A stretch of 51,790 nucleotides of DNA. Origin: Verrucomicrobiota bacterium. Its GTDB lineage: Bacteria > Verrucomicrobiota > Verrucomicrobiia > Chthoniobacterales > UBA10450. Of this stretch, positions 1-51,790 are shown in pieces; positions within the stretch are counted from its first letter, which is position 1, and each line of letters opens with the position of its first letter. Location: the NCBI GenBank assembly GCA_003219695.1, contig QHQA01000114.1, forward strand, positions 1-51,790, in the 5' to 3' direction. Both the position numbers and the translations under genes were made by a program. Below the pieces are notes generated by a model that worked only from the letters and a program-made list of their open reading frames with translations, was not told where the DNA came from and ran no database searches.

Positions 1-104
1 CTCCTCTGTTATGTTGAGCAGAGCGAAACATCTCTGATTATCGGGCCTGTGGCAATTTGAGCGCCCAAAAATAACCAGAGATTCTTCGCTTCGCTCAGAA
101 TGAC
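1..104. repeat. Dispersed intergenic repeat, copy 1
   Basis: This stretch begins with a GTTGAGCAGAGCGAAACATC block and ends with an AGATTCTTCGCTTCGCTCAG block followed by AATGAC. The reverse complement of 6560-6661 has the same two end blocks in the same order but a different centre. The two ends are themselves partly inverted copies of each other, so a single strand could fold into a long hairpin. It lies just beyond the 3' end of folD. No coding potential is seen. The first bases of the window fall inside it, so its outer end is uncertain. Confidence 0.75.
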
Positions 105-145
105 AAGGAACGAATCCGCCTCAAACGCTCCAACGATTTAACGAA

Positions 146-1036
146 TTACATAGGCTTGCCCATCGATTGCCTGGCTGCTTTCACCGTGTTCGCCATCAGC
201 ATGGCGATGGTCATTGGCCCGACGCCGCCGGGCACGGGCGTAATCGCGCCTGCCTTTTTCGATACTTCCTCAAATGCAACATCGCCCACCAGACGGTAGC
301 CGCGCTCCCTCGCCGCGTCTTCCACGCGATTGATTCCCACGTCGATAACCACGGCGCCTTCGCGCACGTGGTCGGCTCTCAGAAATTCCGCGCGCCCAAT
401 CGCGGCAACGATAACGTCGGCTGAACGCGTAATCTGGGCGAGATCGCGGCTGCGCGAATGCACGACTGTGACAGTGGCGTTCCCGTTTTTGTTCTTCTGC
501 ATGAGAAGCAGTGCCACCGGTTTTCCCACAATCATGCTGCGGCCAAGAACAACAACATGCGCGCCCCTGATCTCAATGTTGCTTTCAAGGAGCAAACGTT
601 GAACGCCCAGCGGCGTGCACGGCACAAAGCCGCTGGGATCATCGAGCACGAGCTTTGCGACGTTTTCCGGGTGAAAGCAGTCCACGTCCTTGTTCGGATC
701 GAGTGCGCGCACGATTGCTGCTTCGTCGATGTGCTCAGGTGGCGGCGACTGGACCAGAATGCCGTGAATATTCGAGTCGCGATTGAATTCTGCAACGCGG
801 CTGAGCAGCTCGGCCTGCGTTGTCGAATCCGGCAGCTCCAGCTTCACCGAGTGCAGGCCAAGCTCGCGGCACATCTTGTCTTTCGAGCGCACATACGTGC
901 GCGAAGCCGGATTGTGTCCAACGAGAATGACAGCGAGCCCCGGGGTAACGCCTTTAGATTTCAGCTCGGCGATTTCACGGCGAAGATCGACATACACTTT
1001 CTCCGCGATTGCGCGTCCATCGATCAATTTCGCCAT
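146..1036 (-). CDS. folD: Bifunctional methylenetetrahydrofolate dehydrogenase / cyclohydrolase FolD
   Basis: FolD interconverts 5,10-methylene-, methenyl- and 10-formyl-tetrahydrofolate with NADP in the cytosol, feeding purine and formyl-methionine synthesis. The 296-residue protein matches the family length. Visible signatures are the catalytic Y-x-x-x-K pair in [11 protein letters not shown] near residues 50-60, QSPPPEHID near 95, DVDCFHPEN near 120, the nucleotide-binding [11 protein letters not shown] near 165, and [14 protein letters not shown] at the C-terminal end. The start at 1036 (MAKLIDG) is preferred over the longer frame because the extra 14 residues are encoded by the TTCGTG-type repeat upstream. 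The gene stands alone on the minus strand. A second folate gene, folB, lies at 31.4 kb. Confidence 0.97.
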
Positions 1037-1060
1037 GGTGATGCAGGCAATTGAGACACG

Positions 1061-1130
1061 AATTACACGAATTGTCACGAATGGCAGAGTCCGTCGGTCT
1101 GATTTAGTTCGTGTAAATTCGTGAAATTCG
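1061..1130. repeat. TTCGTG-type inverted repeat between folD and the acyltransferase gene
   Basis: Two copies of ACACGAATT with one TCACGAATG on the left face TTCGTGTAAATTCGTG on the right, giving an imperfect palindrome of about 70 bp. A similar arrangement occurs at 31297-31416, upstream of the ABC exporter and folB. It forms most of the folD 5' flank, so any folD promoter must lie in or beside it. No protein is encoded. Confidence 0.6.
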
Positions 1131-1134
1131 GGTC

Positions 1135-1779
1135 TTAGCGCATTTCAACCAGCGCCATCATGGCGTCCTGCAACGCCAGGCGTTCGGCTTCGAATTCCTC
1201 AGGGGTGCCGGTCGGTTTCACGTAGCGCGGCTGACTGATCAGCACGCGCACTTTCGCAAATGGTCGCGGCAGGATGAACCGGTCCCAGCTTCCCAGCCGC
1301 CAGCAGCGCGAATACTCCAGATTCATCGGCAGCACCGGCGCGCCCGATTTTTGCGCGAGAAAGATAATTCCGGGACCAAGTTCATAGGCCGGGCCACGCG
1401 GCCCGTCCGGCGTGATCACCACATCGCGGCCAGACGCCAGCACCTGCGTGAGCTGAAGAATTGCGGTCGCTCCCATGCGCGAACTGGAGCCGCGAATCAC
1501 ATCGTAGCCGAAACGTTGAACGGCGTCGGCAAGCAAATCGCCGTCGCGGCTGGCGCTGATCAGTGCGGCGCCATGGCGTTGTGGAAAAAAACGCTGCAAG
1601 ACCAATGGAAAGATCAACAATCGATTGTGCCAGAGCGCGCCGACATAATTCTCCGTGACTGGTTTGCCGACAATGCCTGCCCGGTCGTCAATCTCGTAGC
1701 GCAGCGTGCGCGCCCAGAGCTGCAGCAATCGAAATCCGAACGCAACCAACCATCGCGCAAGCCTGCCTTCGATCTTCAA
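1135..1779 (-). CDS. DUF374 family lysophospholipid acyltransferase-like protein
   Basis: The 214-residue protein belongs to the DUF374 branch of the glycerolipid/lipid A acyltransferase superfamily, which moves acyl chains onto lipid acceptors at the inner membrane. The expected marks are [11 protein letters not shown] near residues 48-58 (the histidine block), [21 protein letters not shown] near 77-97, and [11 protein letters not shown] near 123-133, the equivalent of the acceptor-binding EGTR block. An amphipathic N-terminal helix may touch the membrane. It overlaps ubiX by four bases (ATGA), so the two are probably co-translated. The real acyl acceptor cannot be read from sequence; a role in lipid A or phospholipid acylation is inferred. 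Confidence 0.85.
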
Positions 1780-2363
1780 CTTTTCTTTCGGGGTCGTTTC
1801 ACCGCGGCGCTCTCCTGTCCCCAGCGATATGCACCGGGACTTGGAAGCCCAATTTGGTCAAGGATGCGCCAGACTACTGTGTCCACCAATGCGGTTACGG
1901 AATTGGGACGGCTGTAAAAGGAGGGAATCGCTGGCAAAACAATCGCTCCAGCCTCGAGCAGCGTGACCACGTTGCGCGCGTGAATCAAGTTCCACGGTGT
2001 CTCGCGCGGGACGAGGATCAACTTCCGCCGTTCCTTCAAAAAAACGTCGGCTGCGCGGAGCAGCGCGCTATCGCTGGAACCGGAAGCGATCCGGCCCAGC
2101 GTGGCCATCGAACAGGGGACAATCACCATCGCGTCGAAACGCGACGAGCCGCTCACGAACGGCACGCGCATGTCATTTTCAGAATGCTGTAAAACATTCG
2201 GCGGGATTTTCAAATGATCGAGCTCCTGCTTGGCAACCTCAGTTGCGGGCACGCTGATGACGAGATGCACCTCGTGCGCCGAACAATCGATCTGCTCGAG
2301 CAATCGTTGCAGGTAGATCGTTCCACTGGCACCGGTCGCAGCGATAACCAGTTTCATTGCCAT
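1776..2363 (-). CDS. ubiX: Flavin prenyltransferase UbiX
   Basis: UbiX attaches a dimethylallyl group to FMN to make prenylated FMN, the cofactor of UbiD-type decarboxylases. The 195-residue length is normal. The N-terminal ATGASGTIYLQRLLE is the FMN-binding loop; CSMATLGRIASGSSDSALLRAADV near residues 105-130 and LVPRETPWNLIHARN near 138-152 are strongly conserved family blocks. Translation can begin at 2363 or two codons later at 2357. In an organism with the futalosine menaquinone route (mqnC is at 20 kb), a UbiX/UbiD-type pair is expected for the late decarboxylation. No ubiD is in the window, so that link is inference. Confidence 0.95.
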   Translation of the reverse strand: MAMKLVIAATGASGTIYLQRLLEQIDCSAHEVHLVISVPATEVAKQELDHLKIPPNVLQHSENDMRVPFVSGSSRFDAMVIVPCSMATLGRIASGSSDSALLRAADVFLKERRKLILVPRETPWNLIHARNVVTLLEAGAIVLPAIPSFYSRPNSVTALVDTVVWRILDQIGLPSPGAYRWGQESAAVKRPRKKS

Positions 2364-2366
2364 TCT

Positions 2367-2545
2367 GTCATTTCGAGCGAAGCCGGAGGCGAAGTCGAGA
2401 AATCTCTTACTATTGTCCTTTCTGCAACACGCCCGCGGCCCAGTCGAGCGAGCTTGGAATCAAACCTTTAACACGCGATTCGAATTTAGAAACATTAGAG
2501 ATTCCTCGACTGTGTTTCGCTCTCCGAAACTCCGCCCGGAATGAC
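2367..2545. repeat. Dispersed intergenic repeat, diverged copy 3
   Basis: This segment starts with GTCATTTCGAGCGAAGCCGG and ends with CGGAATGAC, with an AAATCTCT block near the left and an AGAGATTCCTCG block near the right. This is the same end structure as the copies at 1-104 and 6560-6661, but the unit is longer and more diverged. It fills most of the gap between the esterase gene and ubiX. Short open frames across it are considered chance. Confidence 0.55.
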
Positions 2546-2590
2546 AAGTTGAAAAGCTCGAGGTTGATAAAATGCGACAACACGGGCGCC

Positions 2591-3301
2591 TCACAGTTTC
2601 GACAAATAATGTGGCAGCATGTCGCGCCAGTAATTCCAATCATGTCCGCGCCATTTTCCGTCGTCGAGCCAATGCCTGATGCGTTTTGAATTCAAGATTT
2701 CAGACAAGCGATAGGATTCATAGCGGGTGTTGTCCCATTCGCCGGTGCCGATGATGATAGCCATGTGATTGTATTTCCACGGGTCGGTCGTGTTTGGGAG
2801 ATATTCATACGGACTGTTGAAGTAAATGTTGTCATCGTGATAGCCGTTGAAAAACGAGCTGATGTCGAATGAGCCGCTCAAGCTGATCAGGTGGCTGACG
2901 GTTTCCGGATGACGAAAGGCGATATTTGCAGCGTGATACGCGCCCAGGCTGGCGCCACAAACCGCAACGCGATGACAATGGCACTCGCGCCGGGCAAGAT
3001 CGAAGACGTCATGCACGATTACGTTTTCGTACGCGTTGTGAGTCCGCATTCTATCGGCCGGGTGGATCGATTTGTTATAAAAACTTTCAAGATCGATCGC
3101 GTCCGGGCAATAGACCGTGACCCTGCCTGCATCGACATAGCCGCTCACAGAACCGACCAGGCCGAAATCTTTGTTCTGATAATAACGGCCAAACGAAGTC
3201 GGAAACAGAATCAGAGGCAGGCCGCCGCCGTTTCCGAAGACGAGCATTTCAAATTCGCGACTCAGCCAGGGCGTGTACCATTTGATGTAACGTTCATTCA
3301 T
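2591..3301 (-). CDS. Putative esterase, alpha/beta-hydrolase (esterase D-like)
   Basis: This 236-residue protein resembles the putative esterase family that includes S-formylglutathione hydrolase and mycolyltransferase-like enzymes. The nucleophile elbow is CGASLGAYHA near residues 114-123. A candidate acid is the aspartate in GTGEWDNTRY near 188, and a candidate base is the histidine in WRGHDWNYWRD near 220, the usual Ser-Asp-His order. There is no signal peptide, so it is probably cytosolic. It is divergently placed from a second esterase of the same fold at 3428. Substrate unknown. Confidence 0.85.
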   Translation of the reverse strand: MNERYIKWYTPWLSREFEMLVFGNGGGLPLILFPTSFGRYYQNKDFGLVGSVSGYVDAGRVTVYCPDAIDLESFYNKSIHPADRMRTHNAYENVIVHDVFDLARRECHCHRVAVCGASLGAYHAANIAFRHPETVSHLISLSGSFDISSFFNGYHDDNIYFNSPYEYLPNTTDPWKYNHMAIIIGTGEWDNTRYESYRLSEILNSKRIRHWLDDGKWRGHDWNYWRDMLPHYLSKL

Positions 3302-3324
3302 CGAAGTAGCGCGACCATCTTGGT

Positions 3325-3394
3325 TGCGGGTCCGCTAGATCGCAAGTCCGCCTCGGCGGATTCGTCCGGCGGCGAACCGGGAGGCTTGCGCTAC
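3325..3394. repeat. Palindromic repeat in the divergent esterase intergenic region
   Basis: Reading on the minus strand, the unit begins GTAGCGCAAG and contains the small palindrome CCGCCTCGGCGG. The GTAGCGCA end is shared with the repeats at 28741 and 30213. It sits between the two divergent esterase genes, where their promoters would be expected. No clear -35/-10 pair was recognised. Confidence 0.5.
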
Positions 3395-3427
3395 GTTCCA
3401 TCTTCATCGAAGCGTCTCCTTTTTCCA

Positions 3428-4231
3428 ATGCGCAAACACACGCTTACCGGCAACATCAAACGGCACCGCGCGTTTCGGTCGAAGATTCTCGGCAACCGGC
3501 GCGACATTCTGGTTTATCTGCCGCGCGGCTACCGGCGTTTTTCTCGCCGGCGTTATCCGGTACTGTATTTGCACGATGGCCAAAACGTTTTCGATGCAGC
3601 AACTTCGTTTTCGGGCGTGGAATGGGGCGTGGACGAAACTGCCGAACGTCTGATTCGCGGAAATCTTATCGAGCCGCTCATTATCGTCGCAGTCGCAATC
3701 ATCGACGAAGAACGGATTCATGAATATGCGCCTACGCCGGGCGTGATCGACACCAAAGCACAACGCAAAAAACGCAGCAGAGGGCTGGCCCACATCTACG
3801 GCCAATTTTTGATAGAGGAATTGAAGCCGTTCATCGACAAAAAATATCGAACGAAACGGGATGCAGAATTTACTGGTCTCGGTGGATCATCGCTCGGCGG
3901 GTTGGCCACACTGGCGATGGGAATTTTTTATTCAGAAGTATTCACACGCTTAATTGTGATGTCGCCATCGATTTGGTGGGACGATTACGCGATTTTCCGT
4001 CTGGTGGGCATCCTGGGTGAAAAACCGCCTCTGAAAATCTGGCTCGACACTGGGACGGGCGAGCCGGGTTGGGAACTGGCGCGCGACTTACGCGATTGCT
4101 TAATCGACAAAGGCTGGCAGCTCGATGTCGATCTTAGCTATCTCGAAGTTAAAGGCGCCGATCACAGCGAAGCGGCCTGGGCAGCGCGCGTCGAACCGGC
4201 GCTACGATTTCTGTTTCCACCGGGAAAATAA
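3428..4231 (+). CDS. Putative esterase, alpha/beta-hydrolase (Fes/YieL type)
   Basis: The 267-residue protein starts at MRKHTLTGNI; the longer open frame upstream only crosses the divergent gene and repeat. The fold marks are RDILVYLPRGY near residue 25, PVLYLHDGQNVFD near 43-55, the nucleophile elbow GGSSLGGLA near 143-151, IWLDTGTGEPGW near 190 and the histidine in KGADHSEAAW near 243. This pattern is typical of the family of enterobactin-type and carbohydrate esterases. No signal peptide is seen. It sits head to head with another esterase of the same superfamily, suggesting an old duplication or a shared function, but no substrate can be named. Confidence 0.88.
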   Translation: MRKHTLTGNIKRHRAFRSKILGNRRDILVYLPRGYRRFSRRRYPVLYLHDGQNVFDAATSFSGVEWGVDETAERLIRGNLIEPLIIVAVAIIDEERIHEYAPTPGVIDTKAQRKKRSRGLAHIYGQFLIEELKPFIDKKYRTKRDAEFTGLGGSSLGGLATLAMGIFYSEVFTRLIVMSPSIWWDDYAIFRLVGILGEKPPLKIWLDTGTGEPGWELARDLRDCLIDKGWQLDVDLSYLEVKGADHSEAAWAARVEPALRFLFPPGK

Positions 4232-4232
4232 G

Positions 4233-4316
4233 CTGTAGCCGCTTCCCTGTGGGAAGCAAGGCGCTGATGTGTTTGGCGACGCGCATACCGCGTCGCCCAC
4301 AGGACGACGGCTACAG
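4233..4316. repeat. CTGTAGCCG palindromic repeat between convergent genes
   Basis: The unit starts CTGTAGCCG directly after the esterase stop codon and ends CGGCTACAG, a 9-bp perfect terminal inverted repeat. Inside, CCTGTGGG pairs with CCCACAGG and CGACGCG with CGCGTCG. It could act as a bidirectional transcript-end hairpin for the two converging genes, but there is no T-run, so that role is inference. Confidence 0.6.
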
Positions 4317-4317
4317 T

Positions 4318-4419
4318 TTACCTTCCTATCGGCGGCACCGGCGGATTCGGCGGCAATGGTTCCGGAGGCGGCGTCGGCGCCGGCGGGGTTGGTTTGGGTG
4401 GTGACGGTTGATCTGGCAT
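4318..4419 (-). CDS. Small proline-rich peptide, 33 residues
   Basis: A 33-residue frame begins MPDQPSPPKP and is almost entirely proline with alternating polar residues, ending PPNPPVPPIGR. On the minus strand a GGGAG sequence lies six bases ahead of the ATG. No domain is recognisable. A longer frame upstream is rejected because it runs through the MITE at 4434-4707. The frame may be a true small proline-rich protein or a by-product of GC-rich repeat sequence; the ribosome-binding site is the main support. Confidence 0.4.
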   Translation of the reverse strand: MPDQPSPPKPTPPAPTPPPEPLPPNPPVPPIGR

Positions 4420-4431
4420 TGATGCTCCCTC

Positions 4432-4709
4432 TAGGAGACTGTTGAAATACTGGGATGGCCCGCGCGGAAGCAAGTTGGGGCGGATGGCAAGACGCAAGGG
4501 AGGCGCATGTCCCTCGTGGATCTGTAACGAGCGAGCAACGCAGCCAGACGCCTCAAATTGCTTCCGCCCGAAGGGTTGCGCTGCTTTTTGGCCTGAGCGG
4601 CGTTGCTCCTCAGTCACAGACCCATGAAGGGTATGCTCCTTCGTCGCGCCTTGCTCAGGCCAAGAATCATCAGCAACGCGGGTCATTCCAGTATTTCAAC
4701 AGTCTCCTA
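4432..4709. mobile_element. MITE-like element with 20-bp terminal inverted repeats and TA duplication
   Basis: A 274-bp element (4434-4707) begins GGAGACTGTTGAAATACTGG and ends with its exact reverse complement, with TA on both sides. TA duplication and short perfect termini are what IS630/Tc1-mariner elements make. No transposase frame is present. The interior is also a long imperfect hairpin: the block near 4490-4530 pairs with the block near 4615-4660. A non-autonomous element mobilised by a transposase elsewhere is the best reading. Confidence 0.75.
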
Positions 4710-4721
4710 AGAGAATCGCTC

Positions 4722-5516
4722 TCACTGCATCCATTTGCCGTAAACTTGATAAATGCGCACGAAGCCGCCGATGAAATCCCAGTCCTTTTGATAGGAAAAA
4801 GAGCGCGTTTGCGGAGACCAAACCAGCTCGCGCGGCGACTCAGGATGATTAGGATCGTAAACCAAATAGCGTTCGTCCCCAGGATTCGGAGAAAACAGCT
4901 TTCGCTTATAAACTAAAACGGAGTGATTGATGCTGAGACGGGGGTAAGTCGTAAGAAAGCCAATGAACAACCCCCCGCGCGCCAAAGCCGCATTCAAATG
5001 CTCATGGGTCTTCTCCTGGTACCCGGCGTTCTGCTGAAAAATCATGCGGGCATTGCTGATTCGGAAGTAGCTTGGCCAGCCGTGGCCGATGTTTAGCTGC
5101 ACAAGTTCCCGGCGTGCTTTGCTCATTTCCCGCAAGTCCTTGTATCCGGGAAAAACAATGCGTTGATCTTCCGGCAACGGATCGGCCCAGGCCGCCCGGT
5201 GTATCACAGCGCGAATGCGGGCAGCCAACGACGCGTCGTCCAGGGGCGCGCCGCGCGGATCGAAACGCGCGAACTTCTTAAATTGCATGACGGTGCGGCA
5301 CATCACGAAACAGTGTCGCTTATATGCGTCGCGCCTCGTGGGCCCTTTGCGTAAAGAAGCGTGCCCTTGGTGATATTCAAACACGGTTTGATTAGCGAAA
5401 GAGAAAGTGTCCCGATCGAAATAGAACTCCGACGCAACAGCGCTGATGTGCGCTAACGTGACAGCAGCGGCTACGCCGAGCCAGCAAACACCCCTTCGTT
5501 TACCCATGCTAAACAT
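4722..5516 (-). CDS. Exported protein with papain-like (C39-type) cysteine peptidase features
   Basis: Starting at 5516 (MFSMGKRRG) or 5507, the protein has a signal peptide with hydrophobic core CWLGVAAAVTLAHISAVA. The mature part has RHCFVMCRTVMQF with a candidate nucleophile cysteine, INHSVLVYKRKL with a candidate histidine, and YLVYDPNHP with a candidate acid. The order Cys, His, Asp and the last two strands resemble the C39/papain fold often annotated as C39-like. The mature region is about 235 residues. The start codon follows the accA stop by only four bases, so it may be co-transcribed with accA. The family is not recognised with certainty and peptidase activity is inference. Confidence 0.7.
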   Translation of the reverse strand: MFSMGKRRGVCWLGVAAAVTLAHISAVASEFYFDRDTFSFANQTVFEYHQGHASLRKGPTRRDAYKRHCFVMCRTVMQFKKFARFDPRGAPLDDASLAARIRAVIHRAAWADPLPEDQRIVFPGYKDLREMSKARRELVQLNIGHGWPSYFRISNARMIFQQNAGYQEKTHEHLNAALARGGLFIGFLTTYPRLSINHSVLVYKRKLFSPNPGDERYLVYDPNHPESPRELVWSPQTRSFSYQKDWDFIGGFVRIYQVYGKWMQ

Positions 5517-5520
5517 CACA

Positions 5521-6507
5521 TCAAGAGCCAGCCGAGGCACCAGCGCCTTTGCCTTCCGTGAAGACACCTAGCCGACGAAATTTTTGATACCGCTTTTCCA
5601 GCAGTTCGACAATTGGAACCTGAGAAAGCTGCCGGAGAACCCGGCGCAGCGCGCTGCCAAGGTTCTCAGCAACGGACTCATAGTCCCGGTGCGCGCCGCC
5701 CTCCGGCTCGGGGATGATTTCATCCACGACTTCGAGTTTCAACAAATCCTGCGCAGTCAGCTTGAGCGCCTCGGCCGCTTCGGCTGCATGCCGCCGGTCT
5801 CTCCACAAAATCGCCGAACACGCTTCGGGACTGATCACCGAGTAGTAAGCGTTCTCGAGAATCAGCACATGATCTGCAACACCAATTCCCAGAGCGCCGC
5901 CGGATCCGCCTTCACCGATGACGGCGGCGACGATGGGGACGCGCAATCTCATCATTTCGCGGAGATTCACCGCAATCGCTTCTGAAATGTGGCGTTCCTC
6001 CGAGCCGATGCCGGGAAAAGCGCCCGGCGTATCGATCAATGAGGTGATCGGCATGCGAAACTTTTCGCCCAGCCGCATCAATCGCAGCGCCTTGCGGTAG
6101 CCCTCGGGATGCGCGCAACCAAAATTGCGCATCACATTCTCCCTGGTGTTGCGTCCTTTCTGGTGAGTGATGACCACGCAACGTTGGCTGCCGAGCATGG
6201 CCAGGCCGCACGGCATCGCTCGGTCATCGGCAAACCTGCGATCGCCGTGGAGCTCGACCCAATTTGTAAAACATCGCTCGATGTAATCCAACGCGAACGG
6301 CCGTTGCGTATGACGCGCGATTTGGACACGCTGCCAGGCTGACAGATTGCCATAAACCCGGCGGCGCGTTTCGCGAAGCTTTGTCTCCAGTTCTTTCACT
6401 GCCGAATCGAGATCGACATCGTGCTTGTCAGAGTGATCCTTCAAATCCTGCAATCGCCGTTCCAGCTCGAAGATCGGTTTTTCAAAATCCAGCGGTTGCC
6501 AGTCCAT
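5521..6507 (-). CDS. accA: Acetyl-CoA carboxylase carboxyltransferase subunit alpha
   Basis: AccA, with AccD, moves the carboxyl group from biotin on AccB to acetyl-CoA, giving malonyl-CoA for fatty acid synthesis. The 328-residue length fits. Clear family blocks are WQRVQIARHTQRPFALDYI near residue 60, ELHGDRRFADD near 88, GCAHPEGYRKALRLM near 133, DTPGAFPGIGSEE near 162, and VIGEGGSGGALGIGV near 196, which shapes the CoA site. No accD, accB or accC is nearby. The C-terminal tail (GKGAGASAGS) is low complexity. Upstream lies a repeat copy rather than another gene. Confidence 0.97.
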   Translation of the reverse strand: MDWQPLDFEKPIFELERRLQDLKDHSDKHDVDLDSAVKELETKLRETRRRVYGNLSAWQRVQIARHTQRPFALDYIERCFTNWVELHGDRRFADDRAMPCGLAMLGSQRCVVITHQKGRNTRENVMRNFGCAHPEGYRKALRLMRLGEKFRMPITSLIDTPGAFPGIGSEERHISEAIAVNLREMMRLRVPIVAAVIGEGGSGGALGIGVADHVLILENAYYSVISPEACSAILWRDRRHAAEAAEALKLTAQDLLKLEVVDEIIPEPEGGAHRDYESVAENLGSALRRVLRQLSQVPIVELLEKRYQKFRRLGVFTEGKGAGASAGS

Positions 6508-6559
6508 GGACGTTAAAGGGTTAAAGCGTTGAAGCGTTAAAGCCGGAAATCAGTTCTTT

Positions 6560-6661
6560 GTCATTCTGAGCGGAGCGAAGAATCTCTGATTATTTCCTGG
6601 TGCTGATCTGCTGCAACCCGATATCAGAGATGTTTCGCTCCGCTCAACATGACAGAGGAGC
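6560..6661. repeat. Dispersed intergenic repeat, copy 2
   Basis: This roughly 100-bp unit runs from GTCATTCTGAGCGGAGCGAA to ATGACAGAGGAGC and is inverted relative to the copy at 1-104. Both ends match that copy almost base for base, with one or two substitutions in each arm, while the middle differs in sequence. It fills the gap between the LysM/YkuD-like gene and accA. The pattern suggests transposition or gene conversion of a defined element. Confidence 0.75.
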
Positions 6662-6686
6662 AAGACGCTTCAACCTTGACCGCATC

Positions 6687-7526
6687 TCAGTCAATAATGG
6701 TGACAGGCGTCCTGCTGTTTACAAGGCTGCTTAGCTCCTCGAGATCGGTGGCGGCCATCCCGAGACCCACGGGAGGAGGCGGTTGATCGAGATTGGGATG
6801 CGCTGAATCGGGCACCGAATACAGATAGCCTGAAGCCCCGGCGAGCCTGATCCACTTGGTGCTGGCCAGGTAGTCTTTGCTGCCGATGCCGATGCGTTTG
6901 CCGTCCTTCCAAGCCAACGTTTCGGCAACTCTCGTCGTGATTTTAGCCGGCTGTTTGGGCGGCAGCTTTGCTTCTTGCACGTGATATTGTTTGAAAAACA
7001 CGCCGTGATTCAGCAGCACAACCAGGTTCGTCTTTCGTTGAATCGTCATCGAGAAGTCCGGGTGCGAAATGAGCAGGTGTTCGCCGATGTGCAGCATGGT
7101 GCCGCTCATATTATTCATGCGCATAATCATTTCCGGCGTCGTCTTGAGCTTCCGCGCAATCTTCGCCAGCACGTCCCCAGGTTTCACAACGTATTCGTTC
7201 TTTTCCGGAGAGGGATAACGCGACAGCAAAATTTCAATGTTCACTTCCCCGAGCAAATCGCGCGCCTCGTCGAGATGCTTTCCGGAGGGATATTTTTGGA
7301 TAAACGCGATAAGCGCATCGCGCGCTTCGGCCAGCTTGCCTCCCTGTCGCAGCTGGGCAGCGGCTTGAAATTCCGGCAGGCTGACGTCCACCGCGGGCGG
7401 CGGAGTGATCTCGCCGCGCTGCTCCTTTTTCACTTCGATTTCTTCTTTGACAAAGGTGTTATAGCCGAACCAGGCGGCTCCGCCGAAGATGGCCAGTGCA
7501 AGCAGTAAAACGAGAAGCCACTTCAT
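6687..7526 (-). CDS. Membrane-anchored LysM protein with a degenerate L,D-transpeptidase domain
   Basis: The 279-residue protein starts at MKWLLVLLLALAIFGG, a single N-terminal membrane anchor. A TPR-like segment (about residues 52-95) leads to a LysM domain (about 109-152, YVVKPGDVLAKIARKLK) that should bind peptidoglycan. The C-terminal 120 residues follow the YkuD pattern, but where active enzymes have a SHGCIRM block this protein has GLGMAATDLEELSSLV before RTPVTII, so the catalytic cysteine and histidine are absent. It probably binds or scaffolds the wall rather than cross-linking it. The longer upstream frame is encoded by a heptamer repeat and is rejected. Confidence 0.85.
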   Translation of the reverse strand: MKWLLVLLLALAIFGGAAWFGYNTFVKEEIEVKKEQRGEITPPPAVDVSLPEFQAAAQLRQGGKLAEARDALIAFIQKYPSGKHLDEARDLLGEVNIEILLSRYPSPEKNEYVVKPGDVLAKIARKLKTTPEMIMRMNNMSGTMLHIGEHLLISHPDFSMTIQRKTNLVVLLNHGVFFKQYHVQEAKLPPKQPAKITTRVAETLAWKDGKRIGIGSKDYLASTKWIRLAGASGYLYSVPDSAHPNLDQPPPPVGLGMAATDLEELSSLVNSRTPVTIID

Positions 7527-7539
7527 GGATGACGAGGGA

Positions 7540-7628
7540 AACGCCCAACGTCCCACATCCAACGTCCAACGCCCAACTCAGAAGTAGCCCGTTGAGCGTT
7601 GAGCGTTGAGCGTTGAGCGTTGAGCGTT
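7540..7628. repeat. GTTGAGC heptamer tandem repeat and related units
   Basis: Five exact tandem copies of GTTGAGC run from 7591 to 7625, preceded by inverted relatives such as CCAACGTC and CAACGCCCAAC at 7543-7578. Together they make an imperfect palindrome with an AGTAGCCC interruption. A similar block is at 14236-14330. Slippage could change the copy number. There is no spacer structure, so it is not a CRISPR array. Confidence 0.75.
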
Positions 7629-7681
7629 TTCTGCATCCCTAATTGTGTCATCCGCTTTTGCGGTCCGCTTTTCGCTGGGAT

Positions 7682-8128
7682 CTAACTGGTCTCCCCGCCA
7701 GGAAAGAACCGATGCCACAGCCGCCCAATGGTGCGCTCCTCCTGGTTGGTCCAGGTGAAGTGACAATCCTGGCAGTAAAACTCCTTGGGAATAATTTTCA
7801 GAGCGCAAAGCACCGCCACGAGTGCAGGCGTCATAAATTTTCGGGTCATCTGCGGGTACTCGATATTCGAAGAGCCGCATTGCGGGCAGCGAATAAGGGC
7901 GGCGGAGATATCCGGATCGGTTGATTCCCACTCGATCATCAGGCTTTGCGCTTTCTCGAAATCATTGTCGTCCACCATCACTTTCGCGTTCGCCTGCGGG
8001 CGGGACATGAAACCGACCTGTTGTAGCGGCGCTTCGTTGTGAACATCGGCCTTTAGCCCGGCGTCGTGGAAACGTCGCTTTAGCTGGCGCGCTTTATCCG
8101 GCTCATTAAACGTCGCAATAGTCACCAT
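7682..8128 (-). CDS. DUF2007 protein with C-terminal zinc ribbon
   Basis: The 148-residue protein begins MVTIATFNEPDKARQLKRRF, the ferredoxin-like DUF2007 fold (about residues 1-65) described as a putative signal-transducing domain, with VMVDDNDFEKAQSLM ending it. A zinc ribbon follows: C81-x2-C84 and C119-x2-C122. The spacing between the pairs includes a hydrophobic stretch (TPALVAVLCALKIIP) that may be buried or membrane-associated. Function is unknown. No operon partner is evident; the ferritin-like gene diverges from it across 180 bp. Confidence 0.75.
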   Translation of the reverse strand: MVTIATFNEPDKARQLKRRFHDAGLKADVHNEAPLQQVGFMSRPQANAKVMVDDNDFEKAQSLMIEWESTDPDISAALIRCPQCGSSNIEYPQMTRKFMTPALVAVLCALKIIPKEFYCQDCHFTWTNQEERTIGRLWHRFFPGGETS

Positions 8129-8308
8129 AGGTTATCTCGCATGCGCGGCAGCGCCTCGTGTGATCAAACATCAAATAATTGCCGAGCGCAAGACTTGGAG
8201 TGACGCTGGACAACTCCCTGTCTGCGTCACTGTAGTGCAGCCTGCTGTCCGCCAAAAAGAACCGCCGCCCCTGGCTCTAACGATTCCCTTTGAGGAGGAC
8301 GAATAACC

Positions 8309-8791
8309 ATGACTACCAATCAGGACATCATCAACGAGCTGAAAAAATCATACGCGATGGAATTGGAGACGGTGGAGAATTATCTGGCTAACGCCATCGA
8401 TCTCGATGGCGTGCGGGCAGAGGAAATCAAAAAAGCGCTGCTGGGTGACATCGAAGAGGAGCTTCAGCACGCGCGGAAGCTGGGCAATCGGATCAAAGTG
8501 CTCGAAGGCCGCCTGCCTGGCTCGCTCGATTTGGAGCGCACGCAGCGTTTTTTGCAGCCGCCCAAGGACAGCACCGACGTGATCGCGGTGATTCGCGGCG
8601 TGATCCGCGCCGAGGACGAAGCGATCGATCAATACAAAAAACTCATCAAGATGTGCGACCCGATCGATTTAGTCACACAGGATCTCATTCTGGAAATCAC
8701 CGCGCAGGAACAGGCCCATCGCCGTCAATTTATTGGCTTTCTCTACGAGTACGAAGGCGGCGAAGCAAGGCGGCTTACCGCTGCGGCATAG
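8309..8791 (+). CDS. Ferritin-like diiron protein (bacterioferritin/DPS-like)
   Basis: A strong GAGGAGG lies 11-12 bases ahead of the ATG. The 160-residue all-helical protein has the diiron ligand set of the ferritin-like superfamily: E20, E51-x2-H54, E104, and E134-x2-H137. The two E-x-x-H motifs are 80 residues apart, as in bacterioferritin-type four-helix bundles. No heme-ligand methionine could be confirmed. It may store iron or detoxify peroxide, or be a rubrerythrin-like protein without the rubredoxin domain. It is a single gene with its own promoter region of 180 bp, in which no clear -35/-10 was seen. Confidence 0.82.
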   Translation: MTTNQDIINELKKSYAMELETVENYLANAIDLDGVRAEEIKKALLGDIEEELQHARKLGNRIKVLEGRLPGSLDLERTQRFLQPPKDSTDVIAVIRGVIRAEDEAIDQYKKLIKMCDPIDLVTQDLILEITAQEQAHRRQFIGFLYEYEGGEARRLTAAA

Positions 8792-8794
8792 CCA

Positions 8795-8906
8795 TGGGCA
8801 GCGCAGGCATCTTGCCTGTGGGGCAACCGGGCGTTTCGCCTGGTTGACACCTCTTCCCGGCAGGCAAGATGCGCGCCGGCCCCACAGCCAAGATGGCTGT
8901 GCTACG
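8795..8906. repeat. Palindromic repeat between convergent ferritin-like and mutM-like genes
   Basis: GCGCAGGCATCTTGCCTG on the left faces CAGGCAAGATGCGCG on the right, and a second inner hairpin pairs CACAGCCA with TGGCTGTG near 8882-8899. The block fills the whole gap between the two converging stop codons, and its outer end supplies the TAG stop of the glycosylase gene. It may help end both transcripts. No T-run is present. Confidence 0.6.
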
Positions 8907-9690
8907 GTCTCTTCTGGCAATGCGCGCAGAACCACGCGGTGCGGCCGCCAATTTTCGCTGATTTTAATTCGCGGCCACACCGCGGACATTTGCCGCCTTT
9001 GCCACGATGCGGCAATAACCACGATTTCGGCATCCGATCGACATCGGCTTTGGCCGCAATCGCTTTTTTCAAAATGTAGCGCATCGCGCGGAAGAGCTTC
9101 GCGAGAGCTTTGTCGCCCAGATCGGAGATTTCCCTCGCCGGATGCATGCGTGCTCGGAAAAGAATTTCGTCCGCGTAAATGTTCCCGATGCCCGCAATCA
9201 ACTTCTGGTTCATCAAGATCGATTTCACCGCGCCACGGCGTTTCCCCAGCAGCTTTTGAAATTCGGACAGATCGACATCGAGCGCATCCCGACCGAGGCC
9301 GCGCTTTCTCAAAAATTCATCGACATCTTTCAGCAATCCGATCTGGCCAAATTTGCGCTGATCATCAAAGGCGAGCCGATAGTTATTGGTGAAAACAAAA
9401 AGCGCTCGCGCATGCGGCGCCGCTTGATCCCCGTGCTTGAAATACTGTAGCGAGCCGGTCATGCCAAAATGCAGACGCATCCACAAGTCGTCATTCACGC
9501 TCACGAACAGATGCTTGCCATGGCGGCGACTCGATTCGAAGCGGCACCCTTTCAATCGTCGCGCAAGCTCGCGTGCCGAGACGCCCTTTAGCACATACGC
9601 GTTTCGCACATCGACATCGTCGATACGCTGATGCAATGACGTGGAGTCGAGGTATCGCTTGAATGTTTCGACATCAGGCAACTCTGGCAT
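8902..9690 (-). CDS. mutM: Formamidopyrimidine-DNA glycosylase family protein (Fpg/Nei)
   Basis: The 262-residue enzyme should excise oxidised bases and cut the abasic site. After removal of Met1 the N-terminus is PELPDVETF, giving the catalytic proline and glutamate. The RRHGKHLFV block near residue 56 holds the DNA-contacting lysine, LHFGMTGSL near 74 the intercalating loop, and AGIGNIYADEILF near 167-179 the helix-two-turn-helix. A C-terminal zinc finger has CPRCG and CAHCQ pairs. The DVE instead of EVE at the start and overall length suit an Fpg/Nei relative; substrate preference (8-oxoG or pyrimidines) is not certain. Confidence 0.9.
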   Translation of the reverse strand: MPELPDVETFKRYLDSTSLHQRIDDVDVRNAYVLKGVSARELARRLKGCRFESSRRHGKHLFVSVNDDLWMRLHFGMTGSLQYFKHGDQAAPHARALFVFTNNYRLAFDDQRKFGQIGLLKDVDEFLRKRGLGRDALDVDLSEFQKLLGKRRGAVKSILMNQKLIAGIGNIYADEILFRARMHPAREISDLGDKALAKLFRAMRYILKKAIAAKADVDRMPKSWLLPHRGKGGKCPRCGRELKSAKIGGRTAWFCAHCQKRP

Positions 9691-9696
9691 TGGCCT

Positions 9697-10047
9697 TTAC
9701 CCGAGTTCCTCGATGTACTCCTTCAGCGCTACGGCGTTGTTATGCTCCGCGTCCTTCGCCCCAAAGAGCAATGTGGTCGTCCTCTTGCTGGCCAGCCGCG
9801 CGAGTTTCTCGACTTGATCACGCCGACCGCGCAACTCCGCTGCGTATCGCTTTTTGAATTCCTTCCACCGAGCCGGGTCGTGTCCAAACCATTTCCGTAA
9901 CGGAGTGCTGGGCGCGATTTCCTTTAACCACTCATCGATTTCCGCTTTTTCCTTGCTTAAACCGCGCGGCCAGATGCGGTCAACCAACACACGCCGCCCA
10001 TCGGCCTTGGTCGGCTTATCGTAAACGCGCTTGAGCCGAATCCCCAC
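9697..10047 (-). CDS. DUF488 family protein (YeaO-like)
   Basis: The 116-residue protein has the YeaO/DUF488 pattern: LKRVYDKPTKADGRRVLVDRIWPRGLSKE at the N-terminus, WLKEIAPSTPLRKWFGHDPARW in the middle, and LLFGAKDAEHNNAVALKEYI near the end. The biochemical role is unknown. It lies six bases upstream of the glycosylase gene on the same strand, so the two are likely co-transcribed; the context hints at, but does not show, a link to repair. Confidence 0.9.
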   Translation of the reverse strand: MGIRLKRVYDKPTKADGRRVLVDRIWPRGLSKEKAEIDEWLKEIAPSTPLRKWFGHDPARWKEFKKRYAAELRGRRDQVEKLARLASKRTTTLLFGAKDAEHNNAVALKEYIEELG

Positions 10048-10158
10048 GCTCAGCTATCGCAGCATAAGCTTCAGCCGGTTGTGCGAAGCGTGAGACAAGA
10101 CCTTGGATTTCAATTTCTTTGAAACTTGGAGTTTAAAATTTGTGGCTTAATAAAATTC

Positions 10159-10896
10159 ATGGCCATCGATTCAGTCGAAAAGTTTATTAAACTTTTAAAG
10201 AAATCGCCGTCCGGCGCCGTGTTCAATCCGTGGTGGCAAGTGGATAAGCAAAACGATATTGGCCCGAACGCGCCTGGTATCCGTCGCAAACAGTTGCGCG
10301 GTTATCTATGTAAACGGCAAGGCAAGGCGAAACTGGCCATGATCGGCGAAGCGCTCGGATATCAAGGCGGGCATTTCAGCGGAATTCCCATGACCTCCGA
10401 GCGCATACTCCTCGGAAAAAAGAAAGAAGTTGTAGCGGCGCTCTGCGAGCGACGAAAGCTGCGCGGAAACGGCGGTCATAGACCGCCGCTACAGATCATT
10501 GCGGGCATCAAACCCCGCCGCACGAGCAAACCGAAGATATGCCCGGCAGGCTTTTCCGAACCGACAGCGACTATTGTCTGGAGCACATTGCTCAAGCTCG
10601 ACGTACGACCCGAAGAATTCGTTCTATGGAACGCATTTCCCTGGCACTCGTTCAATTGGCGCGGCGGCGCGTTGAGCAATCGCGCGCCTAACAAGTCAGA
10701 GCAAGCCGCCGGCCGACGGGTGCTCAAGGTATTTCTAAAATTATTCCCATGTAAGCAAGTCGTTGCCCTGGGAAGGATCGCCGCGGGCCAGCTCGACAAC
10801 CTCGGTGTCGATGCGCATTACGTTCGCCACCCAGCCTCCGGCGGCGCAAAACTCTTCCGCCGGCAAATCGGCAAAATCGCGCAGAAGGGGAATTAA
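10159..10896 (+). CDS. Uracil-DNA glycosylase family protein with an in-frame repeat insertion
   Basis: The 245-residue protein shows the uracil-DNA glycosylase superfamily pattern: GAVFNPWWQV, IGEALGYQGGHFSG (the water-activating loop region), PTATIVW, LWNAFPWHSF, and the C-terminal VRHPASGGAKLF with its histidine. Removing a predicted export or mitochondrial-type start is unnecessary; MAIDSVEKFI at 10159 is a natural start. Residues 92-112 (about VAALCERRKLRGNGGHRPPLQ) do not fit the family and are encoded by a 63-nt palindrome (10431-10493). Taking that block out leaves the frame EVIIAGIKPRR, so the insertion is exactly 21 codons. Whether the enzyme still works is unknown. Confidence 0.85.
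   Translation: MAIDSVEKFIKLLKKSPSGAVFNPWWQVDKQNDIGPNAPGIRRKQLRGYLCKRQGKAKLAMIGEALGYQGGHFSGIPMTSERILLGKKKEVVAALCERRKLRGNGGHRPPLQIIAGIKPRRTSKPKICPAGFSEPTATIVWSTLLKLDVRPEEFVLWNAFPWHSFNWRGGALSNRAPNKSEQAAGRRVLKVFLKLFPCKQVVALGRIAAGQLDNLGVDAHYVRHPASGGAKLFRRQIGKIAQKGN
10431..10493. repeat. 63-nt palindromic repeat inserted in frame in the uracil-DNA glycosylase gene
   Basis: The unit starts TGTAGCGGCG and ends CGCCGCTACA, a 10-bp terminal inverted repeat, with a smaller hairpin CGGCGGTCATAGACCGCCG at the right. The 63-nt length keeps the reading frame. It has the look of the dispersed palindromes found between genes elsewhere in the window, but here it is translated (GGHRPPLQ at its end). Confidence 0.75.
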
Positions 10897-11027
10897 GCGC
10901 GATGCCCGACGATTGGGTGATGTGATATAGAGATTGCGATGCGCGAGCAACCCTGCGCAGTGCAAAATTTTGACTGTCCTGCTGAGATGCGTTCGACGTA
11001 GAATGGCAACTGTCACCAAGGAGATGA

Positions 11028-11911
11028 ATGCCGGTTGATGAATTCGGCGGCGATTGGACCGCCGAAAAATTGGAGCGGGTGCGCAAGTATTTGGCGGCCT
11101 ACACGGTCATTTTCGCTCGTAATAAGGCGCAGAAACTCATCCCAATTTATGTAGATGCGTTTGCAGGAACTGGCTACCGAACAAAACCGCCTCGCCTCGA
11201 CGCTCAAACGACGTTGTTCGAAGAATTGGCTGAGCCTGAGGCCGAGGCGTTCTTGAAGGGCAGCGCCCGCATCGCATTGGACGTTGAGCCGCCGTTCAAG
11301 CAATACTTGTTTATCGAGCAGGATGCGGCGCGCGCACAGGAGCTTGAGAGACTCAAACAGCACTTTGCTGAGCGGGCGGCGCGCGTCAAGATTGTGCAGG
11401 AAGACGCGAACAGATATTTGAAAGATTGGTGCAAGCAGACAGACTGGCGGATTTGCCGTGCAGTCATGTTCCTTGATCCGTATGGAATGCAAGTGGACTG
11501 GTCTCTCATCGAGTCGATCGCTAGGACGCGCGCGATCGACTTGTGGATTCTGTCCCCCTCGGCGTGGCGGTGAATCGCCTCTTAACGAGAACTGAGCTGC
11601 CTCCCAAAAAATGGGCGCAGGCGCTAACGAGAATTCTCGGAACCGACGAGTGGCGCGATGCTTTTTATTCGCGACAGGTCGAGCACACTCTGTTTGGTGA
11701 TGAGGAAGTGAGAACAAAAGAAACCGACTTCGGCAAGATTGGCCGATATTTTGTGGAACGCCTGAAAACAGTTTTCGCAGCCGTAGCAAATAATCCGCTG
11801 CCACTGCGAAACTCCCGAAACATTCCATTGTATCTGCTGTGCTTTGCTGCCGGCAATCCCCGGGCAGCATCGACAGCACTAAAAATTGCGCAGAGTATTT
11901 TGAGAGCTTAA
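11028..11911 (+). pseudogene. tcmP: Three-Cys-motif partner protein TcmP, frameshifted
   Basis: AAGGAG lies six bases ahead of the ATG. The first part (181 residues) reads YVDAFAGTGYRTKPP near 42-56, FIEQDAARAQELERL near 95 and VMFLDPYGMQVDWSLIESI near 145, a methyltransferase-like TcmP pattern. After LWIL the frame changes at a C-run near 11551-11557: the natural continuation PLGVAVNRLLTRTELPPKKW lies one frame over and runs to 11911. One missing base explains it. The stop is two bases before the three-Cys partner gene, the standard pairing. It is either broken, read by programmed frameshift, or a homopolymer sequencing error. Confidence 0.8.
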
Positions 11912-11913
11912 CG

Positions 11914-12633
11914 ATGGCAGAGCGATCACATATCGAGTGGACTGAGGCGACGTGGAATCCCGTCACCGGCTGCACGAAGGTCAGTGCGGGCTGCAAGAAT
12001 TGCTACGCCGAGCGCTTGGCGTTTCGGCTGCAAGCAATGGGCAATCCTCGATATCGCAACGGCTTTAGTGTCACGCTCCACGAAGACGTCATTGAGCTAC
12101 CTAAGCGCTGGCGTGAGCCGCGGCTGATCTTTGTGAACTCGATGAGCGATTTGTTCCATGAACAGGTGCCGATCGAGTTCATCCAGCGCGTGTTTGCGAC
12201 GATGCGCGTGTGCGCTCAGCATACATTTCAAATTCTGACAAAGCGGAGCGGCCGATTGAAAACGGTTGCTTCAAAAATTGATTGGCCGGTGAACGTCTGG
12301 ATGGGTGTGAGCGTCGAGGATTCGCGCGTCTTGTTTCGCGTCGATGATCTCAGAAAAGTCCGAGCGGCCGTTCGCTTTCTCTCCTGCGAGCCCCTAATCG
12401 GTTCACTCGCGGGAATCGATTTAACCGACATTCACTGGGTGATTGTCGGTGGCGAATCGGGATGGGGCGCTCGACCGATCAAAATCGAATGGATTCGAGA
12501 AATCTTTCGAGCATGTCGGAAGCGGGATATTCCATTTTTCTTTAAGCAGTGGGGTGGAGTTCGCAAACATGTCACTGGCCGAAAACTCAACGGCAAAACT
12601 TATGACGATATGCCCGAGAGGGCGGCGGCGTAG
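11914..12633 (+). CDS. Three-Cys-motif protein, phage Gp37/Gp68 family (DUF5131)
   Basis: The 239-residue protein begins IEWTEATWNPVTGCTKVSAGCKNCYAER: the three cysteines in C-x7-C-x2-C form the family mark, reminiscent of radical-SAM or Fe-S binding. Further family blocks are IFVNSMSDLFHEQVP near 75, FQILTKRSGRL near 110, WMGVSVEDSRV near 130, FLSCEPLIGSL near 160 and GGESGWGARPI near 180, ending FFFKQWGG. It follows tcmP by two bases. Such pairs travel on phages and genomic islands. The reaction is unknown. Unlike its neighbour, this frame is intact. Confidence 0.9.
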   Translation: MAERSHIEWTEATWNPVTGCTKVSAGCKNCYAERLAFRLQAMGNPRYRNGFSVTLHEDVIELPKRWREPRLIFVNSMSDLFHEQVPIEFIQRVFATMRVCAQHTFQILTKRSGRLKTVASKIDWPVNVWMGVSVEDSRVLFRVDDLRKVRAAVRFLSCEPLIGSLAGIDLTDIHWVIVGGESGWGARPIKIEWIREIFRACRKRDIPFFFKQWGGVRKHVTGRKLNGKTYDDMPERAAA

Positions 12634-12642
12634 AGATGTGCC

Positions 12643-14235
12643 TTAGCGGACGGCTCGGCGATCCGTCCCTACCACTTGCTTCTCGGCTAGGTGCAGCAGG
12701 ATTGCTTGCACAGTGTTGGAGACGGAGCGCGTCTTTGAGACTCTGATTACATCGGGCGCGAGCTCGGATGGCGATTCGTAGGTTGCGCTGAGTTTTTCAA
12801 AATCTTCCAGGCGGGCATCGGAAATTTCGCCGACATTGTTCTTTCGCGACCTGAGTCTGCGTTTGATTTCGTCGGGATCAACGTCGAGTTCCACGACGCG
12901 AAGCCGGACGTTTGCTTTCTCGCATTCATCACGAAGAAATTGACGGAGGGAGCGCGTGGAAAACGTGGCATCAAGGATTGCGCCAGGGTATTTTTTGAGC
13001 GCGCCAAACCCGTCTTCAACGAGTTTCCTGTAAGTTTGGTGGGTCATTTGCCCGGAATACACTTCGTAGCGGCGGTTTTGCTGGGTTCGTTCTGAGAGCG
13101 GAATGCCGGCGAGGGTCTTGCGAATTTCATCGGAGGAAAAAACCCGCCAGTCCAATTCGCGCCCGAGCTCGCGAGCGACACTGGTTTTGCCAGTGCCGAT
13201 TCGACCCATGACTACAAGCAGTAATGGCTTGGAACCGGCCACGGCGTATCGAAGCGCAAGATGGAAATAACGCCCGGCAATTGTTTCATACTTTATGGGG
13301 TCGGCGGTTTCCGGCTCAGTGGCCTGAATGCTTTCGACTTTCCCGCGCACAAACGCGCGGTAGCACTTGTAGAAGTCGGCGATCTTTAGCATCCCGGCAT
13401 CGCTAAATTCGCGCGCGGCGGTTTGCAGGACCAGATTTGCCAGATCGCGGCGGCCTTGGAAATCGAAATCCATCGCTAGGAAGGCGAGATCGTTGGCGAT
13501 ATCGATGAAACGAAACCTGTCGTTGAACTCGATGCAGTCGAAGATTGATAGGCGCTCCGGCGTGATGTGGATGTGGTCGAGGTGCAAATCGCCGTGACAG
13601 TCGCGAATCCGCTGCTGCTGTATTCGTTCACGAAACAGATTTTCATTCACGACGTAAAACTGATTGGTGAAATGGCGAATCGTTTCGAACGCTGCAGTTG
13701 AAATTGTTTTGCCAACGAACGGCTCGACCTGCGCGAAATTTTCGTCGGTACTGATCTTCAGTTTTTCAGGTGTTCCCCATTTTTCGATCTCGGCGGTGGG
13801 AGTCTCAGATTCATAAAACCGGTGCAGTCGCGAAATCACGCGCTCGATTTCCTTTTCGCCAACCCGATTTTTTTCCAGTAACTCATTCAGAAATCCGCCG
13901 CGCGGCAGTTCTCGCATCTTCACGCTGTACTCTGCGATCTCGCCTTTTGCTTCGAACGAGAAACCGGAAGCCGTTTGGTAAATCGGCACGACGCCCAAAT
14001 AAATCTCGGGGCAGAGTCGCCGGTTCAGATCAACTTCGCGCTGGCAAAAATAGCGGCGTTTTTCCAGGGTGCTGAAATCGGCAAAGCCGAGATTCAGCGA
14101 CTTTTTGACTTTGAAAACAAGAGGCGACGCGATGAACACCCACGAGATGTGGGTTTGGATCGCGCGCACTTCCGCCGGCCCATGTGGATAGGATGCAGGC
14201 GATTCGAGGAAGGCGATCAATGAATCGTGTCTCAT
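12643..14235 (-). CDS. Bifunctional aminoglycoside phosphotransferase-like / AAA kinase-like protein
   Basis: The 530-residue protein joins an APH-like kinase domain (about residues 25-300) to a P-loop kinase domain (about 335-510). The first holds the Brenner-type CHGDLHLDHIHI near 215 and FDCIEFNDRFRFIDIANDLAFL near 232-253. The second has a Walker A GRIGTGKTS near 345, FSSDEIRK near 366 and LDATFSTRSLRQFL near 418. This architecture (COG2187 plus COG0645) is common in bacteria; substrate unknown and drug resistance should not be assumed. The last ten residues, VVGTDRRAVR, come from a REP-like repeat that also brings the stop codon. Confidence 0.88.
   Translation of the reverse strand: MRHDSLIAFLESPASYPHGPAEVRAIQTHISWVFIASPLVFKVKKSLNLGFADFSTLEKRRYFCQREVDLNRRLCPEIYLGVVPIYQTASGFSFEAKGEIAEYSVKMRELPRGGFLNELLEKNRVGEKEIERVISRLHRFYESETPTAEIEKWGTPEKLKISTDENFAQVEPFVGKTISTAAFETIRHFTNQFYVVNENLFRERIQQQRIRDCHGDLHLDHIHITPERLSIFDCIEFNDRFRFIDIANDLAFLAMDFDFQGRRDLANLVLQTAAREFSDAGMLKIADFYKCYRAFVRGKVESIQATEPETADPIKYETIAGRYFHLALRYAVAGSKPLLLVVMGRIGTGKTSVARELGRELDWRVFSSDEIRKTLAGIPLSERTQQNRRYEVYSGQMTHQTYRKLVEDGFGALKKYPGAILDATFSTRSLRQFLRDECEKANVRLRVVELDVDPDEIKRRLRSRKNNVGEISDARLEDFEKLSATYESPSELAPDVIRVSKTRSVSNTVQAILLHLAEKQVVGTDRRAVR
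12647..12673. repeat. REP-like unit at the 3' end of the APH/AAA gene
   Basis: On the minus strand the unit reads GGTAGGGACGGATCGCCGAG and then CCGTCC. It shares GGTAGGG at its head and the CGCCG core with the terminal repeats of the RAYT element at 38168-38711. It encodes the last residues of the APH/AAA protein. It could be a substrate of that transposase family. Confidence 0.55.
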
Positions 14236-14330
14236 CTATTCTGAGTTGGGAGTTGGACGTTCGGTGTTCAGCGTTGAAGTGCGGGCAGAAACGCCCAACT
14301 CCCAACGCTCAACGTTCAACGCCCAATGAA
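14236..14330. repeat. GTTGGACGTT/CAACGTTCAAC inverted heptamer repeat
   Basis: Left arm units such as GAGTTGGGAGTTGGACGTTC and CAGCGTTGA face right arm units such as CCCAACTCCCAACGCTCAAC and GTTCAACGCCCAA. This is the same vocabulary as 7540-7628. It lies between the slipin gene and the start of the APH/AAA gene, so it is the 5' flank of the latter. Confidence 0.65.
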
Positions 14331-14338
14331 AGAGGTGC

Positions 14339-15124
14339 CTACGGTTTGGGCGGTTCGCTCTTTTTAATCAATGGCGCGAAGAGATCGATCGGAAGGGGGA
14401 AAAAGGTCGTGGTGTTATGCTCGCTTGAAATTTCGCGCATCGTTTGCAGGAAACGCAGTTGCAGCGCAATCGGCTCCTTGCTCATCATCGCCGCGGCCTG
14501 CACCATTTTTTCCGCAGCTTGAAATTCGCCCTCGGCGTTGACGATCTTTGCGCGGCGCTCGCGCTCGGCTTCCGCCTGCTTGGCCATCGCGCGTTTCATC
14601 GTGTCAGGCAGCGCAACGTCCTTAACCTCAACTGCCGTGACTTTGACGCCCCACGGTTCGGTTTGCCGGTCGATAATTTCCTGCAACTTCTGGTTGATTG
14701 ATTCGCGCTGCGAAAGGAGGTCATCCAAAGGGGCCTGGCCAAGCACACTCCGCAGCGTGGTCTGGGCGATGAGCGAGGTGGCTTTGAGAAAGTTCTCCAC
14801 TTTCACGACCGCGGCTTGCGGATCGACCACACGGAAATAAACAACCGCATCGACCGTCACCGGCACGTTGTCACGCGTCATCACCTCCTGCCGCTCGACG
14901 TTGATGGTCACGACGCGCAGATCCATGCGCACCATGCGATCGACGATCGGGATGAGAAAAATCAATCCCGGCCCTTTGGCGCCGAGTAATTTTCCAAGCC
15001 GAAAAATCACGCCGCGTTCGTATTCGCGCAGGATACGGATCGCCTGCGGCAGGATGATGATGGCGAGAATAATGATGGGCACGGCCCAGCTGAGCAATCG
15101 CGGTAACGTTTCGATTAGTTCCAT
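14339..15124 (-). CDS. Slipin, stomatin-like SPFH protein
   Basis: The 261-residue protein has one N-terminal membrane segment (about residues 12-30, WAVPIIILAIIILPQAI), then an SPFH/band-7 domain (EYERGVIFRLGKLLGAKGPGL near 34-54; TRDNVPVTVDAVVYFRV near 83-99; LRSVLGQAPLDDLLSQRE near 124-141), and a coiled helix rich in Ala, Glu and Arg (about 180-215). Slipins form membrane-associated oligomers and pair with NfeD proteases. The gene starts four bases after the nfeD stop, so the two form the classical operon. Confidence 0.94.
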   Translation of the reverse strand: MELIETLPRLLSWAVPIIILAIIILPQAIRILREYERGVIFRLGKLLGAKGPGLIFLIPIVDRMVRMDLRVVTINVERQEVMTRDNVPVTVDAVVYFRVVDPQAAVVKVENFLKATSLIAQTTLRSVLGQAPLDDLLSQRESINQKLQEIIDRQTEPWGVKVTAVEVKDVALPDTMKRAMAKQAEAERERRAKIVNAEGEFQAAEKMVQAAAMMSKEPIALQLRFLQTMREISSEHNTTTFFPLPIDLFAPLIKKSEPPKP

Positions 15125-15128
15125 GGTC

Positions 15129-16421
15129 TTATTTTCCTTTGGCTTTTAGTTTTACTGTCAATCCTTGCACGGCCGCAATCTCGGCCTGTTCATCTTTTGT
15201 AATAGGCGTGTCGCTGACAGCATTCCAGTATTCGCCTTCGACAAAGATGCGGCCGCCGCGCGAGTCGATTGGCGTCAGGGCGGTCACTATCTTTCCAATC
15301 AGTGTTTCCTTGCCCACCTTCACAGGCAGGCGCTGCGCGCGCAGGCCTTTTCCAATTACGAAAACGAAAAACGCCGCGGTGACCAAGGTGGCTGGAATAA
15401 TGTAGTTGAGCGACAAACGAAACAGCGGATCGGCGCGATTGAACAGCATCAGCGAACCGACCAGAAATGAAATGATGCCGCCGACCGTCAAGACCCCGTG
15501 CGTGGTCGCATAGACATCAATAACGAACAGCATCAGGGCGAGCGCGATTAAGACAAGACCAGTCACGTTCACCGGCAGGATCGCTGCCATATAAAGGAAG
15601 AGAAGCAACGCAATCGCGCCCGCGACCCCGGGCAGGATTGCGCCGGGTGTACTCACTTCGGCGATGATCCCGTAGATCGCGATGAGCATGAGGATAAACA
15701 TCACCTCGGGTCGCCACAGTTTTTGAAAGACACGCTCTGCGGGTGACATCTTTACCTCGGCCACCTCGGCGCCAGCGGTCTTCAACGGTTTGCCGTCCAC
15801 TATGCGGCCATTTAGTTTTTGTAACAGGTCGGGCATATCGGTCGCGATGAGATCAATCACTTTTAATTGCACCGCCTTCTCTGCCGTGATCGACGCGCTC
15901 TCTTTCACGGCCGACTTCGCCCATTCGACGTTGCGCTGACGTTTGCCGGCAATGGTCTCGATGTAGCTCACGGAGAAGTTCTCCAGTTTTTGTTTCATCG
16001 TTTGGTCGGTCTTCTCTTCGCCGCCGCTGGGAAAACCGCCTATCGAAACTGGGTGCGCGGCGCCAATGGTGGTGGCGGGCGCCATCGCCGCGATGTTGGC
16101 GGCAATGGTGATGAAACAACCCGCGCTAGTGGCGGTCGCGCCGGTCGGAGACACATAAACGACGATTGGCACGGGCGAGCCCAGAAAACTTTGCACAATT
16201 TTCTGCGTGGAATCGAGCAGGCCGCCCGGTGTGTTGAGTTGAATAATCAGGCACTGCGCATTTTGTGTCTGAGCTTCTTCGATGCTTCTTGAAATATAAC
16301 TGGCTGTCGCGGGCCCGATCGCGCCGTCGATCTTGATAAGAAAAACTTTCTCGGCCGCGAGAGCTGCAGGCACTGCTGCACAAGCCAGCCAGAGAACCAG
16401 GCTTGTCAACACGGTCTTCAT
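15129..16421 (-). CDS. nfeD: NfeD family membrane-bound ClpP-class serine protease
   Basis: The 430-residue protein starts with a signal peptide (MKTVLTSLVLWLACAAVPAA), followed by a ClpP-like protease domain (about residues 25-230) with LNTPGGLLDSTQKIV and ATSAGCFITIAANIAAMAP, the latter holding the likely catalytic serine. Four or five membrane helices (about 235-350) lead to a C-terminal OB-fold NfeD domain (GKIVTALTPIDSRGGRIFVEGEYWNAVSD). This long form is thought to cleave slipin-type partners and act in membrane quality control. It is immediately upstream of slipin. Confidence 0.94.
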   Translation of the reverse strand: MKTVLTSLVLWLACAAVPAALAAEKVFLIKIDGAIGPATASYISRSIEEAQTQNAQCLIIQLNTPGGLLDSTQKIVQSFLGSPVPIVVYVSPTGATATSAGCFITIAANIAAMAPATTIGAAHPVSIGGFPSGGEEKTDQTMKQKLENFSVSYIETIAGKRQRNVEWAKSAVKESASITAEKAVQLKVIDLIATDMPDLLQKLNGRIVDGKPLKTAGAEVAEVKMSPAERVFQKLWRPEVMFILMLIAIYGIIAEVSTPGAILPGVAGAIALLLFLYMAAILPVNVTGLVLIALALMLFVIDVYATTHGVLTVGGIISFLVGSLMLFNRADPLFRLSLNYIIPATLVTAAFFVFVIGKGLRAQRLPVKVGKETLIGKIVTALTPIDSRGGRIFVEGEYWNAVSDTPITKDEQAEIAAVQGLTVKLKAKGK

Positions 16422-16458
16422 TCGCTTGATCCGAATCGTCGCGCGCCTCTCCGCGCGC

Positions 16459-16944
16459 TTAAGCTCCTTTCATCGGCTGAAGCTTGATGGCCAGCTCTTG
16501 GACCTTTGGCTTCACGATTTTCTCGTAATCGCGGTAGCTCATTTTAATCGCGTCGGTATGCGTGCCCGCTTCGAAGACAATGTAGTCCTGTTCCGTCAGA
16601 TGCTTGTCCACGTAGGTTGGCAGGCCATAGAGATTACCAAAGGGCGGCATCGCGCCGATGGCGCAATCGGAGAAGAGCGCTTTGAATTCCCGCTCCTGGT
16701 CGAGTGAGCCCGGTTTGCCGATTGCTTTCTCGACCTTCTCCAAATCGATCTGGTGATCTGCCGGCAGCACCATCATCAAATGCTGTTCTCCCGATTTTAT
16801 CATGACGACCTTGGCATGATGCCGGCCTTTCACGTGCTCGGCCTGCGCGATTCGTTGCGCAGTCACCGCCTCGGGATGATGCAGGATTTGGTACTGCACC
16901 TTGTTTTCATTCAAACAATCGATCAGTCGTTTTGGTATTTCCAT
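16459..16944 (-). CDS. YbaK/EbsC family aminoacyl-tRNA deacylase-like protein
   Basis: The 161-residue protein has the YbaK fold: IDCLNENKVQYQILHHPEAVTA at the N-terminus, RHHAKVVMIKSGEQHLMMVLPADHQIDLEK near 42-71 (including the conserved lysine of the family), and AIGAMPPFGNLYGLPTYVD near 95-113. Relatives hydrolyse mischarged tRNAs such as Cys-tRNA-Pro or Ala-tRNA-Pro. It is transcribed toward nfeD with a 37-base gap, so it might head that operon. Substrate specificity cannot be read here. Confidence 0.87.
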   Translation of the reverse strand: MEIPKRLIDCLNENKVQYQILHHPEAVTAQRIAQAEHVKGRHHAKVVMIKSGEQHLMMVLPADHQIDLEKVEKAIGKPGSLDQEREFKALFSDCAIGAMPPFGNLYGLPTYVDKHLTEQDYIVFEAGTHTDAIKMSYRDYEKIVKPKVQELAIKLQPMKGA

Positions 16945-17063
16945 AAACGCCTCCGAGGCAAATTATCACTTTCCCAGCCGATCTCTACTTCTGAGAGATC
17001 CCAACAATTTGAGCACAAAAAGAACACCGCCGAAGAGGCACCGGCGCGCGAAAGATTTTGTGT

Positions 17064-17297
17064 ATGGCTACATGTGAAGTTTGTGAAAATGAATATGACA
17101 AGGCGTTTGAAGTCGTCGTTGGCGGGGAACATCACACCTTCGATAGCTTCGAGTGCGCTATCCACGCGCTGGCGCCCGAGTGCCCGCACTGCCATTGCCG
17201 AGTAGTCGGCCACGGCGTTGAAGCGGACGGACAAATCTTCTGTTGCGTCCACTGCGCGCGCACGGCCGGCAAAACACAGTTAAAAGACCGCGTGTGA
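17064..17297 (+). CDS. Small Cys/His-rich metal-binding protein, metallothionein-like
   Basis: The 77-residue protein starts at the ATG at 17064 (MATCEVCENEYDKAF). Eight cysteines and several histidines occur as CEVC, GGEHHTFDSFECAIH, CPHCHCRV and CCVHC. The FDSFECAIHALAP block with a treble-clef-like spacing is shared with small proteins annotated as prokaryotic metallothioneins or TRASH-like zinc proteins. It probably binds zinc or copper. The next gene is a Cu,Zn superoxide dismutase on the same strand, a reasonable neighbour for a metal-binding protein, although 165 bp separate them. Confidence 0.7.
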   Translation: MATCEVCENEYDKAFEVVVGGEHHTFDSFECAIHALAPECPHCHCRVVGHGVEADGQIFCCVHCARTAGKTQLKDRV

Positions 17298-17462
17298 GCA
17301 TTGCCACCGCCGAGGCAGTGCTAGTTGGCGCGGGTCGGTCTGGTCGGTGGATTGGGTCCGGAGCTTGGCCTCACCGTCCACCGGCCCGTGTGGCACCTTG
17401 ACTTAACCGGAGTTGGCGAGATGCAACCGAACCTCTCGGGAATTGCGAAGCAAAGATGCGCT

Positions 17463-18011
17463 ATGAATTCCTGTCGGGCTTCATTTGTTTGCCTGATCTC
17501 TTTGTCGTTCGCTGGTCTCACGGCGCAGGCGCAGCCGGAGGAAAAATCGTCGGCTCCTTTAAAGGGGGTTGCGGTGCTTCATCCCACGGCGGGCAACAAA
17601 GTGAGCGGCACGGTCACATTTACCGAAGTTGCCGATGGCGTGCAGGTCCATGCAGAGATAATGGGTCTGAGCCCCGGCAAGCATGGCTTTCACGTTCATG
17701 AATTCGGCGATTGCAGCGCGGCAGATGCCAGTTCCGCCGGGGCTCATTTTAATCCGACCAAAAAACCGCACGCTGGACCAGACGCAACCGAGCGGCATGT
17801 GGGCGACATGGGAAATGTGGAAGCAGACGCTTCCGGCAAGGCGAAGCTGGAGTATGTGGACCATGAAATGTCGCTGACCAATGACCAAACATCGGTGATC
17901 GGGCGCTCGGTGATTGTACATGCGAAGGCGGACGATCTAAAATCTCAGCCGGCCGGCGACTCCGGCGCGCGCGTTGCCTGTGGCGTCATCGGGCGGGCAA
18001 AAGGCGAGTGA
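17463..18011 (+). CDS. sodC: Superoxide dismutase [Cu-Zn], exported
   Basis: The 182-residue product has a signal peptide (MNSCRASFVCLISLSFAGLTAQAQ) for the periplasm. The enzyme marks are GKHGFHVHEFGDCS with two copper histidines and the disulfide cysteine, GAHFNPTKKPHAGPDATERHVGDMGN with the zinc ligands, VIGRSVIVHAKADDL with the last copper histidine, and GARVACGVIG with the second cysteine. All catalytic residues are present. The start at 17463 places the signal peptide correctly; an upstream ATG at 17421 is possible but adds a hydrophilic lead. Confidence 0.94.
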   Translation: MNSCRASFVCLISLSFAGLTAQAQPEEKSSAPLKGVAVLHPTAGNKVSGTVTFTEVADGVQVHAEIMGLSPGKHGFHVHEFGDCSAADASSAGAHFNPTKKPHAGPDATERHVGDMGNVEADASGKAKLEYVDHEMSLTNDQTSVIGRSVIVHAKADDLKSQPAGDSGARVACGVIGRAKGE

Positions 18012-18150
18012 GCGCACGACTGCCGCGAAGCTTGGCCATCCTGACCACGATTCATCAGCGGTTTCGAAAAAATCCTTTGTCGTAATCTCTTTGCTCGACA
18101 GAGCAGATTTCATTTGATCAATTAGAGGAAACCATCGCCCAAACACGCTT

Positions 18151-18549
18151 ATGCCACGAATACTCAAAACTGAATTAGCGCCCGAAAACGGCTGCATCAT
18201 CGACATGAAATGGAAAGTTGGTCCGCTGAGCTATCACGCTTCCGCCGCGGGAAAAGTGGAAGCGCCGATGGTGACAGAGCACATACGGCTGCCTGAGCTG
18301 GTGCTTTACGACCACGCCGGATTTGCGGGAGCCTACGCGCGTACCAATCTGAGTTTTCATTACATCGGCGATTATTGGAACGATCGGATCAGTTGTCTGA
18401 TCGTGGTCAGCGGGGTGTGGCGATTTTATCGCGACGATTATTACAAGGGCCCGTATTGGGACCTCGGCCCCGGGTATTACGAAAGCTTCTTCGCCGAAAA
18501 AGGCCCGGATGACGTGGTGAGCTCTTTTCAGTGCATCGCGCTGACGTAG
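18151..18549 (+). CDS. Beta/gamma-crystallin-like protein
   Basis: The 132-residue protein has a C-terminal half (about residues 50-130) with two crystallin-type Greek-key motifs: VLYDHAGFAGAYARTNLSFHYIGDYWNDRISCLIV followed by WRFYRDDYYKGPYWDLGPGYYESF and DVVSSFQCIAL. Aromatic residues and the D/N-x-x-S calcium-type sequences (WNDRISC, DVVSSF) are in the expected places. No signal peptide was found. Microbial members often bind calcium and gain stability from it. Function in this cell is unknown. Confidence 0.75.
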   Translation: MPRILKTELAPENGCIIDMKWKVGPLSYHASAAGKVEAPMVTEHIRLPELVLYDHAGFAGAYARTNLSFHYIGDYWNDRISCLIVVSGVWRFYRDDYYKGPYWDLGPGYYESFFAEKGPDDVVSSFQCIALT

Positions 18550-18610
18550 CACGCCGGACTAGACGGATCAGGTCGTCAAATTTAAGTTAAGCTCGTGTCC
18601 GTTCTTGCTT

Positions 18611-18943
18611 ATGAAGCTCAATCACATTCATGTTGGGGTCTGCGACCTTACCGCAGCTCTCGAGTGGCTCGACAGAGTCTGGAAGCTAAAACCCCAGTTC
18701 CACAACGAGCGGATGGCAACTATTTCTTTCGGCTCTTTCATTCTCATTCTCGACGCTGCTGAGGTAGATAGCCCTGCTACGATCGGCTTCGAGAGCGACG
18801 ATTGTGATCGTGACTTCAAGGCTGTGCTCGAGCGAGGTGCGGTTGCACTCGAATCGCCGGGCAACAAGGCGTGGGGCGCCCGTGCTGCATACATTCAGGG
18901 CCCTGGAAAACTTAAGTTCGAGATCGAGGGGCCACTGGGGTGA
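18611..18943 (+). CDS. VOC superfamily (glyoxalase-like) protein
   Basis: The 110-residue protein starts at the ATG at 18611 (a TTG two codons before is possible). KLNHIHVGVCDLTAALEWLDRVWKLKP is a vicinal-oxygen-chelate first strand and helix with the metal histidine, FGSFILILDAAE the central strands, and YIQGPGKLKFEIEGP the last strand with the metal glutamate. One beta-alpha-beta-beta-beta pair is present, so the enzyme would be a dimer. Substrate unknown. Confidence 0.8.
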   Translation: MKLNHIHVGVCDLTAALEWLDRVWKLKPQFHNERMATISFGSFILILDAAEVDSPATIGFESDDCDRDFKAVLERGAVALESPGNKAWGARAAYIQGPGKLKFEIEGPLG

Positions 18944-18985
18944 TTTTTCAATTCTAGCGGCCAAGCCAAGTGCTGCAGCCGACGG

Positions 18986-19927
18986 CTAACCGACTATTCT
19001 AGCAACATCTCCCGCGCAACCCCAGGATAGCGTGAAGCCAGAGCCGCCGTGGCCGTAATTGTGAATGACGGTGCGCCCGTCACGCAGGCGGTCGCGCTCG
19101 AGACGCACGCCTGATTTCCGGTATGGGCGCAGCCCGACGCGTTCGGCATGAACGCGCGGTTTGTCGATGTGCAGCACACGGCTGCATTCGGCGACGATGC
19201 GATCCGTGGTCGCGGGGTCAGGCGCGAGATTGTCGCTGAGATCGTTTGTGCCGCCGAAAACGCAATCGTTCCGGCGGGGGATTGCGTACATGAGCGGAGG
19301 ATCATCACACACGATCGCGCACGAGAGATTATCGACCTTCGAGATGATGGCGACCTGGCCGCGGTGCGGCTCAAGTTCGAAATCCTGCACAAGCTCGCGT
19401 GCGCCAATCCCGGCGCAGTTGATCACGAGATCGAATTTTGAATCAACGTCCTCGAGTTTTTCGAAGTGGACGTTTGCGTTGATTTCGCCGCCGGCGGCGA
19501 CAAAACGATCAGCGAGGTAATCGAGATAAATTGTCGTGTCCATGAGTGGGATGATCACGGAAAAGCCGCTCGTGAACGCGCGGGATTCCGCGACTTTGCT
19601 CGGGATGACACAAGCGCCGAGCGGGATAGCCCAATCGGGTATTTGAATTTTGCCGGAGCGCGAGAATTGGCGTAGCTCGATCATCGAGACGCCGCTTGCA
19701 GGAACGCGAGCGAGATCGACAAGCGTGTCAAACGTCTGGAGCGCCCAGGGAATGACTTTTTCTGGTGGCATCGCGTCGTACGGAAACCAAAGAGCCCCCG
19801 CGGCGCCGGATGTTGTTTGCCGGCCGGTTTCTTCCGCGAAAATCGCCGTGGGATATCCACGCTCGGCAAAGCTGACTCCGCAGGTGAGGCCAGACACGCC
19901 TGCGCCAGCGACGGCTACGCGATCCAT
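18986..19927 (-). CDS. FAD-dependent D-amino-acid oxidase family protein
   Basis: The protein (313 residues from MDRVAVAG; a start four codons earlier at 19939 is also open) has a Rossmann FAD loop VAVAGAGVSGLTCGVSFAERG, a TTSGAAGALWFPY block, INCAGIGARELV near 175 and the C-terminal signature HNYGHGGSGFTLSWGCA of D-amino-acid oxidases, with the flavin-contacting GHGGSGF. It would deaminate a D-amino acid with hydrogen peroxide release, possibly handling wall-derived D-residues; the actual substrate is inference. Divergent from mqnC across about 50 bp. Confidence 0.9.
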   Translation of the reverse strand: MDRVAVAGAGVSGLTCGVSFAERGYPTAIFAEETGRQTTSGAAGALWFPYDAMPPEKVIPWALQTFDTLVDLARVPASGVSMIELRQFSRSGKIQIPDWAIPLGACVIPSKVAESRAFTSGFSVIIPLMDTTIYLDYLADRFVAAGGEINANVHFEKLEDVDSKFDLVINCAGIGARELVQDFELEPHRGQVAIISKVDNLSCAIVCDDPPLMYAIPRRNDCVFGGTNDLSDNLAPDPATTDRIVAECSRVLHIDKPRVHAERVGLRPYRKSGVRLERDRLRDGRTVIHNYGHGGSGFTLSWGCAGDVARIVG

Positions 19928-19980
19928 AACCACAATCATCTACGTGCAATGAGCCGCGGCGTCATCTAGAATGAACGCCT

Positions 19981-21072
19981 ATGGTTTCGGTAAATCGAGA
20001 TGGGCTGACGCAAAAAGTGCTCGCGGGCGAACGGATTTCGGCGGACGACGCGCTGGAATTGTATCGTTGGCCGCTGGAAGAACTGGGCGCGCTTGCCAAT
20101 GCCCGGCGCGATTTGGCAAAGGCGAAAAGTTACGGCGGCCGCGGGCGCGAGATCGTGACTTATATCGTGGATCGCAACATCAACTACACGAACGTCTGCA
20201 ATGTCTATTGCAAATTCTGCGCGTTTTATCGGACCGAGAAAGATGAGGACCATTACGTCCTGAGCTTTGAACAGATCGATCAAAAACTGGACGAACTTTC
20301 CGCCGCGGGCGGAGTACAAATTCTGATGCAGGGCGGGCATCATCCGAAATTGCCGTTCGAATGGTATATCGACCTTCTGCATCACATCCGCGAAAAGTAT
20401 CCGCACATCAATATCCACGGATTCAGTCCGCCCGAGTTCCAGCATTTCGCAGAAACCTTTCGGATGCCGTTGCGAGAAGTGATTTCGGAATTCAAAAAAG
20501 CCGGGCTCGGATCAATCCCAGGCGGCGGCGGTGAAATATTGGTGGATCGCGTGCGGAAGAAGATTTCGCCTTTAAAAATCAACAGCGATGAATGGCTGGA
20601 GGTGATGCAGGTCGCGCATGAGCTGGGTTTGAACTCGAGCGCTACGATGATGTTCGGTCACGTCGAGACAATCGACGATCGCGTCGAACATTTGCAGCGC
20701 ATTCGCGATCAACAGGACCGCAGCGGTGGATTCACTGCCTTTATCTGCTGGACCTTTCAACCGCAGCATACCGTGCTCAAAGTGAAGCAGCCCACTGGCG
20801 TGGCTGAATATTTGCGGACACAAGCGCTGGCCCGGATTTTCCTCGACAACATCGAGAACGTGCAAAGCTCCTGGGTGACGCAAGGTCCGGATATCGGCCA
20901 GATCGCACTCAGATATGGCGCAAACGATTTCGGCTCGGTGATGATGGAAGAAAATGTGGTGAGCAGCGCCGGGACGACATTTCGGCTAAATGCTGAGCAG
21001 ATCGAATCGCTCGTTCGAGATGCCGGCTACCAGCCGCGGCGGCGGAATAACTGGTACGAACTTCTAAATTAA
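19981..21072 (+). CDS. mqnC: Cyclic dehypoxanthinyl futalosine synthase MqnC
   Basis: MqnC is a radical SAM enzyme that cyclises dehypoxanthine futalosine in the futalosine route to menaquinone. The 363-residue length is normal. The SAM cluster motif is CNVYCKFCAFYR (C-x3-C-x2-C) near residue 74; ILMQGGHHP near 111, IHGFSPPEF near 139 and SIPGGGGEILVDRVR near 180 are family blocks. The other mqn genes are not in the window. The product, menaquinol, is a likely electron source for the ACIII-caa3 chain encoded at 32-45 kb. Confidence 0.96.
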   Translation: MVSVNRDGLTQKVLAGERISADDALELYRWPLEELGALANARRDLAKAKSYGGRGREIVTYIVDRNINYTNVCNVYCKFCAFYRTEKDEDHYVLSFEQIDQKLDELSAAGGVQILMQGGHHPKLPFEWYIDLLHHIREKYPHINIHGFSPPEFQHFAETFRMPLREVISEFKKAGLGSIPGGGGEILVDRVRKKISPLKINSDEWLEVMQVAHELGLNSSATMMFGHVETIDDRVEHLQRIRDQQDRSGGFTAFICWTFQPQHTVLKVKQPTGVAEYLRTQALARIFLDNIENVQSSWVTQGPDIGQIALRYGANDFGSVMMEENVVSSAGTTFRLNAEQIESLVRDAGYQPRRRNNWYELLN

Positions 21073-21126
21073 AACTCACGGCCGGACTCCCAGTGGAGTC
21101 ACTAGCAACTGTAGAAAATCTTTGCC

Positions 21127-21155
21127 TTGACGATGGGCTTCTTCTTCCCGATATA
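21127..21155 (+). promoter_or_regulatory. Candidate sigma70-type promoter for bamA
   Basis: TTGACG at 21127-21132 is followed after 17 bases by GATATA at 21150-21155, about 50 bases ahead of the bamA start. The -35 box fits consensus at five of six positions; the -10 is weaker. This is the only reasonably placed pair noticed in the mqnC-bamA gap. Confidence 0.4.
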
Positions 21156-21205
21156 GCCGCCTGTTCCGCGTTGGTCCGTTTGCGCGGGATTGCGCTTCTT
21201 AACCT

Positions 21206-23539
21206 ATGAAAGAACTTTCCGGATGGATGCGCCCCCCACTTTCGGCAACCTGGGTCGCATTCATTTGTGCGCTACTGGGAGCGCCATCGGCCCGGTCGCA
21301 AACTCCCCAGGAGGCGCCGCCTCGTCCCATCATCCGGTCGATCGAAGTAGAGTACACAGGGCCCGCCACCGTGAGTAAAGAGCGGCTTCTGGCATATATG
21401 CGGACAAAGGTGGGCCAGCCATATAACGACGTAACCGTGGAGCAGGATGTGGAAGCGCTTTACAAGAGCGGCGCGGTCCAAAATGTTCGCATCTTCGGTG
21501 CGCCAGAAGGCAACGGCATCAAGGTAATCGTCCAGGTGCAGACGCGTTTGGTTGCGCGAGAAATCGTAATCGAAGGAGCCAGACGGATCAGCGCGAAGAA
21601 ACTGCGCAAAGAAATCAAATTGAAACTCAACTACCCGATCAGAGAAGAGGACCTGGAAGAAGGGCGCGAAAAAATCATCGAAATTTATCAGTCCCACGGC
21701 TTCACGGATGTCGGCGTGCAATTCCGTGTGGAACCAATTGATCAGAAGCGTGGGACGGCGCGGGTGATTTTCACTGTGAACGAAGGAGCGAAAGGCGCGG
21801 TGAAACAGATTAGTTTCGAGGGGAACGCGCACTTCAGCGACTGGCGGCTGCGCAAGGAGATGAAAACCAAGCGCAAAACCATCGTCGCCTTTATTGATAA
21901 ATCCGGCCGACTCGACGAGGCGCAACTGCAACAGGACTTGGACAGCCTGCGCGAGTTTTACCAAGACCACGGCTTTATTGACGTGGAAATCAAAAATGTG
22001 CGTCGGGAACGGAATGCAAAGGGCGCGCTCACCATCACCATCGTGATTGCAGAAGGTCCACAGTATCACGTACGCAACCTCACCATTTCAGGTGAGAAGG
22101 TAGCCAAGGAACAAGCGATTCGCGCTCTGCTAAAAATGAAGGAAGGCAGCGTGTATTCGCCAAAGCAATTGCACGACGACGCAAAGGCGGTGGCCGATGC
22201 GTATGGCAGCGGCGGTTACGTCGATCTGGTGGTCACGCCGGAAAGCAGCCCGGCCGGTCCGGCTTTGGTCGATGTGCATTACAATATTGAGGAAGGCGAG
22301 CGCTCATATGTAAATCGGGTCGATATCGAGGGGAACACGCGCACGAAGGACAAGGTCATCCGCCGTGAAGTTCTGGTTGCGCCCGGAGACGTCTTCAACA
22401 CCGTCCGGGTGGATACGACGAAGAAGCGTCTGGAGAATCTCGGCTATTTTTCCAAGGTGGAGACCTACCCGGAAGACACGGATGTGCCGGGCCGCAAGGA
22501 CCTCACGATTTTGGTGCAGGAAAAACGGACGGGCTCGCTGAGTTTTGGGGCGGGCTTCAGCACCGTTGATCAACTGGTGGGATTTGTGGAACTGACGCAA
22601 GGCAATTTCGATTTGTTTAACTGGCCGACCTTTACCGGGGGCGGTCAGAAATTCCGGGTGCGCCTCCAGTACGGCACCGAGCGAAAAGATTTCCTTCTCA
22701 GCTTGACCGAGCCGTACTTCCTCGACCGGCGAGTGTCGCTAGGCGGTCAGCTTTTTTACTCAGAAGCGGATTATCTGAGCGTGGAATACAGCCAGCGCAA
22801 TTACGGGTTCACAATCGAGGCGCGCAAGCCGATTACTTCCTCCATGTACGCGAGCCTGGCATACCAACTGCAGGAGGTCGATATTTTTAATGTGTCCTCC
22901 ACTGCCTCCGCGTTCATCGACTCACAGGAGGGTTCCTTCACCGAGAGCAAGATCTTGTCCAGTGTCGTCTTCGACCGTCGCGACAATCCGTTACTCACGC
23001 GAACCGGGCAACGCGTCACCTTTTCGCCTTATATTGCGGGCGGTTTTCTGGGAGGCGACATCCAGATTTACGGATGGGACCTGGAGGGGGCGCAATATTT
23101 TCGTCTTAAATGGGACACCGTCCTGCTTCTCAACGCCGAGGTTGCCACAGTCGATACGTGGGGCAATGGCACGGAGGTCCCAATCTTTGAGCGCCTCTAT
23201 CTCGGAGGCGCAAATAACCTCCGCGGATTTCCCTACCGCGAAGTTGGACCGCAAGACGCAACGGGTGAACCGATCGGCGGCCAATCCATGGCTCGGGCCA
23301 CAATTGAATGGACTTTCCCCATCATCGAAAAGGCGCGCGGCGCGGTCTTTTACGACACTGGTTTCGTCAATGCTGACCCCTGGTCTTTCGACTTTAAGCA
23401 CATCGTTTCCGATATCGGTGTGGGGATTCGACTGAATCTACCCATTGGCCCGATGCGCCTCGACTATGGATATCCCCTTCAACGCGACGGCTACCATGGC
23501 GGCGGCCACTTCAATTTCAGTGTTGGTTATCAATTTTGA
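21206..23539 (+). CDS. bamA: Outer membrane protein assembly factor BamA
   Basis: BamA folds beta-barrel proteins into the outer membrane. The 777-residue protein has a signal region (about residues 1-32, ending SARSQ), five POTRA repeats (about 45-430; for example GARRISAKKLRKEI, ISFEGNAHFSDWRLRK, LTISGEKVAKEQAI and VDIEGNTRTKDKVIRREV), and a 16-strand barrel (about 440-777) with the lid-contact LRGFPYREVGP (RGF motif) and LRLDYGYP near the end, finishing in an aromatic residue (YQF) as barrel proteins do. An interrupted skp/ompH follows 55 bp downstream, the usual partner. Confidence 0.97.
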   Translation: MKELSGWMRPPLSATWVAFICALLGAPSARSQTPQEAPPRPIIRSIEVEYTGPATVSKERLLAYMRTKVGQPYNDVTVEQDVEALYKSGAVQNVRIFGAPEGNGIKVIVQVQTRLVAREIVIEGARRISAKKLRKEIKLKLNYPIREEDLEEGREKIIEIYQSHGFTDVGVQFRVEPIDQKRGTARVIFTVNEGAKGAVKQISFEGNAHFSDWRLRKEMKTKRKTIVAFIDKSGRLDEAQLQQDLDSLREFYQDHGFIDVEIKNVRRERNAKGALTITIVIAEGPQYHVRNLTISGEKVAKEQAIRALLKMKEGSVYSPKQLHDDAKAVADAYGSGGYVDLVVTPESSPAGPALVDVHYNIEEGERSYVNRVDIEGNTRTKDKVIRREVLVAPGDVFNTVRVDTTKKRLENLGYFSKVETYPEDTDVPGRKDLTILVQEKRTGSLSFGAGFSTVDQLVGFVELTQGNFDLFNWPTFTGGGQKFRVRLQYGTERKDFLLSLTEPYFLDRRVSLGGQLFYSEADYLSVEYSQRNYGFTIEARKPITSSMYASLAYQLQEVDIFNVSSTASAFIDSQEGSFTESKILSSVVFDRRDNPLLTRTGQRVTFSPYIAGGFLGGDIQIYGWDLEGAQYFRLKWDTVLLLNAEVATVDTWGNGTEVPIFERLYLGGANNLRGFPYREVGPQDATGEPIGGQSMARATIEWTFPIIEKARGAVFYDTGFVNADPWSFDFKHIVSDIGVGIRLNLPIGPMRLDYGYPLQRDGYHGGGHFNFSVGYQF

Positions 23540-23594
23540 ACGAATATATATGGTTGCAGTCTAAACCGTTTCCAACCACCTTATCCTCCGTTTT

Positions 23595-24233
23595 ATGAAG
23601 AAGTCCCTGTCCATACTCTTTGCGCTAACCCTTGCCCTTCCGCTTGCGGCGTTCGCACAGGGCACGCTGAAAATCGGAACTGTCGATATGCAGCGCGCTT
23701 TTAAGGAATATAACAAGACCAAGGAAGCCGAAGTAAAGATCAACGACGCGAAGAATGCCGCCAAGAAATAATACGATGACCGGGCTGAAGCTTACAAGAA
23801 GTCGCTGGACGAAATCAATAATCTAAACAAGCAGCTGGAGTCCGCAGCCTTGAGCGCGGATAAGAAAACGCAGGTTGCCAAAGATCGCGACGATAAGATC
23901 GCGAGCATCAAAAGAATGGAGCAGGAGATCAGCGATTTCCGCCAAACCCGTGAACGACAATTGCAGGAACAACTGATGCGCGTGCGAGAAGGAATCGTAA
24001 AGGAAATCACCGACGTCGTAGTGGAGAAAGTCAAAACCAAAAATCTCGACCTGGTCCTCGATAAATCGGGTATGAGCATCAACGGCGTCCCTGTGGTGAT
24101 GTACGCGCCGGACAGTGTCGATTTCACAAGCGATGTTATCGCCACGCTCAACAGGCCGGGTCGCGCTGCAGCTTCAAGCGCAAAAGCTTCAACGAGTAGT
24201 TCTATTACCCCGGCAAGAGCGTCGAAACCTTAA
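23595..24233 (+). pseudogene. skp: Skp/OmpH-family periplasmic chaperone interrupted by a nonsense codon
   Basis: The frame starts with a signal peptide (MKKSLSILFALTLALPLAAFAQ), then GTLKIGTVDMQRAFKEYNKT, the classic OmpH start. At residue 59 (23769-23771) a TAA occurs after NAAKK, and the same frame continues YDDRAEAYKKSLDEINNLNKQLES and a coiled-coil to VVMYAPDSVDFTSDVI at 24233. A GAA-to-TAA change would explain it. Nothing else in the gene is decayed. It is a recent mutation, a sequencing or assembly error, or stop-codon readthrough. The full length would be 212 residues, normal for the family. bamA-skp order is typical. Confidence 0.85.
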
Positions 24234-24252
24234 ATTACATTCGATCATTCGG

Positions 24253-24285
24253 AAATACACGCGGGCCAAACTCGCGTGTATTTTT
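24253..24285 (+). terminator. Rho-independent terminator after skp
   Basis: AAATACACGCG at 24253-24263 pairs with CGCGTGTATTT at 24273-24283, an 11-bp perfect stem with a nine-base loop, running into TTTTT. It follows the skp stop by about 20 bases and should end the bamA-skp transcript. It is the cleanest intrinsic terminator noticed in the window. Confidence 0.88.
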
Positions 24286-24328
24286 GCGTACACGCAGAGC
24301 CGCAAGCTTACATAACGACGATTTGTGA

Positions 24329-25156
24329 ATGGCGGCCGGTGCGAAAATGTTCCATCGACGATCAACACAATGGGCGATCGCGATTTTGTTCGCGTTCTGC
24401 GCCGGTTCGCTGGCGGCGAATTGGCAGGCGACGGTCAGCAAAGATCCGGCTGGGAATTTTCCCGAGTTGCGCCCGCTGCGTGCGTTCTACCGCTTCGGAT
24501 GGGCGGGATTTACCGCTGCTACCGGAGAGGTCCATTTTACAAAGCCGCCCGGAGATAAGTTTCAACTCGATGGAACGGGCCGAACCGTTGGCTTGGTTCG
24601 GATGCTGTGGAAACTGGATGCGACCCATCGCGCGGTGGCCAACGCGGAAACGCTGCACCCGGTCGAAACTGAGCAAACAGAAAATTATCGATCAAAAAAA
24701 ATCGCCACCCATCTCACATTTACAAATAGCGGAGTAACTGCGGCGAAAACAGAAGGCGAAGGCGGCGGCGCCAAAACAAAGACTCGCCAGTTTAGTTTGC
24801 CGAACCTGTTCGATATGCACTCGGCGGTGCTTTATTTGCGCAGCCAGCCCCTCAGGGATCGCAGCGTTTATCGCGTCGTCGTGTACCCAGCTACCAATGC
24901 TTATCTTGCTACCGTCACCGTCGCCGGGCGGGAAAAAATCTCCGTGCACGCCGGTACTTACAACGCGATCAAACTTGATTTGCAGTTGAAGCGCATCGGC
25001 AAGCATCTCGAATTGGAGCCGTATCGGAAATTTCGTCGCGCCACAATCTGGGTGTCGGACGATGCGGAGCGACTTCTGCTTCGCATTGAAGCGCAAGTTT
25101 TCGTCGGCACAGTTTTTGCCGAACTACAATCAGTGCGTTTCGATAACCCAAAGTAG
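24329..25156 (+). CDS. DUF3108 domain protein, exported
   Basis: The 275-residue product begins with a short lead and a signal peptide (MFHRRSTQWAIAILFAFCAGSLAA); the start may be at 24329 or, better placed for the signal, 24347. The mature part follows DUF3108: LRAFYRFGWAGFTAATGEVHF, LFDMHSAVLYLRSQPLRDRSVYRVVVYP near the middle and VSDDAERLLLRIEAQVFVGTVFAELQSV at the end. Such proteins are periplasmic or outer-membrane-associated and of unknown function, with a lipocalin-like beta fold suspected. A GC-rich palindrome (25170-25183) separates it from the converging gene. Confidence 0.82.
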   Translation: MAAGAKMFHRRSTQWAIAILFAFCAGSLAANWQATVSKDPAGNFPELRPLRAFYRFGWAGFTAATGEVHFTKPPGDKFQLDGTGRTVGLVRMLWKLDATHRAVANAETLHPVETEQTENYRSKKIATHLTFTNSGVTAAKTEGEGGGAKTKTRQFSLPNLFDMHSAVLYLRSQPLRDRSVYRVVVYPATNAYLATVTVAGREKISVHAGTYNAIKLDLQLKRIGKHLELEPYRKFRRATIWVSDDAERLLLRIEAQVFVGTVFAELQSVRFDNPK

Positions 25157-25201
25157 CGCATGCGTCTGGCCCGCCGCGGCGGGACAGAGGCCCGCGTCAC
25201 G

Positions 25202-25945
25202 TTATTCAGGAACCCACTGACCGCGAACTGGCGGAGCGGGCGGAGCACGCATACGCCGGCGCGAGGGATCGTAATACGGTTCGCGTGGCGGCGGCAACAA
25301 GCGCATTGCTGCAAGCGTTTCGATATCCAGCCGGCCCGTCACGGGAATCCTCGTTTGGGCCTGATAGGCGCGCAGGGAAAGTTCCATTGCCGGCCCATAG
25401 ATTCCATCAATCTGTTGGTGATAGAGACCGCGGCGGGCCAGTGCGATCTGGGCCGAGAGAATCACACTGCGCTGCACACCGGCAGTGGCAGTCTCGAATG
25501 GAGTACCAGCAAGCACTCCTCCCGGTGAAGCGCCGGGAGTCACGGGACTGGATGGATACACTTGTTGGCTCGGCGGCTCATTGTTAAACGGCTGAGCCGG
25601 CGCCGCGGTCGCCGCATTTTCCGTCTCGTTAGAGGATCCTTCGCCAAGTATAGCAGCGGAAGCAGGACTCGGCGACGCAGCTTTCGTTCCTCGTCGGGTA
25701 GAACCGGAAGAGTTAATTCTCAGCGACTGAAGCGTCTCGCTGTTGAGTTCGCCGTTAACTTGCAGGCCGTTGCGAATTTGGTAGCGGCGAATGGCTGCGG
25801 TTAAGTTCGCATTCATTTCACCGGTCACTTCGCCATAGTAAAAACCCTGGTCCTTCAGCGCCTGCTGCACGCTTTCAACCAGTTGATCGGCGCGCGCCAG
25901 CATCAGCGATCCAATGAAGATCAGCGCAGCGGTTTTGGTTTTCAT
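25202..25945 (-). CDS. Exported protein with two peptidoglycan-binding domains
   Basis: The 247-residue protein has a signal peptide (MKTKTAALIFIGSLMLARA), a PG_binding_1 domain (VQQALKDQGFYYGEVTGEMNANLTAAIRRYQIRNGLQVNGELNSETLQSL, about residues 25-76), a Ser/Pro/Ala-rich linker of about 80 residues, and a second PG_binding_1 copy (IALARRGLYHQQIDGIYGPAMELSLRAYQAQTRIPVTGRLDIETLAAM, about 165-213). The tail is Pro/Arg rich. There is no catalytic domain, so it likely tethers something to the wall. It lies downstream of an amidase gene on the same strand. Confidence 0.88.
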   Translation of the reverse strand: MKTKTAALIFIGSLMLARADQLVESVQQALKDQGFYYGEVTGEMNANLTAAIRRYQIRNGLQVNGELNSETLQSLRINSSGSTRRGTKAASPSPASAAILGEGSSNETENAATAAPAQPFNNEPPSQQVYPSSPVTPGASPGGVLAGTPFETATAGVQRSVILSAQIALARRGLYHQQIDGIYGPAMELSLRAYQAQTRIPVTGRLDIETLAAMRLLPPPREPYYDPSRRRMRAPPAPPVRGQWVPE

Positions 25946-25982
25946 TTCGATGTTATTTTGGACGCCCCGCTTTTTTGCCTAT

Positions 25983-26789
25983 TCAGCGCTTTCTCGGATC
26001 TTTTACCACCAGCCCCGGAAGCTTTCGGGGCTGGCTCGCCACGTCACGATAACGCAAAATTCCGTCGGCCACGGCTGCGGCAATCTGGTCGCGATAATCC
26101 TCAGTCGCGAGCCTGGAAATGTCCTCCTTGTTTGTGAGAAATCCTCCCTCGATCAAAACGGCAGGAGCAGTCACGTTCGCGATCACAAAAAATTCGTTGG
26201 CTCGCGTGCCCCGATCCACGGCCCGGGTGCGCGCCACCAGCGCTTCCTGAATAAATCCGGCGAGACGTTGACTCTCAGGATTCGGCGAATCCGAAAGTGG
26301 TCGCCACAGAAATGGCAACCACGAGGCCAAAAACGAGCCGGCAGTGATTTGATGCGCGGCGTAGTACGTCTCTACGCCGGTGGCTACCGGTTTGTTATCT
26401 TCGTTGAAATGGATGCTGACGAAAATGCAATCTGTCACTCGATTGGCGAATGCCGCGCGGTCTGCCAGCGAAACATAGGTGTCTCCCAGGCGCGTCATCA
26501 ATGTGGCGATTCCTTCCGAGTCCAGCAGCCGATCGATTCGCCGCGCCACGTCCAGCGTCAGGTCTTTTTCCATTATCCCGCCACACATCGCGCCGGAGTC
26601 TTGACCGCCGTGGCCGGGATCAAGAACTACTACGGCAAACGGCCTGAGCGCAGCAGGCGGCGGTTGCGCCGTTCTCGACGGTGCTCTGGCCGCCGGCCGC
26701 TCCGCCTGACGCTGCAGGATCCAGGCGAAAGACGCGATCATCAACAGCAACCCGACAAAGGCCAGCACATTCCAGAGCGCTCGTTTCAT
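25983..26789 (-). CDS. N-acetylmuramoyl-L-alanine amidase (Amidase_3)
   Basis: This 268-residue zinc amidase cleaves the bond between MurNAc and the stem peptide. It has an N-terminal membrane anchor or uncleaved signal (about residues 8-26), a Pro/Ala linker, then the Amidase_3 domain: VVLDPGHGGQDSGA with the first zinc histidine, MEKDLTLDVARRI with the zinc glutamate, VSIHFNED with the second histidine, and VLIEGGFLTNKED with the catalytic glutamate. All four are present. It is 34 bases after prcA on the same strand, so it could be expressed from the UBact-proteasome transcript; this does not imply shared function. Confidence 0.93.
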   Translation of the reverse strand: MKRALWNVLAFVGLLLMIASFAWILQRQAERPAARAPSRTAQPPPAALRPFAVVVLDPGHGGQDSGAMCGGIMEKDLTLDVARRIDRLLDSEGIATLMTRLGDTYVSLADRAAFANRVTDCIFVSIHFNEDNKPVATGVETYYAAHQITAGSFLASWLPFLWRPLSDSPNPESQRLAGFIQEALVARTRAVDRGTRANEFFVIANVTAPAVLIEGGFLTNKEDISRLATEDYRDQIAAAVADGILRYRDVASQPRKLPGLVVKDPRKR

Positions 26790-26823
26790 TCGTGGTTTCC
26801 GCGAGAAGAGTTCTCTTCATAAC

Positions 26824-27603
26824 TTAATCACGAATGAGGGCGCGCAATTCCTTATCTGATAACGAACGGTAGCGAATCGCCCTGCTGCCATCGCGCTCCA
26901 ACACCGCTGCTTCAATTCCCGCATTGACCAGCTGTTCCTGTCGATGTTGCACGACGGCCGCGCGCTCCGGCAGTTTCTTTGTTTCGCCGGCCTGCAAAAA
27001 CATGTGCCCGATGCTCCACGCGTCCAGCGCGGAGTTGAGCGCAGCTTCAAAAGTGGAATCCGGCGTATGCTGGTCTTTCAGGAATTGCTCCATGAGTTCT
27101 CGCGATTGCTGCGTGCCGCTGAGCGCCGCGAAATCCTGCCGCGCTTGCGCGTACGTTGCGCCGTTGGTTGCGATCTCGCCATCGTATTCCACTCGCAAAA
27201 ACAAATCTTCCTCAGGCCGTCTGCCCACCTCGGCAAAGAGCATCCGCGCCAAATAAGGCGGGCCATAAATCTGTTCAAATGCGCTCTTCATCACAGGACT
27301 AAGCGAGTAATGCACGAGGCGCCGCAGCGAGACGTCTGCCGCCGAGCGGGTGAACCCTTCTGTGCTGGCCAACTCAATTGCCGCCATTCGCAACCGCTCG
27401 ATGTCCCCCGGATGCCCGATGGCTCCCATCGCGATGCGGTCGTATATCTCGAAAATTTTCTGCCGCGTTTGGCCGACAGTGAGAAACAGAATGCCATCGC
27501 GAAATCCGAGCGCTGCGATGGGACTCCCCGGAGCGAGCTGCGCTTCAAGGTACTCGCGGCGGTTGGCGATCGCTTCGACCCAACGATACGGTTCTTCGAT
27601 CAT
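26824..27603 (-). CDS. prcA: Proteasome subunit alpha (PrcA-like)
   Basis: The 259-residue protein starts at MIEEPYRWVEA, overlapping prcB by four bases (ATGA). It follows bacterial PrcA: an N-terminal helix (WVEAIANRREYLEAQLA), then PIAALGFRDGILFLTVGQTRQKIFEIYDRIAMGAIGHPGDIERLR, which aligns with the LQKISELYDRVGFAA region, and the later FLRVEYDGEIAT. No catalytic threonine is expected. Alpha rings gate the 20S core and dock the ATPase. The long upstream frame to 27813 is shadow sequence within prcB. Divergence from actinobacterial PrcA is substantial, as expected of a UBact-type system, but the strand order is clear. Confidence 0.9.
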   Translation of the reverse strand: MIEEPYRWVEAIANRREYLEAQLAPGSPIAALGFRDGILFLTVGQTRQKIFEIYDRIAMGAIGHPGDIERLRMAAIELASTEGFTRSAADVSLRRLVHYSLSPVMKSAFEQIYGPPYLARMLFAEVGRRPEEDLFLRVEYDGEIATNGATYAQARQDFAALSGTQQSRELMEQFLKDQHTPDSTFEAALNSALDAWSIGHMFLQAGETKKLPERAAVVQHRQEQLVNAGIEAAVLERDGSRAIRYRSLSDKELRALIRD

Positions 27604-28424
27604 GCAACCGTTTCCTTGAAGACGGCCGCGATTTTGCTCTCCGGCAAAGTGGTGATGCCTTCGCGGGACACGATCTTGATGAGCGGATAAATTTTTCCGC
27701 TGCGATCTACGCCACCGGTCGCGGTATCGGATTCCGCAGCAGTATCGAGAGCGCGCAACGCGACTGATACCGCCTCGTTTTCGCTCAATTTGTGCAGCGG
27801 CTTCGCGCCCCAATGATTTTCATAATAAAGAATTCCCCGCACGGCAGGCGACCCAGACCCAGTCGCAGCGTAATCAGTCGCTTCAAATTGCGCACCCATG
27901 GCATCGTAAAAATAAAGACGCGCCTCGGGTTTCGAATTTCCTTTGTACGTGGCGAAGATCGGCACCACCACGCCGACGCCTTGCATGACGAAACCAAAAT
28001 TGTCTCGCAGCAATTTGGATAGGGCGCGCACTTTTCCATCCACACTCATCTCCTGCAGTTGAGTTCGCCGAAAGTATTGGAGCGAGTGCTCCAGCACGCG
28101 CGCCATTTCCCACGCCGTTGCAGGGACGCCGGCGATGGCCATGATGGAATGTCGATCGATCTCCAGAACTTTGTCGGCGCGATCATAGACCACGGTGTTG
28201 CCTGCCGTGGCGCGGCGATCGCCCGCCACCAGCACGCCACCGGAAAATTTGAAAGCAAGAATTGTGGTTGCCTCGGTCTGCTCCCAGATTTTTTGTGCCG
28301 CCCCAGCCTGCGGCATCGGAGCAATGGCTGCTGGACCGAGCAGACCTTTGCGTCGCAGCAGCGAAGGGAAATCGCCGGCTGCGCCAGAAGAATTCTGGTC
28401 AAACCCCACCGGTGCGCGTTCCAT
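27600..28424 (-). CDS. prcB: Proteasome subunit beta (PrcB-like), with propeptide
   Basis: The 274-residue protein starts at MERAPVGFDQ, its ATG sharing bases with the UBact stop (TAATG). A 52-residue propeptide precedes TTILAFKFSGGVLVAGDRRA. With the cut before T53, the catalytic set falls at Thr1, Asp17 (in AGDRRA) and Lys33 (in ADKVLEID), matching the canonical numbers. YAATGSGSPAVRGIL and DTATGGVDRSGKIYP near the end correspond to the conserved GSGS and SATGGPD regions. It should be the protease of the 20S core, degrading modified proteins with an Mpa-type ATPase. The frame upstream of 28424 is UBact shadow and is excluded. Confidence 0.95.
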   Translation of the reverse strand: MERAPVGFDQNSSGAAGDFPSLLRRKGLLGPAAIAPMPQAGAAQKIWEQTEATTILAFKFSGGVLVAGDRRATAGNTVVYDRADKVLEIDRHSIMAIAGVPATAWEMARVLEHSLQYFRRTQLQEMSVDGKVRALSKLLRDNFGFVMQGVGVVVPIFATYKGNSKPEARLYFYDAMGAQFEATDYAATGSGSPAVRGILYYENHWGAKPLHKLSENEAVSVALRALDTAAESDTATGGVDRSGKIYPLIKIVSREGITTLPESKIAAVFKETVA

Positions 28425-28600
28425 TACTGACCCGTGCGCTGGCGATAGCGCTTGGATTGGTTGGGATCGACCTTGCGCATTTTTTTTAGGAGGTCCTTTG
28501 TGTCCGGCCGCGAAACGTCCGGCGAACGCGGGCCTCCGCCATCGCCTTGTTTTGGTCCCCACGGAGCCGGTTCCACCGGCTTTTGAATGCGCTCAGGCAT
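28424..28600 (-). CDS. ubact: UBact, Pup-like ubiquitin-type protein modifier
   Basis: A 58-residue frame starts MPERIQKPVEPAPW, has a flexible Gly/Pro-rich middle, then SRPDTKDLLKKMRKVDPNQS and ends KRYRQRTGQ. This is the UBact signature: a disordered N-terminus, an LLKKMRKVD helix and the RYRQR-T/S-G-E/Q tail. It directly precedes prcB, with stop and start overlapping by one base. UBact plays the part of Pup, marking proteins for the proteasome. The final residue is glutamine, so a deamidase would be needed to expose the ligation-competent glutamate. No Shine-Dalgarno is obvious ahead of the ATG. Confidence 0.93.
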   Translation of the reverse strand: MPERIQKPVEPAPWGPKQGDGGGPRSPDVSRPDTKDLLKKMRKVDPNQSKRYRQRTGQ

Positions 28601-28868
28601 GAAAAAATCTAAGAGCAAATATTGGAAAGGCAAGCCGGGGCAGCAAATGACGAAGCACGAATGACGAATGACGAAACAAGCACGAAATCCAAAATCGGAG
28701 TTGATACATCCGTTTCCATGCGAGCCGTGGCGAAAAAAAAGTAGCGCAGGTTTCTAAACCTGCTGTGTCGCCGATTTCGAAATCGGCTGGAGGTTCTCAT
28801 TTCTCGGCGCGTGGAATCGCCTAGCATCAAGCTTGTTTCGAATTTCGAGATTCGGATTTCGGATTTTG
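28601..28868. other. Divergent intergenic region between UBact and LysM genes
   Basis: No gene is supported here. It holds repeat fragments: direct CGAATGACGAATGACGAA at about 28660, a paired-hairpin unit at 28741-28790 (CAGGTTTCTAAACCTG and GCCGATTTCGAAATCGGC), and an AATTTCGAGATTCGGATTTC segment near 28840. The promoters of the UBact operon and of the LysM gene should both be here, but no consensus pair was recognised. The 28741 unit is the same family as the one inside the ABC exporter gene. Confidence 0.55.
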
Positions 28869-28913
28869 ATGATGCTTGCCAGAGAAATCGGGCAATGGCA
28901 AAGTTTCGCCCCG

Positions 28914-29375
28914 ATGAAATTGGGTGCCATTTTTGCTGTAGCCTTCGCCTTCGCGCTGTGGACTGCTTCTCCGCAGACGCCCACGCCGGAACCCTCAAAA
29001 TCAACTGACGCCGCTCAACTGGAAGCGCTGGCAAAAAAGATAGACGAACAGAACACCAAGATTGATGCGCTTTCTCAGGAAATCCTGAAGCTCGAGCAGG
29101 AAATTTCGCACATCCGTCCAGGCGTGATGATAGGAGAAGCCACGCCTTCATCGCCTAACCTTGCCGCTCCAATCGCGTCTCCCTCACATCCGGCTGGCGC
29201 GAACACGCACATCGTCGCACGCGGCGAGACGCTGACGGCCATAGCCAAAATGTACAAAGTGAGCGTGGATGAATTGCAAAAAGCCAACCACATCGAAGAT
29301 GGCCGTAAATTGCAGGCCGGCCAAACCATCATCATTCCGATGTCTGGCACGCCGACGCCAACGCCCGCCGGATAG
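28914..29375 (+). CDS. Exported coiled-coil LysM protein
   Basis: The 153-residue product starts at MKLGAIFAVAFAFALWTA, a signal peptide; earlier ATGs at 28869/28872 add a hydrophilic lead. A coiled coil follows (DAAQLEALAKKIDEQNTKIDALSQEILKLEQEISHI, about residues 28-64), then a linker and one LysM domain (HIVARGETLTAIAKMYKVSVDELQKANHIEDGRKLQAGQTIIIP, about 98-142). It would bind the glycan strands and oligomerise through the coiled coil. The arrangement recalls small division- or envelope-linked LysM proteins. It converges with the ABC exporter gene across 10 bp. Confidence 0.85.
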   Translation: MKLGAIFAVAFAFALWTASPQTPTPEPSKSTDAAQLEALAKKIDEQNTKIDALSQEILKLEQEISHIRPGVMIGEATPSSPNLAAPIASPSHPAGANTHIVARGETLTAIAKMYKVSVDELQKANHIEDGRKLQAGQTIIIPMSGTPTPTPAG

Positions 29376-29385
29376 TGGAATTTTC

Positions 29386-31281
29386 CTAAACCGGCAGTTG
29401 CTCTTCTCTTCCCAGAGCTTGCGGCGTAATGATTTCTGCCTGCGGCTCTGTCTCGCGCGATTGCGAGGCGTCGAGCAAATTTTGCCGGCATAGCCGCGCA
29501 TACTTTCCCTCCAGCGCGAGCAATTCCTCGTGTGTGCCGCGCTCGATGATCCGGCCGTGATCGAGCACCAGAATTTGGTCCGCATGCACAATTGTCGAAA
29601 GCCGGTGCGCGATCACAATCGACGTCCGATTTGCCATCAAATGTTCCAGCGCCTCCTGAATCAATCGTTCCGTCGCCGTGTCCACGCTGGCAGTCGCTTC
29701 ATCCAGAATCAAAATCGGCGGGTCCTTTAAGAGAGCGCGCGCAATTGAGAGCCGCTGTTTTTCGCCCACGCTTAGTTTCACGCCGCGCTCGCCGACCACG
29801 CTTTCCAAGCGGTCGGGCAAACGCTCGATAAATTCGCGTGCGTTCGCTGCGTCCACCGCGCGCCACAACTCCACATCAGTGGCGTCTGGTTTTCCCATCA
29901 AAAGGTTTTCGCGAATCGATCCGTTAAACAAAAAGCTCTCCTGCGTCACCACACCGACTGCTTCGCGCAACGCGCGTAGCCCATATTCGCGAATCGGTCT
30001 GCCATCGATATAAATCTGGCCACTGGTGAATTCGTAAAAGCGCACCAGCAAATTCACCAGCGTCGATTTTCCCGCGCCGGTCGCGCCGACCAGCGCGACC
30101 GTCACGCCGGGCGGCGCATGAAACGATACGTGCCTGAGTGCGGGCAAGCCTTCGACGTAACTGAAGCTTACGTCTTCGTAGCGAATGTCGCCCAGAATTC
30201 GAATGTGACCTTGTAGCGCAGGTTTCCAAACCTCCTGTGTCGCCGATTTCCAAATCGGCTGCGCGGCGACAGCGGGTTTTGAAATCCGCGACAAAGCAGA
30301 CTCGGAGGTCTGCGCTACGGCTCCCGGCTCCGCTGCTTCATCGAGAATCTCAAACACGCGTTCACCCGCCGCGCGCCCTGCCTGGACAAGTTGATTGAGC
30401 TGATGCAACCGGCTGATCGGATCGTAAAGAAACGCCGTCAGCAGGAGAAAGGCGACCAAATCACCGATCTGCATCGCACCCATCAATGCTGCGTGACCGC
30501 CAAACCCAAGGATGAGAAGCGCGCCGATCGCTTCAAACATCGACATCGACGGCGAATAAATCGCCCACGTTCGCATCACCACCAGCGTGGCGCGCCGCAG
30601 CTGATCGCTCGCCCGATTAAAGCGCGCATGTTCCTCGCGTTCGCGCGCGAAACTTTTGATCTGGCGAATCCCGGCGAGGTTATCGTGCAACAGCGCGTTG
30701 ATGTCCGACGAAGCGCGCCGTTGCAACCGGTAGCGCTGGTGTGCCGTGAACGTGTAAGCCAGCGCGCCTGCGATGAGCAACGGAAACGGCACCAATGCGA
30801 GAATTGCGAGCTTCGCGTTCCAATAAAACATCACCGCCAACACGATCACGATCTGCAGCACCGCAATGACACCCTGTTCAATTCCATCGATCAATACGCG
30901 CTCGACCGAATTCACGTCTTCGATCACGCGCGTCATCAGATCGCCCGTGGCGCGATTGTCGAACCAGCGCAACGGCAACAGTTGAATATGCGAATACAAA
31001 TCGCTGCGCAGATCGAAAATGACTTTTTGCTCGAACGTGTTGTTCAGAATGATCCGCAGCGAGTTAAAAACGTGCTGAAGCAGAAATGCCACTGCCGCGA
31101 GCAGAATCAGCGGCAGCAATTTGTCCGGCCGCTGCGCGCGCACCACGTCGTCGATGATCCATTTGGTGGCGCTCGGAAAAACGATCACCATGAGCGTGCT
31201 CAGGACCGCACACGTCAGCGTGCCAGCGGCCATCCACGGATACCGCCTCAAATAAGCGAATACGCGCGAGACCGTTTTCAT
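29386..31281 (-). CDS. ABC exporter, MsbA-like, with repeat-derived linker
   Basis: The 631-residue half-transporter joins a six-helix membrane domain (about residues 1-310; AYLRRYPWMAAGTLTCAVLS, VAFLLQHVFNSLRIILNN) to an ATPase domain (about 365-600) with Walker A GATGAGKST, a VVTQESFLFNGSIREN Q-loop, signature LSVGEKQR and Walker B ILILDEATAS, then an H-loop in IAHRLST. The start MKTVSRV at 31281 is preferred; longer frames cover a repeat. Residues about 322-357 (AQTSESALSRISKPAVAAQ and on) sit between the domains and are encoded by a dispersed repeat at 30213-30318. Likely exports lipid or lipid A; substrate inferred only. Confidence 0.92.
   Translation of the reverse strand: MKTVSRVFAYLRRYPWMAAGTLTCAVLSTLMVIVFPSATKWIIDDVVRAQRPDKLLPLILLAAVAFLLQHVFNSLRIILNNTFEQKVIFDLRSDLYSHIQLLPLRWFDNRATGDLMTRVIEDVNSVERVLIDGIEQGVIAVLQIVIVLAVMFYWNAKLAILALVPFPLLIAGALAYTFTAHQRYRLQRRASSDINALLHDNLAGIRQIKSFAREREEHARFNRASDQLRRATLVVMRTWAIYSPSMSMFEAIGALLILGFGGHAALMGAMQIGDLVAFLLLTAFLYDPISRLHQLNQLVQAGRAAGERVFEILDEAAEPGAVAQTSESALSRISKPAVAAQPIWKSATQEVWKPALQGHIRILGDIRYEDVSFSYVEGLPALRHVSFHAPPGVTVALVGATGAGKSTLVNLLVRFYEFTSGQIYIDGRPIREYGLRALREAVGVVTQESFLFNGSIRENLLMGKPDATDVELWRAVDAANAREFIERLPDRLESVVGERGVKLSVGEKQRLSIARALLKDPPILILDEATASVDTATERLIQEALEHLMANRTSIVIAHRLSTIVHADQILVLDHGRIIERGTHEELLALEGKYARLCRQNLLDASQSRETEPQAEIITPQALGREEQLPV
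30213..30318. repeat. Multi-hairpin repeat inside the ABC exporter gene
   Basis: The unit starts GTAGCGCAGG and ends TCTGCGCTAC. On one strand it contains four hairpins, for example AGGTTTCCAAACCT, GCCGATTTCCAAATCGGC and AGACCTCCGAGTCT. A two-hairpin version lies at 28741-28790 between genes. Here it is read in frame as 36 residues in the linker of the exporter, with no stop codon. Confidence 0.75.
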
Positions 31282-31296
31282 TGAGGGAAACATTAC

Positions 31297-31416
31297 CAGA
31301 AGCACGCGAATCACGCGAATGCACCCAGCCTTCGCCAAACCTCCTGAGCGACAGCCGCGAATGGTCGCCCTCTCACCCTCCTATTCGTGTTTATTCGTGT
31401 CCATTCGTGGTTAAAA
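31297..31416. repeat. ATTCGTG-type repeat in the ABC exporter/folB divergent region
   Basis: CACGCGAATCACGCGAATG at 31303-31321 faces three ATTCGTG units (31383-31411). This is the same vocabulary as 1061-1130. It occupies most of the 142 bp between the divergent exporter gene and folB, so promoters of both must overlap it. Confidence 0.6.
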
Positions 31417-31423
31417 TTCGTTG

Positions 31424-32537
<1,114 letters not shown>

Positions 32538-32610
32538 TGCAGGCAGGCGTCCTTGCCTGCTCGCATTCGCGATTCCTTTCTGCGAACACGGAGACGAAAC
32601 TCAGCTCATC

Positions 32611-33270
32611 ATGGCCCAGCTCTTCCCGAAAAGCGCGAACGTTCATGCGCGCGTCACTATTCTGGGTTTGGTTGTTCTGATCTGTGGAGCTGGTTGGGCT
32701 ACTTCGACCATTTATTGGTCTCCCTATACCACGGAGGTCGATATCCCGCTGCAACAACCCATTCCATTCAGCCACAAACATCATGTCACCGACGACGGAA
32801 TCGATTGCCGTTATTGCCACACCTCAGTGGAAAAATCGTCATTTGCCGGCATTCCGCCGACTGAAACCTGCATGACCTGCCATTCGCAAATCTGGACGGA
32901 CGCGCCGGTGCTCGCTTCGCTCCGGGAAAGTCTGTCCACGGGCACGCCGCTAAAATGGGTCCGGGTAAATGATTTGCCGGGCTACGTCTATTTCAATCAC
33001 AGCATTCACGTGGCCAAGGGAATCGGCTGCTCGTACTGCCATGGTCGAGTGGATCAGATGCCGCTGACGCGCAAAGCGCAGACGCTTTACATGCGGTGGT
33101 GCTTGGATTGCCACCGCAATCCCGAAAAGTACATCCGCCCACGCGACGAGATCTTCGATATGGCGTGGCAACCGCCGCCAAATCAACTGGAACGAGGTCA
33201 AAAGCTGGTTGCCCGGTATCACGTGGATACCACCGGACACCTCGTAAATTGCAGCACCTGTCATCGGTGA
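32611..33270 (+). CDS. actA: Alternative complex III pentaheme cytochrome c, ActA
   Basis: The 219-residue protein has one N-terminal membrane helix (about residues 15-30, VTILGLVVLICGAGW) and five heme c sites: CRYCH 66-70, CMTCH 87-91, CSYCH 140-144, CLDCH 164-168 and CSTCH 214-218. Extra histidines (FSHKHH near 53, FNHSIH near 128) are probable axial ligands. ActA relays electrons from ActB to ActE or the oxidase on the periplasmic side. It opens a 12-gene plus-strand operon. Confidence 0.94.
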   Translation: MAQLFPKSANVHARVTILGLVVLICGAGWATSTIYWSPYTTEVDIPLQQPIPFSHKHHVTDDGIDCRYCHTSVEKSSFAGIPPTETCMTCHSQIWTDAPVLASLRESLSTGTPLKWVRVNDLPGYVYFNHSIHVAKGIGCSYCHGRVDQMPLTRKAQTLYMRWCLDCHRNPEKYIRPRDEIFDMAWQPPPNQLERGQKLVARYHVDTTGHLVNCSTCHR

Positions 33271-33275
33271 AAACA

Positions 33276-33360
33276 AGTGATTAGTGAACGGTGATAAGTG
33301 AACGGAAACCATGAAGCGTGAAATTGATTCACCGATCACTGATCACAGATCACCGATCAC
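33276..33360. repeat. GTGATCAC-type palindrome spanning the actB start codon
   Basis: AGTGATTAGTGAACGGTGA at 33276-33294 is mirrored by TCACCGATCACTGATCACAG from 33329 on, with a third GATCACCGATCAC copy to 33360. The actB ATG at 33311 is in the middle, so the repeat encodes the first residues SPITDHRSPITRA of ActB and may also fold over the ribosome-binding site. Confidence 0.6.
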
Positions 33361-36214
33361 GAGGGCAAATTCGTCGGACGAATTTGCGCCCGGCGCGAGC
33401 GAATGGCCGGAAGGTTTAAGCCGGCGCGAATTCCTGCGGTTGGCCGGCGCAACACTGGCGTTTGCCGGATTCAATTCCTGCACCAAACAGCCGCTGGAGC
33501 GAATTGTTCCCTACGTCGAACAACCCGAGATCGTGATTCCGGGAAAGCCGCTGCGATTTGCAACGGCGACGCAATACGGCGGATTTGGACAGGGACTGTT
33601 GGTCACGGGTTACGAGGGGCGCCCGACAAAAGTGGAAGGGAACCCGACGCATCCGGCGAGCCTCGGCGCCACTAGCGTCTGGGCGCAAGCCGATGTTTTC
33701 GATCTTTACGATCCGGACCGCGCGCAAACAGTCACCACTGCTGGCGCGATCAAGACGGCCGGTGATTTTTGGGATGCGCTGAATCTGGCAATTGAACCGT
33801 TGAGATCAAATGGCGGCGCTGCGTTTCGCATTCTTACCGAGCCAATCAGCTCGCCCACGCTGCTGGCCCAGCTGGCCCGCGTCTTGCAAATCTTTCCCGC
33901 GGCGCGCTGGTGTATCTGGGACCCGCTCAATCGCGATAACATCGGCGACAACGAGGTGATCTGCGATTTTTCCAAGGCGAAAGTCGTCGTCGCGTTTGAT
34001 TCCGATTTTCTTTACGCGCATCCGTACGCTTTGCGTTACGCGCGCGATTTCGCAAATGCCCGACGCGTGATTGAACCGGACGGCGCCCGGATGAACCGCT
34101 TTTACGCCGCTGAACCGACTCCCACCATCACGGGATCCAATGCAGATCATCGTATCGCCGTCGCCGCCCAGGATATTTTGCCGTTGGCGCAAAGAATCGC
34201 CGCCGACCTCGGCGTCGGCCGAGCGGCGCCGAAAAATGTTGAAAACGAAGACTGGGTCGCGGCGGTCGTACAAGATCTGAAGGCAAATCACGGCCAAAGT
34301 GTTTTGATTGCAGGTGAAACACAGCCGCCGGAATTGCACACGCTGGTGGCGCAGATAAACGCCGCGCTCGGGAACATCGGCCAGACAGTCTCGCCGGCGA
34401 CGGTTTTATCCTTGCCCGGAAACAACATGGCGTTCCGCGACCTAGTGGAGGAAATGCGGCGCGGCGCGGTCGAGTTGCTCATCGTGTTCGGCGGCAACCC
34501 GCGATATGACGCCCCGGCAGATTTCAATTTTGCCGAGGCGTTCGACAAAGTGAAGCTGCGGGTCCATCACAGCATGCATTTCAACGAAACGTCGCGCCAC
34601 TCGCACTGGCATATCCCGGCTGCGCATTTTCTCGAATCGTGGAGCGATGCGCGCGCTTTCGACGGAGCTATCTCTATCGTGCAACCGCTGATCGAGCCGA
34701 TGTATGCCGGAGTTTCGGCACATGAAATTCTTGAGGCAGTGACGGAACGGTCGCCGCGCCCCGCATACGAAATCGTGCGCAGCCATTGGAGCGGCCAGCA
34801 GCCCGCGTCGGACTTTGAAGCAAAATGGCGGCAGGCATTAAGCGATGGAGTGGTTACGGAATTGGAGCCGCCGGCGTTCTCTAACCGCGCAGAGTCCCCT
34901 GCTTCAGCCTCGCCCTTTCGTGAAGGAGAGAAGACTGAGGTGAGAGGCTCCCAACTGGAAATTCTTTTTCGTCCCGATGTCAGCGTGCGTGACGGCCGCT
35001 ATGCAAATAATGGTTGGCTCCAGGAATTGCCGCGCCGATTTTCGACGCTGACTTGGGACAACGCCGCGCTCATCAGTCCGCAATTGGCAAAAAACGAAGG
35101 CTTGAAGAACGGCGACATTGTCGAGCTGACATTTCGCGGCCGAAAACTGCGCGCGCCGGTCTGGATTCAGCCGGGCCAAGCGAAAAATTCTGTGACGCTT
35201 CCGCTGGGGTATGGACGCGAAATCGTTGGCCGCGTAGGGCGCGGTGTCGGTTTCAACGCCTACGCGCTGCGCACGTCCGACGCGTTCTGGTTTGGCGACG
35301 GTCTAACGATTCGCAAGACCGGTAAGCGGCACCTTCTAGTCAGCACGCAACATCATCATGACGTCCAGGGCCGAGGCATTCTGCATGACGGCACACTCTC
35401 TGGATTCCTCGCTGATCCGCACTACGCGCAGAAGGCCGAGGAGCTTCCCCCTCTGGACGAGACGCTGTATGACCCGGAGGAATATCCGTACAAAGGCTAC
35501 AAATGGGGCATGGTGGTGGATCTCAATGTATGCATCGGCTGCCACGCCTGCACCATTGCCTGTCAGGCGGAAAACAATATTCCGGTTGTTGGCAAACAAC
35601 AGGTCGCAGTCCATCGCGAGATGCATTGGATCCGGGTGAGCACGTTTTACTCCGGCCCGGCGGAAAATCCGAAGATCACGCATCAGCCGGTGCCGTGCAT
35701 GCATTGCGAGAGCGCGCCGTGCGAATTGGTCTGTCCGGTCGGCGCGACCGTCCACGACAACGAAGGATTGAATTTACAGATTTACAATCGCTGCGTGGGC
35801 ACGCGTTATTGTTCGAACAATTGCCCGTACAAAGTTCGCCGGTTCAATTTTCTCGAATACAACGGCAACCTGAGTCCGAGCGAAAAGCTGGTAAAAAATC
35901 CGGACGTGACGGTGCGCTCGCGCGGGGTGATGGAGAAATGCACCTACTGCATCCAGCGCATCAACGCGGCCCGAATCACGAGCGAACTGGAGCAGCGCAA
36001 GATTCGCGACGGCGAAATTGTACCGGCATGCGCGCAGGTTTGCCCCGTGGAAGCGATTACTTTCGGGGACATGAACGATCCGCGGAGCCGGCTGATGCGG
36101 TTGAAACGCTCGCCGCTGAATTACTGGATGCTGGGCGAACTGAACACGCAGCCGCGTACGAGCTACTTCGCGAAACTGCGCAATCTCAACTCGCAGCTTG
36201 TGAGAAGTGATTAA
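33311..36214 (+). CDS. actB: Alternative complex III molybdopterin-like/iron-sulfur protein, ActB
   Basis: The 967-residue protein carries a Tat-like signal (GLSRREFLRLAGATLAFAGFNSC, about residues 35-58), a large domain related to molybdopterin oxidoreductases but lacking its own cofactor in known ActB (about 60-700), and a C-terminal ferredoxin domain. Cysteine groups are CIGCHACTIAC (741-751), CMHCESAPCELVCP (from 796), CVGTRYCSNNCP, and CTYCIQRI with CAQVCP, fitting three 4Fe-4S and one 3Fe-4S clusters. Residues about 3-16 and 529-547 look repeat-derived. It takes electrons from quinol near ActC. Confidence 0.95.
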   Translation: MKREIDSPITDHRSPITRANSSDEFAPGASEWPEGLSRREFLRLAGATLAFAGFNSCTKQPLERIVPYVEQPEIVIPGKPLRFATATQYGGFGQGLLVTGYEGRPTKVEGNPTHPASLGATSVWAQADVFDLYDPDRAQTVTTAGAIKTAGDFWDALNLAIEPLRSNGGAAFRILTEPISSPTLLAQLARVLQIFPAARWCIWDPLNRDNIGDNEVICDFSKAKVVVAFDSDFLYAHPYALRYARDFANARRVIEPDGARMNRFYAAEPTPTITGSNADHRIAVAAQDILPLAQRIAADLGVGRAAPKNVENEDWVAAVVQDLKANHGQSVLIAGETQPPELHTLVAQINAALGNIGQTVSPATVLSLPGNNMAFRDLVEEMRRGAVELLIVFGGNPRYDAPADFNFAEAFDKVKLRVHHSMHFNETSRHSHWHIPAAHFLESWSDARAFDGAISIVQPLIEPMYAGVSAHEILEAVTERSPRPAYEIVRSHWSGQQPASDFEAKWRQALSDGVVTELEPPAFSNRAESPASASPFREGEKTEVRGSQLEILFRPDVSVRDGRYANNGWLQELPRRFSTLTWDNAALISPQLAKNEGLKNGDIVELTFRGRKLRAPVWIQPGQAKNSVTLPLGYGREIVGRVGRGVGFNAYALRTSDAFWFGDGLTIRKTGKRHLLVSTQHHHDVQGRGILHDGTLSGFLADPHYAQKAEELPPLDETLYDPEEYPYKGYKWGMVVDLNVCIGCHACTIACQAENNIPVVGKQQVAVHREMHWIRVSTFYSGPAENPKITHQPVPCMHCESAPCELVCPVGATVHDNEGLNLQIYNRCVGTRYCSNNCPYKVRRFNFLEYNGNLSPSEKLVKNPDVTVRSRGVMEKCTYCIQRINAARITSELEQRKIRDGEIVPACAQVCPVEAITFGDMNDPRSRLMRLKRSPLNYWMLGELNTQPRTSYFAKLRNLNSQLVRSD
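34895..34948. repeat. Candidate repeat insertion within actB
   Basis: CCTCGCCCTTTCGTGAAGGA with GAAGACTGAGGTGAG resembles the short CTC/GAG palindromes common between bacterial genes. It encodes SPASASPFREGEKTEVRGS, a low-complexity segment in ActB between the end of one domain and LEILFRPDVSVRDG. The evidence is compositional; no second copy is in the window. Confidence 0.4.
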
Positions 36215-36273
36215 TGAGACATGAGAAATATGAACGCGCCCGACCAATCACCTCTCACTTCTGACTTCTCACC
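36200..36273. repeat. GTGAGAAGT palindrome spanning the actC start codon
   Basis: TGTGAGAAGTGATTAATGAG at 36200-36219 faces TCACTTCTGACTTCTCACC at 36255-36273; GTGAGAAGT and ACTTCTCAC are a perfect 9-bp pair. The actB stop and the actC start both lie in it. The N-terminal SPLTSDFSPSTSP of ActC is encoded by the right arm. Confidence 0.55.
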
Positions 36274-37636
36274 TTCCACGTCACCCCTTGGCTACCCCAC
36301 GAATCTACTCGCGCCGGCGCAAACGTACGAGACCGTCAATAAAACAATCGCCGACATCCCGCTAAAGCCCGCGCCGGGGCCCTGGTGGGTTGGTTTTATC
36401 ATCGCGTTTTTGTTGCTGATGATGTTTTTGGTCGCCGTCACCTGGCTCTTCTGGAAAGGCGTCGGCATCTGGGGCATCAACATCCCGGTGGCATGGGGAT
36501 TCGCGATTGTGAATTTCGTCTGGTGGGTGGGAATCGCGCACGCTGGCACGTTCATCTCCGCGATTTTGCTTTTGCTTTTCCAGCCGTGGCGCACGGCCAT
36601 CAACCGTTTCACGGAGGCGATGACTCTGTTTGCCGTGTGTTGCGCAGGTCTGATGCCGTTGCTTCATCTCGGGCGGCCATGGGTTTTTTACTGGCTACTG
36701 CCATATCCCGACACGATGCGCCTCTGGCCGCAATTCCGCAGTCCGCTGGTGTGGGACGTTTTTGCAGTCGGTACTTATTTCACGATCTCATTGTTGTTTT
36801 GGTATCTCGGCCTGGTTCCCGATTTGGCGACAGTCCGCGATCGCGCAAAAAAACTTTGGCAAAAAAAAGTGTATGCCTTCTTCGCGTTAGGCTGGCGTAA
36901 TTCCGCGGCGCACTGGCAACGGCATCAGATTGCGTACTTACTGCTGGCCGGGCTGGCGACGCCGCTCGTGCTCTCGGTGCACAGCGTTGTCAGTTTCGAT
37001 TTTTCCGTGGCGATTGTTCCCGGTTGGCATTCGACAATTTTCCCGCCGTACTTTGTCGCCGGAGCGATCTATTCCGGGTTCGCGATGTCGCTGAACATCG
37101 TCATTCCGGTGCGCAAGATTTATCATTTGGAAAATCTGATCACGGACCGTTACCTGAACAACATGGCCAACATCATGTTGGTGACGGGGATGATTGTTGC
37201 CTACGGCTATTTCATCGAAGCGCTGATGGCCTGGTACAGCGGCGACATTTTTGAAATTTACATGATGATCAACCGCGCGTTTGGCCCTTACGGCTGGGTC
37301 TTCTGGACCCTGATGCTTTGTAATGTGCTCGTGCCGCAGACGCTCTGGTCAGCGCGCATCCGGCGCAACCCGGTGCTGCTGTTCATCGTGGCGCTCTTCA
37401 TCAACGCCGGCATGTGGATCGAGCGCTTCGTGATCGTCATCACCAGTTTGCATCGTGATTATCCGCCGGCGATGTGGGCGATGTTTTATCCCACCAAATG
37501 GGATTGGATGACTCTCTTCGGCAGCGTCGGTCTCTTTCTCACACTGCAATTTCTATTCATCCGGTTCGTGCCGATGATCTCCATTTCCGAAACGCGCGAG
37601 CTGGTTGCCGAGCCAGAAAAGGCAAACACCCTATGA
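36221..37636 (+). CDS. actC: Alternative complex III quinol-binding membrane protein, ActC (NrfD-like)
   Basis: The 471-residue integral membrane protein has about ten helices; clear ones start at WWVGFIIAFLLLMMFLVAV (about residue 50), VAWGFAIVNFVWWVGIAHAG (about 87), AMTLFAVCCAGLMPLLHLGRP and MLVTGMIVAYGYFIEALMAWYSG. The IAHAG and HLGRPW blocks are the NrfD/PsrC quinol-site marks. It is the likely quinol oxidation site together with ActB. Translation may start at 36221 or 36230. It overlaps actD by four bases (ATGA). Confidence 0.95.
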   Translation: MRNMNAPDQSPLTSDFSPSTSPLGYPTNLLAPAQTYETVNKTIADIPLKPAPGPWWVGFIIAFLLLMMFLVAVTWLFWKGVGIWGINIPVAWGFAIVNFVWWVGIAHAGTFISAILLLLFQPWRTAINRFTEAMTLFAVCCAGLMPLLHLGRPWVFYWLLPYPDTMRLWPQFRSPLVWDVFAVGTYFTISLLFWYLGLVPDLATVRDRAKKLWQKKVYAFFALGWRNSAAHWQRHQIAYLLLAGLATPLVLSVHSVVSFDFSVAIVPGWHSTIFPPYFVAGAIYSGFAMSLNIVIPVRKIYHLENLITDRYLNNMANIMLVTGMIVAYGYFIEALMAWYSGDIFEIYMMINRAFGPYGWVFWTLMLCNVLVPQTLWSARIRRNPVLLFIVALFINAGMWIERFVIVITSLHRDYPPAMWAMFYPTKWDWMTLFGSVGLFLTLQFLFIRFVPMISISETRELVAEPEKANTL

Positions 37637-38160
37637 GCGAGACCTACGGATTGCTCGCGGAATTTTCTACGCCCGAAGCGCTAATGCACGCCGCGGAGGA
37701 AGCATATGCCGCGGGCTTTCGCCAGATGGACGGCTATGCGCCATTCCCAGTGGAAGGATTGCCGGAGGCGCTCGGCAAAAAGAATCGTCTTCCGCTATTG
37801 GTTTTAATTGGCGGCATTATCGGGGGTCTCGGCGCCTACTTCATGGAATGGTACGCGAACGCGATCAGTTACCCGATCAACATCGGCGGTCGCCCTACCA
37901 ACAGCTGGCCTTCATTTATTCCGATCACGTTCGAATTGACGGTCCTCTGCGCTGGGCTCACTGCCTTCTTCGCCTCGTTTGCCTTGAACGGTTTGCCGCG
38001 TCCGCATCACCCACTTTTCAGCATTCCGGAATTCGATCGCGCGTCGCAGGACCGCTTCTTTTTGTGCATCGAAACGAAAGACCCGAAGTTTCATCCAAAT
38101 GAGACCCGCGCCTTTTTGCAACAGCTGAATCCCGTTTCCATCACGGAGGTGCCGGAATGA
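37633..38160 (+). CDS. actD: Alternative complex III membrane subunit ActD (DUF3341)
   Basis: The 175-residue protein begins ETYGLLAEFSTPEALMHAAEEAYAAGF, the DUF3341 start, then two membrane helices (LLVLIGGIIGGLGAYFMEWYA near 58 and IPITFELTVLCAGLTAFFASFAL near 98), with the conserved IGGRPTNSWP between them. The tail is soluble. ActD packs beside ActC in known ACIII. The 4-base overlaps with actC and actE mean tight coupling. Confidence 0.95.
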   Translation: MSETYGLLAEFSTPEALMHAAEEAYAAGFRQMDGYAPFPVEGLPEALGKKNRLPLLVLIGGIIGGLGAYFMEWYANAISYPINIGGRPTNSWPSFIPITFELTVLCAGLTAFFASFALNGLPRPHHPLFSIPEFDRASQDRFFLCIETKDPKFHPNETRAFLQQLNPVSITEVPE

Positions 38161-39263
38161 ACCAGATTGGTAGGGCGCGACCGCCGGGCGCGCCGAACAG
38201 GCATCCACAACGCAAAAAGCTTCCGCACGAACGACCTCTCTGGCTGCGCCCCGAAGGCGAAATTTTCTTTGTTACGGTCTGCTGCGAACCACGCGGCAAA
38301 AATCAGCTCTGCTATTCGAACATTGCACGCGCAATTTTTGATTCTGTTGAATTTCGGAATCAAAACGCCATTTGGTATGCGCACTTGGCCTGCTTAATGC
38401 CGGACCACTTACACGCGCTCATCTCGTTTCCCTATGAGCGCTCGATGAAGCAGATCATGTCTGATTGGAAGCGATTTTTGGCCACGAGACTGAAGATCGA
38501 GTGGCAACGCGATTTTTTCGATCATCGTTTGCGAAAGGAAGAAAGTTGCAGGGAAAAAGCGGACTATATTCGTGCCAATCCGGTTCGCGCGGGGCTGATC
38601 GCACCTTCAGAAGAGTGGCCTTATTTTTGGTTGGCTGATTCTCAGAAAGAAAACGCAAATCGTGAGTATGGAGTGCTGTGCCCCGGCTCGCCCGGCGGTC
38701 GCGCCCTACCATTGCTGCTTGCGCTAGCGTTCCTTTTCGCCGCTTGCCGTCCCGACATGGAGAACCAGCCTAAAGCGAAGCCGCTTTCTGAAAGCGACTT
38801 TTTCTCTAATCAAGCGAACGCTCGTCCCCTTCCGCCGCACACGGTCGAGCGCGGCGGCGCTCGCGAGAATGCTGCGTTCTACACTGGCCTAACGAACGGG
38901 ACTTACATCACGCAGATTCCAGTGCAGTTGACGCCGGAACTGCTGGCTCGCGGCCAGGAACGCTTCAACGCCATTTGCGCCGAGTGCCACGATCGCACTG
39001 GCAGCGGCAACGGCATGGTGATCCAACGCGGGTTTCCTCAACCGCCGTCATTTCATCTCGATCGTCTGCGCAATGCGCCCATCGGCCATTTCTTCGACGT
39101 AATCACAAAAGGCTATGGAGTGATGTATCCATACGCTACGCGCGTCGAACCGGAGGACCGCTGGGCCATCGCTGCTTATATCCGCGCTTTGCAACTCAGC
39201 CATGACATTAAAGCGTCTGAGCTCACTCCCGATGAGCAGCGGAAACTTGGGAACAAGCAATGA
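38157..39263 (+). CDS. actE: RAYT transposase domain fused in frame to cytochrome c ActE
   Basis: One uninterrupted 368-residue frame starts at the usual ATGA overlap with actD. Residues 5-184 are a REP-associated tyrosine transposase: P-D-H84-L-H86-A gives the HUH metal pair, and Y137 in KADYIRANPVRAGL is a candidate catalytic tyrosine. From 185 on, PLLLALAFLFAAC (lipobox Cys197) begins a normal ActE lipoprotein with heme site CAECH 274-278 and a candidate axial Met323. The lipoprotein signal is thus internal unless translation restarts, for example at TTG 38712. The transposase lies between 22-bp perfect inverted repeats. Confidence 0.9.
   Translation: MNQIGRARPPGAPNRHPQRKKLPHERPLWLRPEGEIFFVTVCCEPRGKNQLCYSNIARAIFDSVEFRNQNAIWYAHLACLMPDHLHALISFPYERSMKQIMSDWKRFLATRLKIEWQRDFFDHRLRKEESCREKADYIRANPVRAGLIAPSEEWPYFWLADSQKENANREYGVLCPGSPGGRALPLLLALAFLFAACRPDMENQPKAKPLSESDFFSNQANARPLPPHTVERGGARENAAFYTGLTNGTYITQIPVQLTPELLARGQERFNAICAECHDRTGSGNGMVIQRGFPQPPSFHLDRLRNAPIGHFFDVITKGYGVMYPYATRVEPEDRWAIAAYIRALQLSHDIKASELTPDEQRKLGNKQ
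38168..38711 (+). mobile_element. RAYT element with terminal inverted repeats inserted in actE
   Basis: The left end (38169-38190) begins GGTAGGGCGCGACCGCC; its exact 22-bp reverse complement is at 38689-38710, and pairing continues with one mismatch to 38194 and 38685. T38168 and A38711 also pair. ATT flanks both sides (38166-38168 and 38711-38713). The element encodes the RAYT domain and no stop. Removing 543 nt would restore M-N-Q-I-LLLALAFLFAAC, a good lipoprotein start, so the original actE can be reconstructed. Confidence 0.85.
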
Positions 39264-40426
39264 GCTCTATCGTCAACGCTGTGGCTGCTCGCGCAAAAAT
39301 CGTTTCGTTAGGCGTGGGCGTGCTCGGGCTGGCCGGCTGCGTTGCGGGTTGGATCGTTGCGCCTGGCGACTTCTTTGTCGCATATCTTTTCGGGCATTTC
39401 TTTTTTCTCGGGCTTTCGCTCGGCGCGCTCGCATTACTGATGACCCATCATCTCACCAGTGGTTACTGGGGCTACAGCGTCCGGCGCTTTCTTGAATCGG
39501 CCGTGAGTACTTTGCCGTTGCTGGCGGTTCTCTTTGTGCCGGTCTTTTTCGGGCTGCCACAACTTTACCCGTGGAAAAATCCTTCCGTCATCGCGGCGGA
39601 CGAAATTCTGCGCAGCAGGCTATATTACCTGAATACTCCCGGCTACGTCATCCGAAGCGCGGTAGTGTTCGCGATCTGGATCGTCATGGCGCGGTTTCTT
39701 TTGAAATGGTCGGCCGAGCAAGACGCCACCGTCTCCGTGGAGCCGACGCGTAAAATGCGGACCCTCAGTGGGCCGGGGTTGGTCATCTACCCGGTGACAA
39801 TGACCTTTGCCGCCATCGATTGGTTGATGTCTCTAGAGAAGGATTGGTATTCGACCATGTTCGCCGTTATGATCTGCATCGGGCAGATGTTGGGCGCGCT
39901 GGCATTCGTGATTTTGCTTCTTTCGGTCGCAGCTGACTCCAGACAACTCGGGCCCGTCATCTCGAAGGAGGAAACCTTTCACAAGATCGGGAACCTGCTT
40001 CTCGCATTCACCATGCTCTGGGCCTATCTGGAATTCGGACAGTTGCTGATTACCTGGTCGGGAAATTTGCCGCACGAGATTTCGTGGTACCTCAATCGCG
40101 TCACGGACGGCTGGCGCTGGGTCTGCGTATTTCTATTTCTATTTAACTTCTTCGTCCCATTTTTTTTGCTGTTAATGCGTCCCGTCAAAAGGCGGTATCA
40201 GGTTCTGGCCAGTGTCGCAGCATGCATTTTTATCGCGCACATCGTTGATGTGTGGTGGACGATCGCGCCCAGTCTTCATCCGGAACATGTTTATGTTACT
40301 TGGTGGGCAGTTATCGCGTTCCTTGGCATCGGTGGAATCTGGTCAGCGGCATTTTTGAAAAACTTGGAGAGACGACCAGCCGTGCCGCTGAACGACCCGC
40401 GGTTCGCAGTCGCTGTGCCGGCATGA
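39260..40426 (+). CDS. actF: Alternative complex III membrane subunit ActF
   Basis: The 388-residue protein is an ActC-like membrane subunit with about ten helices, such as GVGVLGLAGCVAGWIVA near 20, YLFGHFFFLGLSLGALALLM near 45, VSTLPLLAVLFVPVFFGLP near 80 and LAFTMLWAYLEFGQLLITWSG near 245. The FGHFFFLGLSLGALALLMTHHL block and the RLYYLNTP sequence fit ActF. It overlaps actE and the next gene by four bases each. Confidence 0.94.
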   Translation: MSSIVNAVAARAKIVSLGVGVLGLAGCVAGWIVAPGDFFVAYLFGHFFFLGLSLGALALLMTHHLTSGYWGYSVRRFLESAVSTLPLLAVLFVPVFFGLPQLYPWKNPSVIAADEILRSRLYYLNTPGYVIRSAVVFAIWIVMARFLLKWSAEQDATVSVEPTRKMRTLSGPGLVIYPVTMTFAAIDWLMSLEKDWYSTMFAVMICIGQMLGALAFVILLLSVAADSRQLGPVISKEETFHKIGNLLLAFTMLWAYLEFGQLLITWSGNLPHEISWYLNRVTDGWRWVCVFLFLFNFFVPFFLLLMRPVKRRYQVLASVAACIFIAHIVDVWWTIAPSLHPEHVYVTWWAVIAFLGIGGIWSAAFLKNLERRPAVPLNDPRFAVAVPA

Positions 40427-40881
40427 GCGCCACGACTAATAATCACGATCACGAGCGGAAGGACGTGGATGTCCCGTCGTTATTTATGATCGCTTTTTTT
40501 TTGGCGCTGTCGTGCGTGGTGATTTTCATCGTTGTCATAGGAATGATGCGTTACTTCAAGGCACACGAGCCGTCCGTGACTGCTGGGCAGGCCAACATTC
40601 CCGCCACGCGCGCGCTTGAATTTCCACCGCCAAGATTGCTGGTAAAACCAGGGGCGAGCCTGGCGGAGCTGCGAGCTGCGGAGAAATCCGATCTTAACGC
40701 CTACGGTTGGGTTGACCGAGCAGCGGGGATCGCGCGCGTCCCCATCGATCGCGCGATGCAACTGCTCCTGCAACGCGGTCTGCCGGACGTCGGCGCTGGT
40801 CAAACGCCCCTCAGTCTTCAGCAGGCGCGCCCCGCGGAGACTGCCAGCCCGCCACGGCTCAAAATGCCTAACGAGCCATGA
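40423..40881 (+). CDS. Small single-pass membrane protein of the ACIII-caa3 operon
   Basis: The 152-residue protein has one helix (about residues 20-40, LFMIAFFLALSCVVIFIVVIGMM) and a periplasmic tail with a conserved-looking ending: LAELRAAEKSDLNAYGWVDRAAGIARVPIDRAMQLLLQRGLPD. Proteins with this YGWVD-x-x-x-GIxRIPI motif often sit between act and sco/cox genes. Role unknown; a stabilising or assembly part is likely. It overlaps actF and sco by four bases. Confidence 0.85.
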   Translation: MSATTNNHDHERKDVDVPSLFMIAFFLALSCVVIFIVVIGMMRYFKAHEPSVTAGQANIPATRALEFPPPRLLVKPGASLAELRAAEKSDLNAYGWVDRAAGIARVPIDRAMQLLLQRGLPDVGAGQTPLSLQQARPAETASPPRLKMPNEP

Positions 40882-41675
40882 AACTCGTCATTCTTTACTT
40901 TGCCATCGTCGTCGCGCTTGTCACGACGGCGTGCGCGCTTACGCCTGGCGATCTCAGCCGTGTAACATTCGAGCAGCATCCCGGTCAGCAGATTTCACGC
41001 GATCTCGTCTTTCGCGATCAAAATAATCAGCCGTTCCGGTTAGGCGATCACTTTGGAAAGCAGCCGATCATCCTCGTGCTCGGGTATTACCGGTGTCCGA
41101 TGCTTTGTTCCCTGATCAACGATGGGCTGATCCACGCACTGCAGGAGTTGCCTCTAAACATGGGTAGAGACTTTCAACTCATTAATGTCAGCATCGATCC
41201 GGCAGAAACGGCCAAAGCTGCTGCGAAGAAAAAATTAGAGTACTTGCGGGAGTACGGGCGACCGGCCGCGATGGACGCCTGGCAATTTCTTGTCGGCGAC
41301 CAACGCTCGATCGCGCAACTCGCCGATCAAGCGGGGTTTCGCTACGCTTACGATCCGCAGATACATCAATACGCGCATCCGAGCGGAGTCATCGTTCTGA
41401 CGCCTAAAGGAAAAATTTCGCGCTATGTCTTCGGAGTGAGATTGGATGCGAGAGAACTGCGCGACGCGCTTGTTGCCGCAAAGGAAGAGAAGTCGTCGTC
41501 GATCATCTCCCAAGTCTTTCTTCTTTGTTATCATTACAATCCGATCACTGGAAAATACGGCGGACTGATTCTGTCAATCTTGCGGACCGGCAGCGTGGGA
41601 TTTCTGGCCGTTCTCGCCTGGTGGATCTTTGCGATGGCCCGGCGGTCAGAGCGAGGCCGCGCGCAAATCAATTGA
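40878..41675 (+). CDS. SCO1/SenC copper chaperone for cytochrome oxidase
   Basis: The 265-residue protein has an N-terminal anchor (MKLVILYFAIVVALVTTACA, with a possible lipobox TAC), a thioredoxin-like domain with the copper motif C73-P-M-L-C77 and the histidine in HQYAHPSG near 165, and a C-terminal membrane helix (SVGFLAVLAWWIFAMA). SCO delivers copper to the CuA site of subunit II, encoded next. The C-terminal helix is an additional feature seen in operon-linked SCO forms. Confidence 0.94.
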   Translation: MKLVILYFAIVVALVTTACALTPGDLSRVTFEQHPGQQISRDLVFRDQNNQPFRLGDHFGKQPIILVLGYYRCPMLCSLINDGLIHALQELPLNMGRDFQLINVSIDPAETAKAAAKKKLEYLREYGRPAAMDAWQFLVGDQRSIAQLADQAGFRYAYDPQIHQYAHPSGVIVLTPKGKISRYVFGVRLDARELRDALVAAKEEKSSSIISQVFLLCYHYNPITGKYGGLILSILRTGSVGFLAVLAWWIFAMARRSERGRAQIN

Positions 41676-41678
41676 AGC

Positions 41679-42623
41679 ATGGACCAGTTTCGCCTTTTTC
41701 CGCCGCAGGCTTCGACGAGTTCGCACGAAGTGGACGCGTTGTTCTTCGCGCTCACGCTGATCTCGCTTTTTTTCATGGCCATCATTTTTCTGCCGATCAT
41801 TTTCTTTTCGGTAAAATATCGGCGTGGCTCGTCAGCCGATCGCTCCAATCCAAGTTCCGGCTCTTTTTGGGTGGAGAGCGGCTGGACCATCGGGCCGATC
41901 TTCCTTTCTCTCGGACTCTTTGCCTGGAGTGCGCTGGCGTATTTTCGACTCGAACGAAGACCTGCGAACGCGATTGAGGTGCAGGTGGTCGGTAAACAAT
42001 GGATGTGGAAACTTCAGCACGCCGAGGGCAAGCGCGAAATCAATGAGCTGCACGTGCCGGTCAATAGCACCGTCGCAATGACGATGACATCTCAGGACGT
42101 CATCCACAGTTTTTTTGTTCCAGCTTTTCGAGTAAAACAGGATGTCGTGCCCGGGAGATATACCGGCATCTGGTTCAAGCCGACGCGCACGGGCGAATAT
42201 CATATTTTTTGTGCGCAATACTGCGGCACACAGCATTCCCAGATGGTGGGGCGGGTGGTAGTAATGGAGCCGCAGGCGTACGAAAACTGGCTGAAATCGG
42301 GAGAACCGACCGAATCCATCGTGCTGGCTGGCGAGAGGCTTTTCCACGATCGCGGCTGCAGCGGCTGTCATTCACCTAATTCCCAATTTCACGCGCCGTT
42401 GTTGCAGGGCCTCTACCGAAAGCCAGTTCCGCTCGCAGACGGGACTATGGCCACGGCTAACGACGAATATCTGCGCGATTCAATTTTGCAGCCGGCAAAA
42501 CAAATTACGGCTGGCTACGCAAACATCATGCCCAGTTTCACCGGCCATTTAAGCGAGGAAGAGATCATGCAACTCATCGCTTATTTGAAGTATATCGGTA
42601 ACCAACCGCCACCCTCACAATGA
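41679..42623 (+). CDS. coxB: Cytochrome c oxidase subunit II with fused cytochrome c (caa3 type)
   Basis: The 314-residue protein has two N-terminal helices (about residues 20-45 and 65-85), a cupredoxin domain with CuA ligands C178, C182, H186 and M189 in [12 protein letters not shown] (and an upstream histidine in [10 protein letters not shown]), then a fused cytochrome c domain with heme site CSGCH 227-231 and a methionine in [10 protein letters not shown]. The fused heme is the mark of caa3 oxidases. It accepts electrons from ActA/ActE directly. It overlaps coxA by four bases. Confidence 0.96.
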
Positions 42624-44305
42624 ATGGTACAACTCCAGCGCCTGAAACGATGAAGAGCGCCACGGAATTGGTCGTTGAGCGGCCAGGCGAGTTTGCGCGC
42701 GAAAATTATCTCAGCATACACCGCGGCGTCCGGGCGTGGTTGCTGACGAAAGATCACAAACGAATCGGCCTTCTGTATCTTGGCACGATCCTGATCTTTT
42801 TCCTTATCGCCAGCGTCGCGGCGGCGCTGATGCGGATCGAGCTGCTCACGCCGCAGCCCAAACTGGTTACGTCGGAAACTTACAACAAGCTTTTCACCAT
42901 CCACGGCGTGTTGATGGTCTGGTTCTTTCTCATTCCGTCCATTCCCACCGTGCTGGGAAATTTCGTGCTGCCGATGATGATCGGCGCGCGCGACGTTGCG
43001 TTTCCAAAATTGAACCTGATGAGCTGGTATATTTTTGTCGCGGGCGGCGCGCTGGCGTTGTGGTCGCTGATCCGGGGAGGCGTGGATACCGGCTGGACGT
43101 TTTACACGCCGTACAGCACGACATACGCGAACACGCATGTGATCTCGATGGCAGCCGGAGTTTTCGTGGCTGGCTTTTCCACCATCGTCACCGGAATCAA
43201 TTTTATAGTGACGACTCACAAAATGCGCGCCCCGGGTTTGACCTGGTTTCGATTGCCGCTCTTTGTCTGGTCACTTTACGCCACCAGCTTGATCATGGTG
43301 CTGGCCACGCCCGTTCTCGCCATTACGCTCGCGCTCATTTCGGTCGAACGCTTCTGGGGCGTAGGGATTTTTGATCCGAAACTGGGCGGCGACCCTGTTC
43401 TATTCCAGCATTTGTTCTGGTTCTATTCGCATCCGGCGGTTTACATCATGATTCTGCCGGGAATGGGCGTGATCAGCGAATTGATCACGTGTTTTTCGCG
43501 CAAACGAATTTACGGCTATGCGTGGGTCGGCTCGGCGAGCATGGCCATCGCTATTCTCGGATTTATGGTCTGGGGCCATCACATGTTCGTATCCAGTCAG
43601 TCGGTGTACGCCGGCATGATCTTCTCGATCCTTAGCTTTCTCGTCGCTGTTCCTTCCGGAATTAAAGTTTTTAACTGGACCGCGACCCTGCACAAAGGCT
43701 CGATTCATTTCGCAACGCCGATGCTCTATGCGCTGGGTTTTATCGGGCTTTTTACCATCGGCGGATTGACCGGATTATTTCTCGCGGCGCTGGCAGTGGA
43801 TGTTCACGTGCATGACACCTACTTCGTGATCGCACATTTTCATTACATCATGGTGGGCGGAATGGTGATGGCGTTCATGGGCGGCCTTCACTATTGGTGG
43901 CCAAAAATTTCCGGGCGTTTGTATCCGGAATTTGCCGGCAAACTTGCCGCCATGATCACTTTCATCGGATTCAATCTGACCTTTTTTCCGCAGTTTATCC
44001 TCGGTTATCTGGGGCAACCGCGCCGGTACCATATTTATCCGCCGGAGTTCCAAATCTTTCATGTGCTCTCCACTGCCGGCGCCTCAGTTCTCGGGATTGG
44101 TTATTTGATGCCGCTGATTTATTTCATTTGGTCGTGGCGACGCGGTCGCGCGGCGGGACCAAATCCGTGGCGGGCCACGGGCCTGGAATGGCAGACTTCT
44201 TCCCCGCCTCCAGAACACAACTTTGAGCAGACCCCGATCGTAACGGGGCCGCCTTATTCATATTCAGCCGAAAAAGATGTCGATCTCAATCTCGCCAGCA
44301 TCTGA
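42620..44305 (+). CDS. coxA: Cytochrome c oxidase subunit I (caa3 type)
   Basis: The 561-residue protein has 12 or more helices and the heme-copper signatures: the low-spin heme histidine in [13 protein letters not shown] near 94, [20 protein letters not shown] with the CuB histidine and crosslinked tyrosine region near 275, WGHHMFV with two further CuB histidines near 318, and [17 protein letters not shown] with both heme ligands near 400. All metal ligands are present. The C-terminus overlaps the coxC start by 29 bases, unusually long among these neighbours. Confidence 0.97.
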
Positions 44306-44939
44306 AGAGGCATTCGTTGGCCAGCAGTTCGACGACATCGAGCAGCAGCGCGATGCCGCAAAGCTCGGGATGTGGATTTTTCTCGCAACCGAGGTGCTGT
44401 TTTTTGGGGGACTATTTCTCGGCTACACGATTTATCGTTTCACATACGGCCACATTTTTGTCGAGGCCAGCCGCAAACTGGACGTGCTGATCGGCGGCAC
44501 CAACACCGCCGTGCTTCTGATCAGCAGTTTGCTCATGGCGTTCGCCGTCCGCGCGGCGAAACTGGACCAGCGCCGCGCGCTGGTCGGGCTGCTTGCCGGC
44601 ACTGCCGTGCTCGGCTGCGTGTTCATGTCGCTTAAAGGGGTCGAGTATCACAAAGACTACGTCGATCATCTCGTCCCGCGTATGGGTTTTAAATGGGAAG
44701 GCGCCGACCCTGGTAACGCCGAGCTTTTTTATTGGATTTATTTTGCAATGACCGGGCTGCACGCGATCCACGTCACTGTCGGGATCGGTATCATGCTCGT
44801 CCTGACGCTGCTTGCCTGGCTTGGCAAATTTTCTCACGGTAATCACAACACAGTCGAGATTGCCGGACTGTATTGGCATTTCGTCGATATCGTCTGGGTA
44901 TTTTTGTTTCCCCTTTTGTACTTGGTCGGGCACCGCTGA
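44277..44939 (+). CDS. coxC: Cytochrome c oxidase subunit III
   Basis: The 220-residue protein has five helices or so; [75 protein letters not shown] and the C-terminal [22 protein letters not shown] are conserved in subunit III. The start at 44277 lies within coxA; an initiation codon nearer the coxA stop is not evident, so the 29-base overlap is accepted. It ends TGATG with the next gene. Confidence 0.95.
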
Positions 44940-45232
44940 TGGAAGAAGTCGTCCAACCGAAAGTTTACGTGCGCACGTGCATCGCCTTGCTGGTGCTGCT
45001 GGCGGTGACGTGGTCGATTGGATACATCAATCTTGGCCCGTTTAACCTGATCGTGGCGCTGGCTGTCTCGATCGCCAAAGCGATCGTGATTGCCCTTTTC
45101 TTCATGCACATAAAGGGAAGCAGCAGGATTCTGCATCTGGCCGCTGTCGCTGGCGTGATCTGGTTGCTGATCATGATCTCCCTGACGCTGGGCGATTACA
45201 TCAGCCGCGGCTGGGTCCCGCTGAATCACTGA
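44939..45232 (+). CDS. coxD: Cytochrome c oxidase subunit IV (caa3 type)
   Basis: The 97-residue protein has three helices: YVRTCIALLVLLAVTWSIGYI, FNLIVALAVSIAKAIVIALFFMHIKGSSR and HLAAVAGVIWLLIMISLTLGDYI. The AKAIVIALFFMHIK block is the mark of bacterial subunit IV. Its ATG overlaps the coxC stop by one base (TGATG). It closes the ACIII-caa3 operon. Confidence 0.93.
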   Translation: MEEVVQPKVYVRTCIALLVLLAVTWSIGYINLGPFNLIVALAVSIAKAIVIALFFMHIKGSSRILHLAAVAGVIWLLIMISLTLGDYISRGWVPLNH

Positions 45233-45796
45233 CGCCAGCGGGGCCGCAACCGCGCTGTCGAGTTTGTTTGAACGCCCGGCAGAAAACCGATCAGATCTGC
45301 TCAAACGCGGACGCGTAACACAGGACCGATCTATGCTAAGAGAGAACAAGCCTTCGGCGCACAGGCGGCGAATCTGTATCTCGTCGGCTGCGAACCGGCG
45401 AGGGTCAACTGTGCGATCCTTGCTTTCCCCTGTTCGTGCGAATGTTTATTGTAAAACCCGTGACCGAACATGTCTCTTCGCTGCATCCCACCGCACAACA
45501 GCGGCAGCGTCTAATTACTGCAATTGTATCGAATGGCCCTCTTTCGCTTGAATTTCTCGCAGTCATTCGAGAATTTAAAGCGCACCTGAAGATGGAACAA
45601 ACCGCTTCACTGGCGAGACTGCTCCAAGCATCTGCGAACGCGGCCGTCACCGGAAGCAGCGAACTCCTGCTGATAACACTGCAAAATGGGCGACCGGCGG
45701 CACGCACCCACAAGGCCCTGCGAATTCCGCCGGTCAATCAACCGAAAGGTTTATATAACCGCCGCTCTTCCACCAAGCCTCGCGGTAGAAACCGGA
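45233..45796. other. Region without a convincing gene after the cox operon
   Basis: No conserved frame is visible in these 564 bases. One open frame at 45436-45861 has a plausible-looking composition, but it runs into the 3' end of the gene on the other strand and has no recognisable domain or clear ribosome-binding site. A hairpin with arms GACCGGCGG and CCGCCGGTC (about 45691-45737) and a 25-bp sequence repeated at 46439 lie near the right edge. The promoter side of the cox operon is not here, so most of it is a transcript tail. Confidence 0.5.
45720..45744. repeat. 25-bp sequence downstream of the first PG-binding paralog
   Basis: This 25-mer (starts GCGAATTCCGCCGGTCAATC) recurs at 46439-46463 with one mismatch. 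Both copies lie just past the stop codons of the two tandem paralogous genes and form the right arm of a GCCGG-type hairpin, suggesting that gene and 3' flank were duplicated together. Confidence 0.6.
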
Positions 45797-46336
45797 TCAG
45801 CCTGCGTATCCGTGGTCGCGCTCGTATGCCCGAATCGCTTGACGCGTCTGCGGTCCCATGACTCCGTCAACGGCTCCGTGATAATAGCCCGCGCGAGCGA
45901 GCCGCCGCTGCAACTCGGCTACCCGAGACCGGCTGCTATCGCCGTAACGTCCGTAGCCGGAGTCGCCGTATTGATTGCCTCCATAGCCGTAGCCATATCC
46001 GTAACCGGAGGGGTAACCATAGCCGTAGCCGTAGGGGTAACCGTCCCAGCCCCACCAAGGGCCCCAGCCCCAATAGGGCCAGCCCCAGCCCCACCACCCC
46101 GGAAAGCCGAAATCACCGATGAAGACGACATTATTGTGGAAATGATGATGGTGCCAATTACCGCCCCAGTTGCCGCCATGCCAATTATGACCGCTCCAAT
46201 TGCCGCCATGCCAATTATGGCCGCCTCCTCCCATTGAACCGAAATGACCGCCACCGCGCGGCGCAGCGCTGACGCCTGATGCAGCCAACGCCACCGCGGC
46301 GAACAAACTGAAGAAAAGAATAGATTTTGAATTCAT
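45797..46336 (-). CDS. Exported His/Gly/Tyr-rich protein with peptidoglycan-binding domain
   Basis: The 179-residue protein starts at MNSKSILFFSLFAAVALAASGVSAA, a signal peptide. Then come a Gly/His/Trp-rich part (HNWHGGNWSGHNWHGGNWGG, HHHHFHNN, about residues 30-70), a Trp/Gly/Tyr-rich part (GWWGWGWPYWGWGPWWGW, YGYGYGYPSGYGYGYGYGG), and a C-terminal PG_binding_1 domain (VAELQRRLARAGYYHGAVDGVMGPQTRQAIRAYERDHGY, about 138-177). The His cluster might bind metal. It is the shorter of two tandem paralogs; the last part of the domain is cut off by the stop. Confidence 0.8.
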   Translation of the reverse strand: MNSKSILFFSLFAAVALAASGVSAAPRGGGHFGSMGGGGHNWHGGNWSGHNWHGGNWGGNWHHHHFHNNVVFIGDFGFPGWWGWGWPYWGWGPWWGWDGYPYGYGYGYPSGYGYGYGYGGNQYGDSGYGRYGDSSRSRVAELQRRLARAGYYHGAVDGVMGPQTRQAIRAYERDHGYAG

Positions 46337-46438
46337 AGGGTAATCGATTTTCACTCATTATACACCATAAGCCACCGGAAGTTTCGATTTTTACGCCGCC
46401 CAAGATAAAATGAACCGGCGGATTCGCCCTGTGCACCC

Positions 46439-46463
46439 GCGAATTCCGCCGGTCAAACAACCG
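46439..46463. repeat. 25-bp sequence downstream of the second PG-binding paralog
   Basis: The partner of 45720-45744, differing at one base. Here the hairpin arms are ACCGGCGGATTCGC (46414-46427) and GCGAATTCCGCCGGT (46439-46453), a stem of about 13 bp that may help end the transcript of the gene at 46487 on the minus strand. Confidence 0.6.
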
Positions 46464-46486
46464 GAATCCGAAACCTGATTTTCAGA

Positions 46487-47083
46487 CTAAGCGAGGCCTA
46501 ATCTGTCCAGAAGGGGTCCGCTAATCATCCCGTCCACGCCCAAGCCATGGCTGCTCTCGTAAGCGGCGATCGCAGCACGGGTTCGTGGTCCCATGATTCC
46601 ATCGACCGCGCCGTGGTAGTAGCCGATTTCACCCAAGCGCTGCTGCACCGCTGCAACCGTTGATGTGTCGTAGCCATACGCTGGCGCGTAGTACGAATAG
46701 TTGTAGCTATATGGGTAACCCCCATAGTACGAATACGGATAATACCCGTAGTAATCGTACGGCCAACCCGAGTAATAGCTATAGTACGGGTATCCGCCGT
46801 AGTAGTAACTAGTACCGCCGTAGTAGCGGCCGGTGCCGTAGTAACGAGTTCCGCTGTAACCGGCGCCACGATAATAGCGCGTGCCGCCCATACGATTACC
46901 AGTGTAGGAGCGGGACACGCCCATGCGCGTGCTCGGCGTCACCTGTGTCGTTCGCGCAGCCATTCGCTGCGGTCTCGAGGCGGACGTCGCCCTCGATTTC
47001 TTGTGCATCTCGCCCAAAGCCGGCGAGGCGATCAGCGCGCCTGCCGCCAGGCAGCTGATTAAAACTAAACGTTTACTTTTCAT
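46487..47083 (-). CDS. Exported Tyr/Gly-rich protein with peptidoglycan-binding domain
   Basis: A strong GGAGGA lies nine bases before the ATG at 47083, fixing the start at MKSKRLVLISCLAAGALIASPALG, a signal peptide. After a basic linker comes a Tyr/Gly-rich region (RYYGTGRYYGGTSYYYGGYP, SYYSGWPYDYYGYYPYSYYG, about residues 70-130), then a complete PG_binding_1 domain (VAAVQQRLGEIGYYHGAVDGIMGPRTRAAIAAYESSHGLGVDGMISGPLLDRLGL, about 142-198). It is the longer tandem paralog of the 45797 gene (GYYHGAVDG-MGP-TR is shared). The aromatic repeats suggest a surface or wall-linked structural role. Confidence 0.82.
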   Translation of the reverse strand: MKSKRLVLISCLAAGALIASPALGEMHKKSRATSASRPQRMAARTTQVTPSTRMGVSRSYTGNRMGGTRYYRGAGYSGTRYYGTGRYYGGTSYYYGGYPYYSYYSGWPYDYYGYYPYSYYGGYPYSYNYSYYAPAYGYDTSTVAAVQQRLGEIGYYHGAVDGIMGPRTRAAIAAYESSHGLGVDGMISGPLLDRLGLA

Positions 47084-47280
47084 CGGATTATTTCCTCCTT
47101 TTTTATTGCTCATCTCACAAGGCGCTGCCCGCGAGAGCATTCGCGAGTTCGCCGCGACGGATACGCCGCGGGGTACGCTTTGAGATCGCTACCCATTAAA
47201 AACCGAAAACAGACTCGAGTTTCGCTAAGATTTGCTGCTGGTCAGCGCGCACCGATAGCGACTATGATAGCCCACAAAAG

Positions 47281-48558
47281 ATGCTAAAGCGCGTCGCGAT
47301 CTTTTCAGGCATGCTCGCATGCCAGGCATTCGTCCTGGGGGCGCTGGAACGGAGCGTGAGTCCATCGCAACAATTCATTATCTACGGCGCTGATGCGCGC
47401 CTGCGCGGAGCGATCTCCAGCCTGGCAGAGCAGACCAAACAAAATCTTCTGTCGCTGTTGCGGCAGCGCGACGACTGGAAGACGGCCATCGTGATCAATT
47501 TAGAACCGCAGCAGGCAAATCTCCCCGAAATTCCGCCGGCTGACCTCCGTTTTAGCCAGACTGGTTTTGGCCTCAAGCTGCAGATCGACCTGACTATCTC
47601 ACAGGACCTCGATGTTTCCTTGATCGAGCGCGAACTTCTGCGCGCAGTTTTACTGGAGATGATTTATCGAAAACAAGCGCACATCGCTGCCGGCAGCACG
47701 TTTGTCAAGCCGCCGGATTGGTTGATTGATGGCGTGCTTGCGCTTGCGCCCGGCCGCGATCGCGAACCTCTCATTGAAGCGTTGGCTGCCGCGAATAACG
47801 CGATGCCGCTGGAGCGATTTCTTCGTCAGCGTCCCGGGGTTCTCGATTCCGCGGGCCGCGCGCTTTATCGCGCATATTCTTTTACGCTCGTACAGATGCT
47901 AATCGATCAAAAGAACGGTGCGACCCCTCTGTCGCAGTACATTAGCCGGCTGGTTGACGCATCAAACGATCCGCTCGCGGATTTGGCGGCGCATTTTTCG
48001 TTCCCTGCTGGCGATGCGGAGAGAGCGTGGCAATCCACGTTGAGCCGCTTGAGAAGCCTGCAGCGATACCGGTTACTCACTTTTTCTGAGAGCGAGCGAC
48101 GTCTCGATGAATTGTTGCGTCTGAAAATCGCAGAAGCGAAGAAGCCGGCCAAGCTGGTGCGGCTCGACGAGCTCGCGCAGCACAAACTTTCTGTCGCTGA
48201 GAGAGCGGCGCTGAATCAACTGAGCCGCGACCTGCTGGTGTTCACCGTTCAGGCCAATCCGGTTTTGCGCCCGATCGCGCGTGAATACCAGCAGATCGCA
48301 GCGCTGCTTGCCCGCGGAAAACGGCGAGGGATCGCCAAGCGTCTTTCGCGTTTGGGCGCGACTCGCCAGCAACTCGCCGGGCGCATGAGCAACATAGACG
48401 ATTACATGAACTGGTTCGAGGCAACTCAAATGAAGAGCGATAGCGGCAATTTCGCCGATTATCTTAAAACGATGAACCAGCCGCAGCTCTCAGCGCCAAA
48501 GCGGCGGGATCCCCTTTCGGCATACGTCGATGTATTGGAGGACCAATTCGAACCTTGA
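47281..48558 (+). CDS. Uncharacterised exported protein, possible degenerate zincin
   Basis: The 425-residue protein starts MLKRVAIFSGMLACQAFVLG, a signal peptide. Its first half reads FIIYGADARLRGAISSLAEQTKQNLLSLL, then IERELLRAVLLEMIYRKQ and PPDWLIDGVLALAPGRD near 145-165. The spacing of the last two matches peptidase MA-like zincins (HExxH then W-L-x-E-G), but the histidines are replaced (RELLRA), so activity is unlikely. The second half is helical. It recalls uncharacterised Verrucomicrobiota proteins; function unknown. A stop at 48556 is followed at 98 bp by the next gene. Confidence 0.7.
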   Translation: MLKRVAIFSGMLACQAFVLGALERSVSPSQQFIIYGADARLRGAISSLAEQTKQNLLSLLRQRDDWKTAIVINLEPQQANLPEIPPADLRFSQTGFGLKLQIDLTISQDLDVSLIERELLRAVLLEMIYRKQAHIAAGSTFVKPPDWLIDGVLALAPGRDREPLIEALAAANNAMPLERFLRQRPGVLDSAGRALYRAYSFTLVQMLIDQKNGATPLSQYISRLVDASNDPLADLAAHFSFPAGDAERAWQSTLSRLRSLQRYRLLTFSESERRLDELLRLKIAEAKKPAKLVRLDELAQHKLSVAERAALNQLSRDLLVFTVQANPVLRPIAREYQQIAALLARGKRRGIAKRLSRLGATRQQLAGRMSNIDDYMNWFEATQMKSDSGNFADYLKTMNQPQLSAPKRRDPLSAYVDVLEDQFEP

Positions 48559-48655
48559 TGTTGCCCTCAATGAGCGACGGCTTCGACGGACAGTTGCCCC
48601 GTCCGGCTTTGGCGATTATCTTCCAACTGCGTCTCATGAGTGCGCATTTCTGCTG

Positions 48656-49093
48656 ATGCAAAAGATTGGTTTCGCCGAGGCTCTCGATTCGATTGTCGCC
48701 GCCGACCCGCGTTATCAGAGGGACGGTTACGTATTTTTGCGCGACGCGCTCGATTTTACGACCAAACAACAGAAGAAGGTCAAGGGTGTCAGTGTGCGTC
48801 ACGTGACCGGGCCGGAGTTGCTCGAAGGCGCGCGGCAGTATTCGATCAAGGAATTCGGTCCGATGGTGATGACGGTGTTCGATATCTGGGGCATCCATTC
48901 CTGCGAAGACATCGGCAACATGGTTTTCAATCTGATCGGCGCGGGGGTGTTCGGAAAAACTGAGCAGGATTCGGTCGAGGACTTCAAGAACGTTTATGAT
49001 TTTAAAGAGGCTTTTGTGAAACCGTTCGCGCCGGAAAAGCCCAAACCTGCGGCCCAATTGCCTACGCCAAAGCCCGCCACGTCGACCAGGTGA
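48656..49093 (+). CDS. Minf_1886 family protein
   Basis: The 145-residue protein starts MQKIGFAEALDSIVAADPRYQRDGYVFLRDALDFTTKQ and continues with VRHVTGPELLEGARQYSIKEFGPMVMTVFDIWGIHSCEDIGNMVFNLI and a Pro/Lys-rich tail. This is the Planctomycetes/Verrucomicrobia-restricted Minf_1886 family, of unknown function. The longer open frame upstream overlaps the preceding gene and lacks conservation, so the ATG at 48656 is chosen. It is one of the best taxonomic pointers in the window. Confidence 0.88.
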   Translation: MQKIGFAEALDSIVAADPRYQRDGYVFLRDALDFTTKQQKKVKGVSVRHVTGPELLEGARQYSIKEFGPMVMTVFDIWGIHSCEDIGNMVFNLIGAGVFGKTEQDSVEDFKNVYDFKEAFVKPFAPEKPKPAAQLPTPKPATSTR

Positions 49094-49140
49094 TCAACGA
49101 TTGCTGATCACTGGATCGACGCACGCCAATCCCATCAACG

Positions 49141-51790
49141 ATGTACCGCGTACCACTGGCGAATTTTTTCTGTGCGGCTCTATTATTTGGCATGGCTAAT
49201 CTGAAAGCGGCGCCGGCCGGGCCCTCGCCCACGATCTCGTTTCCGCCCAGCACGGCGCAAAAATGGATTTTGCCAAACGGGCTGACCATTATCGTGCAGG
49301 AAGACCACAGCGCGCCGGTGGCCAGCGTGCAGGCGTGGTGCGCCACTGGAAGCACCGACGAAGACCAGCATCTCGGTGCGGGCTTGTCCCACATTCTCGA
49401 GCACATGCTGTTCAAGGGAACCAAAACCCGATCGACCAACGAGATCGCGCAAAAAATCCAGGACGTGGGCGGTTATATCAATGCCTACACATCTTTTGAT
49501 CGCACGGTTTTTTGGATCGACGTGCCCAAGGATGGCGTTCCCACGGCGCTCGATATTTTGGCCGACGCCATGATGAATTCCACGCTGCCGCCGGAAGAAT
49601 ATCAGAAGGAACAGGAAGTGATCCGACGCGAGTTCGCCATGGGCATGGATGATCCCGATCGCATGGCGGGGTTGCTGCTTTTTGCGACGGCGTATCAGCG
49701 GCATCCGTACCGTTTCCCGGTGATCGGCGACATCGAAATCTACAACCAGCTCACCCAGGAGCAGGTAATGCAGTACTACAAAACGCGATACGTCCCGAAC
49801 AATCTCACCTTCATCGTGGTCGGTGATATCGATGCAGAAAAAGTGCGGCAACAGCTCTCCGAATTGTTCAAGCTGTATCCGGAGAAATCGCTCAAGCCGG
49901 TATTCATTCCCGCGGAGCCGCCGCAGCTTGGTCGGCGCGAGGTGCACCAGGAATTTCCAACGGAGCTGACGCATCTCTCGCTCGCATGGCACATTCCAGA
50001 ACTCACAAATCCGGACGTCCCCGCGCTGGATCTGCTCTCGACCATTCTCGGCGACGGGCGCAGCTCGCGCTTGTACCGCCGCGTGCGTGAAGAAGCGGGG
50101 CTGGCGTTCCGTATATCCGCGTTCTCCTATACGCCGGGTGATCCGGGCTTATTTGGAATCGATGCCACTATCGATCCAAAGAAGCGGGAAGCGGCCGAAG
50201 AACTGGCGTTGCGAATGGTTGATGAAGTGAAGCAGACTGGGGTCACCTCAGAAGAACTGGAAAAGGCGAAGAAGATCACGCTGAGCCATCATCTCGGCGC
50301 ACTCACTACCATGCGCGGTCAAGCGTCGGACATCGGATCGAACTGGTTGCTCACCCGCGATCTGAATTTCAGTCGGCATTATCTCGACGCGGTCCAGAAA
50401 GTGACGCTGGACGATATCAAACGCGTCGCCGCAACTTATCTGACGGAGAACAATCTGACCGTCATCTCGCTCAATCCAAAGGGTTCGCTGGCTGGCAAGG
50501 CCGAGGCTCCCAAAGAAGCCGCTGCTGGTGAGATTCAAAAGTTTGAGCTCTCCAACGGGCTGCGGCTGCTGGTGCGCGAAGATCCGCGCCTGCCGCTCGT
50601 TGCAATGGGCGCAGTTTTTCGCGGTGGTCTTCTCGCGGAGACGTCGGAGGACAACGGCATCACCCGCTTGATGGCCAAAGTGCTGTTGAAAGGAACCAAG
50701 ACGCGCACCGCCGAGCAAATCGCCAACGAGATCGAGGCGGTAGGCGGCTCCATTTCCAGCGATGCCGGCAACAACAGCTTCAGCGTGTCGGTTGATGTTA
50801 CCAAGCCCGATGTGAAACTGGCCGTGGACTTGCTATCGGACGTCTTGCTCAGCGCCACGATGCCGGAAAAAGCCATCGGGCGTGAGAAGGAAATTCAGAT
50901 CGCCGCAATCCAGCAGGAGGACGAACAGTTGACCAGCGTCGCGCGCAACATCATGCGGCAGGCGCTTTTTCCGCAGCATCCCTACGCGCTGCGTTCAAAC
51001 GGCTCAGTCCAATCTGTTCAGCAATTGACGCAAAAAGAGTTGCTCGACTTTCGCGATCGTTACGTGGTCGCCAAAAACGGCGTTGTTTATGTCTTTGGCG
51101 ATGTCAAGGCCGCCGAGGTAAAACAACTGGTCGAGCAAACGCTCGGCAAGATGAAACCCGGCGCGCTTGCGCTTACCGACGCGAAGTCTTCCGCACCGCT
51201 GAGCAAACCAGAGAGCGTTGAAAGCCGCAAAGACAAAGCGCAAGGCGTGATCATGGTCGGGTTTCGCGGTGCGAGCCTGTCGAGCCCCGATCGCTACGCG
51301 CTGGAATTGATCGATGAAGCAAGCAGCGATCTCGGATCGCGTTTTTTCGTTCGCATTCGTGAGCAAATGGGTTTGGCCTATTACGTGGGCGCCAGCGAGA
51401 TGCAGGGATTGGTGCCGGGGCTCTTCGCATTTTATCTCGGCACCGATCCGCAGAAAATCGAACCGGTGAAAGCCGCGTTCCTCGATGAAATTCACAAGCT
51501 CGCTAACGAGGGGCTAACTCCGGAAGAACTGGCGCGAGCGAAAAAGAAATTAATCGGCCAACAGGAGATCGCGAACCAAAGCGACGACGCTTTCGGATAC
51601 CATTGCGCGCTCGACGAGCTTTACGGCCTGGGCTTCGATTATTACAAACGACTCGAACACGACGTGAACGCAGTCACGCTCGACGACATCAAAAAAGTGG
51701 CAGCCAAATATTTCCGCGATCAACCGTACGTTTTGGCTACGGTGCGACCTCCCGCCTCCGCCAAGGCTACGGCGGGCAGGCCGGAGAGCT
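49141..51790 (+). CDS. M16 family zinc peptidase, two domains, C-terminus cut by the window edge
   Basis: The frame opens with a signal peptide (MYRVPLANFFCAALLFGMANLKA) and runs past 51790 (at least 883 residues). The first M16 domain has H84-I-L-E87-H88 with a KEQEVIRREFAMGMDDPDR third-ligand region, and NLTFIVVGDIDAEKVRQQL. A second M16 copy begins near residue 465 (IQKFELSNGLRLLVRED) but has TRLMAKVLLKG where the zinc motif should be, so it is the non-catalytic partner. The pair closes around its peptide substrate, as in PqqL/pitrilysin relatives. The last visible residues come from a repeat. Periplasmic location is inferred. Confidence 0.93.
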   Translation, partial: MYRVPLANFFCAALLFGMANLKAAPAGPSPTISFPPSTAQKWILPNGLTIIVQEDHSAPVASVQAWCATGSTDEDQHLGAGLSHILEHMLFKGTKTRSTNEIAQKIQDVGGYINAYTSFDRTVFWIDVPKDGVPTALDILADAMMNSTLPPEEYQKEQEVIRREFAMGMDDPDRMAGLLLFATAYQRHPYRFPVIGDIEIYNQLTQEQVMQYYKTRYVPNNLTFIVVGDIDAEKVRQQLSELFKLYPEKSLKPVFIPAEPPQLGRREVHQEFPTELTHLSLAWHIPELTNPDVPALDLLSTILGDGRSSRLYRRVREEAGLAFRISAFSYTPGDPGLFGIDATIDPKKREAAEELALRMVDEVKQTGVTSEELEKAKKITLSHHLGALTTMRGQASDIGSNWLLTRDLNFSRHYLDAVQKVTLDDIKRVAATYLTENNLTVISLNPKGSLAGKAEAPKEAAAGEIQKFELSNGLRLLVREDPRLPLVAMGAVFRGGLLAETSEDNGITRLMAKVLLKGTKTRTAEQIANEIEAVGGSISSDAGNNSFSVSVDVTKPDVKLAVDLLSDVLLSATMPEKAIGREKEIQIAAIQQEDEQLTSVARNIMRQALFPQHPYALRSNGSVQSVQQLTQKELLDFRDRYVVAKNGVVYVFGDVKAAEVKQLVEQTLGKMKPGALALTDAKSSAPLSKPESVESRKDKAQGVIMVGFRGASLSSPDRYALELIDEASSDLGSRFFVRIREQMGLAYYVGASEMQGLVPGLFAFYLGTDPQKIEPVKAAFLDEIHKLANEGLTPEELARAKKKLIGQQEIANQSDDAFGYHCALDELYGLGFDYYKRLEHDVNAVTLDDIKKVAAKYFRDQPYVLATVRPPASAKATAGRPES
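51752..51785. repeat. CCGCC...GGCGG palindrome at the window edge
   Basis: CCCGCCTCCGCCAAGGCTAC followed by GGCGGGCAGG is a form of a palindrome common at bacterial gene ends. Here it is translated as ASAKATAGRP at the visible C-terminus of the M16 peptidase. The right flank is outside the window. Confidence 0.45.

Follow-up and report, generated by a model that had tools for sequence, protein, structure and literature searches.

In the verrucomicrobial genome analysed here, a complete RAYT (a TnpAREP-type HUH/Tyr transposase) lies in one open reading frame with ActE, the monohaem cytochrome c of alternative complex III. We consider it probable that this is an old RAYT insertion in the n-region of the ActE signal peptide, which is translated as a fusion, acts on its REPs and is one case of a wider strategy. 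RAYTs reside in frame inside other host proteins in the same genome and in many of its relatives.

The RAYT in the reading frame of actE

The window, the whole stretch of 51,790 nucleotides that was analysed, carries on its forward strand a single open reading frame of 368 residues at 38157-39263 with zero internal stops (Table 1). An earlier note on this DNA had described a RAYT with an HUH pair, 22-nt perfect inverted ends and a frame open through both parts, and had remarked that the lipoprotein signal of the cytochrome becomes internal. The reading of the ORF, an NCBIfam match and a repeat search bear out the first description, and the hydrophobic core and lipobox are indeed found downstream of the RAYT. 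The inverted ends are 28 nt long and 96% complementary (38168-38195 against 38684-38711), with the perfect pair at 38169-38190 and 38689-38710. The length of the insert, 543 nt, preserves the frame; 542 or 544 would break it. The note also placed the insertion after the fourth codon of actE. An ATG and three further codons do precede the insert here, but this stretch is longer and of different sequence in the other four genomes that carry the fusion, and so is not conserved. Direct reading of the sequence shows that the TGA stop of actD shares bases with the actE start (ATGA), thus translation of actE is probably coupled to that of actD. The sequence GGAGGT is retained ahead of the start in the five fused genomes and in an unfused close relative (G068).

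Table 1. Features of the actD-actE region of the window, with the evidence for each
Feature	Position	Strand	Evidence
actD	37633..38160	+	Pfam ActD, 217.7 bits
Shine-Dalgarno GGAGG of the actE start	38145..38149	+	sequence
ATG and three further codons ahead of the insert	38157..38168	+	sequence
Left terminal inverted repeat, GTAG-type REP; RAYT frame open (GRARPPGAP)	38168..38195	+	repeat search
Complete inserted element, 543 nt	38169..38711	+	inverted ends; one-base border ambiguity, 38168-38710 equally long
RAYT (TnpAREP-type HUH/Tyr transposase) domain	38253..38624	+	NF047646; AlphaFold model and Foldseek 4er8; phmmer 4er8, 34.7 bits
Right terminal inverted repeat; frame open (GGRALP, then ActE signal)	38684..38711	+	repeat search
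ActE hydrophobic signal core and lipobox to Cys197, now internal	38712..38747	+	sequence
Mature ActE, monohaem cytochrome c of alternative complex III	38745..39263	+	Pfam; Foldseek 6lod_E, 6f0k_E, 8k9e_E

Residues 33-156 match the NCBIfam family REP_Tyr_transpos (NF047646) with 87.0 bits against a cut-off of 80. They contain the residues required of a Y1-type enzyme, an HUH motif formed by His84 and His86 (38406-38414) and a catalytic tyrosine, Tyr137 (38565-38567). By alignment count, HUH is present in all five fused RAYTs and the tyrosine in four; the G075 copy has His in place of the catalytic Tyr, and in the G070 copy NP is changed to NS. The best Foldseek match of the AlphaFold model is TnpAREP 4er8 (E 2.0e-08, TMt 0.64, rmsd 13.2 over 171 columns), and the HUH/Y1 transposases ISDra2 and IS608 are also matched. 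The mean pLDDT of the fusion model is only 61.5. The RAYT part (residues 31-160) reaches 77-95 per ten-residue block (78 in the first block), the signal and linker fall below 50 and the haem domain is mostly low; the model supports no domain arrangement. A start and stop codon of its own, which belong to the usual anatomy of a RAYT gene but do not define the family, are not found in the fused RAYT, and a stop codon between RAYT and ActE is absent in all five fused genomes. We class this part of the fused protein as a RAYT; its arrangement appears to be a new one among in-frame selfish elements.

In the ActE part, residues 263-342 match Pfam Cytochrome_CBB3, and the haem motif CAECH begins at 38976. 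Foldseek matches this part to subunit E of solved alternative complex III (6lod_E, 6f0k_E and 8k9e_E). Fold and position thus both identify the gene as actE, encoding a monohaem cytochrome c after actD. The cysteine after the hydrophobic core (Cys197 of the lipobox, 38745-38747) is retained in the five fused genomes, where ActE is a candidate for lipidation. In Rhodothermus marinus, ActE is regarded as a lipoprotein and a lipobox is reported (PMC5928083).

More than 10 residues ahead of HUH, four of the five fused genomes offer no in-frame ATG, GTG or TTG other than the actE ATG (locus L037 has one extra TTG). Without a start of its own well ahead of HUH in these four, and open through both ends, the RAYT would form the N-terminal part of an ActE whose translation begins at the actE ATG. 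The hydrophobic core could then act as an internal signal or anchor, so that the RAYT stays cytoplasmic and the cytochrome is exported. Lipoprotein signal peptidase (LspA), which probably frees the cytochrome from its long N-terminal part, would cut before Cys197 and release normal ActE, giving two proteins from one message.

The earlier note had left three options: a fusion, an internal restart of ActE with TTG 38712 as a candidate, or tolerated loss. The fusion is supported, and restart and loss are not, given that ActE is under purifying selection (see below), that all eight fused or scarred genomes keep an open frame between the upstream ATG and the lipobox, and that possible restart codons are not conserved. 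With a restart, the RAYT would be made from the actE start and ActE separately from a right-end codon (TTG 38712 or GTG 38673), which we regard as quite unlikely. In-frame TTG and GTG codons do lie 11 and 24 codons before Cys197, and the GTG start would yield a signal containing Arg. TTG 38712 makes a poor start, since it has no Shine-Dalgarno sequence by our motif list, gives a signal without positive charge and is not conserved. The nearest starts that leave at least 10 residues before the Cys vary among the five loci, being TTG (11 codons), GTG (12), TTG (10), GTG (38) and ATG (12) in L031, L035, L037, L045 and L050, respectively. The start codons within 40 codons of the Cys differ throughout the five fused genomes, and at none of them did the motif list find a Shine-Dalgarno sequence; by comparison, 11 of the 21 orthologues without a RAYT or scar have a Shine-Dalgarno-bearing ATG 16-23 codons before the Cys. 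The motif list is a simple and crude one; the starts listed are the last eight per frame and, for the five fusions, all of them. Moreover, a restart would not require an open frame from the upstream ATG, yet the frame is open in eight of eight cases, which speaks for read-through and against a chimeric assembly. Splicing of the insert out of the RNA (as an intron or IStron) or out of the protein (as an intein) is very improbable. Insertion in conserved genes, empty sites and turnover do resemble introns and inteins. However, no Rfam intron matches near the insert (37500-39500, E up to 1), where the sole match is a ylbH leader with 17.8 bits, far below its gathering score of 50. An RNA intron also needs no open frame, and the frame is open across the entire insert in the five fused genomes. 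Finally, no intein family is among the NCBIfam matches listed for 13 embedded or fused proteins (the best 25 for three of them). With neither a conserved internal start for ActE nor, by the motif list, a Shine-Dalgarno sequence at any of the candidates, read-through as a fusion is the best explanation.

Other insertions touch the same place. Loci L033, L034 and L046 have a different in-frame insert in the n-region of the ActE signal (peptide like 'LINTEALARC...QTVKTVR...HRAKAPVLM'), and L049 has a REP-like peptide there. The n-region of ActE seems to be a general landing zone.

Spread, probable age and proposed activity of the fused RAYT

Both parts occur in one open frame in 5 of the 213 genomes of the order, all in family f1: the window genome G000, G070, G071 and G075 of genus g1, and G002 of genus g3. 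An assembly chimera, the possibility that the earlier note named as fatal to its reading, is very unlikely because the same fusion recurs in five genomes of two genera and because embedded RAYTs are also present in few-contig genomes (for example in RecG of G038, about 10 contigs). The single, odd disruption that the note implied is wrong: species of two genera have the fusion, which exemplifies a widespread RAYT habit. The note suggested looking for the empty site in close relatives. The closest ActE relative, from G068 (92% identical), has no insert and nearly equals the window before the start and after the lipobox; only the signal differs. Three more genomes have in-frame RAYT remnants. 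In G076 an in-frame deletion has removed internal sequence and left the RAYT ends; G077 and G080 have a right-end scar (GRALP, with one mismatch in G080) plus another in-frame insert.

A quick tree, which has some long branches and took 175 of 188 rows after removal of duplicates under other locus ids, unites the five RAYTs in one clade (SH-aLRT 99). With four outgroups (tree of 9), the clade has supports of 100/99 from DNA and 94/98 from protein. Among the five, the RAYT branching is resolved only in part (supports 92-97), and there it agrees with the ActE tree. In the fused genomes, dN/dS is 0.05-0.17 for the RAYT in 7 of 10 pairs (dS is saturated in the other 3) and 0.09-0.21 for ActE in all 10, indicating purifying selection; pS is 0.47-0.76 in the RAYT and 0.39-0.72 in ActE. 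Together with the trees, these values point to a probably old insertion in which both parts are constrained. The element would have entered the n-region of the lipoprotein signal probably once, long ago. The ActE tree comprises 29 loci, 21 from a first ortholog search and 8 chosen from an order-wide search. Outside it are fragments (G009 and the second piece of G053), a second, divergent G068 copy, and order-wide orthologues that include those of G120, G144, G148-G150, G152 and G153. The RAYT is present at only 5 of the 29 loci. Its presence takes 5 changes on this tree against a shuffled mean of 4.8, and presence or scar also takes 5. It is no more clustered than shuffled labels, so a RAYT that was gained once must have been lost several times.

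The nearest free relatives of the ActE RAYT (L137 in G019 and L138 in G028, about 1501-1923, 59% identical, with like ends) lie between coxB and coxA, named by eye; their contigs, in these two other genomes, carry actE about 3.4-3.8 kb from the RAYT. A short match to query residues 3-47 (left end and start of the RAYT) occurs in an Oleiharenicola MAG (L286).

The 22-mer of the left end has 39 exact copies in the 3.1-Mb assembly of the window genome and 55 with up to 2 mismatches, against 0 for a reversed-pattern control; the REPs flanking this RAYT have copies elsewhere in the genome, as in other RAYTs. None of the other listed RAYT places of this genome is within 4 kb of an actE-type REP copy. 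Counted across the 83 genomes of the family, the fused genomes have 55, 44, 41, 31 and 11 copies, the scarred genomes 30 (G076), 10 and 0, and the two genomes with the related free RAYT between coxB and coxA 13 and 2. The median is 0 in the other 73, of which the 28 in the genus have a median of 7.5 (2-53). One-sided Mann-Whitney tests, which ignore relatedness, give p=1.5e-4 for the fused genomes against the 73 others and p=0.008 for the 4 fused against the 28 within the genus. G002, which is outside the main genus, has 41 REPs, and the 45 remaining other-genus genomes at most 3. G072 (53) and G074 (38) are REP-rich with no detected fusion; a close ActE orthologue was also not found there. 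G075 holds 31 REPs despite the His in place of its catalytic Tyr. The larger REP numbers of the fused genomes suggest that the fused enzyme works, and we infer from these counts and from the retained catalytic residues that the fused RAYT may keep its activity on its REP family.

Six loci of the window genome (L005, L008, L011, L025, L028 and L029) have actE-family REPs at codons within open frames of 549-991 codons, each with more than 200 codons open on both sides. REPs alone may therefore also sit in frame in genes.

Two other histories of the fused RAYT have to be weighed against an old insertion that stays active. One is homing, in which RAYTs re-insert at the actE signal by horizontal transfer, recently or repeatedly. 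The scattered presence on the ActE tree fits it, as do a RAYT pS of 0.47 between G000 and G071 that is lower than their ActE pS of 0.68, and the very different RAYTs that close hosts can carry at one RecG or CarB site (see below). It is weakened by the agreement of the RAYT and ActE trees where resolved, by a RAYT pS of at least 0.56 in 8 of 10 pairs and by the right-end scars in two further genomes (L033 and L034); homing is possible, though we lean well away from it. The other is a neutral passenger, a fused RAYT that is inactive and retained merely because in-frame deletion is rare. We hold this to be unlikely: the replaced Tyr of G075, the change of NP to NS in G070 and the in-frame decay in G076, which shows that loss is tolerated, would agree with it, but the low dN/dS of 0.05-0.17 at high divergence and the more numerous REP copies of fused genomes would not. 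The old, active insertion remains the reading that we prefer.

RAYTs embedded in other host proteins

The window genome has further RAYTs in frame inside MetH, RecG and CarB. Across the 83 family genomes we catalogued 107 embedded copies, four duplicate entries having been dropped, and 59 genomes have at least one. The hosts are RecG (40 genomes), CarB (28), MetH at two sites (10 and 5), AlaS (6), ActE (5), TsaC (4), MqnA (3), ValS (2), and ThrS, ClpB and a RarA-like ATPase (1 each). For each host one representative was compared with NCBIfam, which confirmed all but RarA and ClpB, which are below curated cut-offs, and MqnA, which is named by eye; the ClpB copy is cut by a contig end, with its far side beyond the contig. 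A host was assigned when at least one flank was similar to another member, and several loci end at contig ends. For matches at E about 1e-26 or better, essentially all listed places were taken. Of the weaker CarB-type matches 43 were used, 37 of them embedded, a biased rate as they were partly picked for long frames. In the MetH-type RAYT lineage, 65 of 76 loci are embedded.

Beyond the family, the MetH-type lineage was found in 64 of the 213 order genomes (E up to 1e-25). In a phylum-wide draw, 15 of 387 genomes have a match at E up to 1e-15, 10 with a frame of at least 700 codons and 5 without. A RAYT stands between the two halves of AlaS, always in the same region, in G363, G531 and G474 of the same class and in G274 of another class, and RecG with a RAYT was also found in G394 of this draw. 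In another family of the class, loci L300 and L302 (G447 and G474) have a CarB-type RAYT in frame in the C-terminal part of MetH, which is probably a third MetH site. In the window genome, the frame of the RAYT-bearing CarB (L269, G000:C82) stops at 930 aa, compared with about 1340 aa in several relatives; either the frame is broken downstream of the RAYT or the assembly is at fault.

By alignment count, both His and the Tyr are retained in 97 of the 104 scorable embedded copies. Median RAYT dN/dS is 0.06-0.19 across host classes, with many dS values high and unsaturated pairs a minority (189 of 700 for RecG and 2 of 14 for AlaS). Copies group by host site, with 22 changes on the tree against a minimum possible of 12 and a shuffled mean of 92.7. 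RecG, MetH and CarB need more than one change each, so these sites have probably been hit more than once.

By eye, the insertion sites lie in linkers and loops. By domain order, the MetH site is presumably between the homocysteine and folate domains, the CarB site in the middle linker, the RecG site between two helicase motifs and the AlaS site in a loop. In the model of a RecG-RAYT protein (mean pLDDT 64.6), the RAYT lies between low-confidence stretches at 356-408 and 551-580, a hint that the linkers are flexible. RecG was found in 75 of the 83 family genomes. Among 20 RAYT-less RecG genes inspected by eye, 7 have a short uninterrupted loop, 5 have in-frame REP or end scars and 8 have short variable linkers. 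At RecG or CarB sites, host dS is 0.24 and RAYT dS 2.88 between L190 and L198, and 0.48 and 2.93 between L267 and L200. Close hosts thus sometimes have very different RAYTs at one place, which indicates turnover. G054 and G060 have a second long RecG match without a RAYT, and the figures for the RecG loci with a RAYT are identical in G054 and G066; some binning error is therefore possible.

We propose that Verrucomicrobiota RAYTs that are open through their ends could settle in frame in loops, domain linkers and signal n-regions of housekeeping proteins, where an out-of-frame loss of the RAYT would destroy the host protein. The data suggest a mobile element that survives by being translated within proteins the cell can hardly lose. 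A bolder version has, to our mind, about even prospects. It holds that one Verrucomicrobiota RAYT lineage is largely no longer a separate gene and persists as a domain in essential enzymes, with borrowed starts and protection from deletion, intein-like without splicing; in ActE, LspA would make the product a polyprotein and free an active transposase that maintains the genomic REP population.

Relation to known elements

The embedded element resembles the RAYT/TnpAREP system (REPtron) in its HUH and Tyr residues, its NCBIfam match, GTAG-type REPs at both ends, scattered REPs and the 4er8 fold. It differs in being part of a host protein and using the start of the host, given that published RAYTs, in the portions of the literature available to us, are separate genes. 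The E. coli TnpAREP cuts single-stranded REP (PMC8266576). REPs that preserve the frame are described inside tnpAREP genes in a Y1 superfamily study (PMC6006769). GTAG REPs inside ORFs, many of them for DNA repair and some for tRNA synthetases, are reported, including in the Verrucomicrobium Opitutus terrae, in available excerpts of Di Nocera 2013 (PMC3733652). Those are REPs, dimers or clusters coding up to 82 residues, and the excerpts describe no whole transposase. The same excerpts cite Rickettsia palindromic elements (RPE), palindromic DNA in frame in protein-coding genes. The embedded RAYT is similarly an in-frame insertion in a host protein that stays under selection. RPEs are not known to carry a transposase gene.

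Inteins and homing endonuclease genes reside in frame in conserved enzymes and show empty sites, decay and apparent turnover at fixed sites. Embedded RAYTs share the in-frame residence in conserved enzymes, the empty sites, scars and turnover. In contrast to inteins, no self-splicing domain was found among the matches listed, the nuclease is an HUH transposase, and it stays part of its host, from which signal peptidase may sever it in the case of ActE. The transposases of IS200/IS605 elements and IStrons are related HUH/Y1 enzymes (Foldseek matches to ISDra2 and IS608), but the 543-nt insert has no intron match and no TnpB, and its ends are palindromic REPs.

A literature search, which covered few subscription journals, found no publication on complete RAYTs that reside in frame within housekeeping proteins. 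The REP field has yet to explain how RAYTs last so long as single genes passed on by vertical descent, and residence in proteins that the cell cannot lose would answer this directly and testably. If the proposal is true, a nuclease domain can be accommodated in defined loops of helicases, tRNA synthetases and metabolic enzymes, and the n-regions of signal peptides are a safe harbour for mobile genes. Surveys may hide embedded RAYTs: the Y1 superfamily study dropped a few proteins that were longer than expected, taking them for fused genes or errors of annotation (PMC6006769).
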